Assembly: GCF_013410775.1 (NCBI RefSeq)
Contig: NZ_JACCFH010000001.1
Span: 3,658,001-3,722,000 of the forward strand
Length of the DNA stretch: 64,000 nucleotides
Source: Sphaerotilus montanus
Lineage (GTDB): Bacteria; Pseudomonadota; Gammaproteobacteria; Burkholderiales; Burkholderiaceae_C
Direction of reading: 5' to 3'
The notes beneath the pieces are model-generated. The model saw nothing but the letters and a program-made list of their open reading frames with translations, was not told the origin of the DNA and searched no databases. The translations under genes and the position numbers were made by a program. This document shows, piece by piece, positions 1 through 64,000 of the stretch. Every line of letters begins with the position of its first letter. Position 1 is the stretch's first letter.

Positions 1-636
1 TCCGTTTTCCAGTTTGAGCCCGTGCCGGGCTCGGTTCGGAATCATCAAGTTGGTGCTGCGAAGAAGCAAGGTTCGCGCAAAGCCCACAGAGTCGAAATAC
101 CGATGGACGACTTGCCGCTCCTGCCACAAGGGAGCGTCACGACCGATGAGCCCATGCACCTGGGCAAACCGGTAAAAAATAATGGTGGCGTTCATGCGAT
201 GGCTGGCGGTGGAGGGCGCCAACAAGCCCAGCCTGTCGCGTTGCTCCATCAAGTGCTTTCGCCATCGGATGAGCACCCGGTCTCGCTCCAGCATCGGAAA
301 GTGCTGCCAATCTAACTGCTCGCCTTCGAGCCACTGCGCATACTTGTGGAGATGACCGAGATTCGACCTAACAGTCTTGATGTCGGTCAATCCGTTGGTC
401 GCCCGGCTGTGCGCCCACAGATTCGCTTCTCTCCAACTCGAACCGTCAGCCCAAAAAATCTGCGGCAGTCCTCTGGTCGGTCGAAGTGCCCGGTCCTGTT
501 CACGGCGCACCACGCCATCGTCACCCACGATGATGCGATGAGGGATGTAATGAATCAGCTCAAGCGAGGCCATCAGCTTGCCGCCCAGAACGGGCGTGTA
601 GAGAGGAGACTTGCAGATCTTAGATCGCTTGGACAA
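1..636 (-). CDS. Tyrosine-recombinase-like integrase, N-terminal part (runs off left edge)
   Basis: An open frame on the minus strand runs without a stop from an in-frame TGA at 664-666 to base 1, so only the N-terminal part of the protein is visible. The middle reads like an integrase core-binding (SAM-like) domain: TDIKTVRSNLGHLHKYAQWL, then a conserved-looking LDW, then APSTASHRMNATIIFYRFAQ. This is the pattern of phage and island integrases before the catalytic domain. The catalytic R-H-R-Y residues would lie beyond base 1 and cannot be seen. The start is unclear: TTG at 636 is the first usable codon and ATG at 573 the first ATG; neither has a strong ribosome site. GC content is about 56% in the rows counted, below the rest of the window. 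The subfamily cannot be assigned. Confidence 0.65.
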   Translation of the reverse strand, partial: MSKRSKICKSPLYTPVLGGKLMASLELIHYIPHRIIVGDDGVVRREQDRALRPTRGLPQIFWADGSSWREANLWAHSRATNGLTDIKTVRSNLGHLHKYAQWLEGEQLDWQHFPMLERDRVLIRWRKHLMEQRDRLGLLAPSTASHRMNATIIFYRFAQVHGLIGRDAPLWQERQVVHRYFDSVGFARTLLLRSTNLMIPNRARHGLKLENG

Positions 637-674
637 CCCCTTGGTTTGCCTGCTCTCCGCTTGTCATACGATGT

Positions 675-1121
675 TTATGAAATTGAAGGCCCAATCAGGC
701 CATCTAGCTCAGCCGGGATCTCGGGACGCCCACGCGCATTGAGGGCGGTGCCTGTGACGATGGCGCTCAGCATTACCTTGCCGTCAGGAGAGCGCTGAAT
801 CTGCTGGTTGAACTGCAGCCGCAGGCGCCCATGGCGCTGAAGTTCGGTGCGGACGATGAAGGCGTCACCGCTGATGAGCGAGGCCTTGAAGTCAGCCTCA
901 ACGCGCGTGACCACCAGGAAGATTCCGCGCTTGGCCAGGTCGCCAAACCGGATGCCCATGCTGCCAAGCAACTCGTGGCGGGCGTGTTCCAGGTAGTTGA
1001 GATAGACCGCGTGGTTGACGACATGTCCCATGTCGCACTCGTAGTCTCGAACCTTGAACTCGACGTTCAAGCTGCGTGGAGAGGTCTCATGCATGGGCGC
1101 GCTGGCGATTGAGATGTCCAT
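675..1121 (-). CDS. Acyl-CoA thioesterase, 4HBT hotdog family
   Basis: The 148-residue protein has the single-hotdog thioesterase signature: Asp30 in DMGHVV, then VNHAVYLNYLEHAR around residues 35-48, matching the YbgC/4-hydroxybenzoyl-CoA thioesterase pattern with a general acid or base Asp and a following E-x-A-R. Proteins of this family hydrolyse acyl-CoA thioesters in the cytoplasm; the substrate here is unknown. ATG at 1121 is preceded by AGCAGG, a usable ribosome site; a second ATG lies nine codons in. It is followed by the integrase fragment on the same strand and shares that segment's lower GC, so it may belong to an accessory insertion rather than the core genome. Confidence 0.8.
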   Translation of the reverse strand: MDISIASAPMHETSPRSLNVEFKVRDYECDMGHVVNHAVYLNYLEHARHELLGSMGIRFGDLAKRGIFLVVTRVEADFKASLISGDAFIVRTELQRHGRLRLQFNQQIQRSPDGKVMLSAIVTGTALNARGRPEIPAELDGLIGPSIS

Positions 1122-1236
1122 AGCCTGCTATCACGCTACTAGCATGTCCATACCTGCAACACGCGCGTATCGGTGTCTTCCCAGTAGATGCGCAGGGGCC
1201 AGTGGAACAGCGCGTCGGCCATGTCGGTCTCGGTGG

Positions 1237-2607
1237 TCAGGTGTTCATCCACAGCATCACCACGACCAGCAGCAGCAGCACGAGCACGGCGGCGAGCAGG
1301 GCGCTGAGGATCCAGCTCGGCCGCTCCCGTGCCGGCGGTGCCGGTTCGGGCATGGTGGCGGGGGTGGTGGTGGCTTGCACGTCGGAGGTCAGCAGCGGCG
1401 GCACCGAGGCCGAGGCCGAGGCCGACGACGCGTCGATGACCAGGCCCGCAGGGGCCTGCGTGGCCAGCCAGGCGCGCAGTTCGCGGGCCACCGTGCCGGC
1501 GGTGCGCTGGCGCTGCACGGGGTCGATGCTGATGGCCTGCAGCGCGATGGCCGCGAGCGCGGCGGGCACGTCGGGGTTGTGCTCGCGCGGTGGCCGCGGG
1601 CGGGCGGCGCGCACGGCAGCGCGGATCTCGGCCAGCGAGGTGCCGCCATACGGGCGGTGGCCGGTGAGCAGCTCGTACAGCACCACGCCCAGGGAGTACA
1701 CGTCCGTGCGCGGATCGCATTCGAGGCCGTCGAACTGCTCGGGGGCTGCGTAGAACGGCGAGCCCAGTGCCGGTCCGCCCACGGTGTCGGTCTGGTGCAG
1801 CAGCTGGGCGATGCCGAAATCGAGCACCACCGGCCGCGTGCGTCCGACCATGAAGATGTTGGCGGGCTTGATGTCGCGGTGGACCACGCCCTTGCCGTGC
1901 GCGTAGCTCAGCGCATCGGCCACCCGGCGCACGATCAGCGCGGCCTGCTCGGCGGTGGGGCGCCAGCCGGTGCGCAGCATCTGCGACAGGTCCTTGCCCC
2001 GCAGCAGCTCCATCGCGATGTAGGCACCGTCCGGACTGACACCGGCGTCGTGCACCGTCACGATGTGGGTGTGGCTGAGGCGGGCGGCAGCGCGGGCCTC
2101 GTCGAGCACGCGCTCGGTGAGGTGCTGGCGTTCGTGCTCGGGCACCACCAGCGGCAGGGTCTTGACGGCCACCCGCCGGGCCAGCACGGTGTCATAGGCC
2201 GACCAGACCGTGCCCAGTCCACCCGCCCCGAGTGGCCGCTCCAGCACGTAGCGCCCCATCTGGCCGCTGGCGGCCAGGGGGTCCTGGTCCTCGGTCCGTG
2301 GTGCAGGGGACAAGGGCAAGGGCACGGACACGCGGCCCGGTGCCTGTCCGTTCAGATCCGCGTCCAGCAGCTGGGTGGATTCGCTGGGCGCTGTGCTCTG
2401 GCGGCGTGGTGGTCGTCCGAGGGCCTCCCCGATCTGCTGCTCGAACGGGATGCTGTCCGGCGGCAGGGTGTCTTCGCCGAGATCGGACGGATCCCCCGGA
2501 CTGGTCGGCAGCCAGAGGCCGGACGCACTGTCGGCAAGGAACGCGTCCCGGGCTGCGGGGCGGGTGTCGTCGGGCGTTCGGATCGTCGGGGGCATCAGGC
2601 GGGTCAT
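1237..2607 (-). CDS. Membrane-anchored serine/threonine protein kinase (Hanks type)
   Basis: The 456-residue protein has a proline-rich, probably disordered N-terminus (1-115), a kinase domain (about 119-375) and one C-terminal membrane helix (about 430-452) with only a few residues after it. Kinase motifs are complete: glycine loop GAGGLGTV near 128, catalytic Lys149, HRDIKPAN at 243-250, DFG at 263-265 and APEQ near 288. It should therefore be an active cytoplasmic kinase held at the inner membrane, without the extracellular sensor seen in PASTA kinases. The start at 2607 was chosen because the longer frame runs into the aminotransferase gene 31 bp upstream. It is the last gene of the riboflavin/nusB block; its substrates cannot be inferred. 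Confidence 0.88.
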   Translation of the reverse strand: MTRLMPPTIRTPDDTRPAARDAFLADSASGLWLPTSPGDPSDLGEDTLPPDSIPFEQQIGEALGRPPRRQSTAPSESTQLLDADLNGQAPGRVSVPLPLSPAPRTEDQDPLAASGQMGRYVLERPLGAGGLGTVWSAYDTVLARRVAVKTLPLVVPEHERQHLTERVLDEARAAARLSHTHIVTVHDAGVSPDGAYIAMELLRGKDLSQMLRTGWRPTAEQAALIVRRVADALSYAHGKGVVHRDIKPANIFMVGRTRPVVLDFGIAQLLHQTDTVGGPALGSPFYAAPEQFDGLECDPRTDVYSLGVVLYELLTGHRPYGGTSLAEIRAAVRAARPRPPREHNPDVPAALAAIALQAISIDPVQRQRTAGTVARELRAWLATQAPAGLVIDASSASASASVPPLLTSDVQATTTPATMPEPAPPARERPSWILSALLAAVLVLLLLVVVMLWMNT

Positions 2608-2638
2608 GGGCAGGGACGCTGGGCAGGCCCGGAGGTCG

Positions 2639-3856
2639 TCAGCGCCCCAGCACGCGTTGCAGGCGTCGCACGGCCTCGTGCAGATCGTCCATGGAGCTGG
2701 CGAAGGACAGGCGCGCGTAGCGGCCCGTCTCGGCGTGGCCGAAGTCGCGGCCCGGGGTGAGCGCGACGTGGGCACGCTCCATCATGTCGAAGCAGAACTG
2801 CCAGCTGTCGGGCGCGTGGGCGGTGACGTCGAACCAGACGTAGAACGCCCCGTCCGGCTGCACCGGCACCGTCAGGCCCAGTGCGTCCAGCGCGGGCACG
2901 ATGTAGTCGCGGCGGGCCTTCATCGTGGCGCGGCGCTCCTCGCACACGGCCAGCGTCTCGGGCGTGAAACAGGCGAGTGCGGCCTGTTGCGCGATGGCGG
3001 AGGCACAGATGTAGAGGTTCTGCGCCAGCTTCTCGACCGGCGCCACCAGCGCTTCGGGCAGCACGAGCCAGCCCAGGCGCCAGCCCGTCATGCCGAAGTA
3101 CTTGGAGAAGCTGTTGACCACCAGCACGTCGTCGCCCAGCGCGAGCGCCGTCCGGGCATCGCCGTCGTAGCTCAGGCCGAGGTAGATCTCGTCGACGATG
3201 GTGATGCCGCCACGGGCGCGCACGACCTCGACGATGCCGGCGAGCGTCTCGGCGGGCACCGAGGTTCCGGTCGGATTCGACGGCGAGGCCAGCATCACGC
3301 CGCGCGTGGCCGGTCCCCAGGCGTCGGCGACCGAGGTGGCGTCGAGCTGGAAGCGCTGGGCCGGCGTGGTGGGCAGCAGCCGTGCCGTGCCGCCCGAGGC
3401 CGTCACGAAGTGGCGGTTGCAGGGGTAGCACGGGTCGGGCATCAGGAACTCGTCGCCCGGCTCGACCAGCGCGGTGCACAGCAACTGCAGCGCTGCCGAG
3501 GCGCCCGCGGTCACCACGATGCGGCCGGGATCGATGTCCACGCCCCAGCGGCTGGCGTACCAGCCCGACAGCGCCCGGCGCAGCGCGGGCAGGCCGACGG
3601 CGTGGGTGTACTGCGTGCGGCCGGCGTCCAGGCAGGCCTGCGCAGCCGCGACCACCGCGGGCGGTGCCGTCTCGTCCGGCTCGCCGATGTTCAGGTAGAG
3701 CATCCGCTCGCCACCTTGCGCCGGATCGCAGGCCGGGGTGCGGGCGATGGCATCCGCCGCCTTGGCGCACTCCATCACCCAGAACGGCTCGATGCCGGCC
3801 ACGCGCTGGGCCAGGCGCAGCGGATCGGGCTTCGACGGTGCGGGGCGCAGGCTCAT
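2639..3856 (-). CDS. Class I/II PLP-dependent aminotransferase
   Basis: The 405-residue protein has the fold-type I aminotransferase layout: a substrate loop with NIGEPD near 57, YTHAVGLPALRRAL near 83-96, the SPSNPTG cofactor motif at 191-197, the D/Y pair in VDEIYLGLSY near 221-230, and SFSKYFGMTGWRLGW with the Schiff-base lysine at Lys252. It transfers amino groups between an amino acid and a 2-oxo acid; aspartate or alanine-type specificity is possible, but the exact substrate is not visible. The start ATG at 3856 overlaps the nusB stop by 4 bp (ATGA), which indicates translational coupling and excludes the much longer upstream frame. Confidence 0.9.
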   Translation of the reverse strand: MSLRPAPSKPDPLRLAQRVAGIEPFWVMECAKAADAIARTPACDPAQGGERMLYLNIGEPDETAPPAVVAAAQACLDAGRTQYTHAVGLPALRRALSGWYASRWGVDIDPGRIVVTAGASAALQLLCTALVEPGDEFLMPDPCYPCNRHFVTASGGTARLLPTTPAQRFQLDATSVADAWGPATRGVMLASPSNPTGTSVPAETLAGIVEVVRARGGITIVDEIYLGLSYDGDARTALALGDDVLVVNSFSKYFGMTGWRLGWLVLPEALVAPVEKLAQNLYICASAIAQQAALACFTPETLAVCEERRATMKARRDYIVPALDALGLTVPVQPDGAFYVWFDVTAHAPDSWQFCFDMMERAHVALTPGRDFGHAETGRYARLSFASSMDDLHEAVRRLQRVLGR

Positions 3857-4362
3857 CCGGCGCGGGGGGCCGAGCGGGCCAGACGCTGGGCAGCCACCTC
3901 GTCCGGGCGCAGATCGACGGCGGCCTTGTCCAGCACGCCGTTGACGTACTTGTGGCCATCCGTGCCGCCGAAGGCCTTGGCCAGCTCGACCGCCTCGTTG
4001 ATGGCGACGCGGTAGGGCACGTCCACGCAGTGCTGCAGCTCGTACAGGCCGATCAGCAGCACACCGTGCTCGATCGGCGACAGCTCGACGATCGGACGGT
4101 CGAGGTGCGGGGTCAGCAGCAGGTCCAGCGCGATGGCCTGTTCGATGCAGCCTTGCAGCAGGGCATCGAACATCGCGCTGTCGCACTTGCTGAACTCGTC
4201 CTGCTCGCGCATGTGGGAACGCACGACGCTGGTCTCGGCGCGGCTGATCTGCCACTCGTAGAGGCCCTGCAGCGCCAGCTCACGGGAACGGCGGCGGGCG
4301 GATTTGGGACGTGCAGCCCCCGGGCCGGTGGTGGTGCCGCGGGGTTTGGGGGTCGAGTTCAA
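3853..4362 (-). CDS. nusB: Transcription antitermination factor NusB
   Basis: The 169-residue protein matches NusB: an arginine-rich N-terminus with [17 protein letters not shown] near 22-38, then the helical core with [20 protein letters not shown] and the characteristic [18 protein letters not shown] followed by [11 protein letters not shown]. NusB binds boxA RNA with NusE (S10) and suppresses Rho termination in rRNA operons. It overlaps ribH upstream and the aminotransferase downstream by 4 bp each, so all three are translationally coupled. The ribH-nusB pairing is widespread in proteobacteria and supports both calls. Confidence 0.95.
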
Positions 4363-4823
4363 GTCAGGTCTTCCAGCAAGTTGGCCATTTCGACGGCGAC
4401 GCGGGCAGCGTCGCGGCCTTTCTCTTCGGTGCGTGCCCAGGCCTGGGCTTCGTTCTCGACCGTGAGGATGGCGTTGGCGATCGGCACGCCGTGGTCCAGC
4501 GACACGCGGGTGACCGCAGCACCGCTCTCGTTGGCGACCAGCTCGAAGTGGTAGGTCTCGCCGCGGATGATGCAGCCCAGGGCGATCAGCGCGTCGTGGT
4601 CGTCCGAGTCGGCGAGGGCCTGCAGTGCGACGGCCACTTCCAGTGCGCCCGGCACGCTGACATGGCGGATGTGCTTGCGCTGCACGCCGAGCAGCACCAG
4701 CTCGTTCACGCAGTGCTCCGCGAGGGCGTCGGTGATGGCCGCGTTGAAGCGGGCCTGGACGATCGCTACCCGCAGGTCGCTGCCGTCGAGGCGGGGGGCC
4801 GTGCCCTTGTCTGCGCCTAGCAT
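4359..4823 (-). CDS. ribH: 6,7-dimethyl-8-ribityllumazine synthase
   Basis: The 154-residue product (start MLGADKG) joins 5-amino-6-ribitylamino-uracil and dihydroxybutanone phosphate to make lumazine, the penultimate riboflavin step. Seen: [16 protein letters not shown] near 19-34, the [14 protein letters not shown] ring, and [18 protein letters not shown] with the catalytic His of the ETYHFE segment. The start at 4823 gives the usual family length; the longer frame would enter ribBX, which ends 28 bp upstream at 4852. The stop overlaps nusB by 4 bp. Confidence 0.95.
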
Positions 4824-4851
4824 GGTGTGTTCCTTGGGTTGGAGTTCAGGT

Positions 4852-5943
4852 TCAGGCGGCCACCGGCATGAAGCCGGTGACTTCGAGACCATAGCCGACC
4901 ATGCTGGGCATGCGGCGCTGGTTGCTGAGCAGCTTCATGCGGCGGATGCCGAGGTCGCGCAGGATCTGGGCACCGACACCATAGGTGCGCAGGTCCATCG
5001 TCGGGCGCGGCGGCTCGCCGGTGGGCGGCAGGGCCACGCCGAGCAGGGCCTGGGCATCCTGCGCCACGTTCAGCAGCACGGCCACGCCGCGGCCGGAGTC
5101 CTGCAGCGTGGTCAGCGCCTGCGGCAGCGACCAGGAATGGCGGGCGCGGCCGATGTCCAGCAGATCCATCACCGACAGCGGCTCGTGCACACGCACCAGC
5201 ACCTCGTCCTCGTCGGTCCAGCGGCCGGCGCTCAGCGCCAGATGCACCTGGCCGGTGCGGTCGCGGTAGACGCGGCTGTCGAAGGCACCCCAGGGCGTCG
5301 TCAGGCGGTCCTGGTGCAGGCACTCGATCAGCGACTCGTTGCCGCTGCGGTAGGTGATCAGGTCGGCGATGGTGCCGATCTTGAGGTTGTGCTCGCGGGC
5401 GAATTCCTGCAGGTCGGGCAGGCGCGCCATCGTGCCGTCGTCCTTCATGATCTCGCAGATCACGGCCGACGGCGACAGCCCGGCCATGCGCGCCAGATCG
5501 CAGCCGGCTTCGGTGTGGCCGGCGCGCATGAGCACGCCGCCGTCCTGCGCCTGCAGCGGGAAGATGTGGCCGGGCTGCACCAGATCGCGCGCCACGCTGT
5601 CGCGCGCGACCGCGACCTGCACGGTGCGGGCGCGGTCGGCGGCGGAGATGCCGGTGGTCACGCCGGTGGCCGCCTCGATCGAGACGGTGAACGCGGTGCT
5701 GTGCTTGGTGCCGTTGCGCGCGGCCATGGGCGGCAGCTGCAGGTGCTCGCAGCGCTCGCGCGTCAGGGTCAGACAGATCAGTCCACGGCCGTAGCGGGCC
5801 ATGAAATTGATCGCTTCAGGGGTGACCAGATCGGAGGCAAAGACCAGATCGCCTTCGTTTTCCCGGTCTTCTTCGTCGACCAGGATGATCATGCGTCCGG
5901 CCGCCAGCTCGGCGACCAGCTCGGGAATGGGTGAAATCGGCAT
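4852..5943 (-). CDS. ribBA: 3,4-dihydroxy-2-butanone 4-phosphate synthase with degenerate GTP cyclohydrolase II domain (RibBX type)
   Basis: The 363-residue protein has an intact DHBP synthase half (1 to about 205). It shows the acidic metal/substrate loop [10 protein letters not shown] at 23-32, [17 protein letters not shown] and an [11 protein letters not shown] segment. It converts ribulose 5-phosphate into dihydroxybutanone phosphate. The C-terminal half keeps the GTP cyclohydrolase II fold end ([20 protein letters not shown] and GYGLEVTGF). However, the zinc-binding Cys-x2-G-x9-Cys-x-Cys cluster is gone: the corresponding stretch reads [20 protein letters not shown], with no cysteine. 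The second activity is therefore expected to be absent, as in described RibBX proteins, and a separate RibA should exist elsewhere. It sits 18 bp after ribD and 28 bp before ribH. Confidence 0.9.
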
Positions 5944-5961
5944 CCCGCGATTGTAGGCGGC

Positions 5962-7113
5962 TCAGGCCGGCGAGCCGAACCCCGTTGCAGATCGTGCCAT
6001 CAGTCGCACGTCGCCGCCGACGCGGGTGAGGTCGGTGAACACCAGCGGAGCGGCGTCGGCCAGCGCGGCGAGCGGGCCGAAGGCGGCCATGTCGCGGCCG
6101 GCGCCGATCAGCTTGGGGGCGAGGTAGACGAGGTATTCGTCGACCAGTCCGGCGCGCACGAAGCTGCCGTTGAGGTGCTGGCCGGCCTCGATGTGCAGCT
6201 CGTTCACGCCGCGCCGGGCCAGCGTTTCCAGCACGGCCGGCAGGTCGATCCAGCCGTTGCTGTCGGTCTGCACCGGCGCCAGGGTCACGTTCGAGCGCGA
6301 CAGCGCCGCGGCCCGCGTGCTGTTCAGCGCTGCCGCGGTGCAGCACAGCAGTACTTCGCCGGGCACCTCCAGCAGCCGGGCCGACGGCGGAGTGTCGAGC
6401 CGCGCGTCGAGCACGACCCGCAGCGGCTGGCGGGCCGTCGGCACGAGCCGCACGTCGAGCCGCGGATCGTCCTCGCGCACGGTGCCGATGCCGGTCAGCA
6501 CGGCGCCGGCCCGGCGGCGCCAGGCGTGGCCGTCCGCGCGGGCCTCCGGGCCGGTGATCCACTGGCTGGTGCCGTCCGGCAGGGCGGTGCGGCCGTCCAG
6601 GCTGGCGGCGACCTTCAGCCGCACCCAGGGCCGCCCGCGCAGCATGCGCGAGAAGAAGCCGATGTTGAGTTCGCGCGCGGCGTCGGCCATCAGCCCGTGG
6701 GCGACCTGGATGCCGGCCGCCTGCAGGCGCGCCAGCCCCTGTCCGGCGACCAGCGGATTCGGGTCCAGCACGGCGGCGACCACCCGGCCCACGCCGGCGG
6801 CGACCAGCGCGTCGGCGCAGGGCGGCGTGCGGCCATGGTGGGCGCAGGGCTCCAGCGTGACGTGCACGGTCGCGCCGCGCACGTCGTGGCCATCGGCCTG
6901 GGCGGCGCGCAGCGCCATGATCTCGGCATGCGGCCCGCCGGCCTGCTGGGTGTGGCCGGCACCGAGGACACGCCCCCGCCCGTCGCTGATCACGCAGCCC
7001 ACCCGCGGATTGGGGTCGGTCAGGCCGATGCCGAGCGCCGCCCATGTCAGCGCCTGGGCCATGGCCACCTGGTCGTGGGCCGTGAAGGAGGAGGAGGTCG
7101 GTGTGTCGCGCAT
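5962..7113 (-). CDS. ribD: Bifunctional riboflavin deaminase/reductase RibD
   Basis: The 383-residue protein performs the second and third riboflavin steps: deamination of the GTP-derived pyrimidine, then NADPH-dependent reduction of the ribosyl side chain. The deaminase domain (about 15-150) carries the zinc site PHAEIMAL (His62, Glu64) and EPCAHHGRTPPC (Cys90, Cys99). The reductase domain (about 155-383) begins RPWVRLKVAASLDGRTAL and includes SQWITG and ELHIEAG. The start MRDTPTSS at 7113 follows the pilV stop by 35 bp; the longer frame upstream is unsupported. No riboflavin synthase alpha (ribE) lies between ribD and ribBX, although it often does in related operons. Confidence 0.93.
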   Translation of the reverse strand: MRDTPTSSSFTAHDQVAMAQALTWAALGIGLTDPNPRVGCVISDGRGRVLGAGHTQQAGGPHAEIMALRAAQADGHDVRGATVHVTLEPCAHHGRTPPCADALVAAGVGRVVAAVLDPNPLVAGQGLARLQAAGIQVAHGLMADAARELNIGFFSRMLRGRPWVRLKVAASLDGRTALPDGTSQWITGPEARADGHAWRRRAGAVLTGIGTVREDDPRLDVRLVPTARQPLRVVLDARLDTPPSARLLEVPGEVLLCCTAAALNSTRAAALSRSNVTLAPVQTDSNGWIDLPAVLETLARRGVNELHIEAGQHLNGSFVRAGLVDEYLVYLAPKLIGAGRDMAAFGPLAALADAAPLVFTDLTRVGGDVRLMARSATGFGSPA

Positions 7114-7148
7114 GGGCGTGATTGTCGGCGCTGGCGACTGGCCAGCCT

Positions 7149-8351
7149 TCACGGCTGGTGCGCCAGCGTGCTGTCGTCCACCGGATTGTCCGTGGTGAAC
7201 GTGCCGAAGGGGCCGGCGTCGAGCGGACAGCGCGCCGCGGCCCGGATCACCAGGAAATTCTGGTTGCCCAGCGCGGTGGTCACGACGCTGTAGCTGGCGG
7301 GGTGCTCGATGTTGTCGATGCGGCCGTTGCCGTCGTGGTCTGCGCTGTAGCGGCAGATGCGAAAGCGCCCGGTGTTGCCCCCTGTCACGCTGACCAGCAG
7401 CCAGTCCTGTGGCACCAGATCGAGCCGGCCGGACCAGCGGGGCGCGCCGCCCGAGACCGGAGGCACTGGCTGGACCACGCAGTGGTAGGCGATCGAGGTC
7501 CTGGCCGTGATGCCGGGTGGTACGCCGGTCGGACCGTCCTGTGCGCACTCCCAGGCCGGACTGGGGTGGCCTGTGGTGGTGAGCGTCAGGCGAAGGCCGG
7601 TGCCCATGGCCAGGCTGGTGGGCCGTTCCGCATCCGCGGAGGTGAGGGTGTCGCTGTCCGTGGCGAAGCGGATGTGGCCGCCGAGCAGCAGGCCGCCGAG
7701 CGCCCGGCAGTTGCCGAGACTGGCCGCGTCCAGCGCGGCGGCCGGCACGCCGACCGCGCTGTCGCAGCGCCCGGTCACGTCGCCGGAGCGGCTGTCGAAC
7801 AGCCAGACCAGCGCCGCGTCGGTGCGCGGCTTGAAGGCGTGGCGGCCATCACCGAGGTCGTGCGCGGTGGCCGGGATGCGCAGCGAGCGTTCCGGCAGGC
7901 CTGGGCCGAGTGGCCCGGGACTGCCTGGCGGCAGCCTGCGGTTCAGCAGCGTGGCGGCTCCCAGTGCGGGATCGAGTGCGGTAAGTGCCGTGCCCAGCGT
8001 CACGGCATGGTCGAGGGCCTGCCGGTCCTGCCAGCGCACGGTGGTGGCGACGGTGCGCAGGCGCCCGGCCGCATCGGCGCGCACGCTGCGCTGCAGGGTA
8101 TAGCCGGTCGGCGTGGCCGCGTCGACCGGCGCCGGGCCGGTGGCGGTCATGTCGGCCGGGCCGCGCCAGCGCAGTTGTTCCAGATCCTGGGCGGCGTGGC
8201 GGACGGCTTCGCTGCGCTGGCGGGACAGGTCGGTGGTGCGGCGCAGTTCGAGGTGCAGTTGCAGCAGGGACGCCGTGCCCAGACCGAGCAGTGCCACGGC
8301 CACCAGCAGCTCGACCAGCGCCAGACCGGCAGGGCCATGGTGGTGCCTCAT
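7149..8351 (-). CDS. pilV: Minor pilin, PilV-like (type IV pilus/pseudopilin)
   Basis: The 400-residue protein begins with a short basic leader and a class III prepilin signal, GPAGLALVELLVAVALLGLG: a Gly before the processing site, Glu five residues later, then a hydrophobic helix. The large, otherwise unrecognised periplasmic part includes several cysteine pairs and a stretch resembling a calcium loop (DHDGNGRID near 340). The ATG overlaps the stop of the PilX-like gene by 4 bp. Position as last in a fimT-pilE-pilW-pilX-pilV string suggests a priming or tip minor pilin; it is much longer than a typical PilV. Confidence 0.75.
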   Translation of the reverse strand: MRHHHGPAGLALVELLVAVALLGLGTASLLQLHLELRRTTDLSRQRSEAVRHAAQDLEQLRWRGPADMTATGPAPVDAATPTGYTLQRSVRADAAGRLRTVATTVRWQDRQALDHAVTLGTALTALDPALGAATLLNRRLPPGSPGPLGPGLPERSLRIPATAHDLGDGRHAFKPRTDAALVWLFDSRSGDVTGRCDSAVGVPAAALDAASLGNCRALGGLLLGGHIRFATDSDTLTSADAERPTSLAMGTGLRLTLTTTGHPSPAWECAQDGPTGVPPGITARTSIAYHCVVQPVPPVSGGAPRWSGRLDLVPQDWLLVSVTGGNTGRFRICRYSADHDGNGRIDNIEHPASYSVVTTALGNQNFLVIRAAARCPLDAGPFGTFTTDNPVDDSTLAHQP

Positions 8352-9568
8352 CGGGTGTGCGGGTCGAACCAGCTGCCGGGTACCGGGACGAGCGCACCGC
8401 CGAGCGCCGCGGCGCGCGCCAGCACGGGGGCATCCCGCACCACGTCGATCGGCCCTTGCAGCATGGTGGCGCCGAGACTGACCAGACCACCGCGGAGCAG
8501 GCTGCGCGGACTGGCGAGCACCTGCACGTCCACACGGTCGGCGATGACCAGCCCTTGCAGCGAGGCGCCCGGACCCACGCGCAGCGTGCCGCGCACGACC
8601 AGCAGCAGTGGCGCCTCGGCTGTGCCCCAGCGGCCCTGTGCCAGCGTCAGATCACCGTCCAGCCAGAGCGCCCGAGCCCCCTGCGCCCAGGCCGTATCCA
8701 GGGCGCTGCCGGCGCAACCGCCCGCGCAGGCGAGGACTTGCCACGATGGCAGCGCCTTCAGTGCCGCAACGTCCAGCCCGAACAGGCGCTGCCAGAGCGC
8801 ATCGCTGCCCGCGGCGAGCGGTGGATCATCGGCGACCAGTCCGGTCGCTGCGGGCTGCCCGGCAGGGCCGAACACCTTGGCCGGGGCCTGCACGGTGATC
8901 GTGCTGCCACTGTCGATGGCGATGCCACCACTGGCATGCTCGGTATTGAGGACACCGGCGCCGTCCGCCAGCGTGACGGCACCGACACTGGTCAGCGCTG
9001 CCAGCGGCGCCTGCACCACCTGCCCGAGTGCGGCCAGTGTGGTGCTGACGCGGTAGCGGGCATCGGGTTCGGTTGCGCCTGCGTCGCCGCAGTCCGGGCT
9101 GGGGTTCGAACAGCCTTCGGCCGTCAGTGTCCACAGCCCGGTGCGCGGGCCGTTCTGCAATGTCACGGCAAAGGCTGGCGCTTCCCGATCGGCAGCTGGT
9201 GGCCAAACTCGGCCCGCATCGCTGTCGGGGCAGTGGCAAGACCAGTCCGGACCGGCTTCGTCCAGCACGCAGGCGGGTTGCAGCGGGACAGCCGCGGCGA
9301 GGCTGCGCTCCCAGCGGGCGCGTAGCGCGGCGGGGGCTGCGGCGGTGTCCTGCGCGGTCGGCAGGCACCGGCTGTCCAGCGCCCGGGGGTCGTTCAGGCG
9401 CGACACGGCCCAGTCGAGCCCGGCCTGCGCGGCCTCCTGTGCACGCACGGCGCGGATCTGACCGGCGCTGGCACGCTGCTCGACCAGCAGCGCCCGGTGG
9501 CTGTAGAGCAGGCTCAGGTGCGCGATCAGCAGCAGGGTCAGCACCATCGCGAGCGTGCTGAAACCCAT
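8348..9568 (-). CDS. PilX-like minor pilin with bactofilin-like C-terminal repeats
   Basis: The 406-residue product starts MGFSTLAMVLTLLLIAHLSL: an N-terminal hydrophobic helix without the usual Gly-Phe-Thr-Leu-Ile-Glu cleavage box but with the position and A-Q-A-G-L-D-W-A segment seen in PilX N-terminal proteins. Residues from about 315 onward (LWLDGDLTLAQG, LLLVVRGTLRVGPGASLQGL, LLRGGLVSLGATM) read like a short beta-helix of the bactofilin or polymer-forming type. Cysteine-rich motifs lie at about 110-175. ATG 9568 follows the pilW stop by 16 bp; an upstream in-frame ATG at 9616 would overlap pilW. The stop overlaps pilV. Confidence 0.65.
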   Translation of the reverse strand: MGFSTLAMVLTLLLIAHLSLLYSHRALLVEQRASAGQIRAVRAQEAAQAGLDWAVSRLNDPRALDSRCLPTAQDTAAAPAALRARWERSLAAAVPLQPACVLDEAGPDWSCHCPDSDAGRVWPPAADREAPAFAVTLQNGPRTGLWTLTAEGCSNPSPDCGDAGATEPDARYRVSTTLAALGQVVQAPLAALTSVGAVTLADGAGVLNTEHASGGIAIDSGSTITVQAPAKVFGPAGQPAATGLVADDPPLAAGSDALWQRLFGLDVAALKALPSWQVLACAGGCAGSALDTAWAQGARALWLDGDLTLAQGRWGTAEAPLLLVVRGTLRVGPGASLQGLVIADRVDVQVLASPRSLLRGGLVSLGATMLQGPIDVVRDAPVLARAAALGGALVPVPGSWFDPHTR

Positions 9569-9584
9569 GGTGTGTGGCGGTGCA

Positions 9585-10310
9585 TCAAGCCGGGCAGGCA
9601 CCGGTGACCTCGTCATTGCGCAGGCGGGCTTCGGTGGCCAGCTGCCGCTGCACGCGGCTGTCGCGCGCATCCTGCGCGTCCAGTTCGACCCGGACCCGGC
9701 GCTGCACCCGTTCGGGCGGACAGCCGGCCTGTCCGTTGCAGGCGGTCCGCGGACACAGCGCGAGCAGGCTCTGCCGCTGTTCCTCGACCCGGATCGACAG
9801 GCGCGTGACGCGCGCCAGCGCCGGGTCGGTCAGTGCCTGCCAGCTGTCGCGCTCGTCCGGGGCGATGGCGCTGCCGGACATGCGCCACTCGAGGACCTGG
9901 CTGGTGGTGTTCAGGCGCAGGCCGAACTTCTCCTGGTTGCTGTTGACCTGGTCCTCGGTGAGGTCGCGGCTGTAGCTGTAGCCGAGCCAGGGTGCCGCTG
10001 CGGGGCCGTTCAGCACCACGCCGCGGTAGGGGTTGGTGGCGAGTGTGGCCGACGGGTGGGCGCTGTCCCAGGCGCCGCCGGACACGTCGGCCCAGTAGCC
10101 TGCGCGCCGGACGTCGCGGGAGATCAGCTCGATCGCCGTGCGCAGGTCCTGCGTCAGGCGACTTTCCAGCAGCAGCCGGCGCTGTTCATCGACATGTGCC
10201 GCCGCGAGCTGCAGCAGGCCGGACAGCAGCAGCAGGCCGAGTGCGATCGCCAGCATCAGCTCGACGAGACTCCACCCGCGGAGACGGGCCTGGCGGCCGT
10301 GCGGGCTCAT
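9585..10310 (-). CDS. pilW: Minor pilin PilW-like
   Basis: The 241-residue protein has a short leader MSPHGRQARLRG followed by WSLVELMLAIALGLLLLSGLLQ, a prepilin helix with Glu at the fifth mature position, then AAAHVDEQRRLLLESRLTQDLRTAIELISRDVRRAGYW, a strong PilW hallmark. PilW is a minor pilin needed to start pilus assembly. The ATG at 10310 overlaps the preceding stop by 4 bp and makes a normal leader; the longer frame is not supported. It ends at 9585, 16 bp before the PilX-like start. Confidence 0.82.
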   Translation of the reverse strand: MSPHGRQARLRGWSLVELMLAIALGLLLLSGLLQLAAAHVDEQRRLLLESRLTQDLRTAIELISRDVRRAGYWADVSGGAWDSAHPSATLATNPYRGVVLNGPAAAPWLGYSYSRDLTEDQVNSNQEKFGLRLNTTSQVLEWRMSGSAIAPDERDSWQALTDPALARVTRLSIRVEEQRQSLLALCPRTACNGQAGCPPERVQRRVRVELDAQDARDSRVQRQLATEARLRNDEVTGACPA

Positions 10311-10789
10311 GATTTCCAGCACTGCCGGTTGAGCGGCTCTGCGTTGCCGACCTGTGCATCCGGGCCGGACCGGTGCTGGAGCAGACCGGACACGACCTCC
10401 AGCACCAGCCAGCGGCACAGGCGGTCATCGGCCTGCGTGCCCCGGGCGACCGCTGTGACCCGGTAGTCGCGCTGTGCGGTGTCCGGCTGGATGGAGGTGC
10501 TGACGTCGTAGTGGCCCGCGGGGCTGACCGCGGGCAGGTCGAGGCCGTCCTTGCCTAGACCGCCGGCATAGACCGGACGCTGCGAGCGCCAGCGCTCCTG
10601 GGCCTGCTGGAGCCTGGCCAGCGTGACGATGGCGTCGCTGCGCCGCATCCGCTGGATCTGGCTGATCCAGCCGGGTGCAGCCAGCGTCGCCAGGACCGCG
10701 ACCATGAGCAGCGTGATGACCAGCTCGATCAGGGTCATGCCGCTGTGCGCGGGGTGGCAGTGACCGCGGTACATGGCGGTGTTCAGCAT
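10307..10789 (-). CDS. pilE: Minor pilin, PilE/GspG-like
   Basis: The 160-residue protein has a prepilin signal PAHSG/MTLIELVITLLMVAVLATLA, followed by WISQIQRMRRSDAIVTLARLQQAQERWR, the typical PilE pattern, and two cysteines near the C-terminus that could form the disulfide loop. ATG at 10789 overlaps the fimT stop (sequence ATGCTGA), a typical coupled start; a second in-frame ATG at 10774 lies just outside fimT, so the exact start is uncertain. The stop overlaps pilW by 4 bp. It is probably a minor rather than major subunit, given its place in the operon. Confidence 0.78.
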   Translation of the reverse strand: MLNTAMYRGHCHPAHSGMTLIELVITLLMVAVLATLAAPGWISQIQRMRRSDAIVTLARLQQAQERWRSQRPVYAGGLGKDGLDLPAVSPAGHYDVSTSIQPDTAQRDYRVTAVARGTQADDRLCRWLVLEVVSGLLQHRSGPDAQVGNAEPLNRQCWKS

Positions 10790-11358
10790 GCGCTGTAGCC
10801 GGTGAACCGCGGCCCTGGCGCACAGGTGCGGACGCGGCCCAGGATGTTGACGACGTGGCGCAGGGCGCTGCTGCCGTCGGTGGTGGTCACGTCGATGCTG
10901 CCCGTGGGGGTGACCGTGCCGTGCCGGGGGTCGATGCGCAGGCTGGCGACGTTCGACTGGAGCCGGATGCGCCGCGACACCGGCACGAGTGCCGCCCGCA
11001 GCAGTTCGGTGCCTGCCATGCAGCGGACTTGGGGTTCGGACTGCGGGTCGGCGGCACAGCGGCAGGCATCGACGTCGCCACTGTGCAGGAGATAGCACAT
11101 GCCGGCGGGCGTGTCCTGGAAGCTCAGACGCAGGATGCGGTGGCGGGTGACGGCCGCAGCACGCAGGGACTGCAGATCGGCGTTGAACTGCGCGGAGACG
11201 CCCAGCAGGTGCTGCCGCTGCAGCCAGGCCGCGAACGACAGGGTGGCGGCCTGGAGCAGGACCGCGGCCACCGCCAGCACGACCAGCAGCTCCACCAGTG
11301 TCAGGCCGCCGTCCGCGCGGGTGGCGTGCCTGCCTGTCTGCCTTGTTGTCCGGACCAT
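10783..11358 (-). CDS. fimT: Minor pilin FimT/GspH-like
   Basis: The 191-residue protein opens with a basic leader, then GGLTLVELLVVLAVAAVLLQAA, a class III prepilin signal, and FNADLQSLRAAAVTRHRILRLS, the segment shared by FimT and GspH pseudopilins. A GspH-type beta domain with cysteines (CYLLHSGDVDACRC) follows. FimT-like minor pilins sit near the pilus tip and some bind DNA; that role is not shown here. It heads the five-gene minor-pilin string, 142 bp downstream of nrdR on the same strand. Confidence 0.8.
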   Translation of the reverse strand: MVRTTRQTGRHATRADGGLTLVELLVVLAVAAVLLQAATLSFAAWLQRQHLLGVSAQFNADLQSLRAAAVTRHRILRLSFQDTPAGMCYLLHSGDVDACRCAADPQSEPQVRCMAGTELLRAALVPVSRRIRLQSNVASLRIDPRHGTVTPTGSIDVTTTDGSSALRHVVNILGRVRTCAPGPRFTGYSAC

Positions 11359-11433
11359 CCGTGCCCCCGTTTCGCCGCGCGCCTGTGCTGGATCGCTGGC
11401 GACCAGTCTAGGCAGGCGAGGGGGGCGGACGCC

Positions 11434-11449
11434 TCCCTCCGAAGAGGGA
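11434..11449 (-). terminator. UUCG-tetraloop hairpin between nrdR and fimT
   Basis: On the minus strand the sequence reads TCCCTC-TTCG-GAGGGA, a 6-bp stem closed by a stable UUCG loop. No T-run follows, so intrinsic termination would be weak; it could instead block 3'-end decay of the glyA-nrdR mRNA or mark the fimT leader. A second small inverted repeat (GAGGCC-GGGT-GGCCTC, 11482-11497) lies just after the nrdR stop. Confidence 0.35.
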
Positions 11450-11500
11450 AAACTCCGGGTATTTCGGGGGTGTGCGGGGGGGAGGCCGGGTGGCCTCGGC

Positions 11501-11944
11501 TCAGATTTCCCGGATCAGCTGGTTGAAGGCGTCCACGTCCTCGAAACGCCGGTAGACCGACGCGAAGCGGACGTACGCCACCTTGTCCAGCCGCTTGAGT
11601 TCGCGCATCACCAGCTCGCCGATGTGGGAGGTGGTGACTTCGCTCTCGCCGCTGGTGAACAGCGTGCTTTCGATGCGGGCGATGGCGGCGTCGATCAGGT
11701 CGACGCTCACGTTGCGCTTGCGCAGGGCCAGCATCATCGACGCACGCAGCTTGGCGCGGTCGAACTCGATGCGGTTGCCGTTCTTCTTCACCACCGCGGG
11801 CATGGCCAGCTCGACCCGCTCGTAGGTGGTGAAGCGCTTGTCGCAGGCGCTGCAACGGCGGCGCCTGCGCATCGCGTCGCCTTCGTCCGAGGCGCGTGTC
11901 TCGACGACCGTGGTGTCCTGGTGACCGCAATAGGGGCAGCGCAT
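11501..11944 (-). CDS. nrdR: Transcriptional repressor NrdR
   Basis: The 147-residue protein has the N-terminal zinc ribbon (Cys3, Cys6, Cys31, Cys34) with the [18 protein letters not shown] core, followed by the ATP-cone (about 46-135; [16 protein letters not shown]). NrdR senses ATP/dATP and represses ribonucleotide reductase genes through NrdR boxes. Length is normal. It lies 19 bp after glyA in the same direction; a glyA-nrdR pair is common in betaproteobacteria, so the two are probably cotranscribed from the riboswitch-controlled promoter. Confidence 0.96.
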
Positions 11945-11963
11945 CGTCAGGACACCGCGCCGA

Positions 11964-13217
11964 TCAGCCGCGGTAGACCGGGAAGTCGCGCGTCAGCGCG
12001 GCGACCTGTTCACGCACGCGGGCCAGCACCGCTTCGTCGTTCGGGGCTTCCAGCACGTCGGCGATCAGGTTGGCGGTCAGGACCGCCTGTTCTTCCTTGA
12101 AACCGCGCGTGGTCATCGCCGGCGAGCCCAGGCGGATGCCGCTGGTGACCATCGGCTTCTGCGGGTCGTTCGGGATGCCGTTCTTGTTGCAGGTCATGTG
12201 CGCACGGCCCAGCAGCGCCTCGGCTTCCTTGCCGGTCAGGCCCATGGGGCGCAGATCGACCAGCATGACGTGGCTCTCGGTCCGGCCGGACACGATGCGC
12301 AGACCGCGCTTGGTCAGCGTCTCGGCCATCGCGGCGGCGTTCTTCACGACCTGTTTCTGGTAGGCCTTGAACTCGGGCTGCAGCGCTTCCTGGAACGCGA
12401 CCGCCTTGCCGGCGATGACGTGCATCAGCGGGCCGCCCTGGATGCCGGGGAAGATGGCCGAGTTGATCTTCTTGGCGATGTCGTCGCCACGCATCAGGAT
12501 CAGGCCGCCACGCGGGCCGCGCAGGGTCTTGTGCGTGGTGGTGGTGACCACGTCGGCGTGCGGCACCGGGTTCGGGTAGACGCCCGCGGCAATCAGGCCC
12601 GCGTAGTGCGCCATGTCGACCATGAAGTAGGCACCGACGGCCTTGGCCACCTTGGCGAAGCGCTCGAAGTCGATGCGCAGCGCAAACGCCGAGGCGCCCG
12701 CGATGATCAGCTTCGGCTTGTGCTCGTGGGCCAGGCGCTCCATCGCGTCGTAGTCGATGTCCTCGTTGGCATCGAGGCCGTAGGAGACGACCTTGAACCA
12801 CTTGCCGGACATGTTCAGCGGCATGCCGTGGGTGAGGTGGCCGCCTTCGGCCAGGCTCAGGCCCATGATGGTGTCGCCGGGCTGCAGCAGGCCGAAGAAG
12901 ACGGCCTGGTTGGCCTGCGAGCCGGAGTTGGGCTGCACGTTGGCGTGGTCGGCGCCGAAGAGCTTCTTCGCGCGGTCGATGGCGAGCTGCTCGACGACGT
13001 CGACGTGTTCGCAGCCGCCGTAGTAGCGCTTGCCGGGATAGCCTTCGGCGTACTTGTTGGTGAGCTGCGAGCCCTGCGCGGCCATGACGGCGGGCGAGGT
13101 GTAGTTCTCGCTGGCGATCAGCTCGATGTGCTCTTCCTGGCGGCGCACTTCGGCGTTGATGGCGGCGGTGATCTCGGGATCGACGGCGGCGAGGGTCTGG
13201 GTAGCGCGGTCAAACAT
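11964..13217 (-). CDS. glyA: Serine hydroxymethyltransferase
   Basis: The 417-residue enzyme interconverts serine and glycine while loading tetrahydrofolate with a one-carbon unit. It shows the family N-terminus ([20 protein letters not shown]), [14 protein letters not shown], and the PLP site [14 protein letters not shown] with the Schiff-base lysine near residue 228. Length matches bacterial GlyA. ATG 13217 is preceded by a purine-rich stretch. A ZTP riboswitch occupies the 5' leader, tying expression to the purine intermediate ZTP, which builds up when 10-formyl-tetrahydrofolate is short. Confidence 0.97.
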
Positions 13218-13283
13218 GGGGAGGCAGTCCTGTCGGTGATGTCCGGCCCCGCCGGCCTCGCCTGGATGGAAGGCGGAGGCGGT

Positions 13284-13411
13284 GGGCTGCCCAGGCGCAC
13301 GGCAAAGAAACTGCTGACGAGCCCCGAAGCGGGCCGGCAGCGACCGCGCTCCCTGGTGGTTGACCCACCTCGGACCCCGGGCGGGGTCCGTGAACGCCAG
13401 TTGCGCGGTCC
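13284..13411 (-). ncRNA. ZTP (pfl) riboswitch in the glyA leader
   Basis: On the minus strand, 67-194 nt before the glyA ATG, the leader contains the conserved blocks of the pfl motif in the right order. These are a 5' part with AACTGGCG (13395-13402), the loop-stem block GTGGGTCAACCACCAGGGAG, a variable GC-rich spacer, and the 3' block GCGCCTGGGCAG (about 13287-13298). The GTGG/CCAC pairing is visible. ZTP riboswitches are known to control glyA and other one-carbon genes in betaproteobacteria. The expression platform is not obvious: there is no terminator T-run, so control of translation is more likely. Confidence 0.85.
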
Positions 13412-13434
13412 GCGGAGTTTACAAGATCGCGTGC

Positions 13435-14394
13435 TCAGTAGCTCAGGGCGGCCACGCGGTCGGGCTTGCCCTGCAGGACCGGGTTGGCGCCTGTCCCGGT
13501 TCCGGCGGCTGCCGACGGGCGGCTGCCCTGGTTGACCGGCGAGGTCAGCGTCGGGGTCGTGCCCGGCACCGGTTCGGCCGGCGGCGACACCGGCGGCACC
13601 GGCAGGCGTGCGGTCACGGGCACCGAACGGCCCTTGATGAGCTGCAGCAGGAACTCCTGCTCGGCCAGCACCTTGAAGGCGTAGCCACCGTCGCTGGCGA
13701 GGTTGGCTGCGCCGACGTAATGGCGCAGACCCCCTTCGACCGAACCGGCCTTGGCGATGCAGTCCTTGAGCACCTGCACGCCCACGCGCAGGTTGGTCAG
13801 CGGGTCGAACGCGGCGTGGTTGCCACCGAACGCGACGTACTTGTCGTCATGCACGCGGGTGAGCACCTGCATCAGTCCCTGCGCGCCGACGGCACTCTGC
13901 GCGAACGGGTTGAACGAGGACTCGATGGCGACGATGGCCAGGATCAGCGTCGGCTCCAGGCCGACACGCTTGCCCAGCGACCAGGCTTCCTGGACGAGAC
14001 GGCCGACCGGCTCCGGCGCCACCTTGTAGCGGCGCGACAGCCATTGCGCGACCGCCGCCTGCTGTCGATTCAGCTCGCTGGGGTCCACGGCGGTGGCGCG
14101 GTCCACGGCCGAGAAGTCGCCCTGGGCCAGCAGTGTGGGTTCGTCCATCTGCGTGGCGGAGGCCGAGCGGGCTTCCTGGCGCTCGACGAGCCAGTCCAGC
14201 GCCCGTTCTTCCAGCATGCCGCGCACGTCGGCGCGACCGCCGATGACAAAGGTGACGCTCAGGACAGCCAGCCCGATGACGGCCAGACTGTTGTGGCTGA
14301 CGGCCAGCAGGCCGTTGCCGAGATCCGCGATGAACACCCGCACCGATTGCGCGGTGGCGGACTGGACTCGCTTCCAGGATCGGGGTGCAGTCAT
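13435..14394 (-). CDS. Lytic transglycosylase (SLT domain), membrane-anchored
   Basis: The 319-residue protein has one N-terminal membrane helix (about 35-52), a linker, and a lysozyme-like SLT domain (about 140-260) with the catalytic glutamate in AIESSFNPFAQSAVGAQG (Glu158) and the DPLTNLRVGVQVLKD segment. The tail is Pro/Thr/Gly-rich. It should cleave peptidoglycan glycan strands in the periplasm. ATG 14394 has a good ribosome site (GAGGAG) about 8 bp upstream, which rules out the longer frame. It is divergent from ubiD. Confidence 0.9.
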   Translation of the reverse strand: MTAPRSWKRVQSATAQSVRVFIADLGNGLLAVSHNSLAVIGLAVLSVTFVIGGRADVRGMLEERALDWLVERQEARSASATQMDEPTLLAQGDFSAVDRATAVDPSELNRQQAAVAQWLSRRYKVAPEPVGRLVQEAWSLGKRVGLEPTLILAIVAIESSFNPFAQSAVGAQGLMQVLTRVHDDKYVAFGGNHAAFDPLTNLRVGVQVLKDCIAKAGSVEGGLRHYVGAANLASDGGYAFKVLAEQEFLLQLIKGRSVPVTARLPVPPVSPPAEPVPGTTPTLTSPVNQGSRPSAAAGTGTGANPVLQGKPDRVAALSY

Positions 14395-14652
14395 GCAACT
14401 CCTCTTTCGATCACTGCAGGCGCCGTGTGGCCATTGGCAGGCGCCCAGATAATCCCCGTTGCGCAACAGCCGGCAGCCCTCGTTCGAGTGGTCTTGCCGG
14501 GTGGTCAACCCCCTCCATGCAACGGGATCGAAGGAGGCAGCTGCGCAGATGCGGCAGGCCACAAGCCCCCTGTGTTCGAAAACGGATGAATTCTAGAAGT
14601 CGTCCAAATAACCAGTCAACAATAAGAAACAACGTAATGAGATTGTAAAATT
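14395..14652. promoter_or_regulatory. Divergent intergenic region, transglycosylase/ubiD
   Basis: This 258-bp gap must hold both divergent promoters. The 60 bases before ubiD are strikingly AT-rich for this genome (AATAACCAGTCAACAATAAG and then TTGTAAAATT directly before the ATG). No clear -35/-10 pair or operator could be fixed by eye, and the ubiD start lacks a strong ribosome site. Confidence 0.4.
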
Positions 14653-16221
14653 ATGAAATACCGCGATCTGAGAGACTTTCTGGCCTTGCTGGAGCAGCGC
14701 AAGCTCCTGCTCCAAGTGAAAGAACCGGTGGCCACCGAACTGGAGATGACCTGGCTGTCCGACCGCACCTTGCGTGCCGGCGGACCCGCACTGCTGTTCC
14801 AGAATCCGACGACCCGAGGCCGGGCGTCGTCCATCCCGGTGGTGACCAATCTGTTCGGAACGCCGGAGCGGGTGGCGCTCGGCATGGGGGCGGAGCAGGT
14901 CTCCTCGTTACGTGAAATAGGTGAACTTCTGGCCCGTCTCAAGGAGCCGGAGCCTCCCCGCGGACTGCAGGATGCCGGTCATTTGTTACGAATGGCCAAG
15001 ACGCTGTGGGACATGAAGCCCTCCGTGGTCCGTCATCCTGCGTGTCACGAATTGATCATTTCGGGTGATGACATCGATCTGGGCAAATTGCCGGTACAAC
15101 ATTGCTGGCCGGGCGATGTAGCCCCTCTGATCACCTGGGGATTGGTGGTAACCCGTGGTCCGCAGTCCGTTCCGCGACCCCGGAAGCGGCAGAACCTCGG
15201 GATCTACCGCCAGCAGGTGATCGGACCGCGCCAAACCATCATGCGGTGGCTGGCCCACCGTGGAGGTGCGTTGGATTTTCGTGAATTTGCACACGCAAAT
15301 CCTGGAAAGCCCTTTCCGCTGGTAGTGGCATTAGGGGCCGATCCCGCCACGATCCTGGGTGCTGTCACCCCCGTGCCGGACAGTCTGTCCGAGTACCAGT
15401 TCGCCGGATTGCTGCGTGGCGGGCGCACGGAGCTGGCGGAGAGCGGCGTCGGCGAGGGTGATCTGAAGCTCCAGGTCCCTGCGTTTGCCGAGATCGTGCT
15501 CGAAGGCCACATCCCGACGGCGACGCCCGGATTCGAGGGCCGCAGCGAACAAGGCATTCCGCTTAAGGAAAAGGATGGTTACCTGCACGCCCTCGAAGGG
15601 CCGTACGGCGACCACACCGGCTACTACAACGAGCAGGACTGGTTTCCGGTGTTCGAGATCAGCCGCATGACGACGCGCAAGGACCCGATCTACCACTCGA
15701 CCTACACCGGCAAGCCGCCGGACGAGCCGGCCATCCTGGGGGTCGCGCTGAACGAGGTGTTCGTGCCGATCCTGCGCAAGCAGTTTCCGGAGATCACCGA
15801 CTTCTACCTGCCGCCCGAGGGCTGCAGCTACCGGATGGCCATCGTCAGCATCCGCAAGAGCTACCCCGGGCACGCCAAGCGGCTGATGTTCGGGATCTGG
15901 AGCTTCCTGCGCCAGTTCATGTACACCAAGTTCATCGTGGTGGTGGACGACGACGTGGACATCCGCAGCTGGCAGGAGGTGATCTGGGCCATCACGACCC
16001 GGATGGACCCGGTGCGCGACACGACGCTGGTGGAGCACACGCCGATCGACTACCTCGACTTCGCTTCTCCGGTGTCGGGGCTGGGCGGCAAGATGGGGCT
16101 GGATGCCACCAACAAGTGGCCGGGCGAGACCAGCCGCGAGTGGGGGCGCACCATCGAGATGGACCAGGCGGTGACCCAGCGCATGGATGCGCTGTGGACG
16201 ACGCTGTTCAAGAGCCGGTGA
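14653..16221 (+). CDS. ubiD: 3-octaprenyl-4-hydroxybenzoate carboxy-lyase UbiD
   Basis: The 522-residue protein is full length for UbiD, the prenylated-FMN-dependent decarboxylase that removes the ring carboxyl group in ubiquinone synthesis. Seen: the N-terminal [14 protein letters not shown], the cofactor region [15 protein letters not shown] near 190, the [11 protein letters not shown] motif near 310, and the C-terminal [11 protein letters not shown]. The first half has visibly lower GC and less biased codons than the second half, which may simply reflect constraint or recombination. Its 3' end overlaps the convergent DUF218 gene by 14 bp. The UbiX partner that makes the cofactor is not in the window. 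Confidence 0.95.
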
Positions 16222-16996
16222 TCAGGCCGAGCACTTCGTGCAGGGCATTGTGGACGAGCACGAAGCCTTGCTGGGAGGGCATCCAGTCCAGCAGCGGCTG
16301 CTCGTCGCGGGTCACGGCGGCGACCGGTGCGGGCACGATCACCATGCCCTTGCCCGCCGCATCGCGGAACGCGCGCATGGCACGGGGCATGTGGGAGGCA
16401 TGGGTGACCAGCACGATGCGCTTGATGCCGGCGCTGTCCAGCATCGGCACCATCAGGTCCGCGTTCTCGCGGGTGTCGCGCGAACGGGACTCGGTCCAGC
16501 GCAGGCTGGTGCCGTAGTCGTCCTGCACGATCTGGGCGGCCGTCTCGGCCTCGGAGCGTTCGCCGGTCTGTGCCCAGCCGACGCCGCCTGCGTACGCCAG
16601 CGGCTGACCGGTGCGCCGCGCCAGCCACACGCCGTAGCGCAGCCGGACCATGGCCTGCTGGGTGAGGCTGGAGGTGCCATATTCGGCCGCGAGCCGGTGG
16701 CGGCCCGCGCCGAGCACGACGACCGCGGTCGGGGTCTGGCCTGGTCCGCGCATCAGTGCCCGGACCTGCGCCGTGCTCAGCGCCGGGGGCGGACGCAGCA
16801 CGGCGTCCTGCAGCCAGTGTGCCGTTGCGACACAGCACATCAGCCACAGCCCGGCCGTGGACAACACGATCAGGCCGCCGCCCAGGCGTGGCCGGCGCCG
16901 CATCAGCCACAGGCCCAGCAGGATCAGCAGCAGCAGGCTGGCCGGCGGCTGGACGAGCGCGGACAGCAGGGGTTTCCAGGACGGATCAAGCAGCAC
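16208..16996 (-). CDS. DUF218/YdcF (ElyC-like) membrane protein
   Basis: The 262-residue protein starts at GTG 16996 and has two membrane helices (about 17-35 and 40-58) followed by a DUF218 domain: [11 protein letters not shown] near 90, [24 protein letters not shown] near 175 and [16 protein letters not shown] near 196-210. Relatives such as ElyC act in envelope and peptidoglycan-precursor or enterobacterial-antigen maintenance, with an unknown reaction. The gene is convergent with ubiD and overlaps it by 14 bp. Confidence 0.85.
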
Positions 16997-17083
16997 GGAG
17001 GGGCAGGGCGACAGCCGGGTTGGGGTGGGGATCGGACCGGGCGCATTCTGCCCGAGCCGCTCGCCATGCCGGGAGGGCAGGGG

Positions 17084-17722
17084 TCAGGGGGCGAGGCGTT
17101 CGCGCAGCCAGAGGCCGTCGGCATCCTGCCGGTAGACCAGACGGTCGTGCAGACGCGACTTGCGGCCCTGCCAGAATTCCCAGCGCTGCGGCGCGAGCCG
17201 GTAGCCACCCCAGTGCGGCGGGCGTGGCGGGTGCAGGCCGTGCTGGGCGGCGGCGCGGGCGGCGTTGGTGACCAGCACGGTGCGCGACGGGATCGTCTGG
17301 CTCTGCGGCGAGGCCCAGGCACCCAGGCGCGAGTCCAGCGGCCGCGAGGCGTAGTAGGCGTCCGACTCTTCGGCGGACACCTTCTCGACCGGACCTTCGA
17401 TGCGCACCACCCGCTCCAGCTCCACCCAGTGGAACTGCAGCGCAGCCCAGGGGTGCAGCGCCAGTTCCTGGCCCTTGCGGCTGTCGTAGTTGGTGTACCA
17501 GACCAGCCCGCGCGTGTCATAGCCCTTGATCAGCACGATGCGGGTCGAGGGGCGGCCGTCCGCACCGACGGTGGCGACCGTCATGGCGTTCGGCTCAGGA
17601 ACGCCGGCCTTCAGCGCTTGCTGCAGCCACTGGTCGAATTGCTGCAGGGGGGCGCTGGCGGCGCTGTGCTCGTCGAGCTCCCCGGCTTCGTAGCTCTTGC
17701 GCAGATCGGCGATGTTCTTCAT
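17084..17722 (-). CDS. pdxH: Pyridoxamine/pyridoxine 5'-phosphate oxidase
   Basis: The 212-residue enzyme oxidises pyridoxine or pyridoxamine phosphate to PLP using FMN and oxygen. It shows the N-terminal [13 protein letters not shown], the FMN-binding [20 protein letters not shown], the [13 protein letters not shown] segment and the diagnostic C-terminus [20 protein letters not shown]. Start MKNIADLRK at 17722 gives the family length; the longer frame adds an unrelated leader. It is monocistronic here, flanked by an 87-bp gap to the DUF218 gene. Confidence 0.96.
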
Positions 17723-17932
17723 GGCGCCGAGTATAGGAAGGTCCCGCGACCGGTGCAGTGCTCCAGCGCAACACACCTGTCTGACGCCGGACTGATCCAG
17801 TCTGGTCCGCGTGGCTAGCAGTTGTCCTTAAGTGAAGGCACCAGTTCACTTCGGGGGCGATGTGGGTTCCCATGGCGTCATGGAAGGCAGGGCCCGCCCG
17901 GGCCGTGCGAACCAGCGCAGAGAGGAAGCGTC
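17723..17932. promoter_or_regulatory. Intergenic region with AAGTGAA-N8-TTCACTT inverted repeat
   Basis: This gap separates divergent pdxH and the nucleotidyltransferase unit. It contains a perfect 7-bp inverted repeat at 17830-17851, with an 8-bp spacer, about 80 bp before the leader ORF. An operator for a dimeric regulator is possible, but no regulator is encoded next to it and no -35/-10 pair is convincing. Confidence 0.35.
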
Positions 17933-17974
17933 ATGGACACGGTCAACGACATCGCGGCAAGGAGCTGGACATGA
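17933..17974 (+). CDS. 13-codon leader ORF coupled to the nucleotidyltransferase
   Basis: A tiny frame, MDTVNDIAARSWT, has a strong ribosome site (AGAGAGGAAG about 6 bp before its ATG). Its TGA overlaps the ATG of the next gene by 4 bp. The peptide has no run of a single amino acid that would suggest attenuation. It could serve translational coupling, be the remnant of a longer gene, or be chance; the good ribosome site and exact overlap make chance less attractive. Confidence 0.35.
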   Translation: MDTVNDIAARSWT

Positions 17975-18627
17975 GTCCCACCCGGAGTCTGCCGACCGTG
18001 GTGGTGCTCGCTGCCGGCGGCGGGGTGCGCTACAAGGGCACGGGGCCGAAACTTGCGCAGGCCTTTGGTGCCGCGAGCGTGCTGTCGCACACCCTCGACG
18101 CGGTGGTCAGCTCCGGTCTGCCGCTGGTGGTGGTCACCGTGGCCTCGCTGGTGGAGGTCGCCCGCAGTGTCGTGGCCTCGCGCGACATCGTGCTCTTGCC
18201 GCCGGTCGGCTCTGCCAGCCGCGAGCCGCTGGGGGAGGGCTTCTCGATTGCCGCCGGTGTCGGCGCACGGCCGCATGTGCCGGGATGGCTGATCCTGCCG
18301 GGTGACATGCCGCTGGTGCGGCCCGAGACGCTGCGCGCGGTGGCGCGGGCGCTCGATGCGGCGCCGGTGGCCTACGCCCAGTACCGCGGCCGGCAGGGGT
18401 TCCCGGTGGGCCTGTCGGCGGAGCTGTATTCGGAGCTGGTCCTGCTCAGTGGCGACGAGGGCCTGCGCCGCATGCTGGTGCGCTATCCGTCGAATCCGGT
18501 GGAGGTGTCCGATCCGGGGGTGCTCGATGACATCAACACCGCTGCCGATCTGGAGCGCCTGCGCCTGTCAGGACCCGTCATGGCCTGGCAGCAGTCCGTG
18601 CCGCTGGGCCAGCCGAACGAGGCGTGA
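17971..18627 (+). CDS. MobA/MocA-like nucleotidyltransferase
   Basis: The 218-residue protein has an N-terminal nucleotide-binding signature, TVVVLAAGGGVRYKGTGPKL, and the metal-binding GDMPLVRPETLRAV near 110, with QGFPVGLSAELYSEL and DINTAADLERL later, as in the NTP_transf_3 family. Relatives attach CMP or GMP to molybdopterin, or activate sugars; no molybdenum-enzyme genes lie nearby, so the substrate is open. The start at 17971 has AAGGAG upstream. Its 3' end overlaps the convergent cyclotransferase gene by 60 bp. Confidence 0.8.
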   Translation: MSPTRSLPTVVVLAAGGGVRYKGTGPKLAQAFGAASVLSHTLDAVVSSGLPLVVVTVASLVEVARSVVASRDIVLLPPVGSASREPLGEGFSIAAGVGARPHVPGWLILPGDMPLVRPETLRAVARALDAAPVAYAQYRGRQGFPVGLSAELYSELVLLSGDEGLRRMLVRYPSNPVEVSDPGVLDDINTAADLERLRLSGPVMAWQQSVPLGQPNEA

Positions 18628-19218
18628 GACCTCCGCATCGTCGATGCACAGCGCCTGCAGGCACTGTGCGGTGCGGTGCAGGTAGTCCGCGGTCCGGCCG
18701 TAGCGCCCCTCGGCGTGGCGGAAGATCGACAGGTGCGTGGCATCGTCGAGCCGGCCGGTGTGGGACGGGTGGGACGGGTCGAGCGTGAATGCGAGCGCGG
18801 TGACCTGGCCTTGCGGCGTGTGGCAGCGCAGCCAGCGTGGTGTGTAGACCCCGTTGGGCATCTCGCGCTCCCAGAGGGCGTCGAGCTGCTGCACTGCCTC
18901 GTCGGTGCCGGCCCGGTGGACCTGTCCGACGCAGGAGCCCCCCGGCAGCAGCGCGAACACCAGCCCCGGGCAGTCCGGCGAGCCACGGTTGACCCGCGAG
19001 CGCATCCGCAGGGCCCGGTGGTGGCCCCAGAGCCGTGCCGGGCGGATCTCGGCCGGCTCGAACTGGGGCCGCCACAGCAGCGAGCCATAGGCGTAGAGCC
19101 AGAACGATTCGTTCCGCTCCAGCCGTTCGATCAACTGGTGCCGGGTGGCCTGCAGCAAGGCCAGGGAATGTGCCGAACAACCCGAAGGCACGGCAGGCGG
19201 GGGCAGTGGAAGGCTCAT
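18568..19218 (-). CDS. chaC: Gamma-glutamylcyclotransferase, ChaC-like
   Basis: The 216-residue protein has the cyclotransferase substrate loop YGSLLW at 44-49, GHHRALRMRSRVNRGSPDCPG, and the NGVYTPRW segment. This is the ChaC/GGCT-like family that releases 5-oxoproline from glutathione or gamma-glutamyl peptides in the cytoplasm. The overall length fits bacterial ChaC. It converges on the nucleotidyltransferase and overlaps it by 60 bp, so the two 3' ends are antisense to each other. Confidence 0.88.
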   Translation of the reverse strand: MSLPLPPPAVPSGCSAHSLALLQATRHQLIERLERNESFWLYAYGSLLWRPQFEPAEIRPARLWGHHRALRMRSRVNRGSPDCPGLVFALLPGGSCVGQVHRAGTDEAVQQLDALWEREMPNGVYTPRWLRCHTPQGQVTALAFTLDPSHPSHTGRLDDATHLSIFRHAEGRYGRTADYLHRTAQCLQALCIDDAEVSRLVRLAQRHGLLPGHDGS

Positions 19219-19342
19219 GGCGTTGCAGTGTCACCGCAGTGGTGCAGGTGCGACAAGCCCGCGCGCGCGTCGGACGCGTCACGCCCCAGCAAGGCGCAGG
19301 CCTTTAAACTTGTGAATCTTTTAACGATGAGGAGGATTCTCC

Positions 19343-19867
19343 ATGAGTGACGACGATCGCGACGACAGCCGCAAGGTGGGCCTTTGGGTGGTGTTTTCCA
19401 GCGTGGCGGTGCTGCTGCTGGGCGTGCTCGGCTTTGCCGTCGTACGCACGATGAAGGGCCCGGCTGCGCCAGTCGCCCAGACCGCTGCCGCTGCGGCCAG
19501 CGCGACCGAAGCCGCCGACGTGCTGGTGGACTACACGACCACGACCGCCGCCCTGGCGACCGTGTACTTCGAATCGGGCTCGGCCGCGCTGCTGCCGGAC
19601 GCGGACCCGGCCCTGGCCGACACGGTCAAGGCGCTCGCCGCTGATCCGGGCAAGCGCGTGCTGCTGTCGGGCTACCACGACTCGACCGGCGATCCGGCCA
19701 TGAACGCCGAGCTGGCCAAGCAGCGCGCCAAGGCCGTGCGTGCGGCCCTGCTGGTGGCGGGCATTCCGCTGAACCAGGTGCTCCTGCGCAAGCCGGAAAG
19801 CACCACGGGCACCGGAACCGAGCGCGAAGCGCGCCGCGTCGAGATTCGCCTCGTCGACGCCCAGTAA
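19343..19867 (+). CDS. OmpA-domain protein with N-terminal membrane anchor
   Basis: The 174-residue protein has an acidic N-terminus, one membrane helix (about 12-34), an Ala/Thr-rich linker and an OmpA-like peptidoglycan-binding domain (about 68-172). The domain shows YFESGSAALLPDAD, RVLLSGYHDSTGDPAMNAELAKQRA and a C-terminal REARRVEIRLVD, the last two being the usual meso-diaminopimelate-binding blocks. It probably tethers the inner membrane to peptidoglycan. The ribosome site GAGGAGG is very good. A hairpin follows it. Confidence 0.85.
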   Translation: MSDDDRDDSRKVGLWVVFSSVAVLLLGVLGFAVVRTMKGPAAPVAQTAAAAASATEAADVLVDYTTTTAALATVYFESGSAALLPDADPALADTVKALAADPGKRVLLSGYHDSTGDPAMNAELAKQRAKAVRAALLVAGIPLNQVLLRKPESTTGTGTEREARRVEIRLVDAQ

Positions 19868-19935
19868 GTTCTCCAGGCAGTCCGCCGGGTTACAGCCAGG
19901 TTACGGCCTGCGCGTTGCCCGGTGGCCCGCTCCCG

Positions 19936-19974
19936 CAGCCCGTCCGGCCGGAGGTTTTCCGAGTGGACGGGCTG
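19936..19974 (+). terminator. Hairpin after the OmpA-domain gene
   Basis: Perfect 10-bp arms CAGCCCGTCC and GGACGGGCTG enclose a 19-nt loop, about 70 bp after the stop. The following bases (TGTTCGTTCT) are only mildly T-rich, so termination may be weak or Rho-assisted. Confidence 0.5.
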
Positions 19975-20045
19975 TGTTCGTTCTGGGGCTGGCATGGACG
20001 GTGCACGGGGGGTATGGAAGACCGCTGCCCCAGGGGTGGAAAGAT

Positions 20046-20074
20046 TTGACGCTGTAACTTAGTTACGCTTTAAT
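20046..20074 (+). promoter_or_regulatory. Sigma70 promoter of edd
   Basis: A -35 box TTGACG (20046-20051) and a -10 box TTTAAT (20069-20074) are separated by exactly 17 bp, 31 bp before the edd ATG. This is the clearest sigma70 promoter in the window. Confidence 0.75.
20053..20067 (+). promoter_or_regulatory. HexR-like operator in the edd promoter spacer
   Basis: GTAAC-TTA-GTTAC (20054-20066) is a perfect palindrome placed entirely between the -35 and -10 boxes, where a bound repressor would block RNA polymerase. With flanks it reads TGTAACTTAGTTACG, close to the TGTAAT-type palindromes reported for HexR, the RpiR-family repressor of Entner-Doudoroff genes. No hexR gene is in the window. Confidence 0.55.
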
Positions 20075-20104
20075 CGTGCGACAAGTTTCAAGACTGCCAA
20101 CGCC

Positions 20105-21922
20105 ATGAAAACCCAGATCGCCGACATCACCGCCCGCATCCGTGAACGCAGCCGTCCGCAGCGCGAGGCCTATCTTCGCCGGACACGGGCGGCGGCGGCG
20201 CAGCCCCGCGGGGCGGATCGCATGGGTTGCGCCAATGTGGCGCATGCGTTTGCCGCGCTGCCAGGCTCGGACAAGTTCCGTGTGGTGGCCGAGAAGGCGC
20301 CCAACATCGGCATCATCACCGCCTACAACGACCTGCTGTCGGCGCACCAGCCCTACGAGAGCTACCCGGCGCTGATCCGCGACGAGGCCCACCGCCAGGG
20401 CGCGACCGCGCAGGTGGCGGGCGGCGTGCCGGCGATGTGCGACGGCGTGACGCAGGGTTTCGCCGGCATGGAGCTGAGCCTGTTCTCGCGCGACACGATC
20501 GCGATGGCCGCGGCGGTCGGCCTCGCGCATGACGTGTTCGACGCGGCGCTGCTGCTGGGCGTGTGCGACAAGATCGTTCCCGGTCTGCTGATCGGTGCGC
20601 TGCAGTTCGGGCACCTGCCGTGCGTGTTCGTGCCGGCCGGGCCGATGAGCACGGGCCTGTCGAACAGCGACAAGTCCAAGGTCCGCGAGCAGTTCGCGCA
20701 AGGGCTGGTCGGGCGCGACAAGCTGCTCGAAGCCGAGTCCGCCGCCTACCACGGCGCTGGCACCTGCACCTTCTACGGCACCGCCAACTCCAACCAGATG
20801 CTGCTGGAGGCGATGGGCCTGCACGTGCCCGGCACCGCCTTCATCCACCCGCACGCCGGCCTGCGCGAGGCGCTCACCCGCGAGGCCGTGCGCACCGTGC
20901 TGTCGATCCGCAAGGGCCAGCGCTTCACGCCGATCGGCGAGCTGGTGGACGAGCGCTGCATCGTCAACGCGATGGTCGCGCTGCTGGCCACCGGCGGCTC
21001 CACCAACCACCTGATCCACTGGGTCGCGGTCGCGCGCTCGGCGGGCATCGTGATCGACTGGACCGATTTCTCCGAGCTGTCGGCCTGCACGCCGCTGCTG
21101 TCGCGGGTCTACCCGAACGGCAAGGCGGACGTGAACCAGTTCCAGGCGGCGGGCGGGCCGGGCTTCGTGCTGCGCGAGCTGCTCGACAGTGGCTGCCTGC
21201 ACGGCGACGTGCTGACGGTCGCCGCCGGTGGCATGGCCGCCTACGGCCGCGTGCCGGCGCAGGGTGCGGACGGCACGCTGGTCTGGCACGACCTGCCGGC
21301 CACGCCGATCGATGACGCCATCGTGCGCACCGCGGCGGCGCCGTTCGGCGAGTCGGGTGGTCTCAAGCTGCTCGCCGGCAACCTGGGCCGCGGCGTGATG
21401 AAGGTCAGTGCGGTGCCCGAGGACCGCCACATCATCGAAGCCCCCGCCATCGTCTTCGACAGCCAGGAAGCGCTGCATGTCGCCTTCCGGGCGGGTGAGC
21501 TGGAGCGCGACTTTGTTGCCATCGTCCGCTTCCAGGGTCCGAAGGCCAACGGCATGCCCGAACTCCACAAGCTCACGCCGCCGCTGGCCGTGCAGCAGGA
21601 CAAGGGCTTCCGCGTCGCGCTGGTCACCGACGGGCGCATGAGCGGTGCGTCGGGCAAGGTGCCGGCCGCCATCCACGTCAGCCCGGAAGTGCTGGCCGGT
21701 GGTCCGCTGGGCAAGGTGCGCACTGGCGATCTGGTGCGCGTCGACGCCGTCACTGGCACGCTGGATGCACTGGTGCCGGCCGACGAGTGGGCTGCCCGCG
21801 TGATCGAGGAGCGCCCGGAGGCGCTGACCGACGACGCTGGCCACGGCATGGGCCGCGAGCTGTTCGGCGGAATGCGCCGCAATGTCCGCACGGCCGAAGA
21901 AGGCGCCGTGACCTGGCTGTGA
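20105..21922 (+). CDS. edd: Phosphogluconate dehydratase
   Basis: The 605-residue enzyme converts 6-phosphogluconate into KDPG, the first Entner-Doudoroff step, using a [4Fe-4S] cluster. It matches the IlvD/Edd family: [12 protein letters not shown] near 103, [18 protein letters not shown] near 150, [14 protein letters not shown] near 220, and [18 protein letters not shown] near 510. Length is close to E. coli Edd. It is followed by eda after 57 bp, forming the edd-eda operon under the promoter at 20046. Confidence 0.96.
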
Positions 21923-21979
21923 GCCGCGCGCTGCGATGCCGAACCCTTTCTGAACTGAACCCCTCTACCTGACCACGCC

Positions 21980-22600
21980 ATGAACACCCTCGAACTCGCC
22001 GCCTGCGGCCCCGTCATCCCCGTCATCGTCATCGACCGCGTCGAGGACGCCGTCCCGCTGGCCCGTGCCCTCGTCGCTGGTGGTGTGCGCGTGCTGGAGG
22101 TGACGCTGCGCACGCCAGCCGCACTCGACTGCATCCGCGCCATGGTCGCCGCCGTGCCCGAGGCCATTGTCGGCGCCGGCACCGTGCGCTCCATCGCCGA
22201 TGCGCAGGCCGCCAAGGACGCGGGCTGCCAGTTCGCCGTGAGCCCTGGCTACACGAGCGAGATCGGCCGCGCCTGCCTGGACATCGGCCTGCCGCTGCTG
22301 CCCGGTGTCTCCACCGCCAGCGAAGTCATGATGGCCAACGCCGACGGCTACCGCTTCCTGAAGCTGTTCCCGGCGACGGCGGTCGGCGGCATCAACCTGC
22401 TCAAGGCCTTTGCCAGCCCCTTCCACGACGTGGTGTTCTGTCCGACCGGCGGCATCACGCTGGACACCGCACCGCAGTTCCTCGCGTTGCCGAACGTCAA
22501 GGTCTGCGGCGGCTCCTGGCTGACGCCGGCCGACGCGGTCAAGTCCGGCGACTGGGCGCGCATCACGCGGCTGGCGGCCGAGGCGCAGGCACTGCGCTGA
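21980..22600 (+). CDS. eda: KDPG/KHG aldolase
   Basis: The 206-residue class I aldolase splits KDPG into pyruvate and glyceraldehyde 3-phosphate. The Schiff-base lysine is Lys128 in YRFLKLFPAT and the catalytic glutamate is Glu40 in RVLEVTLRT; GAGTVRS and FCPTGGI phosphate-site motifs are present. It is a normal-length Eda and completes the pathway begun by edd. The next gene starts 19 bp later and may be cotranscribed. Confidence 0.96.
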   Translation: MNTLELAACGPVIPVIVIDRVEDAVPLARALVAGGVRVLEVTLRTPAALDCIRAMVAAVPEAIVGAGTVRSIADAQAAKDAGCQFAVSPGYTSEIGRACLDIGLPLLPGVSTASEVMMANADGYRFLKLFPATAVGGINLLKAFASPFHDVVFCPTGGITLDTAPQFLALPNVKVCGGSWLTPADAVKSGDWARITRLAAEAQALR

Positions 22601-22619
22601 TCGCGGTAACCTTCGGTCC

Positions 22620-23579
22620 ATGCAATTTGCCGACCACACCGACGATCCCGAAGACACCGAATACTCGGCCGAGGAGCGCGCTGCCGCCGCCGCACGCAGC
22701 ACCTGGGTCAGCGTGGTCGTCAACCTGTTCCTGACCGCCCTGCAGATCACGGTCGGCATCGTGGCGAAGTCGCAGGGTCTGGTGGCGGACGGCATCCACT
22801 CGCTGTCCGATCTGGTGGCCGACTTCGTCGTGCTGGCGGCCAACCGGCAAAGCCAGCGCGGTGCCGACGACAGCCACCCCTACGGCCACCAGCGGGTCGA
22901 GAACGCGGCCTCGCTGGTGCTGGGTGCGCTGCTGCTGGCGGTCGGCATCGGCATGGTCTGGTCGGCCTTCCAGAAACTGCAGTCGCCCGAGACGGTCGCC
23001 CCGGTGGGCATCGTCGCGCTGTGGGTGGCGGGTGCGGCCCTGCTCGCCAAGGAAGCGCTGTTCCGCTACATGCTGGCCGTGGCCAAGCGGGTCAAGTCCA
23101 GCATGCTGGTGGCCAATGCCTGGCACGCGCGCTCGGACGCGGCCTCGTCGCTGGTGGTGGGCATCGGCATTGCCGGCAACCTGCTGGGCTACCCGATCCT
23201 CGACCCGATCGCCGCGCTCATCGTCGGCTTCATGGTCGGCCGCATGGGCTGGGAGTTCGGCTGGGAGGCGATGCACGACCTGATGGACCGCGCCATCGAC
23301 GACGAGGAGGTCGCTGCCATCCGCCAGACGCTGGTCGAGACGCCGGGCGTCAGCGGCGTGCACGACGTGCGCACCCGCAAGATGGGCGACATGATCGTGG
23401 TCGATGCCCACATCGAGGTGGACGGGACGCTCACCGTCGAGCAGGGCCACGACATCGCCGTCGAGGCGCGCCACCGCGTGCTGCAGCGCCACCGCGTGCT
23501 CAACCTGATGACCCACGTCGATCCGTGGCACCGCCCGGACCGTGACCACGGGCCGCAGGCGGTGTCGGCCAACGGCTGA
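22620..23579 (+). CDS. Cation diffusion facilitator (metal efflux) transporter
   Basis: The 319-residue protein has the six-helix CDF membrane domain (about 28-215) with metal-site motifs DGIHSLSDLVADFVV near 59 and AWHARSDAASSLVV near 164, then a cytoplasmic C-terminal domain with DVRTRKMGDMIVVDAHIEVD. Relatives (FieF/YiiP type) export Zn, Fe, Mn or Co by proton antiport; the metal cannot be told from sequence alone. It lies 19 bp behind eda but has no metabolic link to it; the closest functional fit is the metal/redox genes that follow. Confidence 0.9.
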   Translation: MQFADHTDDPEDTEYSAEERAAAAARSTWVSVVVNLFLTALQITVGIVAKSQGLVADGIHSLSDLVADFVVLAANRQSQRGADDSHPYGHQRVENAASLVLGALLLAVGIGMVWSAFQKLQSPETVAPVGIVALWVAGAALLAKEALFRYMLAVAKRVKSSMLVANAWHARSDAASSLVVGIGIAGNLLGYPILDPIAALIVGFMVGRMGWEFGWEAMHDLMDRAIDDEEVAAIRQTLVETPGVSGVHDVRTRKMGDMIVVDAHIEVDGTLTVEQGHDIAVEARHRVLQRHRVLNLMTHVDPWHRPDRDHGPQAVSANG

Positions 23580-23594
23580 GGGACGGGATTCCAG

Positions 23595-23611
23595 CTTCAT
23601 TCAGGCTTCAT
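23595..23611 (+). promoter_or_regulatory. Direct-repeat response-regulator box, CTTCAT-N5-CTTCAT
   Basis: Two identical CTTCAT half-sites at 23595-23600 and 23606-23611 have an 11-bp period, the geometry used by OmpR-family regulators such as PmrA and QseB (CTTAAT-N5-CTTAAT). It precedes the operon that encodes just such a regulator, so autoregulation is likely. A similar box lies before the multicopper oxidase. Confidence 0.6.
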
Positions 23612-23697
23612 GTCGGATGGATTCAATGCGTTCATCGACTCCCGGCCAGGGGATCGATGGACCTCGAAACGCAATCCACTCCCTCAGGAAACTCCGC

Positions 23698-23955
23698 ATG
23701 AACAAGATCCTCGCCCTCATCGCCGCCCTGCTGACCGCCACGGGCGCCATGGCGGGCCCGGCCTGCACCGCCACCGAAGACAAGTGGATGAAGGAAGCCG
23801 ACTTCAAGACCAAGATCGAAGGTCAGGGCTACACCATCAAGACCTTCAAGGTCAGCAAGGGCAAGTGCTACGAGATCTACGGCTTCGACAAGGCTGGCAA
23901 GAAGGTCGAGATCTACTTCGATCCGGTCACCGCCGCCCCGCTCGAATCGAAGTGA
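23698..23955 (+). CDS. Small periplasmic PepSY-type protein
   Basis: The 85-residue protein has a signal peptide (MNKILALIAALLTATGAMA, cleaved before GPAC) and a single PepSY-like unit: EADFKTKIEGQGYTIKTFKV, KGKCYEIYGFDKAGKKVEIY, FDPVTAAPL. Two cysteines could form a disulfide. Start ATG 23698 was chosen because it gives the signal peptide. Small PepSY proteins often accompany a cytochrome b561 and a two-component system, as here, and are thought to influence periplasmic sensing or redox; their exact role is not established. Confidence 0.82.
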   Translation: MNKILALIAALLTATGAMAGPACTATEDKWMKEADFKTKIEGQGYTIKTFKVSKGKCYEIYGFDKAGKKVEIYFDPVTAAPLESK

Positions 23956-23985
23956 TCTTTCCCCGATCCTGACCGGGCAGACGCC

Positions 23986-24537
23986 ATGAGCACCATCCCC
24001 CACAACCCAGAAGAACCCCAGGGTGCCGTGAAAGTCTGGGATCCGTTCGTGCGGGTCTTTCACTGGAGCCTGGTCAGTTGTGTGCTGCTGAACTATTTCG
24101 TCATCGATGATGGCGAAACCATCCACCAGTGGCTCGGCTACGTGGCCAGTGCCCTGGTGGTGATGCGCATCGTGTGGGGGTTCATCGGCACCCGCCATGC
24201 GCGTTTTGCCGACTTCTTTCCGACACGGGCCCGCCTGCGCGCCCACATCGTGGCGATGCGCAGCGGGAAGGAAGCATCCCATGCCGGTCACAATCCGCTC
24301 GGCGCGCTGATGATGCTGGCGCTGATGGCGGTGGTGCTCGGCCTGGGCGTGACCGGTTTCCTGCAGACGACCGACACCTTCTGGGGTGAGGAGTGGCTGC
24401 AGGATCTGCACGAGGTGCTGGGCTCCGCGTTGATCGCGCTGGCGGGCTTGCACGCGGCTGCGGCGATCATCATGGGTCGCATCGAGCGCACCAACCTGGT
24501 GGCCGCGATGGTCACCGGCGTCAAGCAGCGGCGCTGA
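23986..24537 (+). CDS. Cytochrome b561-family membrane protein
   Basis: The 183-residue protein has four membrane helices with histidines placed as haem ligands: RVFHWSLVSC near 23, IHQWLGYVAS near 46, DLHEVLGSAL near 145 and GLHAAAAI near 158. This is the Ni,Fe-hydrogenase cytochrome b/b561 family that moves electrons across the inner membrane. It follows the PepSY gene by 30 bp and precedes the response regulator by 50 bp, forming one operon. A likely job is electron exchange between the quinone pool and a periplasmic acceptor. Confidence 0.88.
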   Translation: MSTIPHNPEEPQGAVKVWDPFVRVFHWSLVSCVLLNYFVIDDGETIHQWLGYVASALVVMRIVWGFIGTRHARFADFFPTRARLRAHIVAMRSGKEASHAGHNPLGALMMLALMAVVLGLGVTGFLQTTDTFWGEEWLQDLHEVLGSALIALAGLHAAAAIIMGRIERTNLVAAMVTGVKQRR

Positions 24538-24587
24538 ACCCGTTCCGTTCACCACGGAACCGAACGACGACCGAAGGGCGAGACACC

Positions 24588-25247
24588 GTGCACCTGCTGC
24601 TGCTGGAAGACGATCCCACACTGGGTGAAGGACTGCGCGACTACCTGCGCAGCGAGGGGCATGTCGTGGACTGGTGCCTGCGCCTGAACGATGCCGCGGT
24701 GCTGCTCAGCGAGCCCTATGACGCGCTGCTGATCGACTGGCAATTGCCGGACGGCAGCGGGCTGGACTGGCTGCGGCGTCTGCGCCAGCGCGGTCTGACC
24801 ACGCCGGCGCTGATGCTGACGGCGCGTGACCTGCTCAGCGACCGGGTGCGGGGACTGGACGCCGGGGCCGATGACTACCTGGTCAAGCCCTTCGAGCCCG
24901 AAGAACTGGCCGCGCGGCTGCGCGCGGTGTGCCGCCGCACGGCGGGAACGGGCGGCGAGCGGATCGAATTCGGTGCGGTGCAGGTCGATCTCACCGCCAA
25001 GGCTGTCTGGCACGCGCAGGTCCGTGTCGATCTGACGGCGCGGGAATGGGCGCTGCTGGAGGCGCTGGTGCTGCGCGCCGGGCGCATCGTGTCCCGCAGT
25101 GACCTGGACAGGCTGGTCATCGGCCAGGACGCCGAGGTGTCCAGCAATGTGCTGGAAGTCCACATCTCCAACCTGCGCCGCAAGCTCGGGCGCACGTTCA
25201 TCGAGACGGTGCGCGGCCTGGGTTACCGCGTCATGCCGTGCGCGTGA
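24588..25247 (+). CDS. OmpR-family response regulator
   Basis: The 219-residue regulator has a receiver domain (LLLLEDDPTLGEGL; phosphorylated Asp50 in LLIDWQLPDGSG; Lys near 98 in VKPFEPEEL) and a winged-helix DNA-binding domain (about 125-217) ending NLRRKLGRTFIETVRGLGYR. The start is a GTG at 24588; the longer ATG frame upstream overlaps cytochrome b561. It resembles QseB/TctD-type regulators. Direct-repeat boxes before its own operon and before the multicopper oxidase operon are its most likely targets. Confidence 0.92.
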   Translation: MHLLLLEDDPTLGEGLRDYLRSEGHVVDWCLRLNDAAVLLSEPYDALLIDWQLPDGSGLDWLRRLRQRGLTTPALMLTARDLLSDRVRGLDAGADDYLVKPFEPEELAARLRAVCRRTAGTGGERIEFGAVQVDLTAKAVWHAQVRVDLTAREWALLEALVLRAGRIVSRSDLDRLVIGQDAEVSSNVLEVHISNLRRKLGRTFIETVRGLGYRVMPCA

Positions 25248-26635
25248 GGCCACCCCTGTCGATCCGTCGGCGCATGCTGGCGTCGCTGCTGTGGGTGTCG
25301 GTGGTCTGGGGCGTGGTGGCGCCGCTGACCGTGGTGCTGACGATCCGCCACGAGATCAACGAACTGCTGGACGACACGCTGCGGGCCTCTGCGCAAGCGT
25401 TGTCGGGGGTGCTGAAGGGCACGCTGCCGCTGGGTTCGCTGCCCCATGTGCCGGGTGGCGCGACCATCAGCCCGGCGGGTGACTTCGTGCGCGGGCGATT
25501 CGCCTGGCAACTGGTCGGTCCGGGGGCGGATGTGGAGTTTCATTCACCGCACGCGCCCGAAACGGCACTGATGCCGCGTCCGAGCATCGGCTTTGCCAAT
25601 TCAGCCCTGGGCTGGCGTGTGCTCGGCGTGGCGATCGGCCACCAGGGCCACGTGCTGTACGTGGCGCAGACGCTCGACGAGCGCACCGAGGCGCTGCGTG
25701 ACGCTGCCCTGAACACGATGATGGCCTCGCTGTCGGTGTGGGCGGTGTGCCTGGTGGGGTTGCTGCGGCGCATGCGCTCCGAGCTGGCGCAGATCGACCG
25801 GCTGGTGGCGGATGTGCAGGCCCACGATCCGCTGGATGGCACGAAGACGCTGCCGCCGGTGACCCGGGAAGAGTTGCGCCCGATCCGCGACGCGATCGAC
25901 GACCTGGGCAGCCGGCTGGCGGTGCGGGTGCGCAACGAGCGGGCGTTCACCGCCCATGCGGCACACGCGCTGCGCACGCCTCTGGCCGGCATGGACGCAC
26001 AACTGGCGGTCGCGCTGCGCGAGTGCGCGCCTGCGCAGCAGCCTCGCCTGCAGCGCGTGCGCGAGGCGGCCCGGCGATTCGCGCGGGTGGTGAGCGCGCT
26101 GCTGACGCTGTTCCGCAGCGGGGCCGAACTGCACCGGCAGCCGGTCGATGTCGCGACCCTGCTGGCGCGCATGCCGGTGGCGAGGCTGGAGGTGCGGCTG
26201 GTCGACGCCCCGGGCGAGGGCCCGATGGTGGTGCCGGACGCCGATCCCGACCTGCTCGCGGCGGCGCTGGCGAACCTGCTCGACAACGCGGTGCGGCATG
26301 GCGCCCGGTCGGTCGAGGTGGGGGTGGATGCGCAGTCTGCGGGCGGGTGGTGCCTCCGGGTGACGGATGACGGGCCGGGCCTGACCCCCGACATGCTGCA
26401 GACCCTGCAGGCCACGCTCGATCAGGAGGACTACTCGGCGCTGTCCGGCCTGGGTCTGATTCTGGCGGACCTGATCGCCCGCGCGCACGGGGGGCGTCTG
26501 CACCTCGACCACGGCCCGTCGGGCAACGGGCTGCGGGTGGAGATGACGCTGGCCCGTGACCGGTCCGCGGCCCGCCTCACTCGGGGACGAACCAGTCCCC
26601 TTCCGGCTGCAGCCGTGCGTGACGAGGATCGGTGA
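25238..26635 (+). CDS. Sensor histidine kinase
   Basis: The 465-residue kinase has a membrane helix at about 13-35, a periplasmic segment to about 158, a second helix at about 160-176, a HAMP-like linker, and a dimerisation domain with the phosphorylated histidine at His243 (AAHALRTPLAGM). The ATPase domain follows, with LANLLDNAVRHG, VTDDGPGLTP and LGLILADLIARAHGG. GTG 25238 overlaps the regulator's stop by 10 bp; a second GTG at 25244 would give a 4-bp GTGA overlap and is equally plausible. The 3' end overlaps the convergent cytochrome gene by 59 bp. The signal may be copper, another metal or a redox cue, judged only from context. Confidence 0.9.
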   Translation: MRVRPPLSIRRRMLASLLWVSVVWGVVAPLTVVLTIRHEINELLDDTLRASAQALSGVLKGTLPLGSLPHVPGGATISPAGDFVRGRFAWQLVGPGADVEFHSPHAPETALMPRPSIGFANSALGWRVLGVAIGHQGHVLYVAQTLDERTEALRDAALNTMMASLSVWAVCLVGLLRRMRSELAQIDRLVADVQAHDPLDGTKTLPPVTREELRPIRDAIDDLGSRLAVRVRNERAFTAHAAHALRTPLAGMDAQLAVALRECAPAQQPRLQRVREAARRFARVVSALLTLFRSGAELHRQPVDVATLLARMPVARLEVRLVDAPGEGPMVVPDADPDLLAAALANLLDNAVRHGARSVEVGVDAQSAGGWCLRVTDDGPGLTPDMLQTLQATLDQEDYSALSGLGLILADLIARAHGGRLHLDHGPSGNGLRVEMTLARDRSAARLTRGRTSPLPAAAVRDEDR

Positions 26636-28259
26636 ACCGCATCAGCCAGGTGCCCTGCGAGCCGTGGCGCCGGCCCGGGCCCAGGGTGAAGCGGGGGTAG
26701 GCGGTGGCGGTGGCCGCCTCTTCGGCCCCTTCGAGCAGTTCGGCGAGGTAAGCCCGGCTGACGCGCGCGCCCATGCGGCGCAACGCGTTGGCGGTCACTT
26801 CGCAGGCCGAATAGGTGTGGCCTTGCAACCGGATCAACGCCGGGTCGCTGGCCAGTGCGCGCTGGTGCGACTGCAGCCACTGGCCGACGTTCTGCGCCAC
26901 GCGGGGCAGGTGGCGCTCGATGGGTGCATAGGGCCAGGTCAGCTGGACGGCGGCCCGCCAGGATGGCGCCACGGCGCCCGCGTCCAGGTCGATCAGCTCA
27001 CCCGATGCGAGCACGCGCGGTGCCCCCGGAGGGGGCTCGTGCCGTGTGGTCCACGCGGACAGGGCCATGCCCGGCAGCCACAGGGCCAGCGCATCGTGTT
27101 TCCCCAGGCCCGACAACCATGCCGCGGTGTCTGGTGCGTCCGGGGCATGGACCCACCACTCGGGGCGGCGGACCACCGGACGGGTTCCCAGGCGTTCGAC
27201 GAGGCGGCGGGCTCCGATGGCCGCTCCTTCGTGGCGGGGTTCGACGACGAGGTGGATCTGTCGCCAGCCGCCGGGCGGGGCGTGCTCGACCAGCACCTCG
27301 GCCATCGTGGCCGCGTCCAGGCTGACACCACGTGAAAAATGGAAGGACCAGACCGAGGGCTGGCTGTCGTCGACCGAGGCGGTGTTGGGCAGCACGCAGG
27401 GCAGGGCGTCGCGTTCGCAGTGCTGCTGGATGGCTTGCCAGGCGCCACGCCCGGTCGGGCCGGTGATGCCCGAGACGAGGGCGAACACCGGCTGCTGGCG
27501 CTGCAGCGCCTCCAGCTCGGTCGGCCAGCGCGCCGGGTCGGCGCCGAGCTGCCAGCGGTGCAGGGTCCAGGCCGGCGGGGCGTGCGGGCTGTCCTGCGCT
27601 GGCGGGCTGCGCTCGGCCATGCACTGGACGAGCAGGTCCGTGGCCGCCTGCCGCACGGCCGGCGTGTTGTCGGCGGTCTCGATCGTGGCCAGGTGCAGGG
27701 TGCGGCCGTCGTGCCCCGGTGCTTCGCCGATGCGCAGCGTCGTGGTGTAGGCGGCCAGGTCGCGCACCTCGGCCTCGGTGAGCTGGTAGCGTGGCATCAG
27801 CGCATCCATCGACTGCCCGGTGGGGCCGATGCCCCGGTTCAGTGCACGCAGCAGCGTTTCGAGCGAGTAGGCCGGGCGGATCTGGGCTGCAGGAGCCTGT
27901 CGGGTCAGGTGGGAGAAGACGCGTGGCTGGCGTGGCTGGACCGGCCGACCGGGTGCAAAAAGGATGCTGCCGACGATCGGCGGCACGGCCGTGCTGCCCT
28001 CGGCGCCACCCATGCCGCTGGCCCGGTGGCACTGGATGCAGGCGGCCTCCTGGCCCTGCACCGCCACGCCGTTGCCGCGCTGTGCTTCCACGGGCGAACG
28101 ATCGGCGCGCAGCCCTTCGCGAAAAAGCTGCGCGCCCCGGGTGACTGCGCTGTCGGCCTGTGCGGCGGGTTCCTCGGGGCGGGCCTGCCCGGCGGCGAGC
28201 CCGGTCAGCAGGAGCAGCCCCACCCGAAGGTACCGGGTCGCCCGGCGCGCCGTGGTCAT
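26577..28259 (-). CDS. Cytochrome c fused to a periplasmic substrate-binding-like domain
   Basis: The 560-residue protein has a signal peptide (about 1-26), a class I cytochrome c domain with haem site CIQCH (Cys74, Cys77, His78) and a later MDALMPRY segment that may supply the methionine ligand. The rest (about 190-560) resembles a type 1 periplasmic binding fold of the branched-chain amino-acid receptor family: VFALVSGITGPTGRGAW, IHLVVEPRHEGAAIGARRLV, WLMRFTD. Its ATG overlaps the SCO1-like stop by 4 bp. It may pass electrons to or from the multicopper oxidase while binding a ligand; that is inference. Confidence 0.8.
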   Translation of the reverse strand: MTTARRATRYLRVGLLLLTGLAAGQARPEEPAAQADSAVTRGAQLFREGLRADRSPVEAQRGNGVAVQGQEAACIQCHRASGMGGAEGSTAVPPIVGSILFAPGRPVQPRQPRVFSHLTRQAPAAQIRPAYSLETLLRALNRGIGPTGQSMDALMPRYQLTEAEVRDLAAYTTTLRIGEAPGHDGRTLHLATIETADNTPAVRQAATDLLVQCMAERSPPAQDSPHAPPAWTLHRWQLGADPARWPTELEALQRQQPVFALVSGITGPTGRGAWQAIQQHCERDALPCVLPNTASVDDSQPSVWSFHFSRGVSLDAATMAEVLVEHAPPGGWRQIHLVVEPRHEGAAIGARRLVERLGTRPVVRRPEWWVHAPDAPDTAAWLSGLGKHDALALWLPGMALSAWTTRHEPPPGAPRVLASGELIDLDAGAVAPSWRAAVQLTWPYAPIERHLPRVAQNVGQWLQSHQRALASDPALIRLQGHTYSACEVTANALRRMGARVSRAYLAELLEGAEEAATATAYPRFTLGPGRRHGSQGTWLMRFTDPRHARLQPEGDWFVPE

Positions 28260-28924
28260 GGGGCTGTCGCGAACGCCACACGCAGCAACTCGTCGGGCGT
28301 CGCGTAGCCATCCAGCCGCCGCCACTGCCCCGGCGCGCTGCCTTTCGGGCGAACAAAGGTCACGGGGGTGTGGCCCATCTTGTCGGGGCGGTAGACGTTG
28401 AAGGCGCGCTGCACGGCATCGATCGCGTCGGTGCTGCCCGTGTGGAAGCGCCACTGCGCACCCGCGCTGAACCGCGCCGCGTAGTCGCGCAGCCGTGCCG
28501 GGCTGTCGTGCTCGGGGTCGATCGAGACCGACACCATCTGCACCTGCTCGCGGCGTGTGCCCAGCCGATCCTGCAGCGCCGCAAAGATCTGCGACATCGG
28601 TGGACACACGGTCGTGCAGCTGGTGAAGATGAAGTTGAGCAGCACGGGCCGCTGCGCGTCCAGGCTGGTGGCGAACTCCACCGACGGCCCGCTGTGGCTG
28701 CGCAGGCGCACCGCGGGCAGGCGCACCGTCACGGGCAGGCTTGCCCCCGCGCTGCTGGCGGTGGTCACCGGCGGTGTCAGGCAGAGATCCTCCAGCGGGG
28801 TCTGCACGGGCGCCGAGGGTGGGCGTGGTTGCGCCTGGGCCGCCGACAGACCGGCTGCCAGCAGGCTCGGCACCACCCACCTGGCGGCGCGGGAAGCGAT
28901 CCTCCCGCAGCGTCGCGCGGCCAT
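28256..28924 (-). CDS. SCO1/SenC-like copper chaperone
   Basis: The 222-residue exported protein has a signal peptide (about 1-32) and a thioredoxin-like domain with the SCO copper motif CTTVC (Cys103, Cys107) in FIFTSCTTVCPPM, DPEHDSPARLRDYAARF, and a later histidine in DKMGHTPVTFV. SCO proteins deliver copper or reduce thiols, classically for the CuA site of cytochrome oxidase. Here no oxidase subunit is near; the neighbour is a multicopper oxidase 5 bp upstream, so metallating that enzyme is the likely job. The stop overlaps the cytochrome c gene by 4 bp. Confidence 0.88.
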   Translation of the reverse strand: MAARRCGRIASRAARWVVPSLLAAGLSAAQAQPRPPSAPVQTPLEDLCLTPPVTTASSAGASLPVTVRLPAVRLRSHSGPSVEFATSLDAQRPVLLNFIFTSCTTVCPPMSQIFAALQDRLGTRREQVQMVSVSIDPEHDSPARLRDYAARFSAGAQWRFHTGSTDAIDAVQRAFNVYRPDKMGHTPVTFVRPKGSAPGQWRRLDGYATPDELLRVAFATAP

Positions 28925-28929
28925 GGCGC

Positions 28930-30783
28930 TCAGGCGACGACGAAGCGCCGCATCATCTCGTGGTCTTCGTGCGAGAGGATGTGGCAGTGCCAGACGTATT
29001 CGCCCGGCCGGTCGAAGCGCACCAGGATCCGCGTGATCTCGCCCGGGTAGGCCACGACCGTGTCCTTGCGACCGGCTTCGTTCGGCTCGGCGGGCCGGGC
29101 CGGGCCGAGCGTGGTCACGCCGGTCAGCCAGCCGCCCACGGTGCTGCCACCCGCGCCCATGGGCTTGGGCACGACGACGCCGTCGAAGGCCTGGCGGTTC
29201 AGCACCCGGAAGGCGGTCTGGTGCAGGTGGATCGGGTGCGCGTCCACGGTGGTGTTGTGGAACTCCCAGAGCTCGGTGCTGCCGAGGGCCATGCGCTCGG
29301 TGACCGGGTCCGAATAGAAGAAGGTGCCGTGGGCGGGGCTGGTCGGGTTGCCTGCGGCAGGATTCACCGTGCCCAGCAGGGTCTGCAGGCGGTTGTAGGG
29401 ATCGACACCCTCGACCAGCAGCAGCTTGCGCACGGGAACGCCGGCCGTCACAAGGGCTGGCAGCGGGCCGAGCACGGGCCGCAACGATGCCGGCAGCGTG
29501 GTGTGGGGGCGCTGCGTGTCCAGGGCGAGGCTGACGGGGAAGGCCATGATCTGCCCCGCTGACGCGGGATCGACCGGGGCACCGAAGGGGAACGGCGTCG
29601 GCGCGGTGTTGACCAGCGTGATCCGCTGCCCGGCCAGTCCCCTGAAGCTCACGACCAGGTCCGCCCGTTCGCCCGGTGCCAGCACGAGGTGCGTCAGCGG
29701 CACCGGCGCGTTCATCAGGCCGAGTTCGGTGCCCACCTGGTGGAAGGCCAGGGTGTTGCCGTCTGCGCGCCGGAACTGCAGGTCGTAGAACCGCGAGTCC
29801 GAGCCGTTGAGCACCCGCAGCCGGTATGCGCGTGGTTCCACCGCGTGCTGCGGCCAGGGCACCCCGTTGACCAGGATGAAGTCGCCGAAGAATTCGGGCA
29901 GATGGGTGGTGCGGGGGGCGCTCGGATTGAGCGGGTCGGTCGAGGGGTAGAACAGCCGGCCGGTGCTGTCGAACATCCGGTCCTGGATCACGAGCGGCAC
30001 TTCGTAGGGGCTGGCAGGCAGCCGGTTGCGCTGCAGCAGCCAATCCTCGTTGGCATCGCGGATGAAGTAGTGCCCGGCCAGCCCCATGAACACGTTCAGC
30101 CGCGTCACGCCCAGGGCGTGGTCGTGGTACCAGAGGTGCCCGGCTTCCTGCTGGTGCTGGTAGGTGTAGGGGGTGCTCCAGAGGCGCCCGGCGTAGTCGG
30201 GTTGTCCGTCCAGGTTGCGGTCCGCGGTGGTCCATGCATCCGGCAGGCCATCGGTGATGGTCGGCTGGTCACCGCCATGGCGGTGGGCCACCAGTGGCAC
30301 GGGCGCCAGACCTCCGAGGTTGCCCGGATTGGCCCACATCAGCGTGGTGTCCAGTGGCAGCCGGTAGCCGAGTTGGCGAGGGCCGGCGCCCAGTTGGTTC
30401 ACGTAGCTGACGGTGATCTTGCTGCCGGACCGGACCGAGAAGCTGCGACCCGGTGACGTGGGCGACTGCGTCGGGGTGCCGTAGCCCCAGAGCACGGTGG
30501 AGAGCTTGTTGCCAGCGGGCGATACCAGTCCGATCTGGCTCACGAATTCCCGCAGCAGCAAGGTGTAGCTGCTTCCACCGGGCGTCGTCGCCGCGAACGC
30601 ATTGAGCGGAGCGTTCGGGTTGGGCAGTGGCTGGACGAACTTGGGGTGGCTGCCGCCTTGCAGGAGCTGGGTCCCTGTGGTGACTTGACCCGCTGCGGTT
30701 TGCGCGTTGGCGGTGCTCAGAGAGGTCGTGGCGCCCAGACTGGCCACCGCGCCACGCTTCAAGATGCTGCGTCGACTGATCAT
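28930..30783 (-). CDS. Multicopper oxidase, CotA/bilirubin-oxidase-like, Tat-exported
   Basis: The 617-residue protein begins with a twin-arginine signal (SRRSILK, then a hydrophobic stretch to about 27). All four copper-ligand blocks are present: HRHGG (His167, His169), HLWYHDHALG (His220, His222), HPIHLHQTAF near 520 and HCHILSHEDHEMM near 599-611, with the methionine axial ligand of the type 1 site. It should oxidise a phenolic or metal substrate and reduce oxygen to water in the periplasm. CotA-like enzymes can oxidise Mn(II) or Cu(I); specificity is not visible. It heads an operon with SCO1 and the cytochrome c fusion. Confidence 0.93.
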   Translation of the reverse strand: MISRRSILKRGAVASLGATTSLSTANAQTAAGQVTTGTQLLQGGSHPKFVQPLPNPNAPLNAFAATTPGGSSYTLLLREFVSQIGLVSPAGNKLSTVLWGYGTPTQSPTSPGRSFSVRSGSKITVSYVNQLGAGPRQLGYRLPLDTTLMWANPGNLGGLAPVPLVAHRHGGDQPTITDGLPDAWTTADRNLDGQPDYAGRLWSTPYTYQHQQEAGHLWYHDHALGVTRLNVFMGLAGHYFIRDANEDWLLQRNRLPASPYEVPLVIQDRMFDSTGRLFYPSTDPLNPSAPRTTHLPEFFGDFILVNGVPWPQHAVEPRAYRLRVLNGSDSRFYDLQFRRADGNTLAFHQVGTELGLMNAPVPLTHLVLAPGERADLVVSFRGLAGQRITLVNTAPTPFPFGAPVDPASAGQIMAFPVSLALDTQRPHTTLPASLRPVLGPLPALVTAGVPVRKLLLVEGVDPYNRLQTLLGTVNPAAGNPTSPAHGTFFYSDPVTERMALGSTELWEFHNTTVDAHPIHLHQTAFRVLNRQAFDGVVVPKPMGAGGSTVGGWLTGVTTLGPARPAEPNEAGRKDTVVAYPGEITRILVRFDRPGEYVWHCHILSHEDHEMMRRFVVA

Positions 30784-30801
30784 GCTGTCCCTCAGAAAAA
30801 G

Positions 30802-30818
30802 CTGAAGACAGTGTGAAG
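30802..30818 (-). promoter_or_regulatory. Direct-repeat response-regulator box before the multicopper oxidase
   Basis: On the minus strand CTTCAC-N5-CTTCAG (half-sites 30813-30818 and 30802-30807) has the same 11-bp period and near-identical sequence as the box at 23595-23611. It lies about 20-35 bp before the oxidase ATG. A related GTTCAC (30822-30827) and another CTTCAC (30842-30847) are found further upstream in the AT-rich leader. Confidence 0.55.
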
Positions 30819-30897
30819 TTTGTGAACTAATCCCTCAATACGTGAAGATATTTTTAGCCATTGACACAACAGGGTATTAATTCTCGGTTCAGTCGAA

Positions 30898-31755
30898 CTA
30901 TTTCGAACGCTTTTCAAGAATGAAATTGGCCCCGGCGTACTGCCCCAGGGTCTCGGTGAGCACCGGCATCACCTCCTGCAGCATCGAATGCAGCACGAAC
31001 GGTGGATTGATCACCAGCATCCCGCTGCCGAGCATGCCGAAGCCGCTCTGGTCCGGCTCGGCCACCGACATGCGCACATGCACCCAGCCGCGCTTGGCCT
31101 GCGCGTCTGCCGCGGCCTTGAGCCGGTCGGTCATCTCCTTGGGTTCGAGTCGCTGCAACTGCGGATACCACACCAGGATCACGGCGTCGGCGAAGCGCTC
31201 CAGCCCGTCCCGCACGGCGGCGACCACCTTGGTGTAGTCGGTCTTGATCTCGTAGCTCGGGTCGATCAGCACCACGCCGCGGCGCGACGGGGGCGGCAGT
31301 TCGGCCTTCAGCCCCGCGAAGCCGTCGGAGTTCATCACCGCGGTTTCGCGGCGGGTTTCCAGCGCGGTCTGCAGCAGCGGGAAGTCGGTCGAGTGCAGCT
31401 CGTACAGGCGCATCCGGTCGTCGGCGCGCAGCAGCATCTGGGCGAGCGCGGGCGAGCCGGGGTAGCGCGTCAGGCGGTCGGGCTGCGGGTTGAAGCGGCG
31501 CACCAGCGCGAGGTAGTCGTTCAGCGCGGCGGGCAGGTCCTTGCGGCCGAACAGGCGGCCCACGCCGTCGTCGTACTCGGCGTGCTTGCGGGCGTGGTTG
31601 CTGTCGAGGCCGTAGCCACCGGCGCCCGCGTGGGTGTCGACGAGGGTGAAGGGCTTGTCCTTTTCCGCCATGTAGCGGAGCACCTGCGTGAAGACGAGGT
31701 GCTTGAGGACATCGGCATGGTTGCCGGCATGGAAGGCGTGTCGGTAGGCGAGCAT
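30898..31755 (-). CDS. rlmJ: 23S rRNA (adenine2030-N6)-methyltransferase RlmJ
   Basis: The 285-residue enzyme methylates A2030 of 23S rRNA. It shows the family start MLAYRHAFHAGNHADVLKH, TLVDTHAGAGGYGLD for S-adenosylmethionine binding, and the catalytic motif as DPSYE (usually DPPYE) near 163. The start at 31755 was preferred over 31794 because relatives begin MLxYRHxFHAGN. It is divergent from the CoA-transferase gene and 114 bp upstream of the multicopper oxidase, which has its own promoter region. Confidence 0.95.
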   Translation of the reverse strand: MLAYRHAFHAGNHADVLKHLVFTQVLRYMAEKDKPFTLVDTHAGAGGYGLDSNHARKHAEYDDGVGRLFGRKDLPAALNDYLALVRRFNPQPDRLTRYPGSPALAQMLLRADDRMRLYELHSTDFPLLQTALETRRETAVMNSDGFAGLKAELPPPSRRGVVLIDPSYEIKTDYTKVVAAVRDGLERFADAVILVWYPQLQRLEPKEMTDRLKAAADAQAKRGWVHVRMSVAEPDQSGFGMLGSGMLVINPPFVLHSMLQEVMPVLTETLGQYAGANFILEKRSK

Positions 31756-31867
31756 GGCGGGATTGTCGCTGCTTCCCGCCGTGATGGACATCAAGGCTTG
31801 TGCATGGCCGGATGGGGGAGGAGGTTCCTAGAATGGGCGACTGTCTCTATCAATACAAGGATTTGCC

Positions 31868-33163
31868 ATGTCCGCCGCGCTCGACCAGTACCGCCAGAAA
31901 CTCCGCACCCCCCAGGACGCGACCGCCTTGGTGCGCGATGGCGACACCGTGCTGGTCGCCTCCGCGGTGGGCGAGCCGCCGGCCCTGCTGCAGGCGCTGG
32001 CCGCCCGGCGCGCCGAACTGAACGACGTGACGCTCAGCCAGTTGCTGCCGCTGTCGCCGCAGGCCTACATGGACGTGGACAGCGCGCCGCACATCCGCCA
32101 CCGCTCGCTGTTCCTGAGTGCAGCGGTGCGCGCCGGCTTCAAGGCGGGCTGGGCCGATCTGGTGCCGTGCCATTTCTCGGAGATCCCGCGGCTGGTGCGG
32201 CGCGGCGAGCAGCGCTGCGAGGTGGTGATGACGATGGCCTCGCCGATGGACGCGCACGGCTACTTCTCCATCAGCCTCAGCCCCGACTTCACGATGGCGG
32301 CGATCGAGCGCACGCGCGACCTCGTGCTGGAGGTGAACCCGAACGTGCCCTACGCCTTCGGCAACTGCCACGTCCACATCTCGCAGGTCAGCGCGCTGAT
32401 CGAGTCGGAGGCGCCGCTGCGGGAGGTCGGCCTCCCGCAGATCAACGAGATCCAGCGCACCATCGGGCTGCATGTCGCCGAACTGGTGAAGGACGGCGAC
32501 ACGCTGCAGCTCGGCTACGGCAGCATCCCGGACGCGGTGGTGATGCAGCTGGGCGGCAAGAAGGATCTGGGCATCCACACGGAGATGATCGGGGACGGGC
32601 TGATCTCGCTGCTGGAGAGCGGGGCGGTGACGGGGCGGCGCAAGAACTTCCTGCCCGGCAAGATCGTCGCCACCTTCGGCATGGGCACGAAGCGGCTCTA
32701 CCAGGCGATGGACCGCAACCCGACGCTGGAGATGCACCCGGTCGACTTCACCAACGACCCCGCGATCGCCGGCCAGAACGACAACCTCGTGGCGATCAAC
32801 GCGACGCTGCAGGTGGACCTGTTCGGCCAGTGCGGCTCGGAAAGTCTGGGGCCGAATCCGTACTCGGGCACCGGCGGGCAGACCGATTTCATCCGCGCGG
32901 CGAACCGCTCGAACGGCGGGCGCGGGATCATCGTGCTGCCGTCCACCGCCAAGGGCGACACCATCTCGCGCATCGTGCCGACGCTGACGCCGGGCACGCT
33001 CGTCTCGACCAGCAAGAACGACGTGAACTACGTGGTCAGCGAGTACGGGGTGGCGCAGTTGCGGGGGAAGAGCCTGCGGGCGCGGGCGCGGGAGTTGATC
33101 GCGATCGCGCATCCGGCGTTTCGTGACGAATTGCGTGCTGCGGCCAGAAGCCTGAGCCTGTAG
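31868..33163 (+). CDS. Acetyl-CoA hydrolase/transferase family protein
   Basis: The 431-residue protein has both halves of the class I CoA-transferase fold; the first includes AVGEPPALLQALAARR and the second LQLGYGSIPDAVVMQL, HTEMIGDGLISLLESG and QCGSESLGPNPYSGTGGQ, where the glutamate should form the acyl-glutamyl-CoA intermediate. Members are acetyl-CoA hydrolases, succinyl-CoA:acetate transferases or 4-hydroxybutyrate CoA-transferases; the length and motifs favour the 4-hydroxybutyrate or acetate-type group. The ribosome site AAGGA lies 7 bp before the ATG. It appears to be a single-gene unit. Confidence 0.9.
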   Translation: MSAALDQYRQKLRTPQDATALVRDGDTVLVASAVGEPPALLQALAARRAELNDVTLSQLLPLSPQAYMDVDSAPHIRHRSLFLSAAVRAGFKAGWADLVPCHFSEIPRLVRRGEQRCEVVMTMASPMDAHGYFSISLSPDFTMAAIERTRDLVLEVNPNVPYAFGNCHVHISQVSALIESEAPLREVGLPQINEIQRTIGLHVAELVKDGDTLQLGYGSIPDAVVMQLGGKKDLGIHTEMIGDGLISLLESGAVTGRRKNFLPGKIVATFGMGTKRLYQAMDRNPTLEMHPVDFTNDPAIAGQNDNLVAINATLQVDLFGQCGSESLGPNPYSGTGGQTDFIRAANRSNGGRGIIVLPSTAKGDTISRIVPTLTPGTLVSTSKNDVNYVVSEYGVAQLRGKSLRARARELIAIAHPAFRDELRAAARSLSL

Positions 33164-33283
33164 CGATCAGCGTGGATCCCCAGGAATTGCGTGCCATTTC
33201 GGGACATTGCGCGACAAGAAAACTTTGCAGAATCGAAGGGTAGTCGCCACTTCCGGCCGCGCGTTGGCTCGGCTCGACCTCCC

Positions 33284-34834
33284 ATGGACTTGCTTCATCG
33301 ATATTCGGTTCAGACGCGTCAGTGGCTGCTGGTCGGCCTCAGCGCCCTGACCGTCTGCACCAGCGTGGCGGTCGGTCTCACCGTGGCGGACCGGCTGGCC
33401 AGGGACAGCGAGATGGCTTTCGTGGCCAAGGATGTGGTGGCCGACATCCTGCCGCCGCCGATGTACCTGATCGAGGCGCGCCTGGTGCTGTCGCAGGCGC
33501 TGGAAGGCAGTCTGGCGCCGACCCAGGCGGTGCAGGAGATCGAGCGGCTGGAGAAGGAGTACCTGGCGCGCGTGGACTACTGGACAGCGCATCCCCCCTT
33601 CGGGCTGGAGCATGATCTGCTGGGCGCGCAGCACGAGACGGGCAAGGCGTTTCTCGCGGCAACCCTGGCGGACCTGCGGGCCCTGGCGGCGGGCCGGGTA
33701 CAGGACGCCCGTGTACAGCTCAGCGATTTGCATCACATCTACCAGGCGCACCGGGCGGCGGTCGATGTGACCGTGGCGTCTGGCAATGCGCTGGCAGCGC
33801 AGTCCATGTCGGCGTTCGCGCGCACCCACGAACTGGTGCCCCTGGTGCTGGGTGGTCTGCTCGCGCTGGGACTGGCGAGCGTGAGCGCGTTCGGCTGGAT
33901 CATCTCTCGGGCAATCGTCGCGCCACTGTCCAGCGCGGTGGAGTTGGCTGAGGCGGTGGCCGGAGGTGACCTGTCGGTGCAGGTCGAGGTGCATGGCCAG
34001 GACGAGCCGGCCCGGCTGCTGCAGGCACTCAACCGCATGAGTACGCGCCTGGGCACGATGGTCGATGGCGTGCGCCGCAGCTGTCAGCACATCGACCAGG
34101 CCAGCGCCGAGATCACGGCCGGCAATGTCCATCTCAAATCCCGTGCCGATGCCCATGAAGGCGAGATGCGCATGGCCGAGGCCAGCCTGAAATCAGTCAG
34201 TGCCATCGTTGACCAGAATGCGCAGGCCGCTCGCTCAGCCGAGACGCTGCTGCAGTCGGTGTCCGCGGTGGCTGGCGAAGGCATGGCTTCCATGGACCGG
34301 ATGGTCGAGACGATGCACGCGATTTCCACCTCGTCGCACCGGGTGGCCGACATCGTGGAGGTGATCGAGTCGATCGCGTTCCAGACCAACCTGCTGGCGC
34401 TGAACGCGGCGGTCGAGGCTGCCCGTGCCGGCGACAAGGGGCGCGGGTTCGCCGTGGTGGCGACCGAGGTGCGCCAGCTCGCCCACCGCTCGTCGCACGC
34501 GGCCCGCGAGATCCGCACGCTGGCCCGCACCAGCACCGAGCAGGTCAGCAGCGGCCACCACCTTGCCCGCGACGCCAGCAGCGCCATCCACCGCATGGTC
34601 GACCGGGTGGACCAGATGAACGCCCTGGTGCGTGGCACCTCGGCATCGGCCCAGGCCCAGAGCGCCAGCATCGGCCAGCTTGGCGCGCTGGTCGATTCGC
34701 TCGCGCGCGACGCCAGCTCGAACGCCTCGCTCGTGGCCCAGGGCACCGCCCTGGCATCCGAACTCGAAAGCAACGCCCAGGTGCTGGCCGAGTCGGTGCG
34801 TCAATTCCGGGTGAACGCAGCGCCGGTGGTCTGA
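33284..34834 (+). CDS. Methyl-accepting chemotaxis protein, membrane type
   Basis: From [13 protein letters not shown] the protein is 516 residues: a membrane helix at about 12-33, a periplasmic helical ligand domain to about 182, a second helix near 183-205, HAMP, then the signalling domain with the hairpin tip [20 protein letters not shown] and [14 protein letters not shown]. It should signal to CheA through CheW. ATG 33284 was chosen because it places a short cytoplasmic tail before the first helix; an upstream in-frame ATG at 33191 would add 31 unlikely residues. No C-terminal NWETF-like tether is present. Confidence 0.92.
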
Positions 34835-34951
34835 AAACGGCCGCTTTTTCTTGGTATTGGTGCCGCAGGCCGCTCTACAGAATCAACAGCAAAGCCATAC
34901 CGTTCACCCGCCTGTCGGTCCCCTTTGTCCTGACGCCAGAATTGACCAAAC

Positions 34952-37360
34952 ATGCCAGTATCCGCCGCCCTCCACGCCGCGCTCGATCGCTCCCACATCG
35001 TGGTCGAGTTCGATCTGAACGAGCATCTGATCGAGGTCAACAGCAACTTTCTGACGCTGATGGGCACCACCCGGGAGGGTGCCCTGGGGCAACCGCACGA
35101 ACATTTTCTGCCCCAGTCTGCAGAGGCGACCCAGATTCGGCAACACCTGTGGCAACAGTTGCGTCTGGGCGAGACCGTGTGGGGCGAGTTCATCTACCAG
35201 AACGCCCAGGGTCGCCGGGTCTGGCTGAGTTCCATCTACACGCCATTTCTGGACAAGGCGGACCAGACCGGCAAGGTGATCCACATCGCCCGCGACATCA
35301 CCGAGGCCAAGACCGCCTCGCTGGAGGCGCAGAGCAAGCTGGCTGCGATCGCTCGCTCGCAGTGCATCATCGAGTTCGACCTGTCTGGCCAGGTGCTGAC
35401 GGCCAATGACAACTTCCTGAAGCTGACCGGTTACACGCTGGACGAGATCCAGGGCCAGCACCACCGCCTGTTCATCGATCGGGACGAGGCCAAGAGCGGG
35501 TCCTATCGCCAGTTCTGGCAGAAGCTTGGCCGGGGCGAGTTTGATGCGGGCGAGTATCTGCGCTTCGGCAAGGGCGGTCGGCGGGTCTGGCTGAATGCCA
35601 CCTACAACCCCATCCTGGACCTGGAGGGGCAGCCGTACAAAGTGGTCAAGTTCTGCACCGACATCACCACGGTCAAGCTGGCCCAGATGGAAGCCGAGGC
35701 GCGCATGCTCGCGTTGTCCAGCAGCAATTGCCTGATGGAGATGGACCGCAGCGGCGTGATCCTGGGCTTCAACGGGCGCATGCAGCAGGCGATTGGCTAC
35801 AGTGCGGCCGAGCTGGCGGGCAAGGAGGAAGCGCAGCTGATGTTCGACGAGGATCGCAACGATGCACGCTACCTGGAGCTCTGGAAGAAATTGCAGGAGG
35901 GTCTTTCGCACCAGGGCGAGTTCCGGCGCAAGAGCGCCAGCGGCAAGGAAATCTGGTTCTCGGCGACCTGCAGCCCGCTGATCGGGTTGGACGGCTTGCT
36001 CGTCAAGGTGGTCATGGTTGCCCAGAACATCACCGACGACAAGCTCAACCGTCTGGACACCGAAGGCAAGCTCAATGCGATCCACCGCGCGCAGGCGGTT
36101 GTCGAGCTGGACATGGGCGGCCGGGTGCTCACGGCCAACAGCAACTTCCTTGACCTGCTGAACTACCGGCTGGAGGACGTGCTCGGTCGCCACCACCGGA
36201 TGTTCGTCGATCCGACCTATGCGGCGTCTCCCGACTACCTGGGGTTCTGGGAGCGCCTGTCGCGGGGCGAATTCGAGGCCGGTGAATACAAGCGCATCGG
36301 GCGTGATGGCAAGGAGGTCTGGATCCAGGCCACCTACAACCCGATCTTCGACCCGCTGGGCAGGCCGGTGAAGGTGGTGAAATTTGCCAGCGACGTGACG
36401 GCCAGCAAGCTCAAGAGTGCAGAGTTCGTGGCCAAGGTGGCGGCCATTGACCTGGGACAGGCGGTCATCGAGTTCGACCTGAACGGTCATGTGCTGACTG
36501 CCAACCGCAACTTCCTGTCTGCGATGGGCTACACGCTGCGCGAGATTCAGGGTCACCACCACAGCATTTTCTGTTCTGCCCAGTACGTGCAGAGCGTCGA
36601 ATACCGTGACTTCTGGCTGCGTCTGAGCGAGGGGCACTGCATCAGCGGCCGCTTCCAGCGCGTGGGCAAGTTCAACCGGGACGTGTGGATCCAGGCCTCC
36701 TACAACCCGATCCGCGACCTGAACGGCAATGTCACCAAGGTGGTGAAGTACGCCTACGACGTCACCAACGAAGTGCAGATGGAGCAGCGCATCGACGCCA
36801 AGTCGCAGGAGATGGCCGAGAGCGTGCGTGGCCTGGTGCTGAGCATCGGAGAAATTGCACGCAACTCTGGCGTGGCCGCCGACATGGCCGGTGAGGCCAC
36901 CAGTGCGGCGCGCTCGGGCTTCGAGGCGCTGCAGAAATCGATCAAGTCGATCGGCGCGATCCAGACCAGCTCGACCCGCGTCTCCGAGATCGTGCGGGTG
37001 ATCGGCGAGATCGCCAACCAGACCAACCTGCTGGCCTTCAATGCGGCCATTGAGGCAGCCCGCGCCGGCCAGCACGGTGTGGGCTTCTCCGTGGTGGCCG
37101 GTGAGGTACGCAAGCTGGCCGAACGCAGTTCGGCGGCCGCTCACGAGATTGCCAAGCTCATCGACGATTCGGTGCTGCAGGTCGGGCAGGGTGCCGAGGT
37201 CAGCCGGGAGGCGGCCCGCAGTTTCGAGGGTGTCCTCAGCAGTGTCAACCGCACCGGCAGCAGCGTGGCCGAGATCGCCCGTGCCACCGAGTCGCAGCGC
37301 CAGAGAGCCCATGAGGTGTCCTGCCTCATCACCGCACTGAGCGCCGAGTCGCGTGTCTGA
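34952..37360 (+). CDS. Soluble chemoreceptor with five tandem PAS domains and an MCP signalling domain
   Basis: The 802-residue protein has no membrane helix. Five PAS-PAC units of about 122 residues each start near 13, 135, 257, 378 and 500, each with V/I-E-F-D-L, N-x-NFL, and a closing VVKF-type strand followed by DIT or DVT. A short MCP domain follows (about 620-802) with the tip EIANQTNLLAFNAAIEAARA and VVAGEVRKLAERSS. Cytoplasmic PAS receptors often bind FAD or haem and report energy or redox state; no ligand can be named here. The 3' end overlaps the triple-CheW gene. Confidence 0.9.
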   Translation: MPVSAALHAALDRSHIVVEFDLNEHLIEVNSNFLTLMGTTREGALGQPHEHFLPQSAEATQIRQHLWQQLRLGETVWGEFIYQNAQGRRVWLSSIYTPFLDKADQTGKVIHIARDITEAKTASLEAQSKLAAIARSQCIIEFDLSGQVLTANDNFLKLTGYTLDEIQGQHHRLFIDRDEAKSGSYRQFWQKLGRGEFDAGEYLRFGKGGRRVWLNATYNPILDLEGQPYKVVKFCTDITTVKLAQMEAEARMLALSSSNCLMEMDRSGVILGFNGRMQQAIGYSAAELAGKEEAQLMFDEDRNDARYLELWKKLQEGLSHQGEFRRKSASGKEIWFSATCSPLIGLDGLLVKVVMVAQNITDDKLNRLDTEGKLNAIHRAQAVVELDMGGRVLTANSNFLDLLNYRLEDVLGRHHRMFVDPTYAASPDYLGFWERLSRGEFEAGEYKRIGRDGKEVWIQATYNPIFDPLGRPVKVVKFASDVTASKLKSAEFVAKVAAIDLGQAVIEFDLNGHVLTANRNFLSAMGYTLREIQGHHHSIFCSAQYVQSVEYRDFWLRLSEGHCISGRFQRVGKFNRDVWIQASYNPIRDLNGNVTKVVKYAYDVTNEVQMEQRIDAKSQEMAESVRGLVLSIGEIARNSGVAADMAGEATSAARSGFEALQKSIKSIGAIQTSSTRVSEIVRVIGEIANQTNLLAFNAAIEAARAGQHGVGFSVVAGEVRKLAERSSAAAHEIAKLIDDSVLQVGQGAEVSREAARSFEGVLSSVNRTGSSVAEIARATESQRQRAHEVSCLITALSAESRV

Positions 37361-38921
37361 GACCATGGGCGGCCTGGTTCCTTCACCACAGGCGATCGAC
37401 AGGGGCTACGGCGGTTTCACCTTGGGCGGGATCAGTCTGGCCTTGCCGATGGCGGCCTTGCGCGAGGTGGTGCCCTGCACCGCGCTGATCCAGTTACCCA
37501 CCGCAGCTCCTTGCGTGATCGGTGGCATCGATCTGCGGGGTGTGCTCGTGCCAGTGATCGATCTGCGGATCGTGCTTGGCCGGGATGCGCCCGATTGCGC
37601 CCGACCCTGCGTGGTGCTGATGGTGCACGGCGGCAGCATCCTGGGGCTGCTGTGCGATGGTGTGACAGGCGTGTTCTTCAGCCAGGAAGGGCACTTGAGC
37701 CGAGCCACCTCGACCTCCACCAATGCCATTGCATCGTTGCTGGCCGGCAGCATCCGGCGCGAGGACGACGGTACCTTGGTGAATGTGCTCTCGCCTCAGG
37801 CGTTGGTGCAACTGCCGCTGGTGCCGCTGGTGGTCGACCCTGAGCCTGGCCGACAGCTGACGCTGACCGATGCCTCGGCGGTGGTGATCAACGACCAGTC
37901 CGTGCCGGTGATGCTGTTCCGCTGCGGGCAGGTGCCACTGGCGATTGACGCCATGTCGGTGCATGCCACGCTGTCGCAGCCCCGTGTGCAGCCATCCGTG
38001 CTGGCCCGCGGGCATTGCCGTGGCGTGCTCGACTACGCCGGGCAGCAGATCCCGGTGGTCGATGTACTCGGGCTGTGTGGCCTCGGCGAGGGCTCTGCCG
38101 TTGACACCGGGGACCACCATGCATTCGTGGTGCGCTTGGATACCGGCTTGCTGGCATTCCTGGTGGACAAGGTGCTGGATGTTGCGCGCACCCTGCCAGG
38201 CGATGTCATGCGGGTGCCGGCCTTTGCGCTGCCGCATCCGCGGCTGTTTGCGGGCGGGCTGTCGCTGTCCGGGCTGCCGGAGGATGTGGTGCAGCAGTTT
38301 CCGACGGCCATCAGCCAGTTCCTGCTGCTCGATGGCGCTGCATTGAAGACCGACCCCCAGTTGTTGGAACTGGCCCGGATGGGCCTGGGCGAAGAACGGT
38401 ACGGGGCCCGTGTGCAGATCGGAGCCTCCTCGGAGATGGACATGGTGCAGGGGGCCGGGCAGCGCTCGATGGTCACCTACCAGCTCGGCGTCGAAACCGC
38501 TTCTCCGATCGAGCAGATCATGGAGATCCTGCCCTACACCTGCGATGTGTCGATTTTCGAGGTTCGGGGTGCGTTGCTCGGGCTGGTGGCACACCGTGGG
38601 CGGTCGATTCCGGTGCTGTGCCTGTGCCGGCTGGTCGGACTGCCTTCCCCGGCGGTGTCACCGGCTGTCAGCGTTCTGGTGGTCGAAGTCGATGGCGTGC
38701 TGACCGGGTTCGCCGTGCCGACCCTGCGCAGCATCGAGTCCGCCGACTGGGAGCCTGCACTGCCCCGCATGGGTGTGGGTGGGCCTGATGAACTCGCCTG
38801 TGCCTTGCAGTCTCGCCAGCTGGCACAGGTCCGTGGGGGAGGGCCCCCGCGCATGCTGAAGGTACTGGACCTGCAACGCGTGGCCCGTGCGCTGCACCAG
38901 TTGCATGTGCCCGTGCCATAG
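37353..38921 (+). CDS. Triple CheW-domain scaffold protein
   Basis: The 522-residue protein has three CheW-like units: about 18-155 (IGGIDLRGVLVPVIDL), about 180-315 (CRGVLDYAGQQIPVVDVLGL) and about 385-515 (LGLVAHRGRSIPVLCLCRLVG). Normal CheW has one; multi-CheW proteins are rare adaptors that could link several receptors and kinases in one array. The GTG at 37353 overlaps the receptor's stop by 8 bp; an ATG at 37365 is an alternative. The tight coupling suggests the two products work together. No cheA or cheY is in the window. Confidence 0.85.
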   Translation: MSETMGGLVPSPQAIDRGYGGFTLGGISLALPMAALREVVPCTALIQLPTAAPCVIGGIDLRGVLVPVIDLRIVLGRDAPDCARPCVVLMVHGGSILGLLCDGVTGVFFSQEGHLSRATSTSTNAIASLLAGSIRREDDGTLVNVLSPQALVQLPLVPLVVDPEPGRQLTLTDASAVVINDQSVPVMLFRCGQVPLAIDAMSVHATLSQPRVQPSVLARGHCRGVLDYAGQQIPVVDVLGLCGLGEGSAVDTGDHHAFVVRLDTGLLAFLVDKVLDVARTLPGDVMRVPAFALPHPRLFAGGLSLSGLPEDVVQQFPTAISQFLLLDGAALKTDPQLLELARMGLGEERYGARVQIGASSEMDMVQGAGQRSMVTYQLGVETASPIEQIMEILPYTCDVSIFEVRGALLGLVAHRGRSIPVLCLCRLVGLPSPAVSPAVSVLVVEVDGVLTGFAVPTLRSIESADWEPALPRMGVGGPDELACALQSRQLAQVRGGGPPRMLKVLDLQRVARALHQLHVPVP

Positions 38922-38981
38922 GCTGCGCGGATGCATGGTCCCGTGGCGGAGTCGATCACCGAGTCTGCGTCCGAACTGGCC

Positions 38982-41900
38982 TCAGCCGCCCTGCATCAGT
39001 GCCATCAGTTCCTCGGCACGCAACACCCCCGCGACTTCACTCCCCTCCAGCACACTGTCCGCCAGCTCCCGCTTGTCTTGGTGCAACGCCACGATCTTCT
39101 CCTCCAGCGTCCCTGCCCGCACCAGCCGGTAGACCGTCACCGGCCGCTGCTGCCCGATGCGGTGGGCGCGTCCTGAGGCCTGGTCCTCGGCGGCCGGGTT
39201 CCACCACGGATCGGCGATCACCACATAGTCCGCCACCGTCAGGTTCAGCCCGAACCCACCCGCCTTCAGGCTGATCAGGAAAAAGTCCCCATCCCCGCCC
39301 TGGAACGCCGCCACCCGCTTCGTCCGCTCCAGCGCCGGCGTGGACCCGTCGAGGTACTGATACCGCAACCCCGCCGCATCCAGCGGCTCCTTCAGCAGCG
39401 CCAGGAAGTCGACGAACTGGCTGAACACCAGCGCCTTGTGGCCGTTGGCGGCGAGTTCGGCCGCCAGCTCCCCGAACGCCTTCACCTTCGCCCCGACCAG
39501 CTGGATTTCCGGCGTCACCAGCCGCGGATCACACGCCGCCCGCCGCAGCTTCGTGAGCTGCGCGAGGATGTTCAGGTGCGACTGGCCAGGCTTGTCGTCC
39601 TCCATCGCCTTCTCGGCGTCGCGCAACGCCTGCCGGCGCAGCGCCTCGTAATGCGCGTGCTCGGTCGCGTCGGCGTCCACCAGCATCGTCAGCTCGGTGC
39701 GCGGCGGCAGGTCGTCGAGCACCTGTGCCTTGGTGCGGCGCAGGATGAACGGCGCAATCAGTTTCCTCAGCGTCCGCTGCGCCCCCCGATGCCGGTCGCG
39801 CTCGATCGGCACCGCGAAGCGCAGGTTGAACGCCGCCATCGTCCCGAGCAGCCCCGGATTGCACACCCGCATGATCGACCACAGCTCCGACAGCCGGTTC
39901 TCGATCGGCGTGCCCGACAGCGCCAGCCGGAAATCCGCGCCCAGCTCATGCACGGCCTGGCTGCGCTTGGCGGTGGCGTTCTTGATCGCCTGCGCTTCGT
40001 CGAGCACCAGCGTGTGCCACTGCCGCGCCGCGAAGGCCGCGCCGTTGAGCTGCTGCAGCTGGTAGGACACGAGCACCACGTCGCCCGCCCCCAGCTCGGC
40101 CAGCAGCGCATCCCGGTCCCCCTGCGCATCGCCTTCCGCATACGGCAGCAGCCGCAGCGACGGCGCGAACCTGCGCGCCTCCGCCTGCCAGTTGCCGATC
40201 AGCGAGGTCGGCGCGATCACCAGCGCCGGCCCGCCCGCCGCCCGCGCCAGCAGCACAGCCAGTGCCTGCAGCGTCTTGCCCAGCCCCATGTCGTCGGCCA
40301 GCACCGCGCCCAGCCCCGTCTCGGCCAGCCGCATCGCCCACTGGTAGCCTTCCTCCTGGTACGGCCGCAGCGTCGCCTGCAAGGTGCGCGGCAACACCGG
40401 CTCGAACTGCTGCGCCTCCACCAGCCGGTCGATCTGCGTGCGGAACGCCTGGTCGCTGTCCAGATCCGCGCCCTTCAGCGTCGTGTCCAGCCACGCGGCG
40501 GCCACGGGCGTCACGCGGGCGGCATCGGTGCGGTGGATCTCGGCGACGCTGGCGAGTTCGTCCAGCCGGCTGCGCAGCTCCTCCGTCAGCGCCAGATAAC
40601 GCCCTTCGCCCATCGGGATGAAGCGGCTCTTCTCGCTGGCGCTCCAGTCCAGCAGCCGGCCCAGGCTGACGACAAGCTGCTCGTTGAGCGTCACGCCGCC
40701 TTGCAGGGCCAGCCATTCCGAGCCGGACTTGACGTTCACCTTCAATGCCCCGAGGCCGGCGGTGTCGACCCGGATCGCCTTGCCCTTGGGCCAGTCCAGC
40801 GCCATCACGGCATTCAGCGTGTGCAGCCGCTCCAGCAGCGCCAGCGCCTGGTCCGGCTGCTCGACCAGCCATGCCGCGGGCGCGTCGGCCAGTGGCGGCG
40901 TGAGCATCGGGCAGGCGTCCACCGTCGTCTCCAGATGCGAGCGCTCGGCCGCGAGGTCGCGCTGCACGCCCAGCGTCTCGTCGCCGACCTTGGCGATCAG
41001 GCGGGCGCGGCCGCTGCCGGGGTTGACGCGCGGCCCGTCGGTGCCAAAGGGCATCACCACCAGCCGCAGCGCCACGCCGTCGCCCTCGGGCGTGAGTTCG
41101 GCGCGCAGGCGGGATTCGGCTGGCACGTCGCGGGCGGCGGCGGTCGTGTCGCTCTGGACCTGGAAATGCGCGCCCAGGCTGCGCAGCACCTCGTCGAGCT
41201 GGCTGGCCGCCGCCTTCGGCACCTCCAGCCCAGCGCCGATCAGCTGCGCCGCGCGGGTCTGCGCGGCGTTCAGGCGGACCAGCCGCGCGTGCTGCGGCCC
41301 GTCGCGCAGGATCGTCAGCACACGCAGCGCGTCGGCTTCCTTCTGGTCGGCCGCGCTGGTGATCCAGAGCTGCGGCTCCTGGCGTTCGGCGGCCGGATCG
41401 GTCCAGCGCGGCGGCGGTTGCAGCGCCACCCGCAGCCGGTCGCCGAGGTCGGTGACATCCAGCGTGGGTGGCACCTCTGCCAGCGCCACATGCACGTCGG
41501 GCGTGTCGTCGAACTCGACGTGCGGATGCCCGACCAGTGCCACCGCTGCCGCGGCCAGATCGAAGCGCAGGCTGCGGTCGCGCGGGTTGACACGCAGCGT
41601 GCGGGCGACCACGGCGTCGTGCACCGGCAGCGTCTCGGCCTTGGAGAGCTTGAGCAGCGAAGCCGCCTTGGGCTTGCCCCAGCCGCGCAGGCCGCGTTTC
41701 TGCTCCATCGGCGTGATGTCGCCGACCGCGCCGAAGTCGTTGATGGTGATCACCCAGACCAGCCGGGTCTCGGCCGCGGTGACCGTGGTGCCCGGACTCT
41801 CCGCCGTTCCGCCACCCGCGATGGCGGCCAGGGCCGACAGGGCGCTGCGCCAGCGCTCGCCTTCCTGCGGGGTGTCCACGAAGAAGGACGCCGGCGCGTG

Positions 41901-43256
41901 TTGGCCCCGGAGCACGGCCAGCGCGGCGTCGAGCTGTGCGCGCAGGTCGTGCAGGCCGCCGGCTGTCAGGCGCTCGCCCAGCAGGCGTGCGGCGTCCAGC
42001 TGGGCGGCGTTGAGCGGCTCGGCGCCCGGCCGGTCTTTCAGCCAGGCACGCACCATCCAGCGGCCCAGGTCGAGCTGGTCGAGGTGGAATTCGTTGGTCC
42101 GGGGCAGGAAGGTCTGCAGGTCGCGCCGCGCATCGCCCAGCTTCATCTGGATCGCCAGTGCGAACACGCCCCAGGGGGTCTCCAGCACGGGCTGGCGCTT
42201 GCCGCCTTCGGCCAGGCAGAACTTGAGTGCCTTCTGCAGGGACGCCGGCCGGGCATCGGCCAGCAGTGCGAGGACGTAGCTGAAGCCGACCGGCGGCGAC
42301 ACGAGGGCCTTGCGCTTGCCGGACAGCGTGCGCATCACCTCCTGCACGGCGTCCACGCCGGCGATGCAGCCCGCCCAGTCCCCGCTGCGGAAGCGGTGCA
42401 CGGCCTCGTACGACGCGGCCACTGCGCGCCAGACCGGCAGACCCGCGTCCAGGTCGGCGTCGCCGGGCTGGAGCATGGTTTCCAGTGCGGGCGCCACCTC
42501 GTCGAAGCGCCCGGCCAGCATCAGGTGCTCGGCTTGCACGATGGGCAGCGTGGTCAGGCGCACGACGGCGGCGAGGGCCGGATCGGCGAGTGCCCGCCGG
42601 CGCAGGTCCTCGGTCATCGCCAGCAGCGGCAGATGGCCCGGATTCACCCAGTGCAGGTTGAGCAGGATGAGGTTCTCGCGCAGGGTCTCGGCCTGCAGCT
42701 GCGGGTGCATCCGGGCGAAGAGGACTTCGTCGAGCACGTCGTGCAGCGCACGCTCCAGCACGGCGTCCCATTCCATGCCCCAGCGGCAGCCCAGGCGGAG
42801 CGGCTCCAGCGCTGGCGCGTCCTGCCCGCTGAACACCGCCAGCCGCGTGACGGCGCAGGCGAGTTCCATGGTGTCGAAATGCCAGTAGGCCGTGCCGAAG
42901 CGGGCGGCGGAGCGGCTGCTGTCCGCGTTCAGCAGGGCGTCGCGCAGGGTGTTCGCGGGGGCGCGCTGCAGCAGCGCGAGGTAGGTGGCGCTGTGGTGCC
43001 GGGGGTGCACGCGCCAGCCGCCCTGGCGCTGCGGATGTTCGACGACTTGCCCGGCGGCGGCGAGTGCCTCCAGCGTCGTGCGCACCTGCTCGCCGGTGTA
43101 GCGTTTGCCGTCCCGGTTGCGCCAGCCCAGCTCGGCCAGCAAGGTGGTGATCCAGCTGCGCACGCGGTAGGTGGCGCCGAGCGCCAGGGCATGTAGGACA
43201 TCGCGCTGTTCTTGTGCAGCGCCATCAAGCTGGGGGGGGGTAGGGGTCGCACGCAT
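38982..43256 (-). CDS. SNF2-family DEAD/DEAH helicase-like ATPase
   Basis: The 1424-residue protein has a long N-terminal region (1 to about 900) without a domain recognised here, then a SNF2 motor. Motor motifs are DDMGLGKT near 985, VLDEAQAIKNATAKR near 1083, SGTPIENRLSELW near 1110, and the C-terminal VFSQFVDFL and GRAHRIGQQRPVTVYRL near 1365. It should be a double-strand DNA translocase acting on protein-DNA complexes; bacterial relatives (RapA or SWIM-linked) are often of unknown role. No SWIM zinc motif was seen. A run of nine G at 43232-43240 falls in the first ten codons and could vary in length. Confidence 0.9.
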   Translation of the reverse strand: MRATPTPPQLDGAAQEQRDVLHALALGATYRVRSWITTLLAELGWRNRDGKRYTGEQVRTTLEALAAAGQVVEHPQRQGGWRVHPRHHSATYLALLQRAPANTLRDALLNADSSRSAARFGTAYWHFDTMELACAVTRLAVFSGQDAPALEPLRLGCRWGMEWDAVLERALHDVLDEVLFARMHPQLQAETLRENLILLNLHWVNPGHLPLLAMTEDLRRRALADPALAAVVRLTTLPIVQAEHLMLAGRFDEVAPALETMLQPGDADLDAGLPVWRAVAASYEAVHRFRSGDWAGCIAGVDAVQEVMRTLSGKRKALVSPPVGFSYVLALLADARPASLQKALKFCLAEGGKRQPVLETPWGVFALAIQMKLGDARRDLQTFLPRTNEFHLDQLDLGRWMVRAWLKDRPGAEPLNAAQLDAARLLGERLTAGGLHDLRAQLDAALAVLRGQHAPASFFVDTPQEGERWRSALSALAAIAGGGTAESPGTTVTAAETRLVWVITINDFGAVGDITPMEQKRGLRGWGKPKAASLLKLSKAETLPVHDAVVARTLRVNPRDRSLRFDLAAAAVALVGHPHVEFDDTPDVHVALAEVPPTLDVTDLGDRLRVALQPPPRWTDPAAERQEPQLWITSAADQKEADALRVLTILRDGPQHARLVRLNAAQTRAAQLIGAGLEVPKAAASQLDEVLRSLGAHFQVQSDTTAAARDVPAESRLRAELTPEGDGVALRLVVMPFGTDGPRVNPGSGRARLIAKVGDETLGVQRDLAAERSHLETTVDACPMLTPPLADAPAAWLVEQPDQALALLERLHTLNAVMALDWPKGKAIRVDTAGLGALKVNVKSGSEWLALQGGVTLNEQLVVSLGRLLDWSASEKSRFIPMGEGRYLALTEELRSRLDELASVAEIHRTDAARVTPVAAAWLDTTLKGADLDSDQAFRTQIDRLVEAQQFEPVLPRTLQATLRPYQEEGYQWAMRLAETGLGAVLADDMGLGKTLQALAVLLARAAGGPALVIAPTSLIGNWQAEARRFAPSLRLLPYAEGDAQGDRDALLAELGAGDVVLVSYQLQQLNGAAFAARQWHTLVLDEAQAIKNATAKRSQAVHELGADFRLALSGTPIENRLSELWSIMRVCNPGLLGTMAAFNLRFAVPIERDRHRGAQRTLRKLIAPFILRRTKAQVLDDLPPRTELTMLVDADATEHAHYEALRRQALRDAEKAMEDDKPGQSHLNILAQLTKLRRAACDPRLVTPEIQLVGAKVKAFGELAAELAANGHKALVFSQFVDFLALLKEPLDAAGLRYQYLDGSTPALERTKRVAAFQGGDGDFFLISLKAGGFGLNLTVADYVVIADPWWNPAAEDQASGRAHRIGQQRPVTVYRLVRAGTLEEKIVALHQDKRELADSVLEGSEVAGVLRAEELMALMQGG
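43232..43240. repeat. G9 homopolymer at the start of the SNF2 gene
   Basis: Nine consecutive G on the plus strand (C9 in the coding direction) encode the Pro-Pro stretch at codons 7-8 of the helicase. A one-base slip would shift the frame and abolish the protein, so this is a possible phase-variation tract. It may equally be a neutral run in GC-rich DNA. Confidence 0.6.
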
Positions 43257-43582
43257 GGCGCCGCATTCTGCCTCGTCCGAGGGGGTGCACCCGGTTTGCG
43301 GGATACCTTTTGCGCCCGCGACAGGTTTGTCAGGGCGATGCAGGGCTTCGAATAATGAAACGGACTGGTTTCAAGGCACGAGTTACCACTCGAATATGGG
43401 GGTGGCGATGCATATTGTTTGTCCAAGGCCTGTTCGATGGGCTCACCAATTTGCGGGGGTCGACCGCGGTAATGGATTGCCGCCCCCTGTTTCCGTGATG
43501 AATTGGAGTTCGTTTTTTCAGATTGGATATAACAATGGAATCCATGCGGGCAAGCCTGGACAGACAGGCAAGGGGAACAAGA
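43257..43582. other. 326-bp AT-richer intergenic region before the glycosyltransferase
   Basis: Nothing that looks like a real gene is present. GC drops to about 42-50% in the rows counted, against nearly 70% around it. The region must hold the divergent promoters of the SNF2 gene and the glycosyltransferase; TTTTTTCAGATTGGATATAA near 43513 has promoter-like composition, but no -35/-10 pair could be fixed. Confidence 0.4.
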
Positions 43583-44563
43583 ATGGCAGATGAATCCGAA
43601 TTCCAGGTGGCGATCCTGTTGCCGGTGCAAGGCACCGACGAGGCACTCGACCGAACCGTGGCCAGCGTGCTGGCGCAGACCGAAAGGCGCTGGACACTGT
43701 GGCTGATCGAGTCGGAGGACGCGCGCGGCCGCGCCGCGCGCTGGCTCGGGACGGACCCGCGCGTTCGGCGCCTCCCGCATGCGGGCGGTGGGCGGGCGGC
43801 TGCGCTGGGCGCAGCGCTGGCCCGGTGTCCGGGCGATTACCTGGTGTTCCTTGATGCGGAGCACAGCTGGGAGCCTGGTTTTCTGGCGTTGACGACGGCC
43901 TTCCTGCGTGCGAATCCGCTGGAAGACCTGGTCTGCATGGAAGCGGTCACGCCGTCGGGCCGGCCTGCCGTGGTCCGCCGCGCGATCTTCCGCGAGCGGG
44001 GCGCGCTGTGCGCGGCGCTGGATCTGCCGGCGGGCACCACGCCCGACGGCGCGCTGGATGGCGCCGTCTGGTACCGCGGCGAGCTGGCGCAGCATCTGCG
44101 CTGGGGCGAATACAGCCGGATGGCCGTGACGCTCATGACGTCGGATGCCGCCCTGCGGCTGGCGCCGGCACTGGGCCGCGAGAGTGCCGCGCTGGAGTAC
44201 CGCCTGCAGGCCCGGCTGGCCAGGACTTCCGCGGTGAACCTGCTGGCGTTGAGGGGGGCGGTCCAGCAGCCGGTGGCCTGGTCGGCCGCGCAGGAGCTGC
44301 AGCAGGAGCGGGCCGCGCTGGAGGTGTTCGACGAGATCCACGGCCACCAGCGGGAAGTCGATCCGGAAGTCGCCCGCCTGCGCCGCGAACGTCTCGCGCG
44401 GCTCCAGCGATCGCCGGCCCTGCGGCTGCTCGGGCATGGCCTCGGTCTGGCCCGCCACGCCGCGCGCGCGGTGGTGTGCTCCGCCGGCCTGTCTGGTGCC
44501 CACCGTTCGCGTGGCGCCACCCCCCTGGGCCTGGGCGGGCCGCAGGTGCATCACCCGCGCTGA
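43583..44563 (+). CDS. Family 2-like glycosyltransferase
   Basis: From MADESEFQVAILLPVQ the protein is 326 residues. The N-terminal half has GT-A features: VAILLPVQGTDEALDRTVAS, VLAQTERRWTLWLIES, and YLVFLDAEHSWEPGFLALT, where the usual DxD is read as Asp-Ala-Glu. The C-terminal half is arginine- and alanine-rich and unrecognised. The ATG at 43583 has a strong ribosome site (AAGGGG), unlike the earlier TTG 43523 and ATGs 43535 and 43544 in the same frame. The acceptor is unknown. AT-rich flanks on both sides suggest a transferred cassette. Confidence 0.65.
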   Translation: MADESEFQVAILLPVQGTDEALDRTVASVLAQTERRWTLWLIESEDARGRAARWLGTDPRVRRLPHAGGGRAAALGAALARCPGDYLVFLDAEHSWEPGFLALTTAFLRANPLEDLVCMEAVTPSGRPAVVRRAIFRERGALCAALDLPAGTTPDGALDGAVWYRGELAQHLRWGEYSRMAVTLMTSDAALRLAPALGRESAALEYRLQARLARTSAVNLLALRGAVQQPVAWSAAQELQQERAALEVFDEIHGHQREVDPEVARLRRERLARLQRSPALRLLGHGLGLARHAARAVVCSAGLSGAHRSRGATPLGLGGPQVHHPR

Positions 44564-44768
44564 CCCCGATCGCAGCGCCGCACGTTGACTGCACCACCCA
44601 TTCAGGCGCCCGAAAACAAGGGGGTGAACTGGGTGCAATTCTATTTGCATGCCGAATGCGTGATGGATTTTGTTTTGATTTCCCCGTTCCCGGAAATAAT
44701 TGAAATCAGCTGTTCCATTCCTGTGTGGATGGTTCCCGAAAGCAATATTACTCACCTGGATTCATGAA
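44564..44768. other. AT-rich spacer between the two glycosyltransferase genes
   Basis: The 205-bp spacer falls to about 42% GC (44641-44700). It probably carries the promoter of the second glycosyltransferase, but no definite -35/-10 pair or terminator was found. Confidence 0.35.
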
Positions 44769-45761
44769 GTGACAAAGTACGCAGTGGCTCCGATCTGTCT
44801 TTTCGTGCACGCACGGGAGGCCTTGACGCGGCAAACCGTGGCCTCGCTGCTGACCAACCGGCTGGCGGCCGTGAGCGAGTTGCATGTGTTTTGCGACGGG
44901 CCGCGCCCGGGCCAGGAAAGCCGCGTGCGCGAGGTGCGCCAGTACGTGCGCTCGATCACCGGATTTGCCCGGGTCGTGCTGCACGAGCAGGCGGTCAATC
45001 TGGGGCTGTCGCGGTCTGTCATCGGCGGCGTGTCCGAGATGCTGAAGACGCACGAGCGCGTGATCGTGCTGGAAGATGATCTGGACCTCTCGGCCGGCTT
45101 CCTGGACTTCATGAACCAGTCGCTGCAGGCCTACGAGGCCGATCCGCGGGTGATGAGCGTGTCGGGCTACGCATTCCCGATCCGGCATGCCCGCGAACAG
45201 GCGCAGGACGCCGTGTTCGGCCTGCGTGCATCGTCCTGGGGCTGGGCCACCTGGCGGGACCGCTGGCAGGCCATCGACTGGGAGGTGTCCGACTACGCCC
45301 GCTTCCGCTGGAACCCGGTCCGCCGGTTCCAGTTCAACCGCGGCGGCAGCGACCTGTCCCGGATGCTGGACCGCCAGATGGCCGGCCAGATCGATTCCTG
45401 GGCCATCCGGTTCTGCTATCACCAGTTCCGCCACGGACTGGTCGATGTCTTCCCGGTTCGCTCGCTGGTCGAGAACATCGGTTTCGGCGAAGGTGCCGCG
45501 CACTGCAGGCAGGATGTACGCGGCTGGACTTCCGAGAGGATGGAGACCGCGCCGACCCGGTTCCGTTTGCCGGTGGACGTCAGCACGGATCCCGACGTGC
45601 TGCGGCAGTTCCGCAGCTTCAACAGCCTGACCGCCCGGGCCGTCCGGGTGGCGAAGCGCCAGTGGTTGTCGCTGGCGGAGCGGTTCGGTCTGCCCCGATC
45701 AGCGCCTGTCGCGTCGCCACCCAAGGGCCCGAGCCTGCTGGGTCCCCTGTCGCCGCGGTAA
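44769..45761 (+). CDS. Glycosyltransferase, probable sugar transferase (GT-A)
   Basis: The 330-residue protein starts MTKYAVAPICLFVHAREAL at a GTG, the usual beginning of this glycosyltransferase group (APIxLFVYxR). It has FCDGPRPGQESRVREVR, the metal-binding acidic motif VIVLEDDLDLSAGFLDFMN near 100-118, VMSVSGYAFPI near 136, and WGWATWRDRW near 162. The TTG at 44700 upstream is open but gives a poor N-terminus. Products of such enzymes are usually surface polysaccharides. The 3' end overlaps the convergent transglutaminase by 63 bp. Confidence 0.75.
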   Translation: MTKYAVAPICLFVHAREALTRQTVASLLTNRLAAVSELHVFCDGPRPGQESRVREVRQYVRSITGFARVVLHEQAVNLGLSRSVIGGVSEMLKTHERVIVLEDDLDLSAGFLDFMNQSLQAYEADPRVMSVSGYAFPIRHAREQAQDAVFGLRASSWGWATWRDRWQAIDWEVSDYARFRWNPVRRFQFNRGGSDLSRMLDRQMAGQIDSWAIRFCYHQFRHGLVDVFPVRSLVENIGFGEGAAHCRQDVRGWTSERMETAPTRFRLPVDVSTDPDVLRQFRSFNSLTARAVRVAKRQWLSLAERFGLPRSAPVASPPKGPSLLGPLSPR

Positions 45762-47795
45762 GTGGCGCGCGGCCCGCAGCGCACTGCGCCAGAGCGGGCG
45801 CTGCGGGTCCTGTCCGTGTGCCGCATCGGCATAGCGCCACTGGCTGAGCAGTTCCAGCGGGCGCCGAAGTTCGGTCAGATCGGCCGTGGTCAGGGTGGCC
45901 AGATGCGCCAGCAGGCCGGCCGGTGCCAGGTGGTCCGGGACCGCGTAGCCGCGGCGCCGCAGGGCCTGCCGCAGGCGTTCATGGCCCCGCAGCCATGGAT
46001 CCTGCTGCAGCCGCCGCGTGCGCAGCGCCACCCAGATGGCGCCGATGCCCACGGCGGCGGCGAATGCACCGGCCAGCGACTGTCCCAGCGCACGGCTGTC
46101 GACGCTGTCCCATCCCAGCGCGCGCAGCAGGTCCTGCTGCCGGTGGGTCGAATAGCCCAGCACCCACTGGTTCCACTGGTGCTCCGCCGCACCCCAGAGC
46201 GCGCGCGCCTGTGCGAGCAGGCGGGGATCGAGATCGACCAGCGTCTGGCCGACCAGCCCGCGCGGAGTGGCCAGACGTTCGCCGCGCTGGACGCGCTCGG
46301 GGGCGACGGCACCGGTCGGGTCGAGGCGCACCCAGCCTCGGCCGCCTTGCCAGTATTCGACCCAGGCGTGCGCGTCGCGCTGGCGTACCTCCAGAACGCC
46401 ATTGAGCGGATTCACCTGACCCCCCAGATACCCGGTGACGATGCGTGCCGGCACGCCCCAGCGGCGCAGCACCACGACGACCGCGCTGGCGTAGTGCTCG
46501 CAGAAGCCGGCGCGCTGGTCCAGCCAGAAGCTGTCCACCGGGTCCGGGCCGGACAGGCCGGGGGCCAGGGTGTAGACAAAGGGCCGCTGGCGGATGTGGT
46601 CCAGCAGCCACTGGGCCCGGCGGGCGCTGTCGCCGAGGGCCGCCCCCGTGCTGGCACCGTGTTCGTCGGCCCAGGCGAGGGTGCGCGGATGCTGACCGCC
46701 GGGCAGCGCGAGATAGGGCTGCCAGCGCGGATCGTCCGCCCGAACCGGTTCGGCGGGGGGCGTGGCGGCGTCATGCACCGGGGTGTCGAGCACGGCGGTG
46801 GCCTGTACGCGCAGGCGCTCCGTCAGCGGCTGATCGCTGGTCCACGCCCCTTCGGGCTCGTGCCGCCAGCGGTGCTCCGGGCCGGCATCGGGCAGCGTCG
46901 GTCCGGTCCGGGCGTTTTCCAGCAGCGGCAGCGTGGACAGGCCCAGCGGCTCGACCGTCATCTCGTAGCGCAGCGTCCGGGCCGGCGCAGCGGGTACGGT
47001 CGGTTCGGCCTCCGGCAGGAACCGGCGTCGGCGCTGCCAGCCGCTGCCTTCCGGCTCACTCAGCACCGGGCCGCGGAAATACAGCTGTGAAGGTGCCGGC
47101 GCAGGACCGTCGAACTGCAGGCGCAGCGCGACCGTGTCGTCCTGCGCCAGTTCGGCCACGTCGCCCAGCGACAGGTGGTCGGACAGGCCGGTGCGGGCGG
47201 TGCCGGGCCCGGGCATCGACCACAGCGGCGCGACCCGCGGGAAGAGCAGGAACAGCGCGACCACCAGCGGCAGGCCCGTCAGCAGCAGCCGGGCCGACAG
47301 CGCCAGGGCCTGCCGCAGCGGCGGCGGTGTCTGCAGGCGGTCGGGCAGGTGGGCGAGCACCAGCGCGGCCAGCAGCAGCCACACCGACAGGCCCATCGCG
47401 AGCGCCATGACCAGCGACTGCGCGTGCAGGAAATTGGCCAGCACCAGGAAGAAGCCGAGGTAGAAGACGACCGTCGCATCCCGGCGCGCGCGCAGCTCCA
47501 GCGTCTTCAGCGCCGACAGCACGACCAGCAGCGTCACGCCGGCTGACGGGCCGAGCAGCGACTGGTGGCTGATCAGCGTGCCGGCCGAGGCACCGGCCAG
47601 CGCGAGCAGCATCAGGTGCCGTGACGGCAGGGCGCGGCCGCTCCACGCCAGCCACGCCCGCCAGCCCAGCGCGGCATAAGCCAGCACCGCGCACCACAGG
47701 GGCACCTGCGTGCACTGCGGCAGCAGCGTCCAGGCCAGCACCGCCAGCAGGAACAGCGTGTCGCGGGACTCGCGTGGCAGGGCGACCCGGCTCAC
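45699..47795 (-). CDS. Transglutaminase-like membrane protein (TgpA type)
   Basis: The 698-residue protein has about five or six membrane helices in the first 190 residues, a periplasmic transglutaminase-like domain with the triad Cys in RAGFCEHYASA, His in RDAHAWVEYW and Asp in VRLDPTGAV (about 400-470), one further helix near 575, and a cytoplasmic tail. TgpA of Pseudomonas aeruginosa, of the same type, is essential. The GTG start at 47795 overlaps the DUF58 stop by 4 bp (GTGA). It is the third gene of a moxR-DUF58-tgpA operon. Confidence 0.88.
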   Translation of the reverse strand: MSRVALPRESRDTLFLLAVLAWTLLPQCTQVPLWCAVLAYAALGWRAWLAWSGRALPSRHLMLLALAGASAGTLISHQSLLGPSAGVTLLVVLSALKTLELRARRDATVVFYLGFFLVLANFLHAQSLVMALAMGLSVWLLLAALVLAHLPDRLQTPPPLRQALALSARLLLTGLPLVVALFLLFPRVAPLWSMPGPGTARTGLSDHLSLGDVAELAQDDTVALRLQFDGPAPAPSQLYFRGPVLSEPEGSGWQRRRRFLPEAEPTVPAAPARTLRYEMTVEPLGLSTLPLLENARTGPTLPDAGPEHRWRHEPEGAWTSDQPLTERLRVQATAVLDTPVHDAATPPAEPVRADDPRWQPYLALPGGQHPRTLAWADEHGASTGAALGDSARRAQWLLDHIRQRPFVYTLAPGLSGPDPVDSFWLDQRAGFCEHYASAVVVVLRRWGVPARIVTGYLGGQVNPLNGVLEVRQRDAHAWVEYWQGGRGWVRLDPTGAVAPERVQRGERLATPRGLVGQTLVDLDPRLLAQARALWGAAEHQWNQWVLGYSTHRQQDLLRALGWDSVDSRALGQSLAGAFAAAVGIGAIWVALRTRRLQQDPWLRGHERLRQALRRRGYAVPDHLAPAGLLAHLATLTTADLTELRRPLELLSQWRYADAAHGQDPQRPLWRSALRAARHLPRRQGTQQARALGWRRDRR

Positions 47796-48808
47796 GGCGG
47801 ACTCCAGAGCGCGAGGGTGTCCAGACACTGCCGCCGGTGCTGCGGGCCGATGCCTTCCGCGATCGACAGCGTGCCGAGGCTGAGCCGGTAGGGTTGCCCC
47901 AGGGCTTCGGCCTGCAGCACCCAGGCGCTCAGGCGGCGCAGGCGGGTTTCCGGGTCGAGGTCGGTCAGACGGTCGCCGTCCAGATGCAGCCCGCGGGCCT
48001 GCCGTGCCGGAGGTGTTTCCCGCACCAGCAGGCCGCCGCCCGCAGCGAGGCTGCGGGCAGAGCGGCGCCACAGCACCTGCGCCGGCCGATCTTCGCGCCG
48101 CCAGGGCCGCACGCCTTCATCCTCGCCGGGTTCTGGCTGGGGGGCGTGCCGGCGCAGCGGGGCCTCGGCTGGATCGGTGCTGGCGGACTGGGGCACCGGC
48201 GGTGCATCGACCTCCGGGGCGGGCCAGGCCAGCGGCTGCTGCGCGATCCGCCACACGGCCCAGACCCGGAAGAGCCCGAGCGGGAACCGGCTGCTGAACT
48301 CCAGTGCAGGCAGCGTCTGCCGTCCGCGGTGTGCGAGCCTGCGGGGCAGGTGCCGCCGTGCGTCCGGATCGGGCGACACGTCGACCGGCAGGTCCGCAGG
48401 CTCGTCCCGCCAGCGCACCACCAGACCATGGCGGCCGAGATGGGCCGGATGGCGCCAGCCGGTGCGGCGGGTCTCGTCCTGCACGGTGATCTCGATGTCG
48501 ACCATCTCCCCGACGAACCCCGCCTCGCCGACCCGCGCGCTCAGGCGCAGGCCGCTGAGCGTCGCGTGGGTCGCGTGCAAGGCCACCAGCGCGGCGCTGG
48601 ACAGGGTGAAGGTCAGCAGGTGGCCGAGGTTGAGCTGGTAGTTGATCGAGGCCAGCAGCAGGCAGCCCAGCAGCACGCCGTACACGAAACCGGAGCCGGT
48701 CGGCACGATGTAGAGCGTGCGGTGGTCCAGGCGCAGCGTGTCGGTGCGCGGGTGGCGCCGGTCCCACCAGGCCTGCCAGCGCGTACGCCATCCGGACAGC
48801 CGGGGCAT
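47792..48808 (-). CDS. DUF58-domain membrane protein
   Basis: The 338-residue protein has two membrane helices near the N-terminus (about 37-75) and a DUF58 region with SSRFPLGLFRVWA near 170, PEPGEDEGVRPWRRED near 225 and WRRSARSLAAGG near 247. Partners of MoxR ATPases in this family often have a von Willebrand fold and are thought to act in protein-complex assembly. Its start follows the moxR stop by 2 bp and its end overlaps the transglutaminase. Confidence 0.85.
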   Translation of the reverse strand: MPRLSGWRTRWQAWWDRRHPRTDTLRLDHRTLYIVPTGSGFVYGVLLGCLLLASINYQLNLGHLLTFTLSSAALVALHATHATLSGLRLSARVGEAGFVGEMVDIEITVQDETRRTGWRHPAHLGRHGLVVRWRDEPADLPVDVSPDPDARRHLPRRLAHRGRQTLPALEFSSRFPLGLFRVWAVWRIAQQPLAWPAPEVDAPPVPQSASTDPAEAPLRRHAPQPEPGEDEGVRPWRREDRPAQVLWRRSARSLAAGGGLLVRETPPARQARGLHLDGDRLTDLDPETRLRRLSAWVLQAEALGQPYRLSLGTLSIAEGIGPQHRRQCLDTLALWSPP

Positions 48809-48810
48809 GC

Positions 48811-49779
<969 letters not shown>

Positions 49780-49863
49780 CGGTGATACCTTACCCGAACC
49801 GAAACCGAAACGAAGCTTGAGGGACAACACAGCGGGCGGCGGACGCCCGGTGTGCCAGACAAC

Positions 49864-50801
49864 ATGAGCACTGCCTTTTATTCCCATCCCGACTGCCGCG
49901 GCCACGACATGGGCCCCGGCCACCCGGAGTGCCCCCAGCGCCTGGACGCGATCGAGGACCACCTGCTCTCCACCGGGCTGGACATCGCGCTGCTGCGGCC
50001 CGACGAGGTGCCGCTGGCGAAGCACTCGGACCTGATGCAGGCGCACAGCGAGGGCTACCTGCTCGAACTCGACGAGTTCATGCAGCAGGCGGTCCTGACC
50101 GGCGAGCACCGTGCGCTCGACCCCGACACCACCGTCTGCCCCGGCACGCGCCAGGCGATGCTGCGGGCGGCGGGCGCGGCCGTGGCGGCGACCGACGCGG
50201 TGATCGACGGCACCTACCGCAACGCCTTCTGCGCCATCCGCCCGCCCGGCACCACGCCACGCGCTCGGAGGCGATGGGCTTCTGCTTCTACAACAACGTC
50301 TGCATCGCGGCGCGCCATGCGCTGAACGTGCGCGGCCTGCAGCGGGTGGCGATCATCGACTTCGACGTCCACCACGGCAACGGCACCGAGGACATCATCG
50401 CCGGCGACGAGCGGGTGCTGATGTGCAGCTTCTTCCAGGACCAGCTCTACCCCTACAGCGGTGGCGTGCCGATGGGTGACAACATGGTCAACGTGCCGGT
50501 GCCGGCCTACACGCGCGGCATGGACGTGCGCGAGCTGATCGACATGTACTGGATTCCGCGGCTGGAGGAGTTCAGGCCCGAGATGGTCTTCATCTCCGCC
50601 GGCTTCGATGCCCACCGCGAAGATGATCTGGGGCAACTCGGGCTGGTCGAGGCCGACTACGCCTGGATCACGCAGCGCCTGGTCGACATCGCCGACCGCT
50701 ACAGCAAGGGCCGCATCGTGTCGTGCCTGGAAGGAGGCTATGTGCTGAGTTCGCTGGCGCGCAGCGTCGCGGCCCATCTGCGGGTGCTGGCCGACGTCTG
50801 A
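49864..50801 (+). pseudogene. Histone deacetylase-family gene with a frameshift at the catalytic His-His
   Basis: The two halves of one hydrolase lie in different frames. The first (49864-about 50250) reads STAFYSHPDCRGHDMGPGHP to FCAIRPPG; the second (about 50251-50801) continues with AMGFCFYNNVCIAARHAL, IIDFDVHHGNGTEDI and ISAGFDAHREDDLGQL, both zinc-site motifs of the arginase/deacetylase fold. The break is at 50250: GGC-ACC stands where GGC-CAC-CAC (RPPGHHA) is expected, a missing C. With one base restored the protein would be about 312 residues and complete. Either the gene was recently inactivated or the assembly lost a base. Family members deacetylate polyamines or acetylated lysine. 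Confidence 0.8.
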
Positions 50802-50830
50802 GCCGTGGGCGGACGCTGCTCCGCGACCGA

Positions 50831-51499
50831 TCAGCGCGAGGCGGTGTGCGTGCCAGTGTCCGCCGGTTCGGTGGTGAATTCGACCTCGATGCGCAATTGC
50901 GAGCGCACCGGGCGCCCGTCGAGTTCGCCTGGCACGAAGGCACTGCGCAGGAAGGTCTGCCGGGTGGCCTCTTCCAGCGCGGCGGGCAGCCCGCTGTCCT
51001 GCGCTGCATCGACACGCACCCGCTGCACCACGCCCTGGTCATCAATGAACAGCGTCAGCACCGCGCGGAAGTGCCCGGTGGGCGCCAGTTCCGGATAGAA
51101 CAGGTCGATGGACTGCTGCGGTGCCGGACCGCGGGTGAGCAGGCGACTCGGCAGGTACTCCGCATCTGGATCGCCCGCCTGTGCGGCGGTACCGGCACCG
51201 GTCGGCGGCAGCTGTTCCATCCTCTCCAGCAGGGTCGGTGCCGATGGCGATGTCGTGCGGGCGGCCTGTGCCGATGCCGGGATGGTGGCTATCTGCTGTG
51301 TCGGCTCGGGGGCCGGGATGGTACCGCTCGACCGGTGCGCGGTCTCGATCCGGACCGCCACGCCGTGCTGATGGGCGGCCTCCCCGCGTGCCCCGCCTGC
51401 CTGCGCAAGTGCCTGGGCCGTGCTGGACAGCAGTACGCCGAGGTGCAGCAGCACCGACCCGGCCACACAGCCCGCCAGCAGCGCCCGCCGCTGTGCCAT
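50831..51499 (-). CDS. TonB C-terminal-domain protein at the end of the pilus operon
   Basis: The 222-residue protein has an N-terminal membrane helix (about 8-30), a flexible Ala/Thr/Pro linker, and a TonB/TolA-like C-terminal domain (about 130-212): PTGHFRAVLTLFIDDQGVVQRVRV, then LEEATRQTFLRSAFVPGELDG and VRSQLRIEVEF. No ExbB or ExbD gene is near. It starts 1 bp after pilY1 ends, so it is probably cotranscribed with the pilus genes; a role in passing envelope force or anchoring the pilus machine is conjecture. Confidence 0.78.
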   Translation of the reverse strand: MAQRRALLAGCVAGSVLLHLGVLLSSTAQALAQAGGARGEAAHQHGVAVRIETAHRSSGTIPAPEPTQQIATIPASAQAARTTSPSAPTLLERMEQLPPTGAGTAAQAGDPDAEYLPSRLLTRGPAPQQSIDLFYPELAPTGHFRAVLTLFIDDQGVVQRVRVDAAQDSGLPAALEEATRQTFLRSAFVPGELDGRPVRSQLRIEVEFTTEPADTGTHTASR

Positions 51500-51500
51500 G

Positions 51501-54500
51501 TCAGTTCAGCTCGCGCCAGGCCGCACGCCGCAGGGTGTTGGAGCGGTTGCCGAGGCCGACTCCCGCGGCTTTCAGCTGCGTGCTCTGGTCGCGCTTGGTG
51601 AAAAAGGCGCTGACCCGGCCGGTGCTGTCCATCACGCGGCTGACGCCGACGATGAGCGAGTTCGAGACCTCGACGTCCCGCACATCGCCCGAGGGCAGCA
51701 GGAACTGGTAGAGGAAGGAGCTGCCGCCATTGCCGCAGGGGTCGCCGTTCGGCACGGTCGAGGCGAATGCGATCAGGCCCGAGGCCAGCGGAATGCCGTC
51801 CAGCGACACCCGCTCGCCGCTGGACTGGTCCAGGTCGACGTACCAGCCGTTCTGGGCATTCCAGTTGACGGACTGGGCGTCGTCGAGACGGCGGTTGCTG
51901 TTGAGTTTCTGGCGGACCAGCTTGGCGTTCGGGTCTCGGAGCGGGCCGAGGCCGGTGCTGTCGAGCGTGTCGCGGATGGAGTAGATCGTCTGCAGGCCGG
52001 TCGAAGTCAGATCGGCGTTGTTGAGCAGACGCCCGGTGCCGAAGGAGACGACGGTGATCGGCATGTTGTCGTTCACCAGTTCCGTGAGCACCGGCTTGCC
52101 GGTGATGGGCTGCGGCACGAGGTTCGGCCCCAGTGCCTGCCCGAGCAGCGTGGCCTCGATGCCGGAGGGGGCTACCCGGTCATCGTGGTCGAACCGCCAG
52201 AGGTTGCCGAGCATGTCGCCGGCATAGAAACGCAGCGCGGTGTTGTCCGCGTCGCTGGGCACCCAGGCGTTGAGGCGGCCCAGGTTGCTCGGCGTGGAGG
52301 CGTCACCGGCAGTGGTGATGATCTCGCCTGCACCGGTGCGCAGCTTGCCGGTCAGTGCGTCCAGCAGATAGAGTCGGCCGCGGCCGTCACCGACGTTGTT
52401 GATGCCCGAGGTGAAGGCGACCAGCCAGGTGCCCTTGGCATCCTTGGTGATCACCGGGTTGCCGAAGGTCAGGCCCAGATTGGTGTCCGAGAATTCCCAG
52501 AGCAGTGCGGGGGACGCCGGGTCGGTGATGTCGAGCGCGTAGTAGTAGCGGCCCCCAGCCCCCATGCCGCCCACGAGGATGGTGCGCCACTGGCCGTTGG
52601 CGTAGACATCGCCGATGGTCGGGGTCGCGTCGAGCAGATTGATGTGGGCGGCGTCGTAGCCCACGTCTGCCAGCCGCCGCACATGGGGCAGCACGCCGCG
52701 CGGCACGAAGGCCCACAGTTCATCACCCCCGGCGGGGTCGTTCTCGTTCTCGCCGACCTGGAAGGCGTGGAGCATGCCGTCGTTGGCGGCGGCATAGACC
52801 ATCTTGGTGCGTTTCGCGTGGTCGGTGATGAACTGGCTGTAGCCGGCATCGCCGTACTTGAAGGGCGGCTTGGCGACGTAGACCGGCGCGGCATTGACGA
52901 TGTCACCCAGGCGGGAATAGCGGTTGCGAAACACCTGGTTGTCCGGGGCGGCGGCTCCCATCTGGAACTGCGTGTCGCCCCGCAGGAAGTTGACCAGGTT
53001 CTCGCCGGTGGCCTTGGCCCGCGCGGCGGTCGTGAGGCGGCTGCATTGCGACAGGGGACGGGTGCCGGCGCACAGATCGTCGAAGTCCGAGTTGTATTGC
53101 AGGGCAGCCAGGTTGGCGTAGGTGAAGTCGAGGAGCTTGTCGGCGCCGTTGCCGAACAGGATGCGCCGGGGGCGGGCGGTCAGGTTGCGGGAGTCGAGCC
53201 GGGTCTTCGCGCTCCAGATGACCTTGCTGTCGCTGGTGTCTGGCGCGATCAGGCCGGCGGTGACGGCGTCGGTGCTGAACTGGAAGGCGCGCAGGTCGCC
53301 GTACCAGGTGGGCGAGTTGCTGTAGCTGGGCAGGAAGACCCAGTTGTCGCCGGTGACCGGCGTGAGCGAACTGGCCGAGGCTGCCGCGCTGGAACCCGCA
53401 TCCTTGCTGATCTCGTTCAGCGTGGTGCCGATGGCATCCGACAGGGTCTGCGGGTCGGTGGCCGAGAAGTACTGGCCACGGCCGTTGACGGCGGCGTGCC
53501 ACAGGTCGTCGATGTGGGTGGCGTTGGTCTGATTGTCGACCAGTGTGCCGGCCGGTACAGGCCATTCCTTGCTGTTGCGGCCGGCCACGATGTCGGCGTA
53601 GTCGCCGGTGGTCTGGGTGAGGTAGTTGCGGTCGTAGGACAGGGTGCCGCGCACGCCCAGGCCGACGGTGAAGGTGTTGAGGTGCTGGTGGGTCGCGGTG
53701 TCACGCTTGGTGACCGGCACGTTGTTGGGGAAATCGGCGCGCAGGTCGGTGGCCCAGAAGTACTGGGCCACGTCGGCCAGCGAGTTGCTGTCACCGCCGC
53801 CGGCTGCGCCGGTGCTGTCCTTCATGGGGCGTGCAGCGAGCCCGTCTTGCTGACCAACAGGTGTTCTTCCATCTAGGGAAAACGGTCCATAGGTGCTGGT
53901 CTCGTAACCGACGGCATCATTTCTTCCCTTGTTCCAGTAGCCATCCGTCGACAACAGTGCGTAATTTCTCTGACATGAGTACTTAATTGGATCGGAGATC
54001 TGATCCGGTACCTTATGAGCGAAATAGCGTCCCACCTTGGACAGCGCACCTCGCAGTGGTGTGTAGCCTTCTTTTGTCTGCGCCGTGTACAGCAGGTCAT
54101 AGAAGCTGCTGCGCTGGGTCGGGTTGAAATCCTTGATGTCTAGGAAGCTGCTGCTGGTGACGCTGCTGTCGCTGATAACGGTGAAACCGACCCGGAAGCC
54201 GTCCCCGATGTTGCGGAAGGCTTCGCCGGTGGCCGTGCGCATCAGCAGTCGGCGGGTGCGGTAGTAGGCGTACCAGTTGGCGTATTTCTGCTGTATTTCG
54301 GCCGACGTCGTGCTGTCGAGCGTCACCTTGACGAACTGGTCCGAGGCCACGGTGGTGCTAAGGGCGCAGTCCGCGTAGAAAGCGGTGGACTTGTCGACGA
54401 CACCACTGGTGGTATAGGTCCAGGACAGTGCAGGCAGATTCTTGTCGTTCTTGTAGGCGTAATAGTGCCGGCCGTTCAGTGAGGTCGTCCCTGCCGAGGG

Positions 54501-54896
54501 GTTGAACCCATCGTCCGGTGCTCCAGTGAACGCGACATCAGGATAGGACGTACCATCCGCACGGACTGGCGGTTTGTAGGGCAGTGCTGGATTGAACGCC
54601 AGACCATTGCACTGTGACGAGTACGCGCCGTAGTTTTCGAAGTCCTTGCCGGTCCAGTCGGGAATCCCGACATCGTCCGGCATGTAGGAATAGCCCATCG
54701 AGCCGGAATCGTCCAAGATGAACATGATGTTCGGCTTGACCTGGGACAGCGAGGCGTTCAGCGGGACGTTGGACACATCGATCAGCGCCGCCTGGGCGCC
54801 GCCGCCGATCGTCCCGCAGGCCAGCGCCGCGGCGAGGGCCAGTCGGGCGGGAGGTTGGTGGCACGGATGCATGGGTCTCTTGGCGGTTCGGAACAT
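51501..54896 (-). CDS. pilY1: PilY1-type pilus adhesin/tip protein
   Basis: The 1131-residue protein has a signal peptide (about 1-36, ending AQA), a von Willebrand A-like region with the metal motif MFILDDSGSMG near 60, and a C-terminal beta-propeller: VYAAANDGMLHAFQ near 700, ATPTIGDVYANGQWRTILVG near 760, ALRFYAGDMLGNLWRFD near 905. PilY1 sits at the pilus tip and governs pilus extension and surface sensing. Start 54896 follows pilX by 19 bp; the longer frame would overlap pilX. A stretch coding for about residues 270-360 is near 50% GC, unlike the rest. Confidence 0.92.
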   Translation of the reverse strand: MFRTAKRPMHPCHQPPARLALAAALACGTIGGGAQAALIDVSNVPLNASLSQVKPNIMFILDDSGSMGYSYMPDDVGIPDWTGKDFENYGAYSSQCNGLAFNPALPYKPPVRADGTSYPDVAFTGAPDDGFNPSAGTTSLNGRHYYAYKNDKNLPALSWTYTTSGVVDKSTAFYADCALSTTVASDQFVKVTLDSTTSAEIQQKYANWYAYYRTRRLLMRTATGEAFRNIGDGFRVGFTVISDSSVTSSSFLDIKDFNPTQRSSFYDLLYTAQTKEGYTPLRGALSKVGRYFAHKVPDQISDPIKYSCQRNYALLSTDGYWNKGRNDAVGYETSTYGPFSLDGRTPVGQQDGLAARPMKDSTGAAGGGDSNSLADVAQYFWATDLRADFPNNVPVTKRDTATHQHLNTFTVGLGVRGTLSYDRNYLTQTTGDYADIVAGRNSKEWPVPAGTLVDNQTNATHIDDLWHAAVNGRGQYFSATDPQTLSDAIGTTLNEISKDAGSSAAASASSLTPVTGDNWVFLPSYSNSPTWYGDLRAFQFSTDAVTAGLIAPDTSDSKVIWSAKTRLDSRNLTARPRRILFGNGADKLLDFTYANLAALQYNSDFDDLCAGTRPLSQCSRLTTAARAKATGENLVNFLRGDTQFQMGAAAPDNQVFRNRYSRLGDIVNAAPVYVAKPPFKYGDAGYSQFITDHAKRTKMVYAAANDGMLHAFQVGENENDPAGGDELWAFVPRGVLPHVRRLADVGYDAAHINLLDATPTIGDVYANGQWRTILVGGMGAGGRYYYALDITDPASPALLWEFSDTNLGLTFGNPVITKDAKGTWLVAFTSGINNVGDGRGRLYLLDALTGKLRTGAGEIITTAGDASTPSNLGRLNAWVPSDADNTALRFYAGDMLGNLWRFDHDDRVAPSGIEATLLGQALGPNLVPQPITGKPVLTELVNDNMPITVVSFGTGRLLNNADLTSTGLQTIYSIRDTLDSTGLGPLRDPNAKLVRQKLNSNRRLDDAQSVNWNAQNGWYVDLDQSSGERVSLDGIPLASGLIAFASTVPNGDPCGNGGSSFLYQFLLPSGDVRDVEVSNSLIVGVSRVMDSTGRVSAFFTKRDQSTQLKAAGVGLGNRSNTLRRAAWRELN

Positions 54897-54915
54897 CGCA
54901 GTTGGGCTCGGGGCC

Positions 54916-55596
54916 TCAGAAGTGCACCAGTGTCTCGGTGGTGCTGACCGTGTTGCGCGCGCCCTGGGCGCGCACGACGATGCGGTAGTACTCGGCCATG
55001 GTGGTGGAGCCGATGCGCACCGGGTTCTGGCTGTTGATCTCGCCACGTTCGCTCGTGACTTGGCTGCTGGCGTTCAGCGGGCGCGGGCACTGATTGGTGC
55101 CGACGGTCGAACTGCCAGCCTCCGAGCACAGCCGCACGATCAGGAAGCGCGCCGTGATCTGGTTGGCCAGCGATTTCGCCTGCGTCTGCAGGCAGGCGGC
55201 CGGGGTCGGGCCGCGCTGCGAGCGGCAGCTGTCGTTGTTCCAGTCGATGGCGACCCGGCTGCTGGAGGTGCTGGTCGATGTCGGATCGAGCCCGGGAACC
55301 AGTTGCGCCCAGTAGCCCTGGTCGCGCTGGGTGACATTCAGGCTCTCCGGCGCATTCTTGTGCTGTGTTTCGAGCCACTGGATGGCGAGCCGGGTCGCCT
55401 CGTCCGCTGCCAGCAGGGTGTCCTGCTTGAAGCTCAGATTGCCCAGGATGGTCGTGCCGGTGTCGACCGAGCGGATCATCGCCACCGCGGCCAGCGACAG
55501 CGCCACCACCGTGATCATGGCGAACAGCAGCGAGACGCCCCGCTGCCGGTTGCGGTGCTGGGAGGTCGGAGTGACATTCATCGCGAGGTGGTCCAT
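54916..55596 (-). CDS. pilX: Minor pilin PilX
   Basis: The 226-residue protein starts with a hydrophilic leader and RQRGVSLLFAMITVVALSLAAVA, the PilX N-terminal signal, which lacks the glutamate of other pilins. ILGNLSFKQDTLLAADEATRLAIQWLE follows, as in PilX relatives. Two cysteine pairs are in the globular part. ATG 55596 is 7 bp after pilW; another ATG at 55581 is possible. It works with PilY1, PilW, PilV and FimT to start pilus assembly. Confidence 0.9.
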   Translation of the reverse strand: MDHLAMNVTPTSQHRNRQRGVSLLFAMITVVALSLAAVAMIRSVDTGTTILGNLSFKQDTLLAADEATRLAIQWLETQHKNAPESLNVTQRDQGYWAQLVPGLDPTSTSTSSSRVAIDWNNDSCRSQRGPTPAACLQTQAKSLANQITARFLIVRLCSEAGSSTVGTNQCPRPLNASSQVTSERGEINSQNPVRIGSTTMAEYYRIVVRAQGARNTVSTTETLVHF

Positions 55597-55603
55597 GGGC
55601 GGC

Positions 55604-56791
55604 TCACGCGGGCTGCCAGAGCAGGTTGCGCAGGGGGATCACGGTCTCGAAGACCTTGTAGCGGTAATTGCGCCAGTCATCGCCCGCGCCGGGCGGGGCC
55701 TTGTCGACATGCAGTGGCGTGGGCGTCACGCCATCCGGATACCAGACCGGCCGATCGGCCGTGACCCACTCCTTGCCTGCGGTGTTCGGGCGCTGCTCGT
55801 TCTGCGTGCTGCGGGCAACCACGGCCACCCGCACGGCCACGACCCGCTGCCAGCCCTTGGCAGTGGTTGGCGACGCTGGGGTCCAGACATCGGCCACCTG
55901 GTCGGCCGTCACGCTGGTATCGATGCCGTAGACCGCCTGCAACTGCACGATCTGCGGATACAGGTCGTCGGCGACGCGCTGGCCGGTCTTGCTGTCGAAG
56001 GACACCTGTCGCAGGTGGTAAGGCGCCTGCGATGCCGGTGTGTCGCACTGTGCGTCGCCCAGCCCGGTCAGGCAGTAGCGGCGGCTGACCAGCGTGCCCA
56101 GGTCGAGCAGAAGACTGCCGGCGGGGTACGACACGTCGGTGCTCTGGATGCCCGGAAAGATGGTGCTGCCGAGATCCTGGTTCCACGGGCCGTCGGCGCC
56201 GGCATCGTGGAAAAGCTGGTTGCTGCCCGCCACGGGCTCGGCGCTCAGGTTGAACAGGCTGCAGTAGCGTGACTGGTCGGTCTGGTCCGGGGTCGGCACG
56301 GGCACGGCCAGCATCAGGTCGCCCTTGTGGTGGCCCAGGCCGGTGTTGGCGCCAATGACGAAGACGTTGCTGCCCTGGGTGTGGCCGCCGGCGACACGGG
56401 TTGGCAGCGCGAAGTCCGTGTGGTCGCTCATCAGCACATCCAGGCTGTCGGGGGTGCCGCTGTCGCCACCATCGGTGATGACCACCGGTGCCAGCGTGCG
56501 CTCGAACCGACCGACCACACCGAAACGCTGGCCGACCATGCGGCAGCCGGTGGCGCCACCTTCGCTCGTGCCGTAACCACTGGCCTGCACGTCACGCTGC
56601 AGGGTCTGCAGGGCCAGCGCGCCGTTGACCTGGGCATCGGAGCCGGCGGTGATGGTGCGCTTGCGGCCCTCATAGACCGTGGTGACCTGTGCGATCACGA
56701 GGACGGCGAGCAGGCCGATGACCATGCCGACCATCAGTTCGATCAGCGTGACGCCGCGCTGGGCGGCTGGGAGGAAGGGGGACGCGGTCAT
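55604..56791 (-). CDS. pilW: Minor pilin PilW
   Basis: The 395-residue protein has a prepilin signal in AQRGVTLIELMVGMVIGLLA near residues 10-29 and ALALQTLQRDVQASGYG, the PilW hallmark, near 58. The long C-terminal part resembles PilW of other betaproteobacteria and includes a disulfide-capable cysteine pair. Start MTASPFLP at 56791, 11 bp after the pilV stop, gives a proper leader; the longer frame reads into pilV. It is larger than the PilW-like protein of the first cluster (241 residues). Confidence 0.9.
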   Translation of the reverse strand: MTASPFLPAAQRGVTLIELMVGMVIGLLAVLVIAQVTTVYEGRKRTITAGSDAQVNGALALQTLQRDVQASGYGTSEGGATGCRMVGQRFGVVGRFERTLAPVVITDGGDSGTPDSLDVLMSDHTDFALPTRVAGGHTQGSNVFVIGANTGLGHHKGDLMLAVPVPTPDQTDQSRYCSLFNLSAEPVAGSNQLFHDAGADGPWNQDLGSTIFPGIQSTDVSYPAGSLLLDLGTLVSRRYCLTGLGDAQCDTPASQAPYHLRQVSFDSKTGQRVADDLYPQIVQLQAVYGIDTSVTADQVADVWTPASPTTAKGWQRVVAVRVAVVARSTQNEQRPNTAGKEWVTADRPVWYPDGVTPTPLHVDKAPPGAGDDWRNYRYKVFETVIPLRNLLWQPA

Positions 56792-56802
56792 GGCGCTCGG
56801 GG

Positions 56803-57243
56803 TCAGGGCAGGGCGGGATTCGGATTGATCGCGGTCGTGGTCTCGAACTGGTGCTGGTCGTCGCTCGGCGCTTTCCAGGTCACCTTGACCGTGACCTGAC
56901 CGGGTTCGGTCTTCGATACCAGGGCTTGGCCGGCACCGGTCGGCAGGCGCTCGCTCACACGTTCGCGCCAGCGCTGGCAGGGTGGATGGCTGGCGCAGGC
57001 ACCGGCGTCGTAGAGCGCCAGGTTGCGGCTGTCGGTCCACATCAGGCCGACCAGGTCGCTGGCGAGGTAGGCGGCATCGGCGCGGTACTTGGCGCTGCTG
57101 CTCGCGCGGGTCATCGAGGCCTGCAGTCCGACCAGCCCGAGCACGGCCAGCGCGAAGATGAGCAGCGCAATCAGCGCTTCCAGCAGGACGAAGCCGTCCG
57201 GTTTCGGGGCCGGGGGCTGTTGTGGTGTGCGGCGGGTGGTCAC
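56803..57243 (-). CDS. pilV: Minor pilin PilV
   Basis: The 146-residue protein starts at GTG and has a leader followed by DGFVLLEALIALLIFALAVLGLVGLQASM, a PilV signature with Glu at the fifth mature position, then SSAKYRADAAYLASDLVGLMW. The C-terminal part is short and cysteine-containing (CASHPPCQRW). It starts 10 bp after fimT in the minor-pilin operon. Confidence 0.88.
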   Translation of the reverse strand: MTTRRTPQQPPAPKPDGFVLLEALIALLIFALAVLGLVGLQASMTRASSSAKYRADAAYLASDLVGLMWTDSRNLALYDAGACASHPPCQRWRERVSERLPTGAGQALVSKTEPGQVTVKVTWKAPSDDQHQFETTTAINPNPALP

Positions 57244-57253
57244 GCGGGCCTCC

Positions 57254-57892
57254 TCAGTTCACCAGGCAGCGACGGGTGTCGCGCGGATCGGTGGCGGCCG
57301 GATCGCAGGTGCGCACTGCGCCACCGGTGTTCAGCATCACATGCAGCGTGCGGGTGGTGCTGCTGCCGGGGTGGGTGATCACGATGCAGCGGATCGGGGC
57401 GGGGTCGGTCTGCGCACGGCCGAAGCCGTTGAACACGACCTGGGCACGGCCGGTGGCACTCTGGCAGCTGGCATCGCGCACTTCCACCTGGACACCCGCC
57501 GAGCCGTCGCCGCGGGCGTGGCGCTCCACCAGCCGGGTGCCGGTCGTGGCGCCCAGCGGCTGGCCACACTGGCCCGCCGGACTGTCCAGACTCACGACCC
57601 ACGATGCCGAGGTGGCCGACAGCGCACAGGAGTTGTCCAGCGTGCCCGGCTGTGCCTCGTTGGACACCAGCGAGAACATGACCGGTTCGTTGCGCTGTAC
57701 CGCCAGGGCCCGGGCGCGGTTCAGGCCGCTGCTGATCGATTCGGCGGCATTGCGGATCTCGATGTCCAGCATCCAGTCGCGCACCACCGGCGTGACCGCC
57801 AGCAGGAGCGCGGCCAGCACGGCCACCGTCACCATCAACTCGATCAGCGTGAAGCCACCCGTGCTGCGTGGGAACGCCACCGGCATTGCCAT
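57254..57892 (-). CDS. fimT: Minor pilin FimT/GspH-like (second copy)
   Basis: The 212-residue protein has a prepilin signal STGGFTLIELMVTVAVLAAL and the FimT pattern EIRNAAESISSGLNRARALAVQRNEPV, followed by a GspH beta domain with a C-terminal cysteine near RRCLVN. ATG 57892 starts 2 bp after the pilE stop; an in-frame GTG at 57901 overlaps pilE and is also possible. It belongs to the six-gene pilus operon that ends with pilY1. Confidence 0.87.
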   Translation of the reverse strand: MAMPVAFPRSTGGFTLIELMVTVAVLAALLLAVTPVVRDWMLDIEIRNAAESISSGLNRARALAVQRNEPVMFSLVSNEAQPGTLDNSCALSATSASWVVSLDSPAGQCGQPLGATTGTRLVERHARGDGSAGVQVEVRDASCQSATGRAQVVFNGFGRAQTDPAPIRCIVITHPGSSTTRTLHVMLNTGGAVRTCDPAATDPRDTRRCLVN

Positions 57893-57894
57893 GT

Positions 57895-58404
57895 TCAGCA
57901 CTCCGAGCCGCGCTTGAGCCAGCAGGCCTTGCTGACCGCGTTGCCCTTGAACTGGATGGTGCCTTGTTCGCCCGCCTCGTTGAGCGTGTAGTCGTGGCCT
58001 TTGGTGTGCGGGCTGGTGCCGGTGGCGGTGAGGGTGTAGGCCTGGTTGCCGTTGGTGCCGCTGAGCTGGCAGGCGTAGCTGAACTTGGCCCCGTTGTCTG
58101 GCACGCCAGAGAACTTGATCTTGCCTTCGGCGCAGGTCTTGGTGCCGTACTGGCGGTTGTCCTGGTAGTACTGCTCCATGGCCACACGCTGGCTTGACAG
58201 GGTGCTGAAGGCTTCCGGCAGCTCGCCGCGGCGCAGGTAGTCGGTGTACGCCGGCAAGGCGATGGACGCCAGGATGCCGATGATGGCTACGACCACCATC
58301 ACTTCGAGGAGCGTGAAGCCGCGCGCACGCGGCGTGTGCCGACCGGTGGCAGGAGCGCGGGCAAGGTCAGTGGCAGGAAAGGAAGCGAAGGCGGGCAGGG
58401 CCAT
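57895..58404 (-). CDS. pilE: Type IV pilin PilE-like
   Basis: The 169-residue protein has a fairly long leader ending RARG/FTLLEVMVVVAIIGILASIA, then LPAYTDYLRRGELPEAFSTLSSQRVAMEQYY, the PilE signature, and a cysteine pair at about 102 and 119 with further cysteines at the C-terminus (SKACWLKRGSEC), which may form the D-region disulfide. It is the first gene of the second pilus operon. Whether it is the major pilin or a minor PilE is not decided; the operon context favours a minor subunit. Confidence 0.88.
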   Translation of the reverse strand: MALPAFASFPATDLARAPATGRHTPRARGFTLLEVMVVVAIIGILASIALPAYTDYLRRGELPEAFSTLSSQRVAMEQYYQDNRQYGTKTCAEGKIKFSGVPDNGAKFSYACQLSGTNGNQAYTLTATGTSPHTKGHDYTLNEAGEQGTIQFKGNAVSKACWLKRGSEC

Positions 58405-58608
58405 GTCGGCAGGCGACCGAGTAATCGCGCAAAAATGAAAGAGTGGCTGGATGCTAGGCGCCCCGTGCCCCTGCGTCACGCGGGCTGGCTGCCGTTGGTC
58501 GCCTCCAGCGGGCCGTTCGTCGGCTGGATTGCCGCGGTGTCGCCCCACCACGGCTGCACGCTTGCGGCGACAATAGAAGATTGGCAACAGACAACCTACC
58601 AAGACTCC
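58405..58608. other. Divergent intergenic region, pilE/ettA
   Basis: The 204-bp gap carries the promoters for the pilus operon (left) and ettA (right). No sigma54-type GG-N10-GC site of the kind used by major pilin genes was found before pilE, and no certain sigma70 pair was fixed. Confidence 0.3.
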
Positions 58609-60273
58609 ATGGCCCAGTACGTTTTCACGATGAACCGCGTCGGCAAGATCGTGCCGCCGAAGCGGCAGATCCTCAAGGGCGTCTCGCTGTCCTTCTTCCC
58701 CGGTGCCAAGATCGGCGTGCTCGGCCTCAACGGCTCGGGCAAGTCGACGCTGCTGAAGATCATGGCCGGCATCGACAAGGACATCGAGGGCGAAGCCACC
58801 CCGATGCCCGGTCTGAAGATCGGATATCTGCCGCAGGAGCCGCAGCTCAACCCGGACCAGACCGTGCGTGAAGCCGTCGAGGAAGGCATCGGCGGCGTGA
58901 TCGCCGCCAAGAAGCGCCTCGACGAGGTCTACGCGGCCTATGCCGACGAGAACGCCGACTTCGACGCGCTGGCGGCCGAGCAGGCCGAGCTGGAGTCGAT
59001 CATCGCCGCGGCTGGCAGCGAGAACACCGACCTGCAGCTGGAAATCGCCGCTGACGCGCTGCGTCTGTCGCCGTGGGATGCCGTGATCGGCAACCTGTCC
59101 GGTGGTGAAAAGCGCCGCGTGGCACTGTGCCGGCTGCTGCTGTCCAAGCCCGACATGCTGCTGCTGGACGAGCCCACCAACCACCTGGACGCCGAGTCGG
59201 TCGAGTGGCTGGAGCATTTCCTGCAGCGCTTCACCGGCACGGTGGTGGCCATCACCCACGATCGCTATTTCCTCGACAACGCCGCCGAGTGGATCCTGGA
59301 ACTCGACCGTGGCCAGGGCTTCCCGTACAAGGGCAACTACTCCGACTGGCTGGAAGGCAAGGGCAAGCGCCTGGAGCAGGAGCAGAAGACCGAAGACGCC
59401 CGTGCCCGCGCGATGAAGATCGAACTGGAATGGGTGCGCAAGAACGCCAAGGGCCGTCAGGCCAAGAGCAAGGCGCGTCTGGCCCGCTTCGAGGAACTGA
59501 GCGACGTCGATTACCAGAAGCGCAACGAGACCAACGAGATCTTCATCCCGGTGGCCGAGCGCCTGGGCAATGAAGTGATCGAGTTCGACGGCGTCACCAA
59601 GAGCTTCGGCGATCGTGTGCTGATCGACAACCTGAGCTTCAAGGTGCCAGCGGGCGCCATCGTCGGCATCATCGGCCCGAACGGCGCCGGCAAGTCGACG
59701 CTGTTCCGCCTGATCCAGGGTGTCGAGAAGCCGGACACCGGCGACGTCAAGATCGGCAAGACGGCGCGCCTGGCCTTCGTGGACCAGAGCCGCCAGAGCC
59801 TGGACGACACCAAGACGGTGTGGCAGGACGTCTCCGGCGGTCTGGACAACATCGTGGTCGGCAAGTTCGTCATGCCCAGCCGCGCCTACATCGGCCGCTT
59901 CAACTTCAAGGGCAACGACCAGCAGAAGCTCGTCGGCAGCCTGTCGGGCGGTGAACGGGGCCGTCTGCACCTGGCCAAGACGCTGGCACAGGGCGGCAAC
60001 GTGCTGATGCTGGACGAACCGTCGAACGACCTGGACGTCGAAACCCTGCGCGCGCTGGAAGAGGCGCTGCTGGAGTTTGCCGGCTCGGCCATGGTGATCT
60101 CCCACGACCGCTGGTTCCTGGACCGCATCTGCACGCACATCCTGGCGGCCGAAGGCGACTCGCAGTGGGTCTTCTTCGACGGCAACTACCAGGAATACGA
60201 GGCCGACAAGAAGCGTCGCCTGGGCGAAGAGGGTGCGCGTCCGAAGCGCTTCCGCTACAAGGCCCTCAAGTGA
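58609..60273 (+). CDS. ettA: Energy-dependent translational throttle protein EttA (ABC-F)
   Basis: The 554-residue ABC-F protein has two ATPase domains without membrane parts: GLNGSGKST, LSGGEKRRVALCRLLL and LLLDEPTNHLD in the first, GPNGAGKST, LSGGERGRLHLAKTL and LMLDEPSNDLD in the second, with the interdomain linker between. EttA binds the ribosomal E site and gates the first elongation step according to energy state. Length matches E. coli EttA (555). The start at 58609 removes an unrelated upstream extension. Confidence 0.96.
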   Translation: MAQYVFTMNRVGKIVPPKRQILKGVSLSFFPGAKIGVLGLNGSGKSTLLKIMAGIDKDIEGEATPMPGLKIGYLPQEPQLNPDQTVREAVEEGIGGVIAAKKRLDEVYAAYADENADFDALAAEQAELESIIAAAGSENTDLQLEIAADALRLSPWDAVIGNLSGGEKRRVALCRLLLSKPDMLLLDEPTNHLDAESVEWLEHFLQRFTGTVVAITHDRYFLDNAAEWILELDRGQGFPYKGNYSDWLEGKGKRLEQEQKTEDARARAMKIELEWVRKNAKGRQAKSKARLARFEELSDVDYQKRNETNEIFIPVAERLGNEVIEFDGVTKSFGDRVLIDNLSFKVPAGAIVGIIGPNGAGKSTLFRLIQGVEKPDTGDVKIGKTARLAFVDQSRQSLDDTKTVWQDVSGGLDNIVVGKFVMPSRAYIGRFNFKGNDQQKLVGSLSGGERGRLHLAKTLAQGGNVLMLDEPSNDLDVETLRALEEALLEFAGSAMVISHDRWFLDRICTHILAAEGDSQWVFFDGNYQEYEADKKRRLGEEGARPKRFRYKALK

Positions 60274-60295
60274 AGCGGCTGCGAACTGGTGTTAA

Positions 60296-60676
<381 letters not shown>

Positions 60677-60695
60677 GCGTCCCTGAGTCTTTGAT

Positions 60696-61076
60696 TCAGG
60701 CCATGAACCGGTGCCACAGGGCTGCAGCCCAGAGGGCACCGGTCAGCGCCAGACTGAGGAAGACGGCCGCGCTGCCAAAGTCCTTGGCCCGCTTGGCGAG
60801 TTCATGCAGTTCGAACGAGATGCGGTCGACCGTGGCTTCCACGGCCGAGTTGAGCAACTCGACGACGAGCACCATCACCACGCTGCCGGCGAGCAGGGCG
60901 GTCTCTACCCAGTTCCTGCCCAGCCAGAAGGCCAGCGGAAGCAGGATGACGGCGAGCCAGGTTTCCTGGCGAAAGGCGCTTTCGCCGCGGTAGGCGCTGC
61001 AGAGGCCGTCGAGCGAATAGCCCGCGGCGTGGCGGATGCGGTCTAGGCCGGTGCGGCCTTTGTGGGGATTGGACAT
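60696..61076 (-). CDS. dgkA: Diacylglycerol kinase DgkA
   Basis: The 126-residue membrane protein has three helices and the DgkA motifs RIRHAAGYSLDGLCSAYRGE, AFRQETWL, and VELLNSAVEATVDRIS, the last with the catalytic-site glutamate. It phosphorylates diacylglycerol at the inner membrane using ATP and recycles lipid head-group by-products. Length and start are typical. Confidence 0.96.
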   Translation of the reverse strand: MSNPHKGRTGLDRIRHAAGYSLDGLCSAYRGESAFRQETWLAVILLPLAFWLGRNWVETALLAGSVVMVLVVELLNSAVEATVDRISFELHELAKRAKDFGSAAVFLSLALTGALWAAALWHRFMA

Positions 61077-61121
61077 GGTGGCGCGGATTGTGCCAGCGCT
61101 CTCCTGGCGTGCGCGCGCCGT

Positions 61122-61670
61122 TCAGCGGCGCCGCGGTGCCGGACGCCAGGTGACGAGTCGTGTCTCGCAGAGGCGGTCATGCAGGAACTGGCGGTCTGGC
61201 AGCAGGCGCGTCAGGATGGCATAGGCCGCCATGCCCGCCAGCAATGCCAGTGCGTATTCGCCAGAACTGTGGAGGTTCAGCGCCCCAGCCACCCCCAGTG
61301 CCGGAAGAAACCACATCCAGCTCAGCGCATACCGGGCCAGTGCACCGCGCCACCCCAGCGGGCGTCCGTCCAGTCGGACCACCCGGACGTGCCAGGTTTT
61401 CATCGCGACTGTCTGGCCACCATGGACCCAGAACCATGCGAAATACAGCCCCAGCACCGCGAACAGGAACCCTTGCAGCTCCAGCCGTCCCTGTAGTGCG
61501 TGACGCTGGTCGGTGAGGGTCGAGAACAGCAGGCCGGACACCATCAGCACACCGAACAGGACCACGCCTTCATAGAGCATGGCTGCGAACCGCCGCCGCA
61601 ATCCCGGCGTGGGCAGGGTGGCCGGATCGGCATCTTCAGGGGTGTAGGGCAGGGCAGTCCGGGGAGCCAT
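61122..61670 (-). CDS. RDD-family membrane protein
   Basis: The 182-residue protein has the RDD pattern: GLRRRFAAMLYEGVVLFG in the first helix, WFWVHGGQTVAMKTWHVRVV in the middle, and LLPDRQFLHDRLCETRLV at the end, the last being the typical HDRL segment. Three to four helices are visible. RDD proteins are often small-ion or metabolite transport related but unproven. It follows DUF3106 by 21 bp in the sigma-factor operon. Confidence 0.87.
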   Translation of the reverse strand: MAPRTALPYTPEDADPATLPTPGLRRRFAAMLYEGVVLFGVLMVSGLLFSTLTDQRHALQGRLELQGFLFAVLGLYFAWFWVHGGQTVAMKTWHVRVVRLDGRPLGWRGALARYALSWMWFLPALGVAGALNLHSSGEYALALLAGMAAYAILTRLLPDRQFLHDRLCETRLVTWRPAPRRR

Positions 61671-61691
61671 CAGGGAATGATCTTGCGGGAA

Positions 61692-62423
61692 TCAATGGGG
61701 GGCGGGCGGCACGGCGGGCATTGCGCCGGCTCCTTGCGGGCCACGCTGGGGCAGCAGCGTCTCGTCCTGGACGAACTCCGGTGTGCCGGCAATCTTCGGC
61801 ATGCCGCTCTGCTGGTGGCGCGGAGGGGTGGGCGGCTTGCTGATCGGACGGGTGCTGGCACCGACGCCGGCCTGCACCGTGCCTGGTGCGACCGACTGCG
61901 GTTTCGCCGTCTGCTGGGGCGTGGCCACGATGTTCGATTTGGGCTGTACGCTGGCAGCAGACAGGGTCTTGCGTGCTGCCGCGGGGGTCTGTGCCGCTGA
62001 TGCCGCGAGCGGCCGGTTGCCGGCCTGGGCGAGCAGTGCCTGACGCTCCTCGGCCGGCAGGCTCTGGTACGCCTCCCAGCGGGTCTGGCGCTCCGTGGCG
62101 GGCACCTTCCGCAACTCTTCGAAATTGATGCGCGCTGCATTGCGCTGGGTCGGACTCATGGTGGCCCATTCGACCATGCGTTCGTGCAGGCGCTCCTGCT
62201 GCACCGCCGGGAGACCGGCGTAGCGGCTGGCGACGTCACGCCACTTCTGCTTGCGCTGGTTGTCGATCCCGTTCCACTGGCGCTGCAGTGGCTGGAGCGC
62301 CTGACGTTCGCTGGCGCTGAGTTCCGTCCATGCCGGACCCGACGGACCAGCAGGCCGGCCTTGCGCAGCGACCTGCATCGAGAGCGCCAGTGTCAGCGTG
62401 ACCAGCACCGTTTGAAATGCCAT
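61692..62423 (-). CDS. DUF3106 periplasmic protein
   Basis: The 243-residue protein has a signal peptide (about 1-20, ending VAA) and repeated helical segments rich in W, E and R in the first half: WTELSASERQALQPLQRQWN, QKWRDVASRYAGLPAVQQ, RMVEWATMSPTQRNAARINF. The second half is a low-complexity Ala/Pro/Gln tail. This is the DUF3106 pattern; the function is unknown. It follows DUF3619 by 4 bp, so the sigma factor, DUF3619 and DUF3106 are cotranscribed. Confidence 0.85.
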   Translation of the reverse strand: MAFQTVLVTLTLALSMQVAAQGRPAGPSGPAWTELSASERQALQPLQRQWNGIDNQRKQKWRDVASRYAGLPAVQQERLHERMVEWATMSPTQRNAARINFEELRKVPATERQTRWEAYQSLPAEERQALLAQAGNRPLAASAAQTPAAARKTLSAASVQPKSNIVATPQQTAKPQSVAPGTVQAGVGASTRPISKPPTPPRHQQSGMPKIAGTPEFVQDETLLPQRGPQGAGAMPAVPPAPH

Positions 62424-62427
62424 GGTC

Positions 62428-62979
62428 TCAGCTTCCTGCAGAGGCGAGCAGGTCGGAGGGCGCTTCCGCCGGCGCCACGACCGGCACCAGCACTTCGGGC
62501 GGGCGCCGCAGGAATTCGCCGAATCCTTCGTCGAGGTAGGCCGCCGGAGGCAGGTCGTCGCCGAGAAGCTCCGTGTCGATCTGGGCTGCGCGCGCGATCT
62601 GCTCCCGGGACTCCCATTCGCCGAGGCCGCTCAGCCCCAGTGCGAGCACCAGGGTCGGCACCAGCCATCCCAGTCGGCTCCACCAGACCGATTCGCCCGG
62701 GCCACCCATGCGTCCGAGCGCGACCGTGCCGGTGCGCACATCGACGCCAACGACCGAGATGTCCGACGCCGCCTCGGTCTGCGGGCGTTTGCTCGCCATC
62801 GCCTGATGGCGGGCCTGCGCGAGTGCCTGCATGCGTGCCACACGCAATCGCTCGCTGATGTCATGCGGCAGCGACTGGGCGTCGGCTTCGAGGCGGGCGG
62901 TCAGTCGCAACGCGAAGCGTGCCTCCAGGGCGTCTGCTTCTGCGGGCAGTCTGGTTCGTGCAGTCGACACGGTGTTCAC
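62428..62979 (-). CDS. DUF3619 protein with one membrane helix
   Basis: The 183-residue protein starts at GTG and overlaps the sigma gene's stop by 4 bp. The N-terminal half is cytoplasmic and helical (ARFALRLTARLEADAQSLPH, LRVARMQALAQARHQAM); one membrane helix is at about 104-121 (LGWLVPTLVLALGLSGLG), followed by a short periplasmic tail. The layout, a cytoplasmic part then a single helix directly after an ECF sigma gene, is what an anti-sigma factor looks like, though DUF3619 is not formally known as one. Confidence 0.83.
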   Translation of the reverse strand: MNTVSTARTRLPAEADALEARFALRLTARLEADAQSLPHDISERLRVARMQALAQARHQAMASKRPQTEAASDISVVGVDVRTGTVALGRMGGPGESVWWSRLGWLVPTLVLALGLSGLGEWESREQIARAAQIDTELLGDDLPPAAYLDEGFGEFLRRPPEVLVPVVAPAEAPSDLLASAGS

Positions 62980-63542
62980 AGTGAAATTCCCTTGGCTTTG
63001 AGCGCTTTGGCCAATGCATGCACTGCGCGCGAACAGTGCGTCTTGACACTACCTTCCGAGCAGCCCATGGCCGCGGCTGTCTCGGCAACATCCATTTCCT
63101 CCCAGTAACGCATAAGGAAGGCTTCACGTTGACGAGTTGGCAGCGTCGAGACCGCTTCTTCGATGTGCTGCAAGGTCTGTACCCGTGCAAACGCACTGTC
63201 GGCACTTTCGGTATCGCCCGCGGTGGTTTCGGTGGCCAGGTGTTCCAGCAGATCGAAATCTGCATCGCCATCGGCGCCCTCGAAATCGGAGAAGTTCTTC
63301 AGGACGCCATTGCGCACCTTCTGGTGGCGAAACCAGTCCATCGTCGCGTTCGACAGGATGCGCTGGAACAGCATCGGCCACTCGCTGGTGGGCCGGTCTC
63401 CATAGCGTTGCGCCAGTCGAATCATCGCGTCCTGGACGATGTCGAGCGCGGCATCTTCATCACGCACCATGTAGACGGTGCGCTTGAAGGCGCGTTTTTC
63501 GACACTTTGCAGGAAGTCGGATAGTTCTTGATCTGCGGCCAA
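62976..63542 (-). CDS. ECF-type RNA polymerase sigma factor
   Basis: The 188-residue sigma factor has region 2 (VRDEDAALDIVQDAMIRLAQ, then WPMLFQRILSNATMDWFRHQ) and region 4 (LPTRQREAFLMRYWEEMDVAETAAAMGCSEGSVKTHCSRA, residues about 131-175). It starts at a TTG (63542), since no ATG or GTG lies in frame before the upstream stop. It heads the operon sigma-DUF3619-DUF3106-RDD. The regulon and signal are unknown. Confidence 0.9.
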   Translation of the reverse strand: MAADQELSDFLQSVEKRAFKRTVYMVRDEDAALDIVQDAMIRLAQRYGDRPTSEWPMLFQRILSNATMDWFRHQKVRNGVLKNFSDFEGADGDADFDLLEHLATETTAGDTESADSAFARVQTLQHIEEAVSTLPTRQREAFLMRYWEEMDVAETAAAMGCSEGSVKTHCSRAVHALAKALKAKGISL

Positions 63543-63827
63543 GGAATTTGCGCCAGGTGGTGTCGGCGTGCAGTGTGGGCGGGGGAGCCGAGGGTGTCGG
63601 GTCAGCGGCCGCGATTATGGCACCCGCTGCCTTTGCGGCGTCGTGCAGCAAGGCGCTCCCCAAGAGTGCGATAATCCCGCCTTCGCACGACGCGTGCAAT
63701 GGTCTGCGCCGATCGCCCGACCCGGGAGACCGCGTGAACGACCCCCCGGCACCGATCCCACCCCACGAGGGCGCGGGGAGGCGCACCGATCGATTTTCGT
63801 CAGAGAAAACCCGAAAGGTTCATCCAA
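63543..63827. promoter_or_regulatory. Divergent region between the sigma operon and ilvB
   Basis: This 285-bp gap holds both promoters. A possible extended -10 (GTGCGATAAT, 63666-63675) lies about 150 bp before ilvB; no convincing -35 goes with it. The long GC-rich leader between them could form structures, but no run of Ile, Val or Leu codons for attenuation was recognised. Confidence 0.35.
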
Positions 63828-64000
63828 ATGGACATGTCTGCTGCTGAACAAAAGCGTGCCGCCTCGACGGCCACTGCCACGCGCGACACCGCGCCCGCTG
63901 CCGAGATCAATGGTTCGGAAATCCTGGTCCGCAGTCTGCAGGCCGAAAACGTCGAATTCATCTGGGGCTATCCCGGTGGATCGGTGCTCTACATCTACGA
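63828..64000 (+). CDS. ilvB: Acetolactate synthase large subunit, N-terminal part (runs off right edge)
   Basis: Only the first 57 codons are present: MDMSAAEQKRAAS, a short tail, then INGSEILVRSLQAENVEFIW and GYPGGSVLYIYD, the TPP-binding Pyr-domain start of acetohydroxyacid synthase. The enzyme condenses pyruvate (or pyruvate with 2-oxobutyrate) in branched-chain amino-acid synthesis. A second ATG at 63834 is a possible start. ilvB next to this sigma-factor operon fits the Burkholderiales order. Confidence 0.9.
   Translation, partial: MDMSAAEQKRAASTATATRDTAPAAEINGSEILVRSLQAENVEFIWGYPGGSVLYIY

Follow-up and report, generated by a model that had tools for sequence, protein, structure and literature searches.

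An operon of Sphaerotilus montanus that encodes a PepSY protein, a cytochrome b561, a response regulator and a sensor kinase is probably autoregulated, as comparison with its relatives suggests. The adjoining multicopper oxidase cassette would be independent of it, with a CTTCA pair that is probably coincidental or private to the species. Both lie in the stretch of 64,000 nucleotides analyzed here (the window). Autoregulation is well supported by conservation, through a putative binding of the regulator, because the direct repeat before the operon, its distance to a -10-like element, its persistence where no regulator gene adjoins, and the repeat before the regulator's own gene are conserved.

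The PepSY operon and its candidate operator

The first gene of the operon (23698 to 23955, plus strand, as for the whole operon) encodes a small secreted PepSY protein of 85 aa (PepSY_2, 3.3e-28). It is followed by a cytochrome b561 family membrane protein of 183 aa (23986 to 24537; Ni_hydr_CYTB / prokaryotic cytochrome b561, 7.2e-28), an OmpR-family response regulator of the PmrA/QseB/BqsR group with the recognition helix SSNVLEVHISNLRRKL (24588 to 25247), and a sensor histidine kinase of 465 aa (25238 to 26635; HisKA and HATPase_c in Pfam). This gene content agreed with the initial annotation, as did that of the minus strand, where a multicopper oxidase, an SCO1/SenC protein and a cytochrome c-domain protein are encoded.

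The direct repeat CTTCAT-TCAGG-CTTCAT, also reported in the initial annotation, was found on the plus strand at 23595 to 23611, where it covers the -35 position of the PepSY promoter. A -10-like element, TTCAAT (23622 to 23627, plus strand), lies 10 bp past the second half-site; it gave no match in a strict consensus scan. An 11-bp-phased NTT(A/C)A pair was present in 28 of 30 PepSY leaders, the window included, and was joined by a -10-like (A/C)A(A/C)T at a fixed distance in 26 of them, against resampled expectations of 0.155 and 0.0, which are not p-values because the pattern was defined after viewing these same leaders and because leaders from relatives do not count as independent. With the window left out, the counts were 27/29 and 25/29, and the reversed-pattern control gave 0 in the PepSY leaders. 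The two leaders that lacked the strict pair (L071 and L072) read TTTAA and then GCTAA. The box was retained before PepSY in two genomes, G159 and G160, whose gene order there is CDF-PepSY-b561-RlmJ, with no adjoining regulator or kinase gene. Within the window, the conserved geometry of box and tail matched once, at this first site only.

In the box, as in operators of the PmrA/QseB/BqsR group, a unit of about 5-6 bp is directly repeated in 11-bp phase over the -35 position; the phase is that of BqsR. The half-site differs from the TTAA(G/T) of this group, since the window has TTCAT; the PmrA box is CTTAA, and the window box CTTCA. From its sequence and conservation, 23595-23611 is very likely a PmrA/BqsR-type operator and a candidate switch through which the regulator would act on its own operon. 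The description of the box as an OmpR-family-type site in the initial annotation thus held, and the regulator encoded in the operon would be its natural candidate binder.

The closest solved relatives of the regulator were BasR/PmrA structures (8jo2 and 4s04; 8.7e-54), and Pfam assigned it a receiver and a winged-helix domain; on both counts it belongs to the PmrA/QseB/BqsR group. Its best NCBIfam match, the PmrA equivalogue NF007928, scored 211.9 bits, below the curated cut-off of 330. We examined 30 regulator orthologues of at least 60% identity. In 23 of them, TTCA-N7-TTCA lay no more than 250 bp from the start of the regulator gene (0.07 expected, for the 29 with S, F or A at position 195), and in a further six the pair sat before PepSY instead. 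The pair thus preceded the regulator or PepSY in 29 of 30, the remaining leader (L040) being cut by a contig end. Orthologues without an upstream PepSY gene carried the CTTCA pair before their own gene in reversed orientation, and some orthologues were preceded by two to four tandem copies.

We infer the binding of the regulator to the box, the activation and the role of the PepSY protein as follows. The kinase, whose activity the PepSY protein may tune, would phosphorylate the PmrA/BqsR-like regulator, two molecules of which would bind head-to-tail on CTTCAT-N5-CTTCAT over the -35 position. The bound regulator would bring RNA polymerase to the -10 element TTCAAT, and this product of the PepSY operon would thereby activate its own operon. 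The best NCBIfam match of the kinase was QseC, below the cut-off. Alignment placed an ExxE motif, HEINE, directly after its first hydrophobic stretch, and the motif was kept in 20 of 23 readable kinase orthologues (25 rows, with two misread frames left out). The motif may reflect the structure common to kinases of this family. By analogy with an iron-sensing relative that has such a motif, it points weakly to iron as the signal. For the copper or manganese signal suggested in the initial annotation we found no evidence, and the electron wiring of the two operons that it envisaged would be hypothetical.

The oxidase cassette and the second repeat

The cassette on the minus strand consists of a CotA-like multicopper oxidase (28930 to 30783; Cu-oxidase_2), whose best solved relative was spore coat protein A 9bd5 (1e-88), an SCO1/SenC protein (28256 to 28927; 5.4e-21), and a 560-aa protein with a cytochrome c domain (26577 to 28259; Cytochrom_C 3.4e-05), for which no solved relative was found at E up to 1 and whose C-terminal remainder has no assignment. 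A promoter-like element of its own, TTGA(C/G)N-17 bp-(A/C)ACACT, was seen in all four oxidase orthologues of the genus. In the window it comprises a -35-like TTGAGG (30833 to 30838) and a -10-like CACACT (30810 to 30815), both on the minus strand. The element gave no match in a strict sigma-70 scan and was absent from 11 leaders outside the genus. The PepSY and oxidase operons adjoin in the window and in G156; the cassette is missing in G155 and is sited elsewhere in G160 and G152. By these gene arrangements, the cassette is separable from the regulator.

The second repeat, CTTCAC-ACTGT-CTTCAG, was located at 30818 to 30802 on the minus strand, again as the initial annotation had it. In the 114-bp oxidase leader, the resampled chance was 0.0009 for the exact pair, 0.017 for TTCA-N7-TTCA, and 0.27 for any 5-mer direct repeat at 10-12 bp. 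The match is therefore unlikely given the PepSY box, and much less so when scanning for any repeat. The syntenic relative G156 has ATTCAC and then GTTGCTC in its place, so that the second half is absent, and none of 14 other oxidase leaders examined had the pair on the oxidase strand. We judged the repeat non-conserved, a finding that rests chiefly on one syntenic relative, G156. The initial annotation had proposed that one box controls the oxidase operon too and had named non-conservation in relatives with the same genes as the outcome that would refute it; that proposal was not supported here. The operator was not conserved before both operons where a relative has the two, G156 keeping the PepSY box and losing the oxidase pair. 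The CTTCA pair in the oxidase leader is probably a coincidence or a species-private gain.

The window holds two copies of CTTCA-N6-CTTCA, where 0.07 would be expected, and two were reached in 1 of 100 shuffles. The genome as a whole held nine at seven places, and the 13 genomes of the genus together held 106, against 47 of the reversed pattern. The motif turns up often genome- and genus-wide, and therefore it alone is no proof of function. As a regulon list, the genome-wide pairs are weak because there are only nine against six reversed ones. Inspection of the other five places (L001-L004 and L008) found the PepSY-type tail missing. A triple, CTTCAGGCGCA, at genome position 4594250 next to an acyltransferase-like ORF was also rejected as a candidate. 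Seven loci were viewed, of ten genus genomes with a match; the pair was in none of them except that of the window's genome, and G156 and G155 kept a single CTGAAG only.

Two other readings would still link the oxidase operon to the regulator. In S. montanus, the regulator might also bind 30802-30818 and control the oxidase operon; it could act as a repressor there, since the site overlaps the -10-like element through its first half. Both halves match the half-site CTTCA(C/G) of the regulator group, and the low chance of the exact pair and the adjoining operons fit such a single regulon. The position of the site, which overlaps that element, allows no -10 spaced as in the PepSY leader. Together with the loss in G156, the 14 leaders without the pair, and the relatives that have the cassette at a distance from the regulator or have no cassette next to it, this makes the reading unlikely. 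Control might instead act through a weak reversed pair, ATTAA-N6-GTTCA (30876 to 30892, plus strand), upstream of the promoter-like element. A reversed TT(A/C)A-N7-TT(A/C)A pair was present in three of four genus leaders (ATTAA/GTTCA in the window, TTTAA/GTTCA in G156, TTTCA/CTTCA in G160), with a resampled chance of 0.012-0.027 each and start-to-start distances to the -35-like element of 37, 38 and 47 bp, respectively; orthologues likewise have their pair reversed when it precedes the regulator gene. However, this pair was found after the fact, the window and G156 are not independent and their half-sites match CTTCA poorly, and G152 and the 11 leaders outside the genus lack it. We regard it as an improbable route of control.

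A different question is whether the PepSY box is bound mainly by another PmrA/QseB-like regulator of the genome. The genome does contain other PmrA-like regulators (five matches at 1e-40), and PepSY relatives elsewhere keep similar boxes near more distant regulators or near none. Two examined paralogues, however, have other residues at the contact positions (HH in L195, SR in L225); regulators with SR pair with GTTCA and those with H195 with A-containing pairs. Close orthologues of the operon's regulator have the same CTTCA pair before themselves. Another binder thus seems doubtful. The preferred reading remains an autoregulated PepSY operon beside an independent oxidase-SCO-cytochrome cassette, which would use its own promoter-like element.

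Covariation of recognition helix and half-site

Linked regulators and PepSY boxes covaried, and this covariation is the novel lead of the analysis. Regulators with a residue other than His at position 195 (PmrA numbering) went with CTTCA, and those with His with A-containing halves. Phe195 combined with Lys196 or His196 went with a CTTCA/CTTAA hybrid, and Arg196 with GTTCA. Only three independent pairs on the regulator tree allowed residue 195 to be compared with the box letter; the two went the same way in an average of 2.5 of the 3 and ran opposite in none (p 0.25). We suggest tentatively that the neighboring recognition-helix positions 195 and 196 of the PmrA/QseB/BqsR regulators of this family might form a readable specificity code, with 195 setting the fourth and 196 the first base of the half-site.

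Relation to known PepSY and two-component modules

Among known systems, the PepSY-b561-regulator-kinase module belongs with DbfQRS and BqsRS, as a variant. PepSY proteins encoded next to two-component systems have been described as widespread and little understood, and DbfQRS-type modules have been reported across phyla (PMC12714742). As in DbfQRS of Vibrio cholerae, a small secreted PepSY gene lies upstream of the response regulator and kinase, here within four genes of the pair, and the DbfQRS promoter also appears positively autoregulated (PMC12714742). In such modules, the PepSY protein is described as binding the sensor domain of the kinase and biasing it toward phosphatase activity. Unlike DbfQRS as described there, the window has a cytochrome b561 gene between PepSY and the regulator, its PepSY_2 protein is of 85 aa versus 135 aa for DbfQ, and the module is known from sequence.

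BqsR/BqsS (CarR/CarS) of Pseudomonas aeruginosa shares the pentamer pair with a 6-bp spacer, TTAAG-N6-TTAAG for BqsR; its operator sometimes forms tandem arrays and overlaps the -35, as in the group of the window, and BqsS also has ExxE after its first membrane helix (PMC4682146, PMC12666569). PepSY proteins (PA2658/PA2659) are encoded beside it, too (PMC12714742). The window pentamer, TTCAT/TTCAG, differs in having C rather than A at the third base, and the recognition helix carries S195-N196 where the CarR structure 9yfa has N-H. PmrA/BasR of Enterobacteriaceae, the nearest solved relative, binds a tandem repeat head-to-tail, and its contact residues N188, V192, N196 and R210 are kept in the window regulator (PMC4660055). 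T187 and H195 of PmrA, in contrast, are both S in the window, in addition to the missed NCBIfam cut-off. In literature outside subscription journals, we found no paper joining PepSY and cytochrome b561 with a two-component response regulator or sensor histidine kinase, and none combining a CTTCAG/TTCAG direct repeat, a response regulator and Burkholderia.

The module is a new PepSY variant, with a b561 cytochrome, in the sheath-forming, metal-oxidizing Sphaerotilus/Leptothrix group, and its operator predicts targets. It is also an example of how a plausible shared regulon dissolves on reading one syntenic relative. The covariation of helix residues and half-sites, if causal, would be a test of how regulators of the same family avoid each other's sites; if the code is true, its switches would insulate paralogous systems within one cell.

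Paired half-sites in the PepSY leaders

Both 11-bp direct repeats reported in the initial annotation were present in the sequence: CTTCAT-N5-CTTCAT at 23595-23611 (+) and CTTCAC-N5-CTTCAG at 30802-30818 (-). The 64-kb window held two copies of CTTCA-N6-CTTCA versus 0.07 expected. Genome-wide there were nine, and six of the reversed pattern; summed over 13 genus genomes, the counts were 106 versus 47 reversed.

The first box precedes an operon that domain searches ordered as PepSY_2, b561, regulator and kinase. The PepSY protein query had matches in 44 of 399 family genomes, spanning 23 of 141 genera, and 30 leaders (L051-L080, the window's own included) were examined among the 49 places listed. 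The initial proposal for this box was borne out beyond what could be known from the window, with NTT(A/C)A-N6-NTT(A/C)A present in 28/30 leaders, at -87 to -124 relative to the matched start. In the scan of all 30, the strict pair was absent from L071 and L072, and no reversed pair was found. An (A/C)A(A/C)T element lay at a constant distance 3' of the pair in 26/30, a count that excludes L055 and L057, where TAAT was seen by eye at this position. Resampled leaders gave 0.155/30 for the pair and 0.0/30 for the pair with (A/C)A(A/C)T; these expectations are not p-values, because the pattern was shaped on the same related leaders.

The regulator in trans and its own leader

In G159 and G160 the gene order was CDF-PepSY-b561-RlmJ, with no regulator or kinase beside PepSY at 1e-8; the orthologues of both sit on other contigs. 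CTTCA-N6-CTTCA was kept in both PepSY leaders. In G011, PepSY and regulator were on separate contigs, each with a pair. The CDF transporter, PepSY-b561 and RlmJ genes of the 22620-31794 region still adjoin in G160 and G159 despite the missing regulator and kinase.

Thirty regulator orthologues sharing 60% identity or more were compared, L009-L026 coming from 150 family genomes and L039-L050 from 13 genus genomes. In 23 of them TTCA-N7-TTCA lay no more than 250 bp from the start of the regulator gene; the expectation was 0.07 over the 29 with S, F or A at residue 195 (PmrA numbering). The pair was reversed here (CTGAAG-N5-CTGAAG), one orthologue having both orientations, and several leaders carried three or four tandem copies. 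Six of the seven orthologues without it have the pair before the upstream PepSY gene, and the seventh, L040, ends at a contig edge. In L011 and L013 the second half of the PepSY pair was CTTAA.

Similar repeats occurred elsewhere. Three tandem CTTCAGGCGCA units lay at about 1501-1527 of L008, between an acyltransferase-like and another ORF. Since G156 and G155 keep one CTGAAG there, the triple looks, from sequence comparison, like an 11-bp tandem expansion. CTTCA repeats at L150 (2351-2378) and L151 (2322-2349), two overlapping pairs each, and L152 (2186-2201), one pair, were conserved across G154, G160 and G159; the ORF that follows them is small and lipoprotein-like, and the one upstream we take to be PHA-synthase-like.

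The oxidase cassette and its leader

The second box precedes the multicopper oxidase, SCO1/SenC and cytochrome c domain genes (26577-30783, -). The cytochrome c domain protein (26577-28259) has about 380 further residues without a Pfam, NCBIfam or solved-structure match. Oxidase orthologues at or above 73% were found in 4/13 genus genomes, the window's included, and 4/399 family genomes matched at 1e-80, one at 45% only. A 44% paralogue lies at genome position 2972344, preceded by an SCO-like gene. G155 has PepSY-b561-regulator-kinase and then RlmJ, with no cassette between and no oxidase match elsewhere in this 83% complete genome; G160, G152 and G345 hold oxidase-SCO-cytochrome in different surroundings. 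The cassette is therefore a separable neighbour.

G156 shares the window's order (CDF-PepSY-b561-regulator-kinase-cytochrome-SCO-oxidase-RlmJ), but in its oxidase leader TTCACGAAATTCACACTGGTTGCTCGC stands where the window has TTCACAAACTTCACACTGTCTTCAGC, with the second half-site missing. The pair was found on the oxidase strand in 0/14 other oxidase leaders, four of them from G156, G160, G152 and G345 and ten, L249-L258, from the loci that ranked next among 80 named ones. The pattern search in the genome and relatives suggested in the initial annotation found the repeat kept before PepSY and, in the leaders examined, not before the oxidase, and its shared regulon of the two operons was not supported. 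A promoter-like TTGA(C/G)N-17 bp-(A/C)ACACT was kept in the window, G156, G160 and G152; it was found in none of 11 oxidase leaders outside the genus and was not reported by a strict sigma-70 scan. Its -10-like CACACT is overlapped by the first half of the second box, and a -10 at the PepSY-type distance from this box would land in the ribosome-binding region and start codon.

The chance of the exact oxidase-leader pair is 0.0009, so it may be a private gain. What remains for shared control is a reversed pair upstream of the promoter-like element, an explanation that we consider improbable. Reversed TT(A/C)A-N7-TT(A/C)A occurs there in the window (30876-30892), G156 and G160, with a resampled chance of 0.012-0.027 each, but it was found after the fact, is absent from the G152 leader, and has halves in the window and G156 that fit CTTCA poorly.

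Regulator specificity and a possible mechanism

The PmrA dimer binds tandem half-sites head-to-tail, with N188 and N196 contacting bases and T187, V192 and H195 making hydrophobic contacts (PMC4660055). In the window regulator, residues 187 and 195 are both S; N188, V192, N196 and R210 are unchanged. We compared 122 regulator loci, 42 from the family and genus searches and 80 more among the matches listed for the family. Among these, two C halves ((C/G)TTNA within 350 bp of the regulator) accompanied residue 195 as S in 26/40, F in 2/4, A in 2/2, Y in 1/9 and H in 0/67; A-containing pairs occurred in 6/67 H195 regulators. When the first letter was left free and the reach set at 250 bp, the 67 gave AA 3, AC 4 and CC 1; most H195 leaders among the matches listed were without any pair, which weighs against a residue code. 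GTTCA pairs accompanied 6/10 listed S195-R196 regulators, and also three A-R regulators beside PepSY from a single genus; F195 with K or H went with a (C/T)TTCA/CTTAA hybrid in 6/6 PepSY leaders. Counterexamples were L217 (H, CC), L190 (S-R, AC) and two H-N regulators, L075 beside CTTCA/ATTCA and L077 beside CTTCA/CTTCA. CarR/BqsR has N-H at the contact positions, yet a TTAAG site (PMC4682146). On the tree, residue 195 and box letter gave only three independent comparisons (p 0.25). A helix-residue code for half-site specificity is a lead from sequence, not a result.

The BqsR site TTAAG-N6-TTAAG lies over the -35 and is functional only at 6-bp spacing (PMC4682146). On the model of PmrA and BqsR, the operon's own regulator would act by class II activation. 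Binding of the small PepSY protein DbfQ tips its kinase toward phosphatase activity (PMC12714742). The PepSY protein here may, as a guess, play a similar role toward its kinase. ExxE was kept in 20/23 readable kinase orthologues; helices like this one are widespread in the kinase family, which makes the motif a weak pointer to iron. PaBqsS likewise has ExxE, which there serves Fe(II) (PMC12666569).
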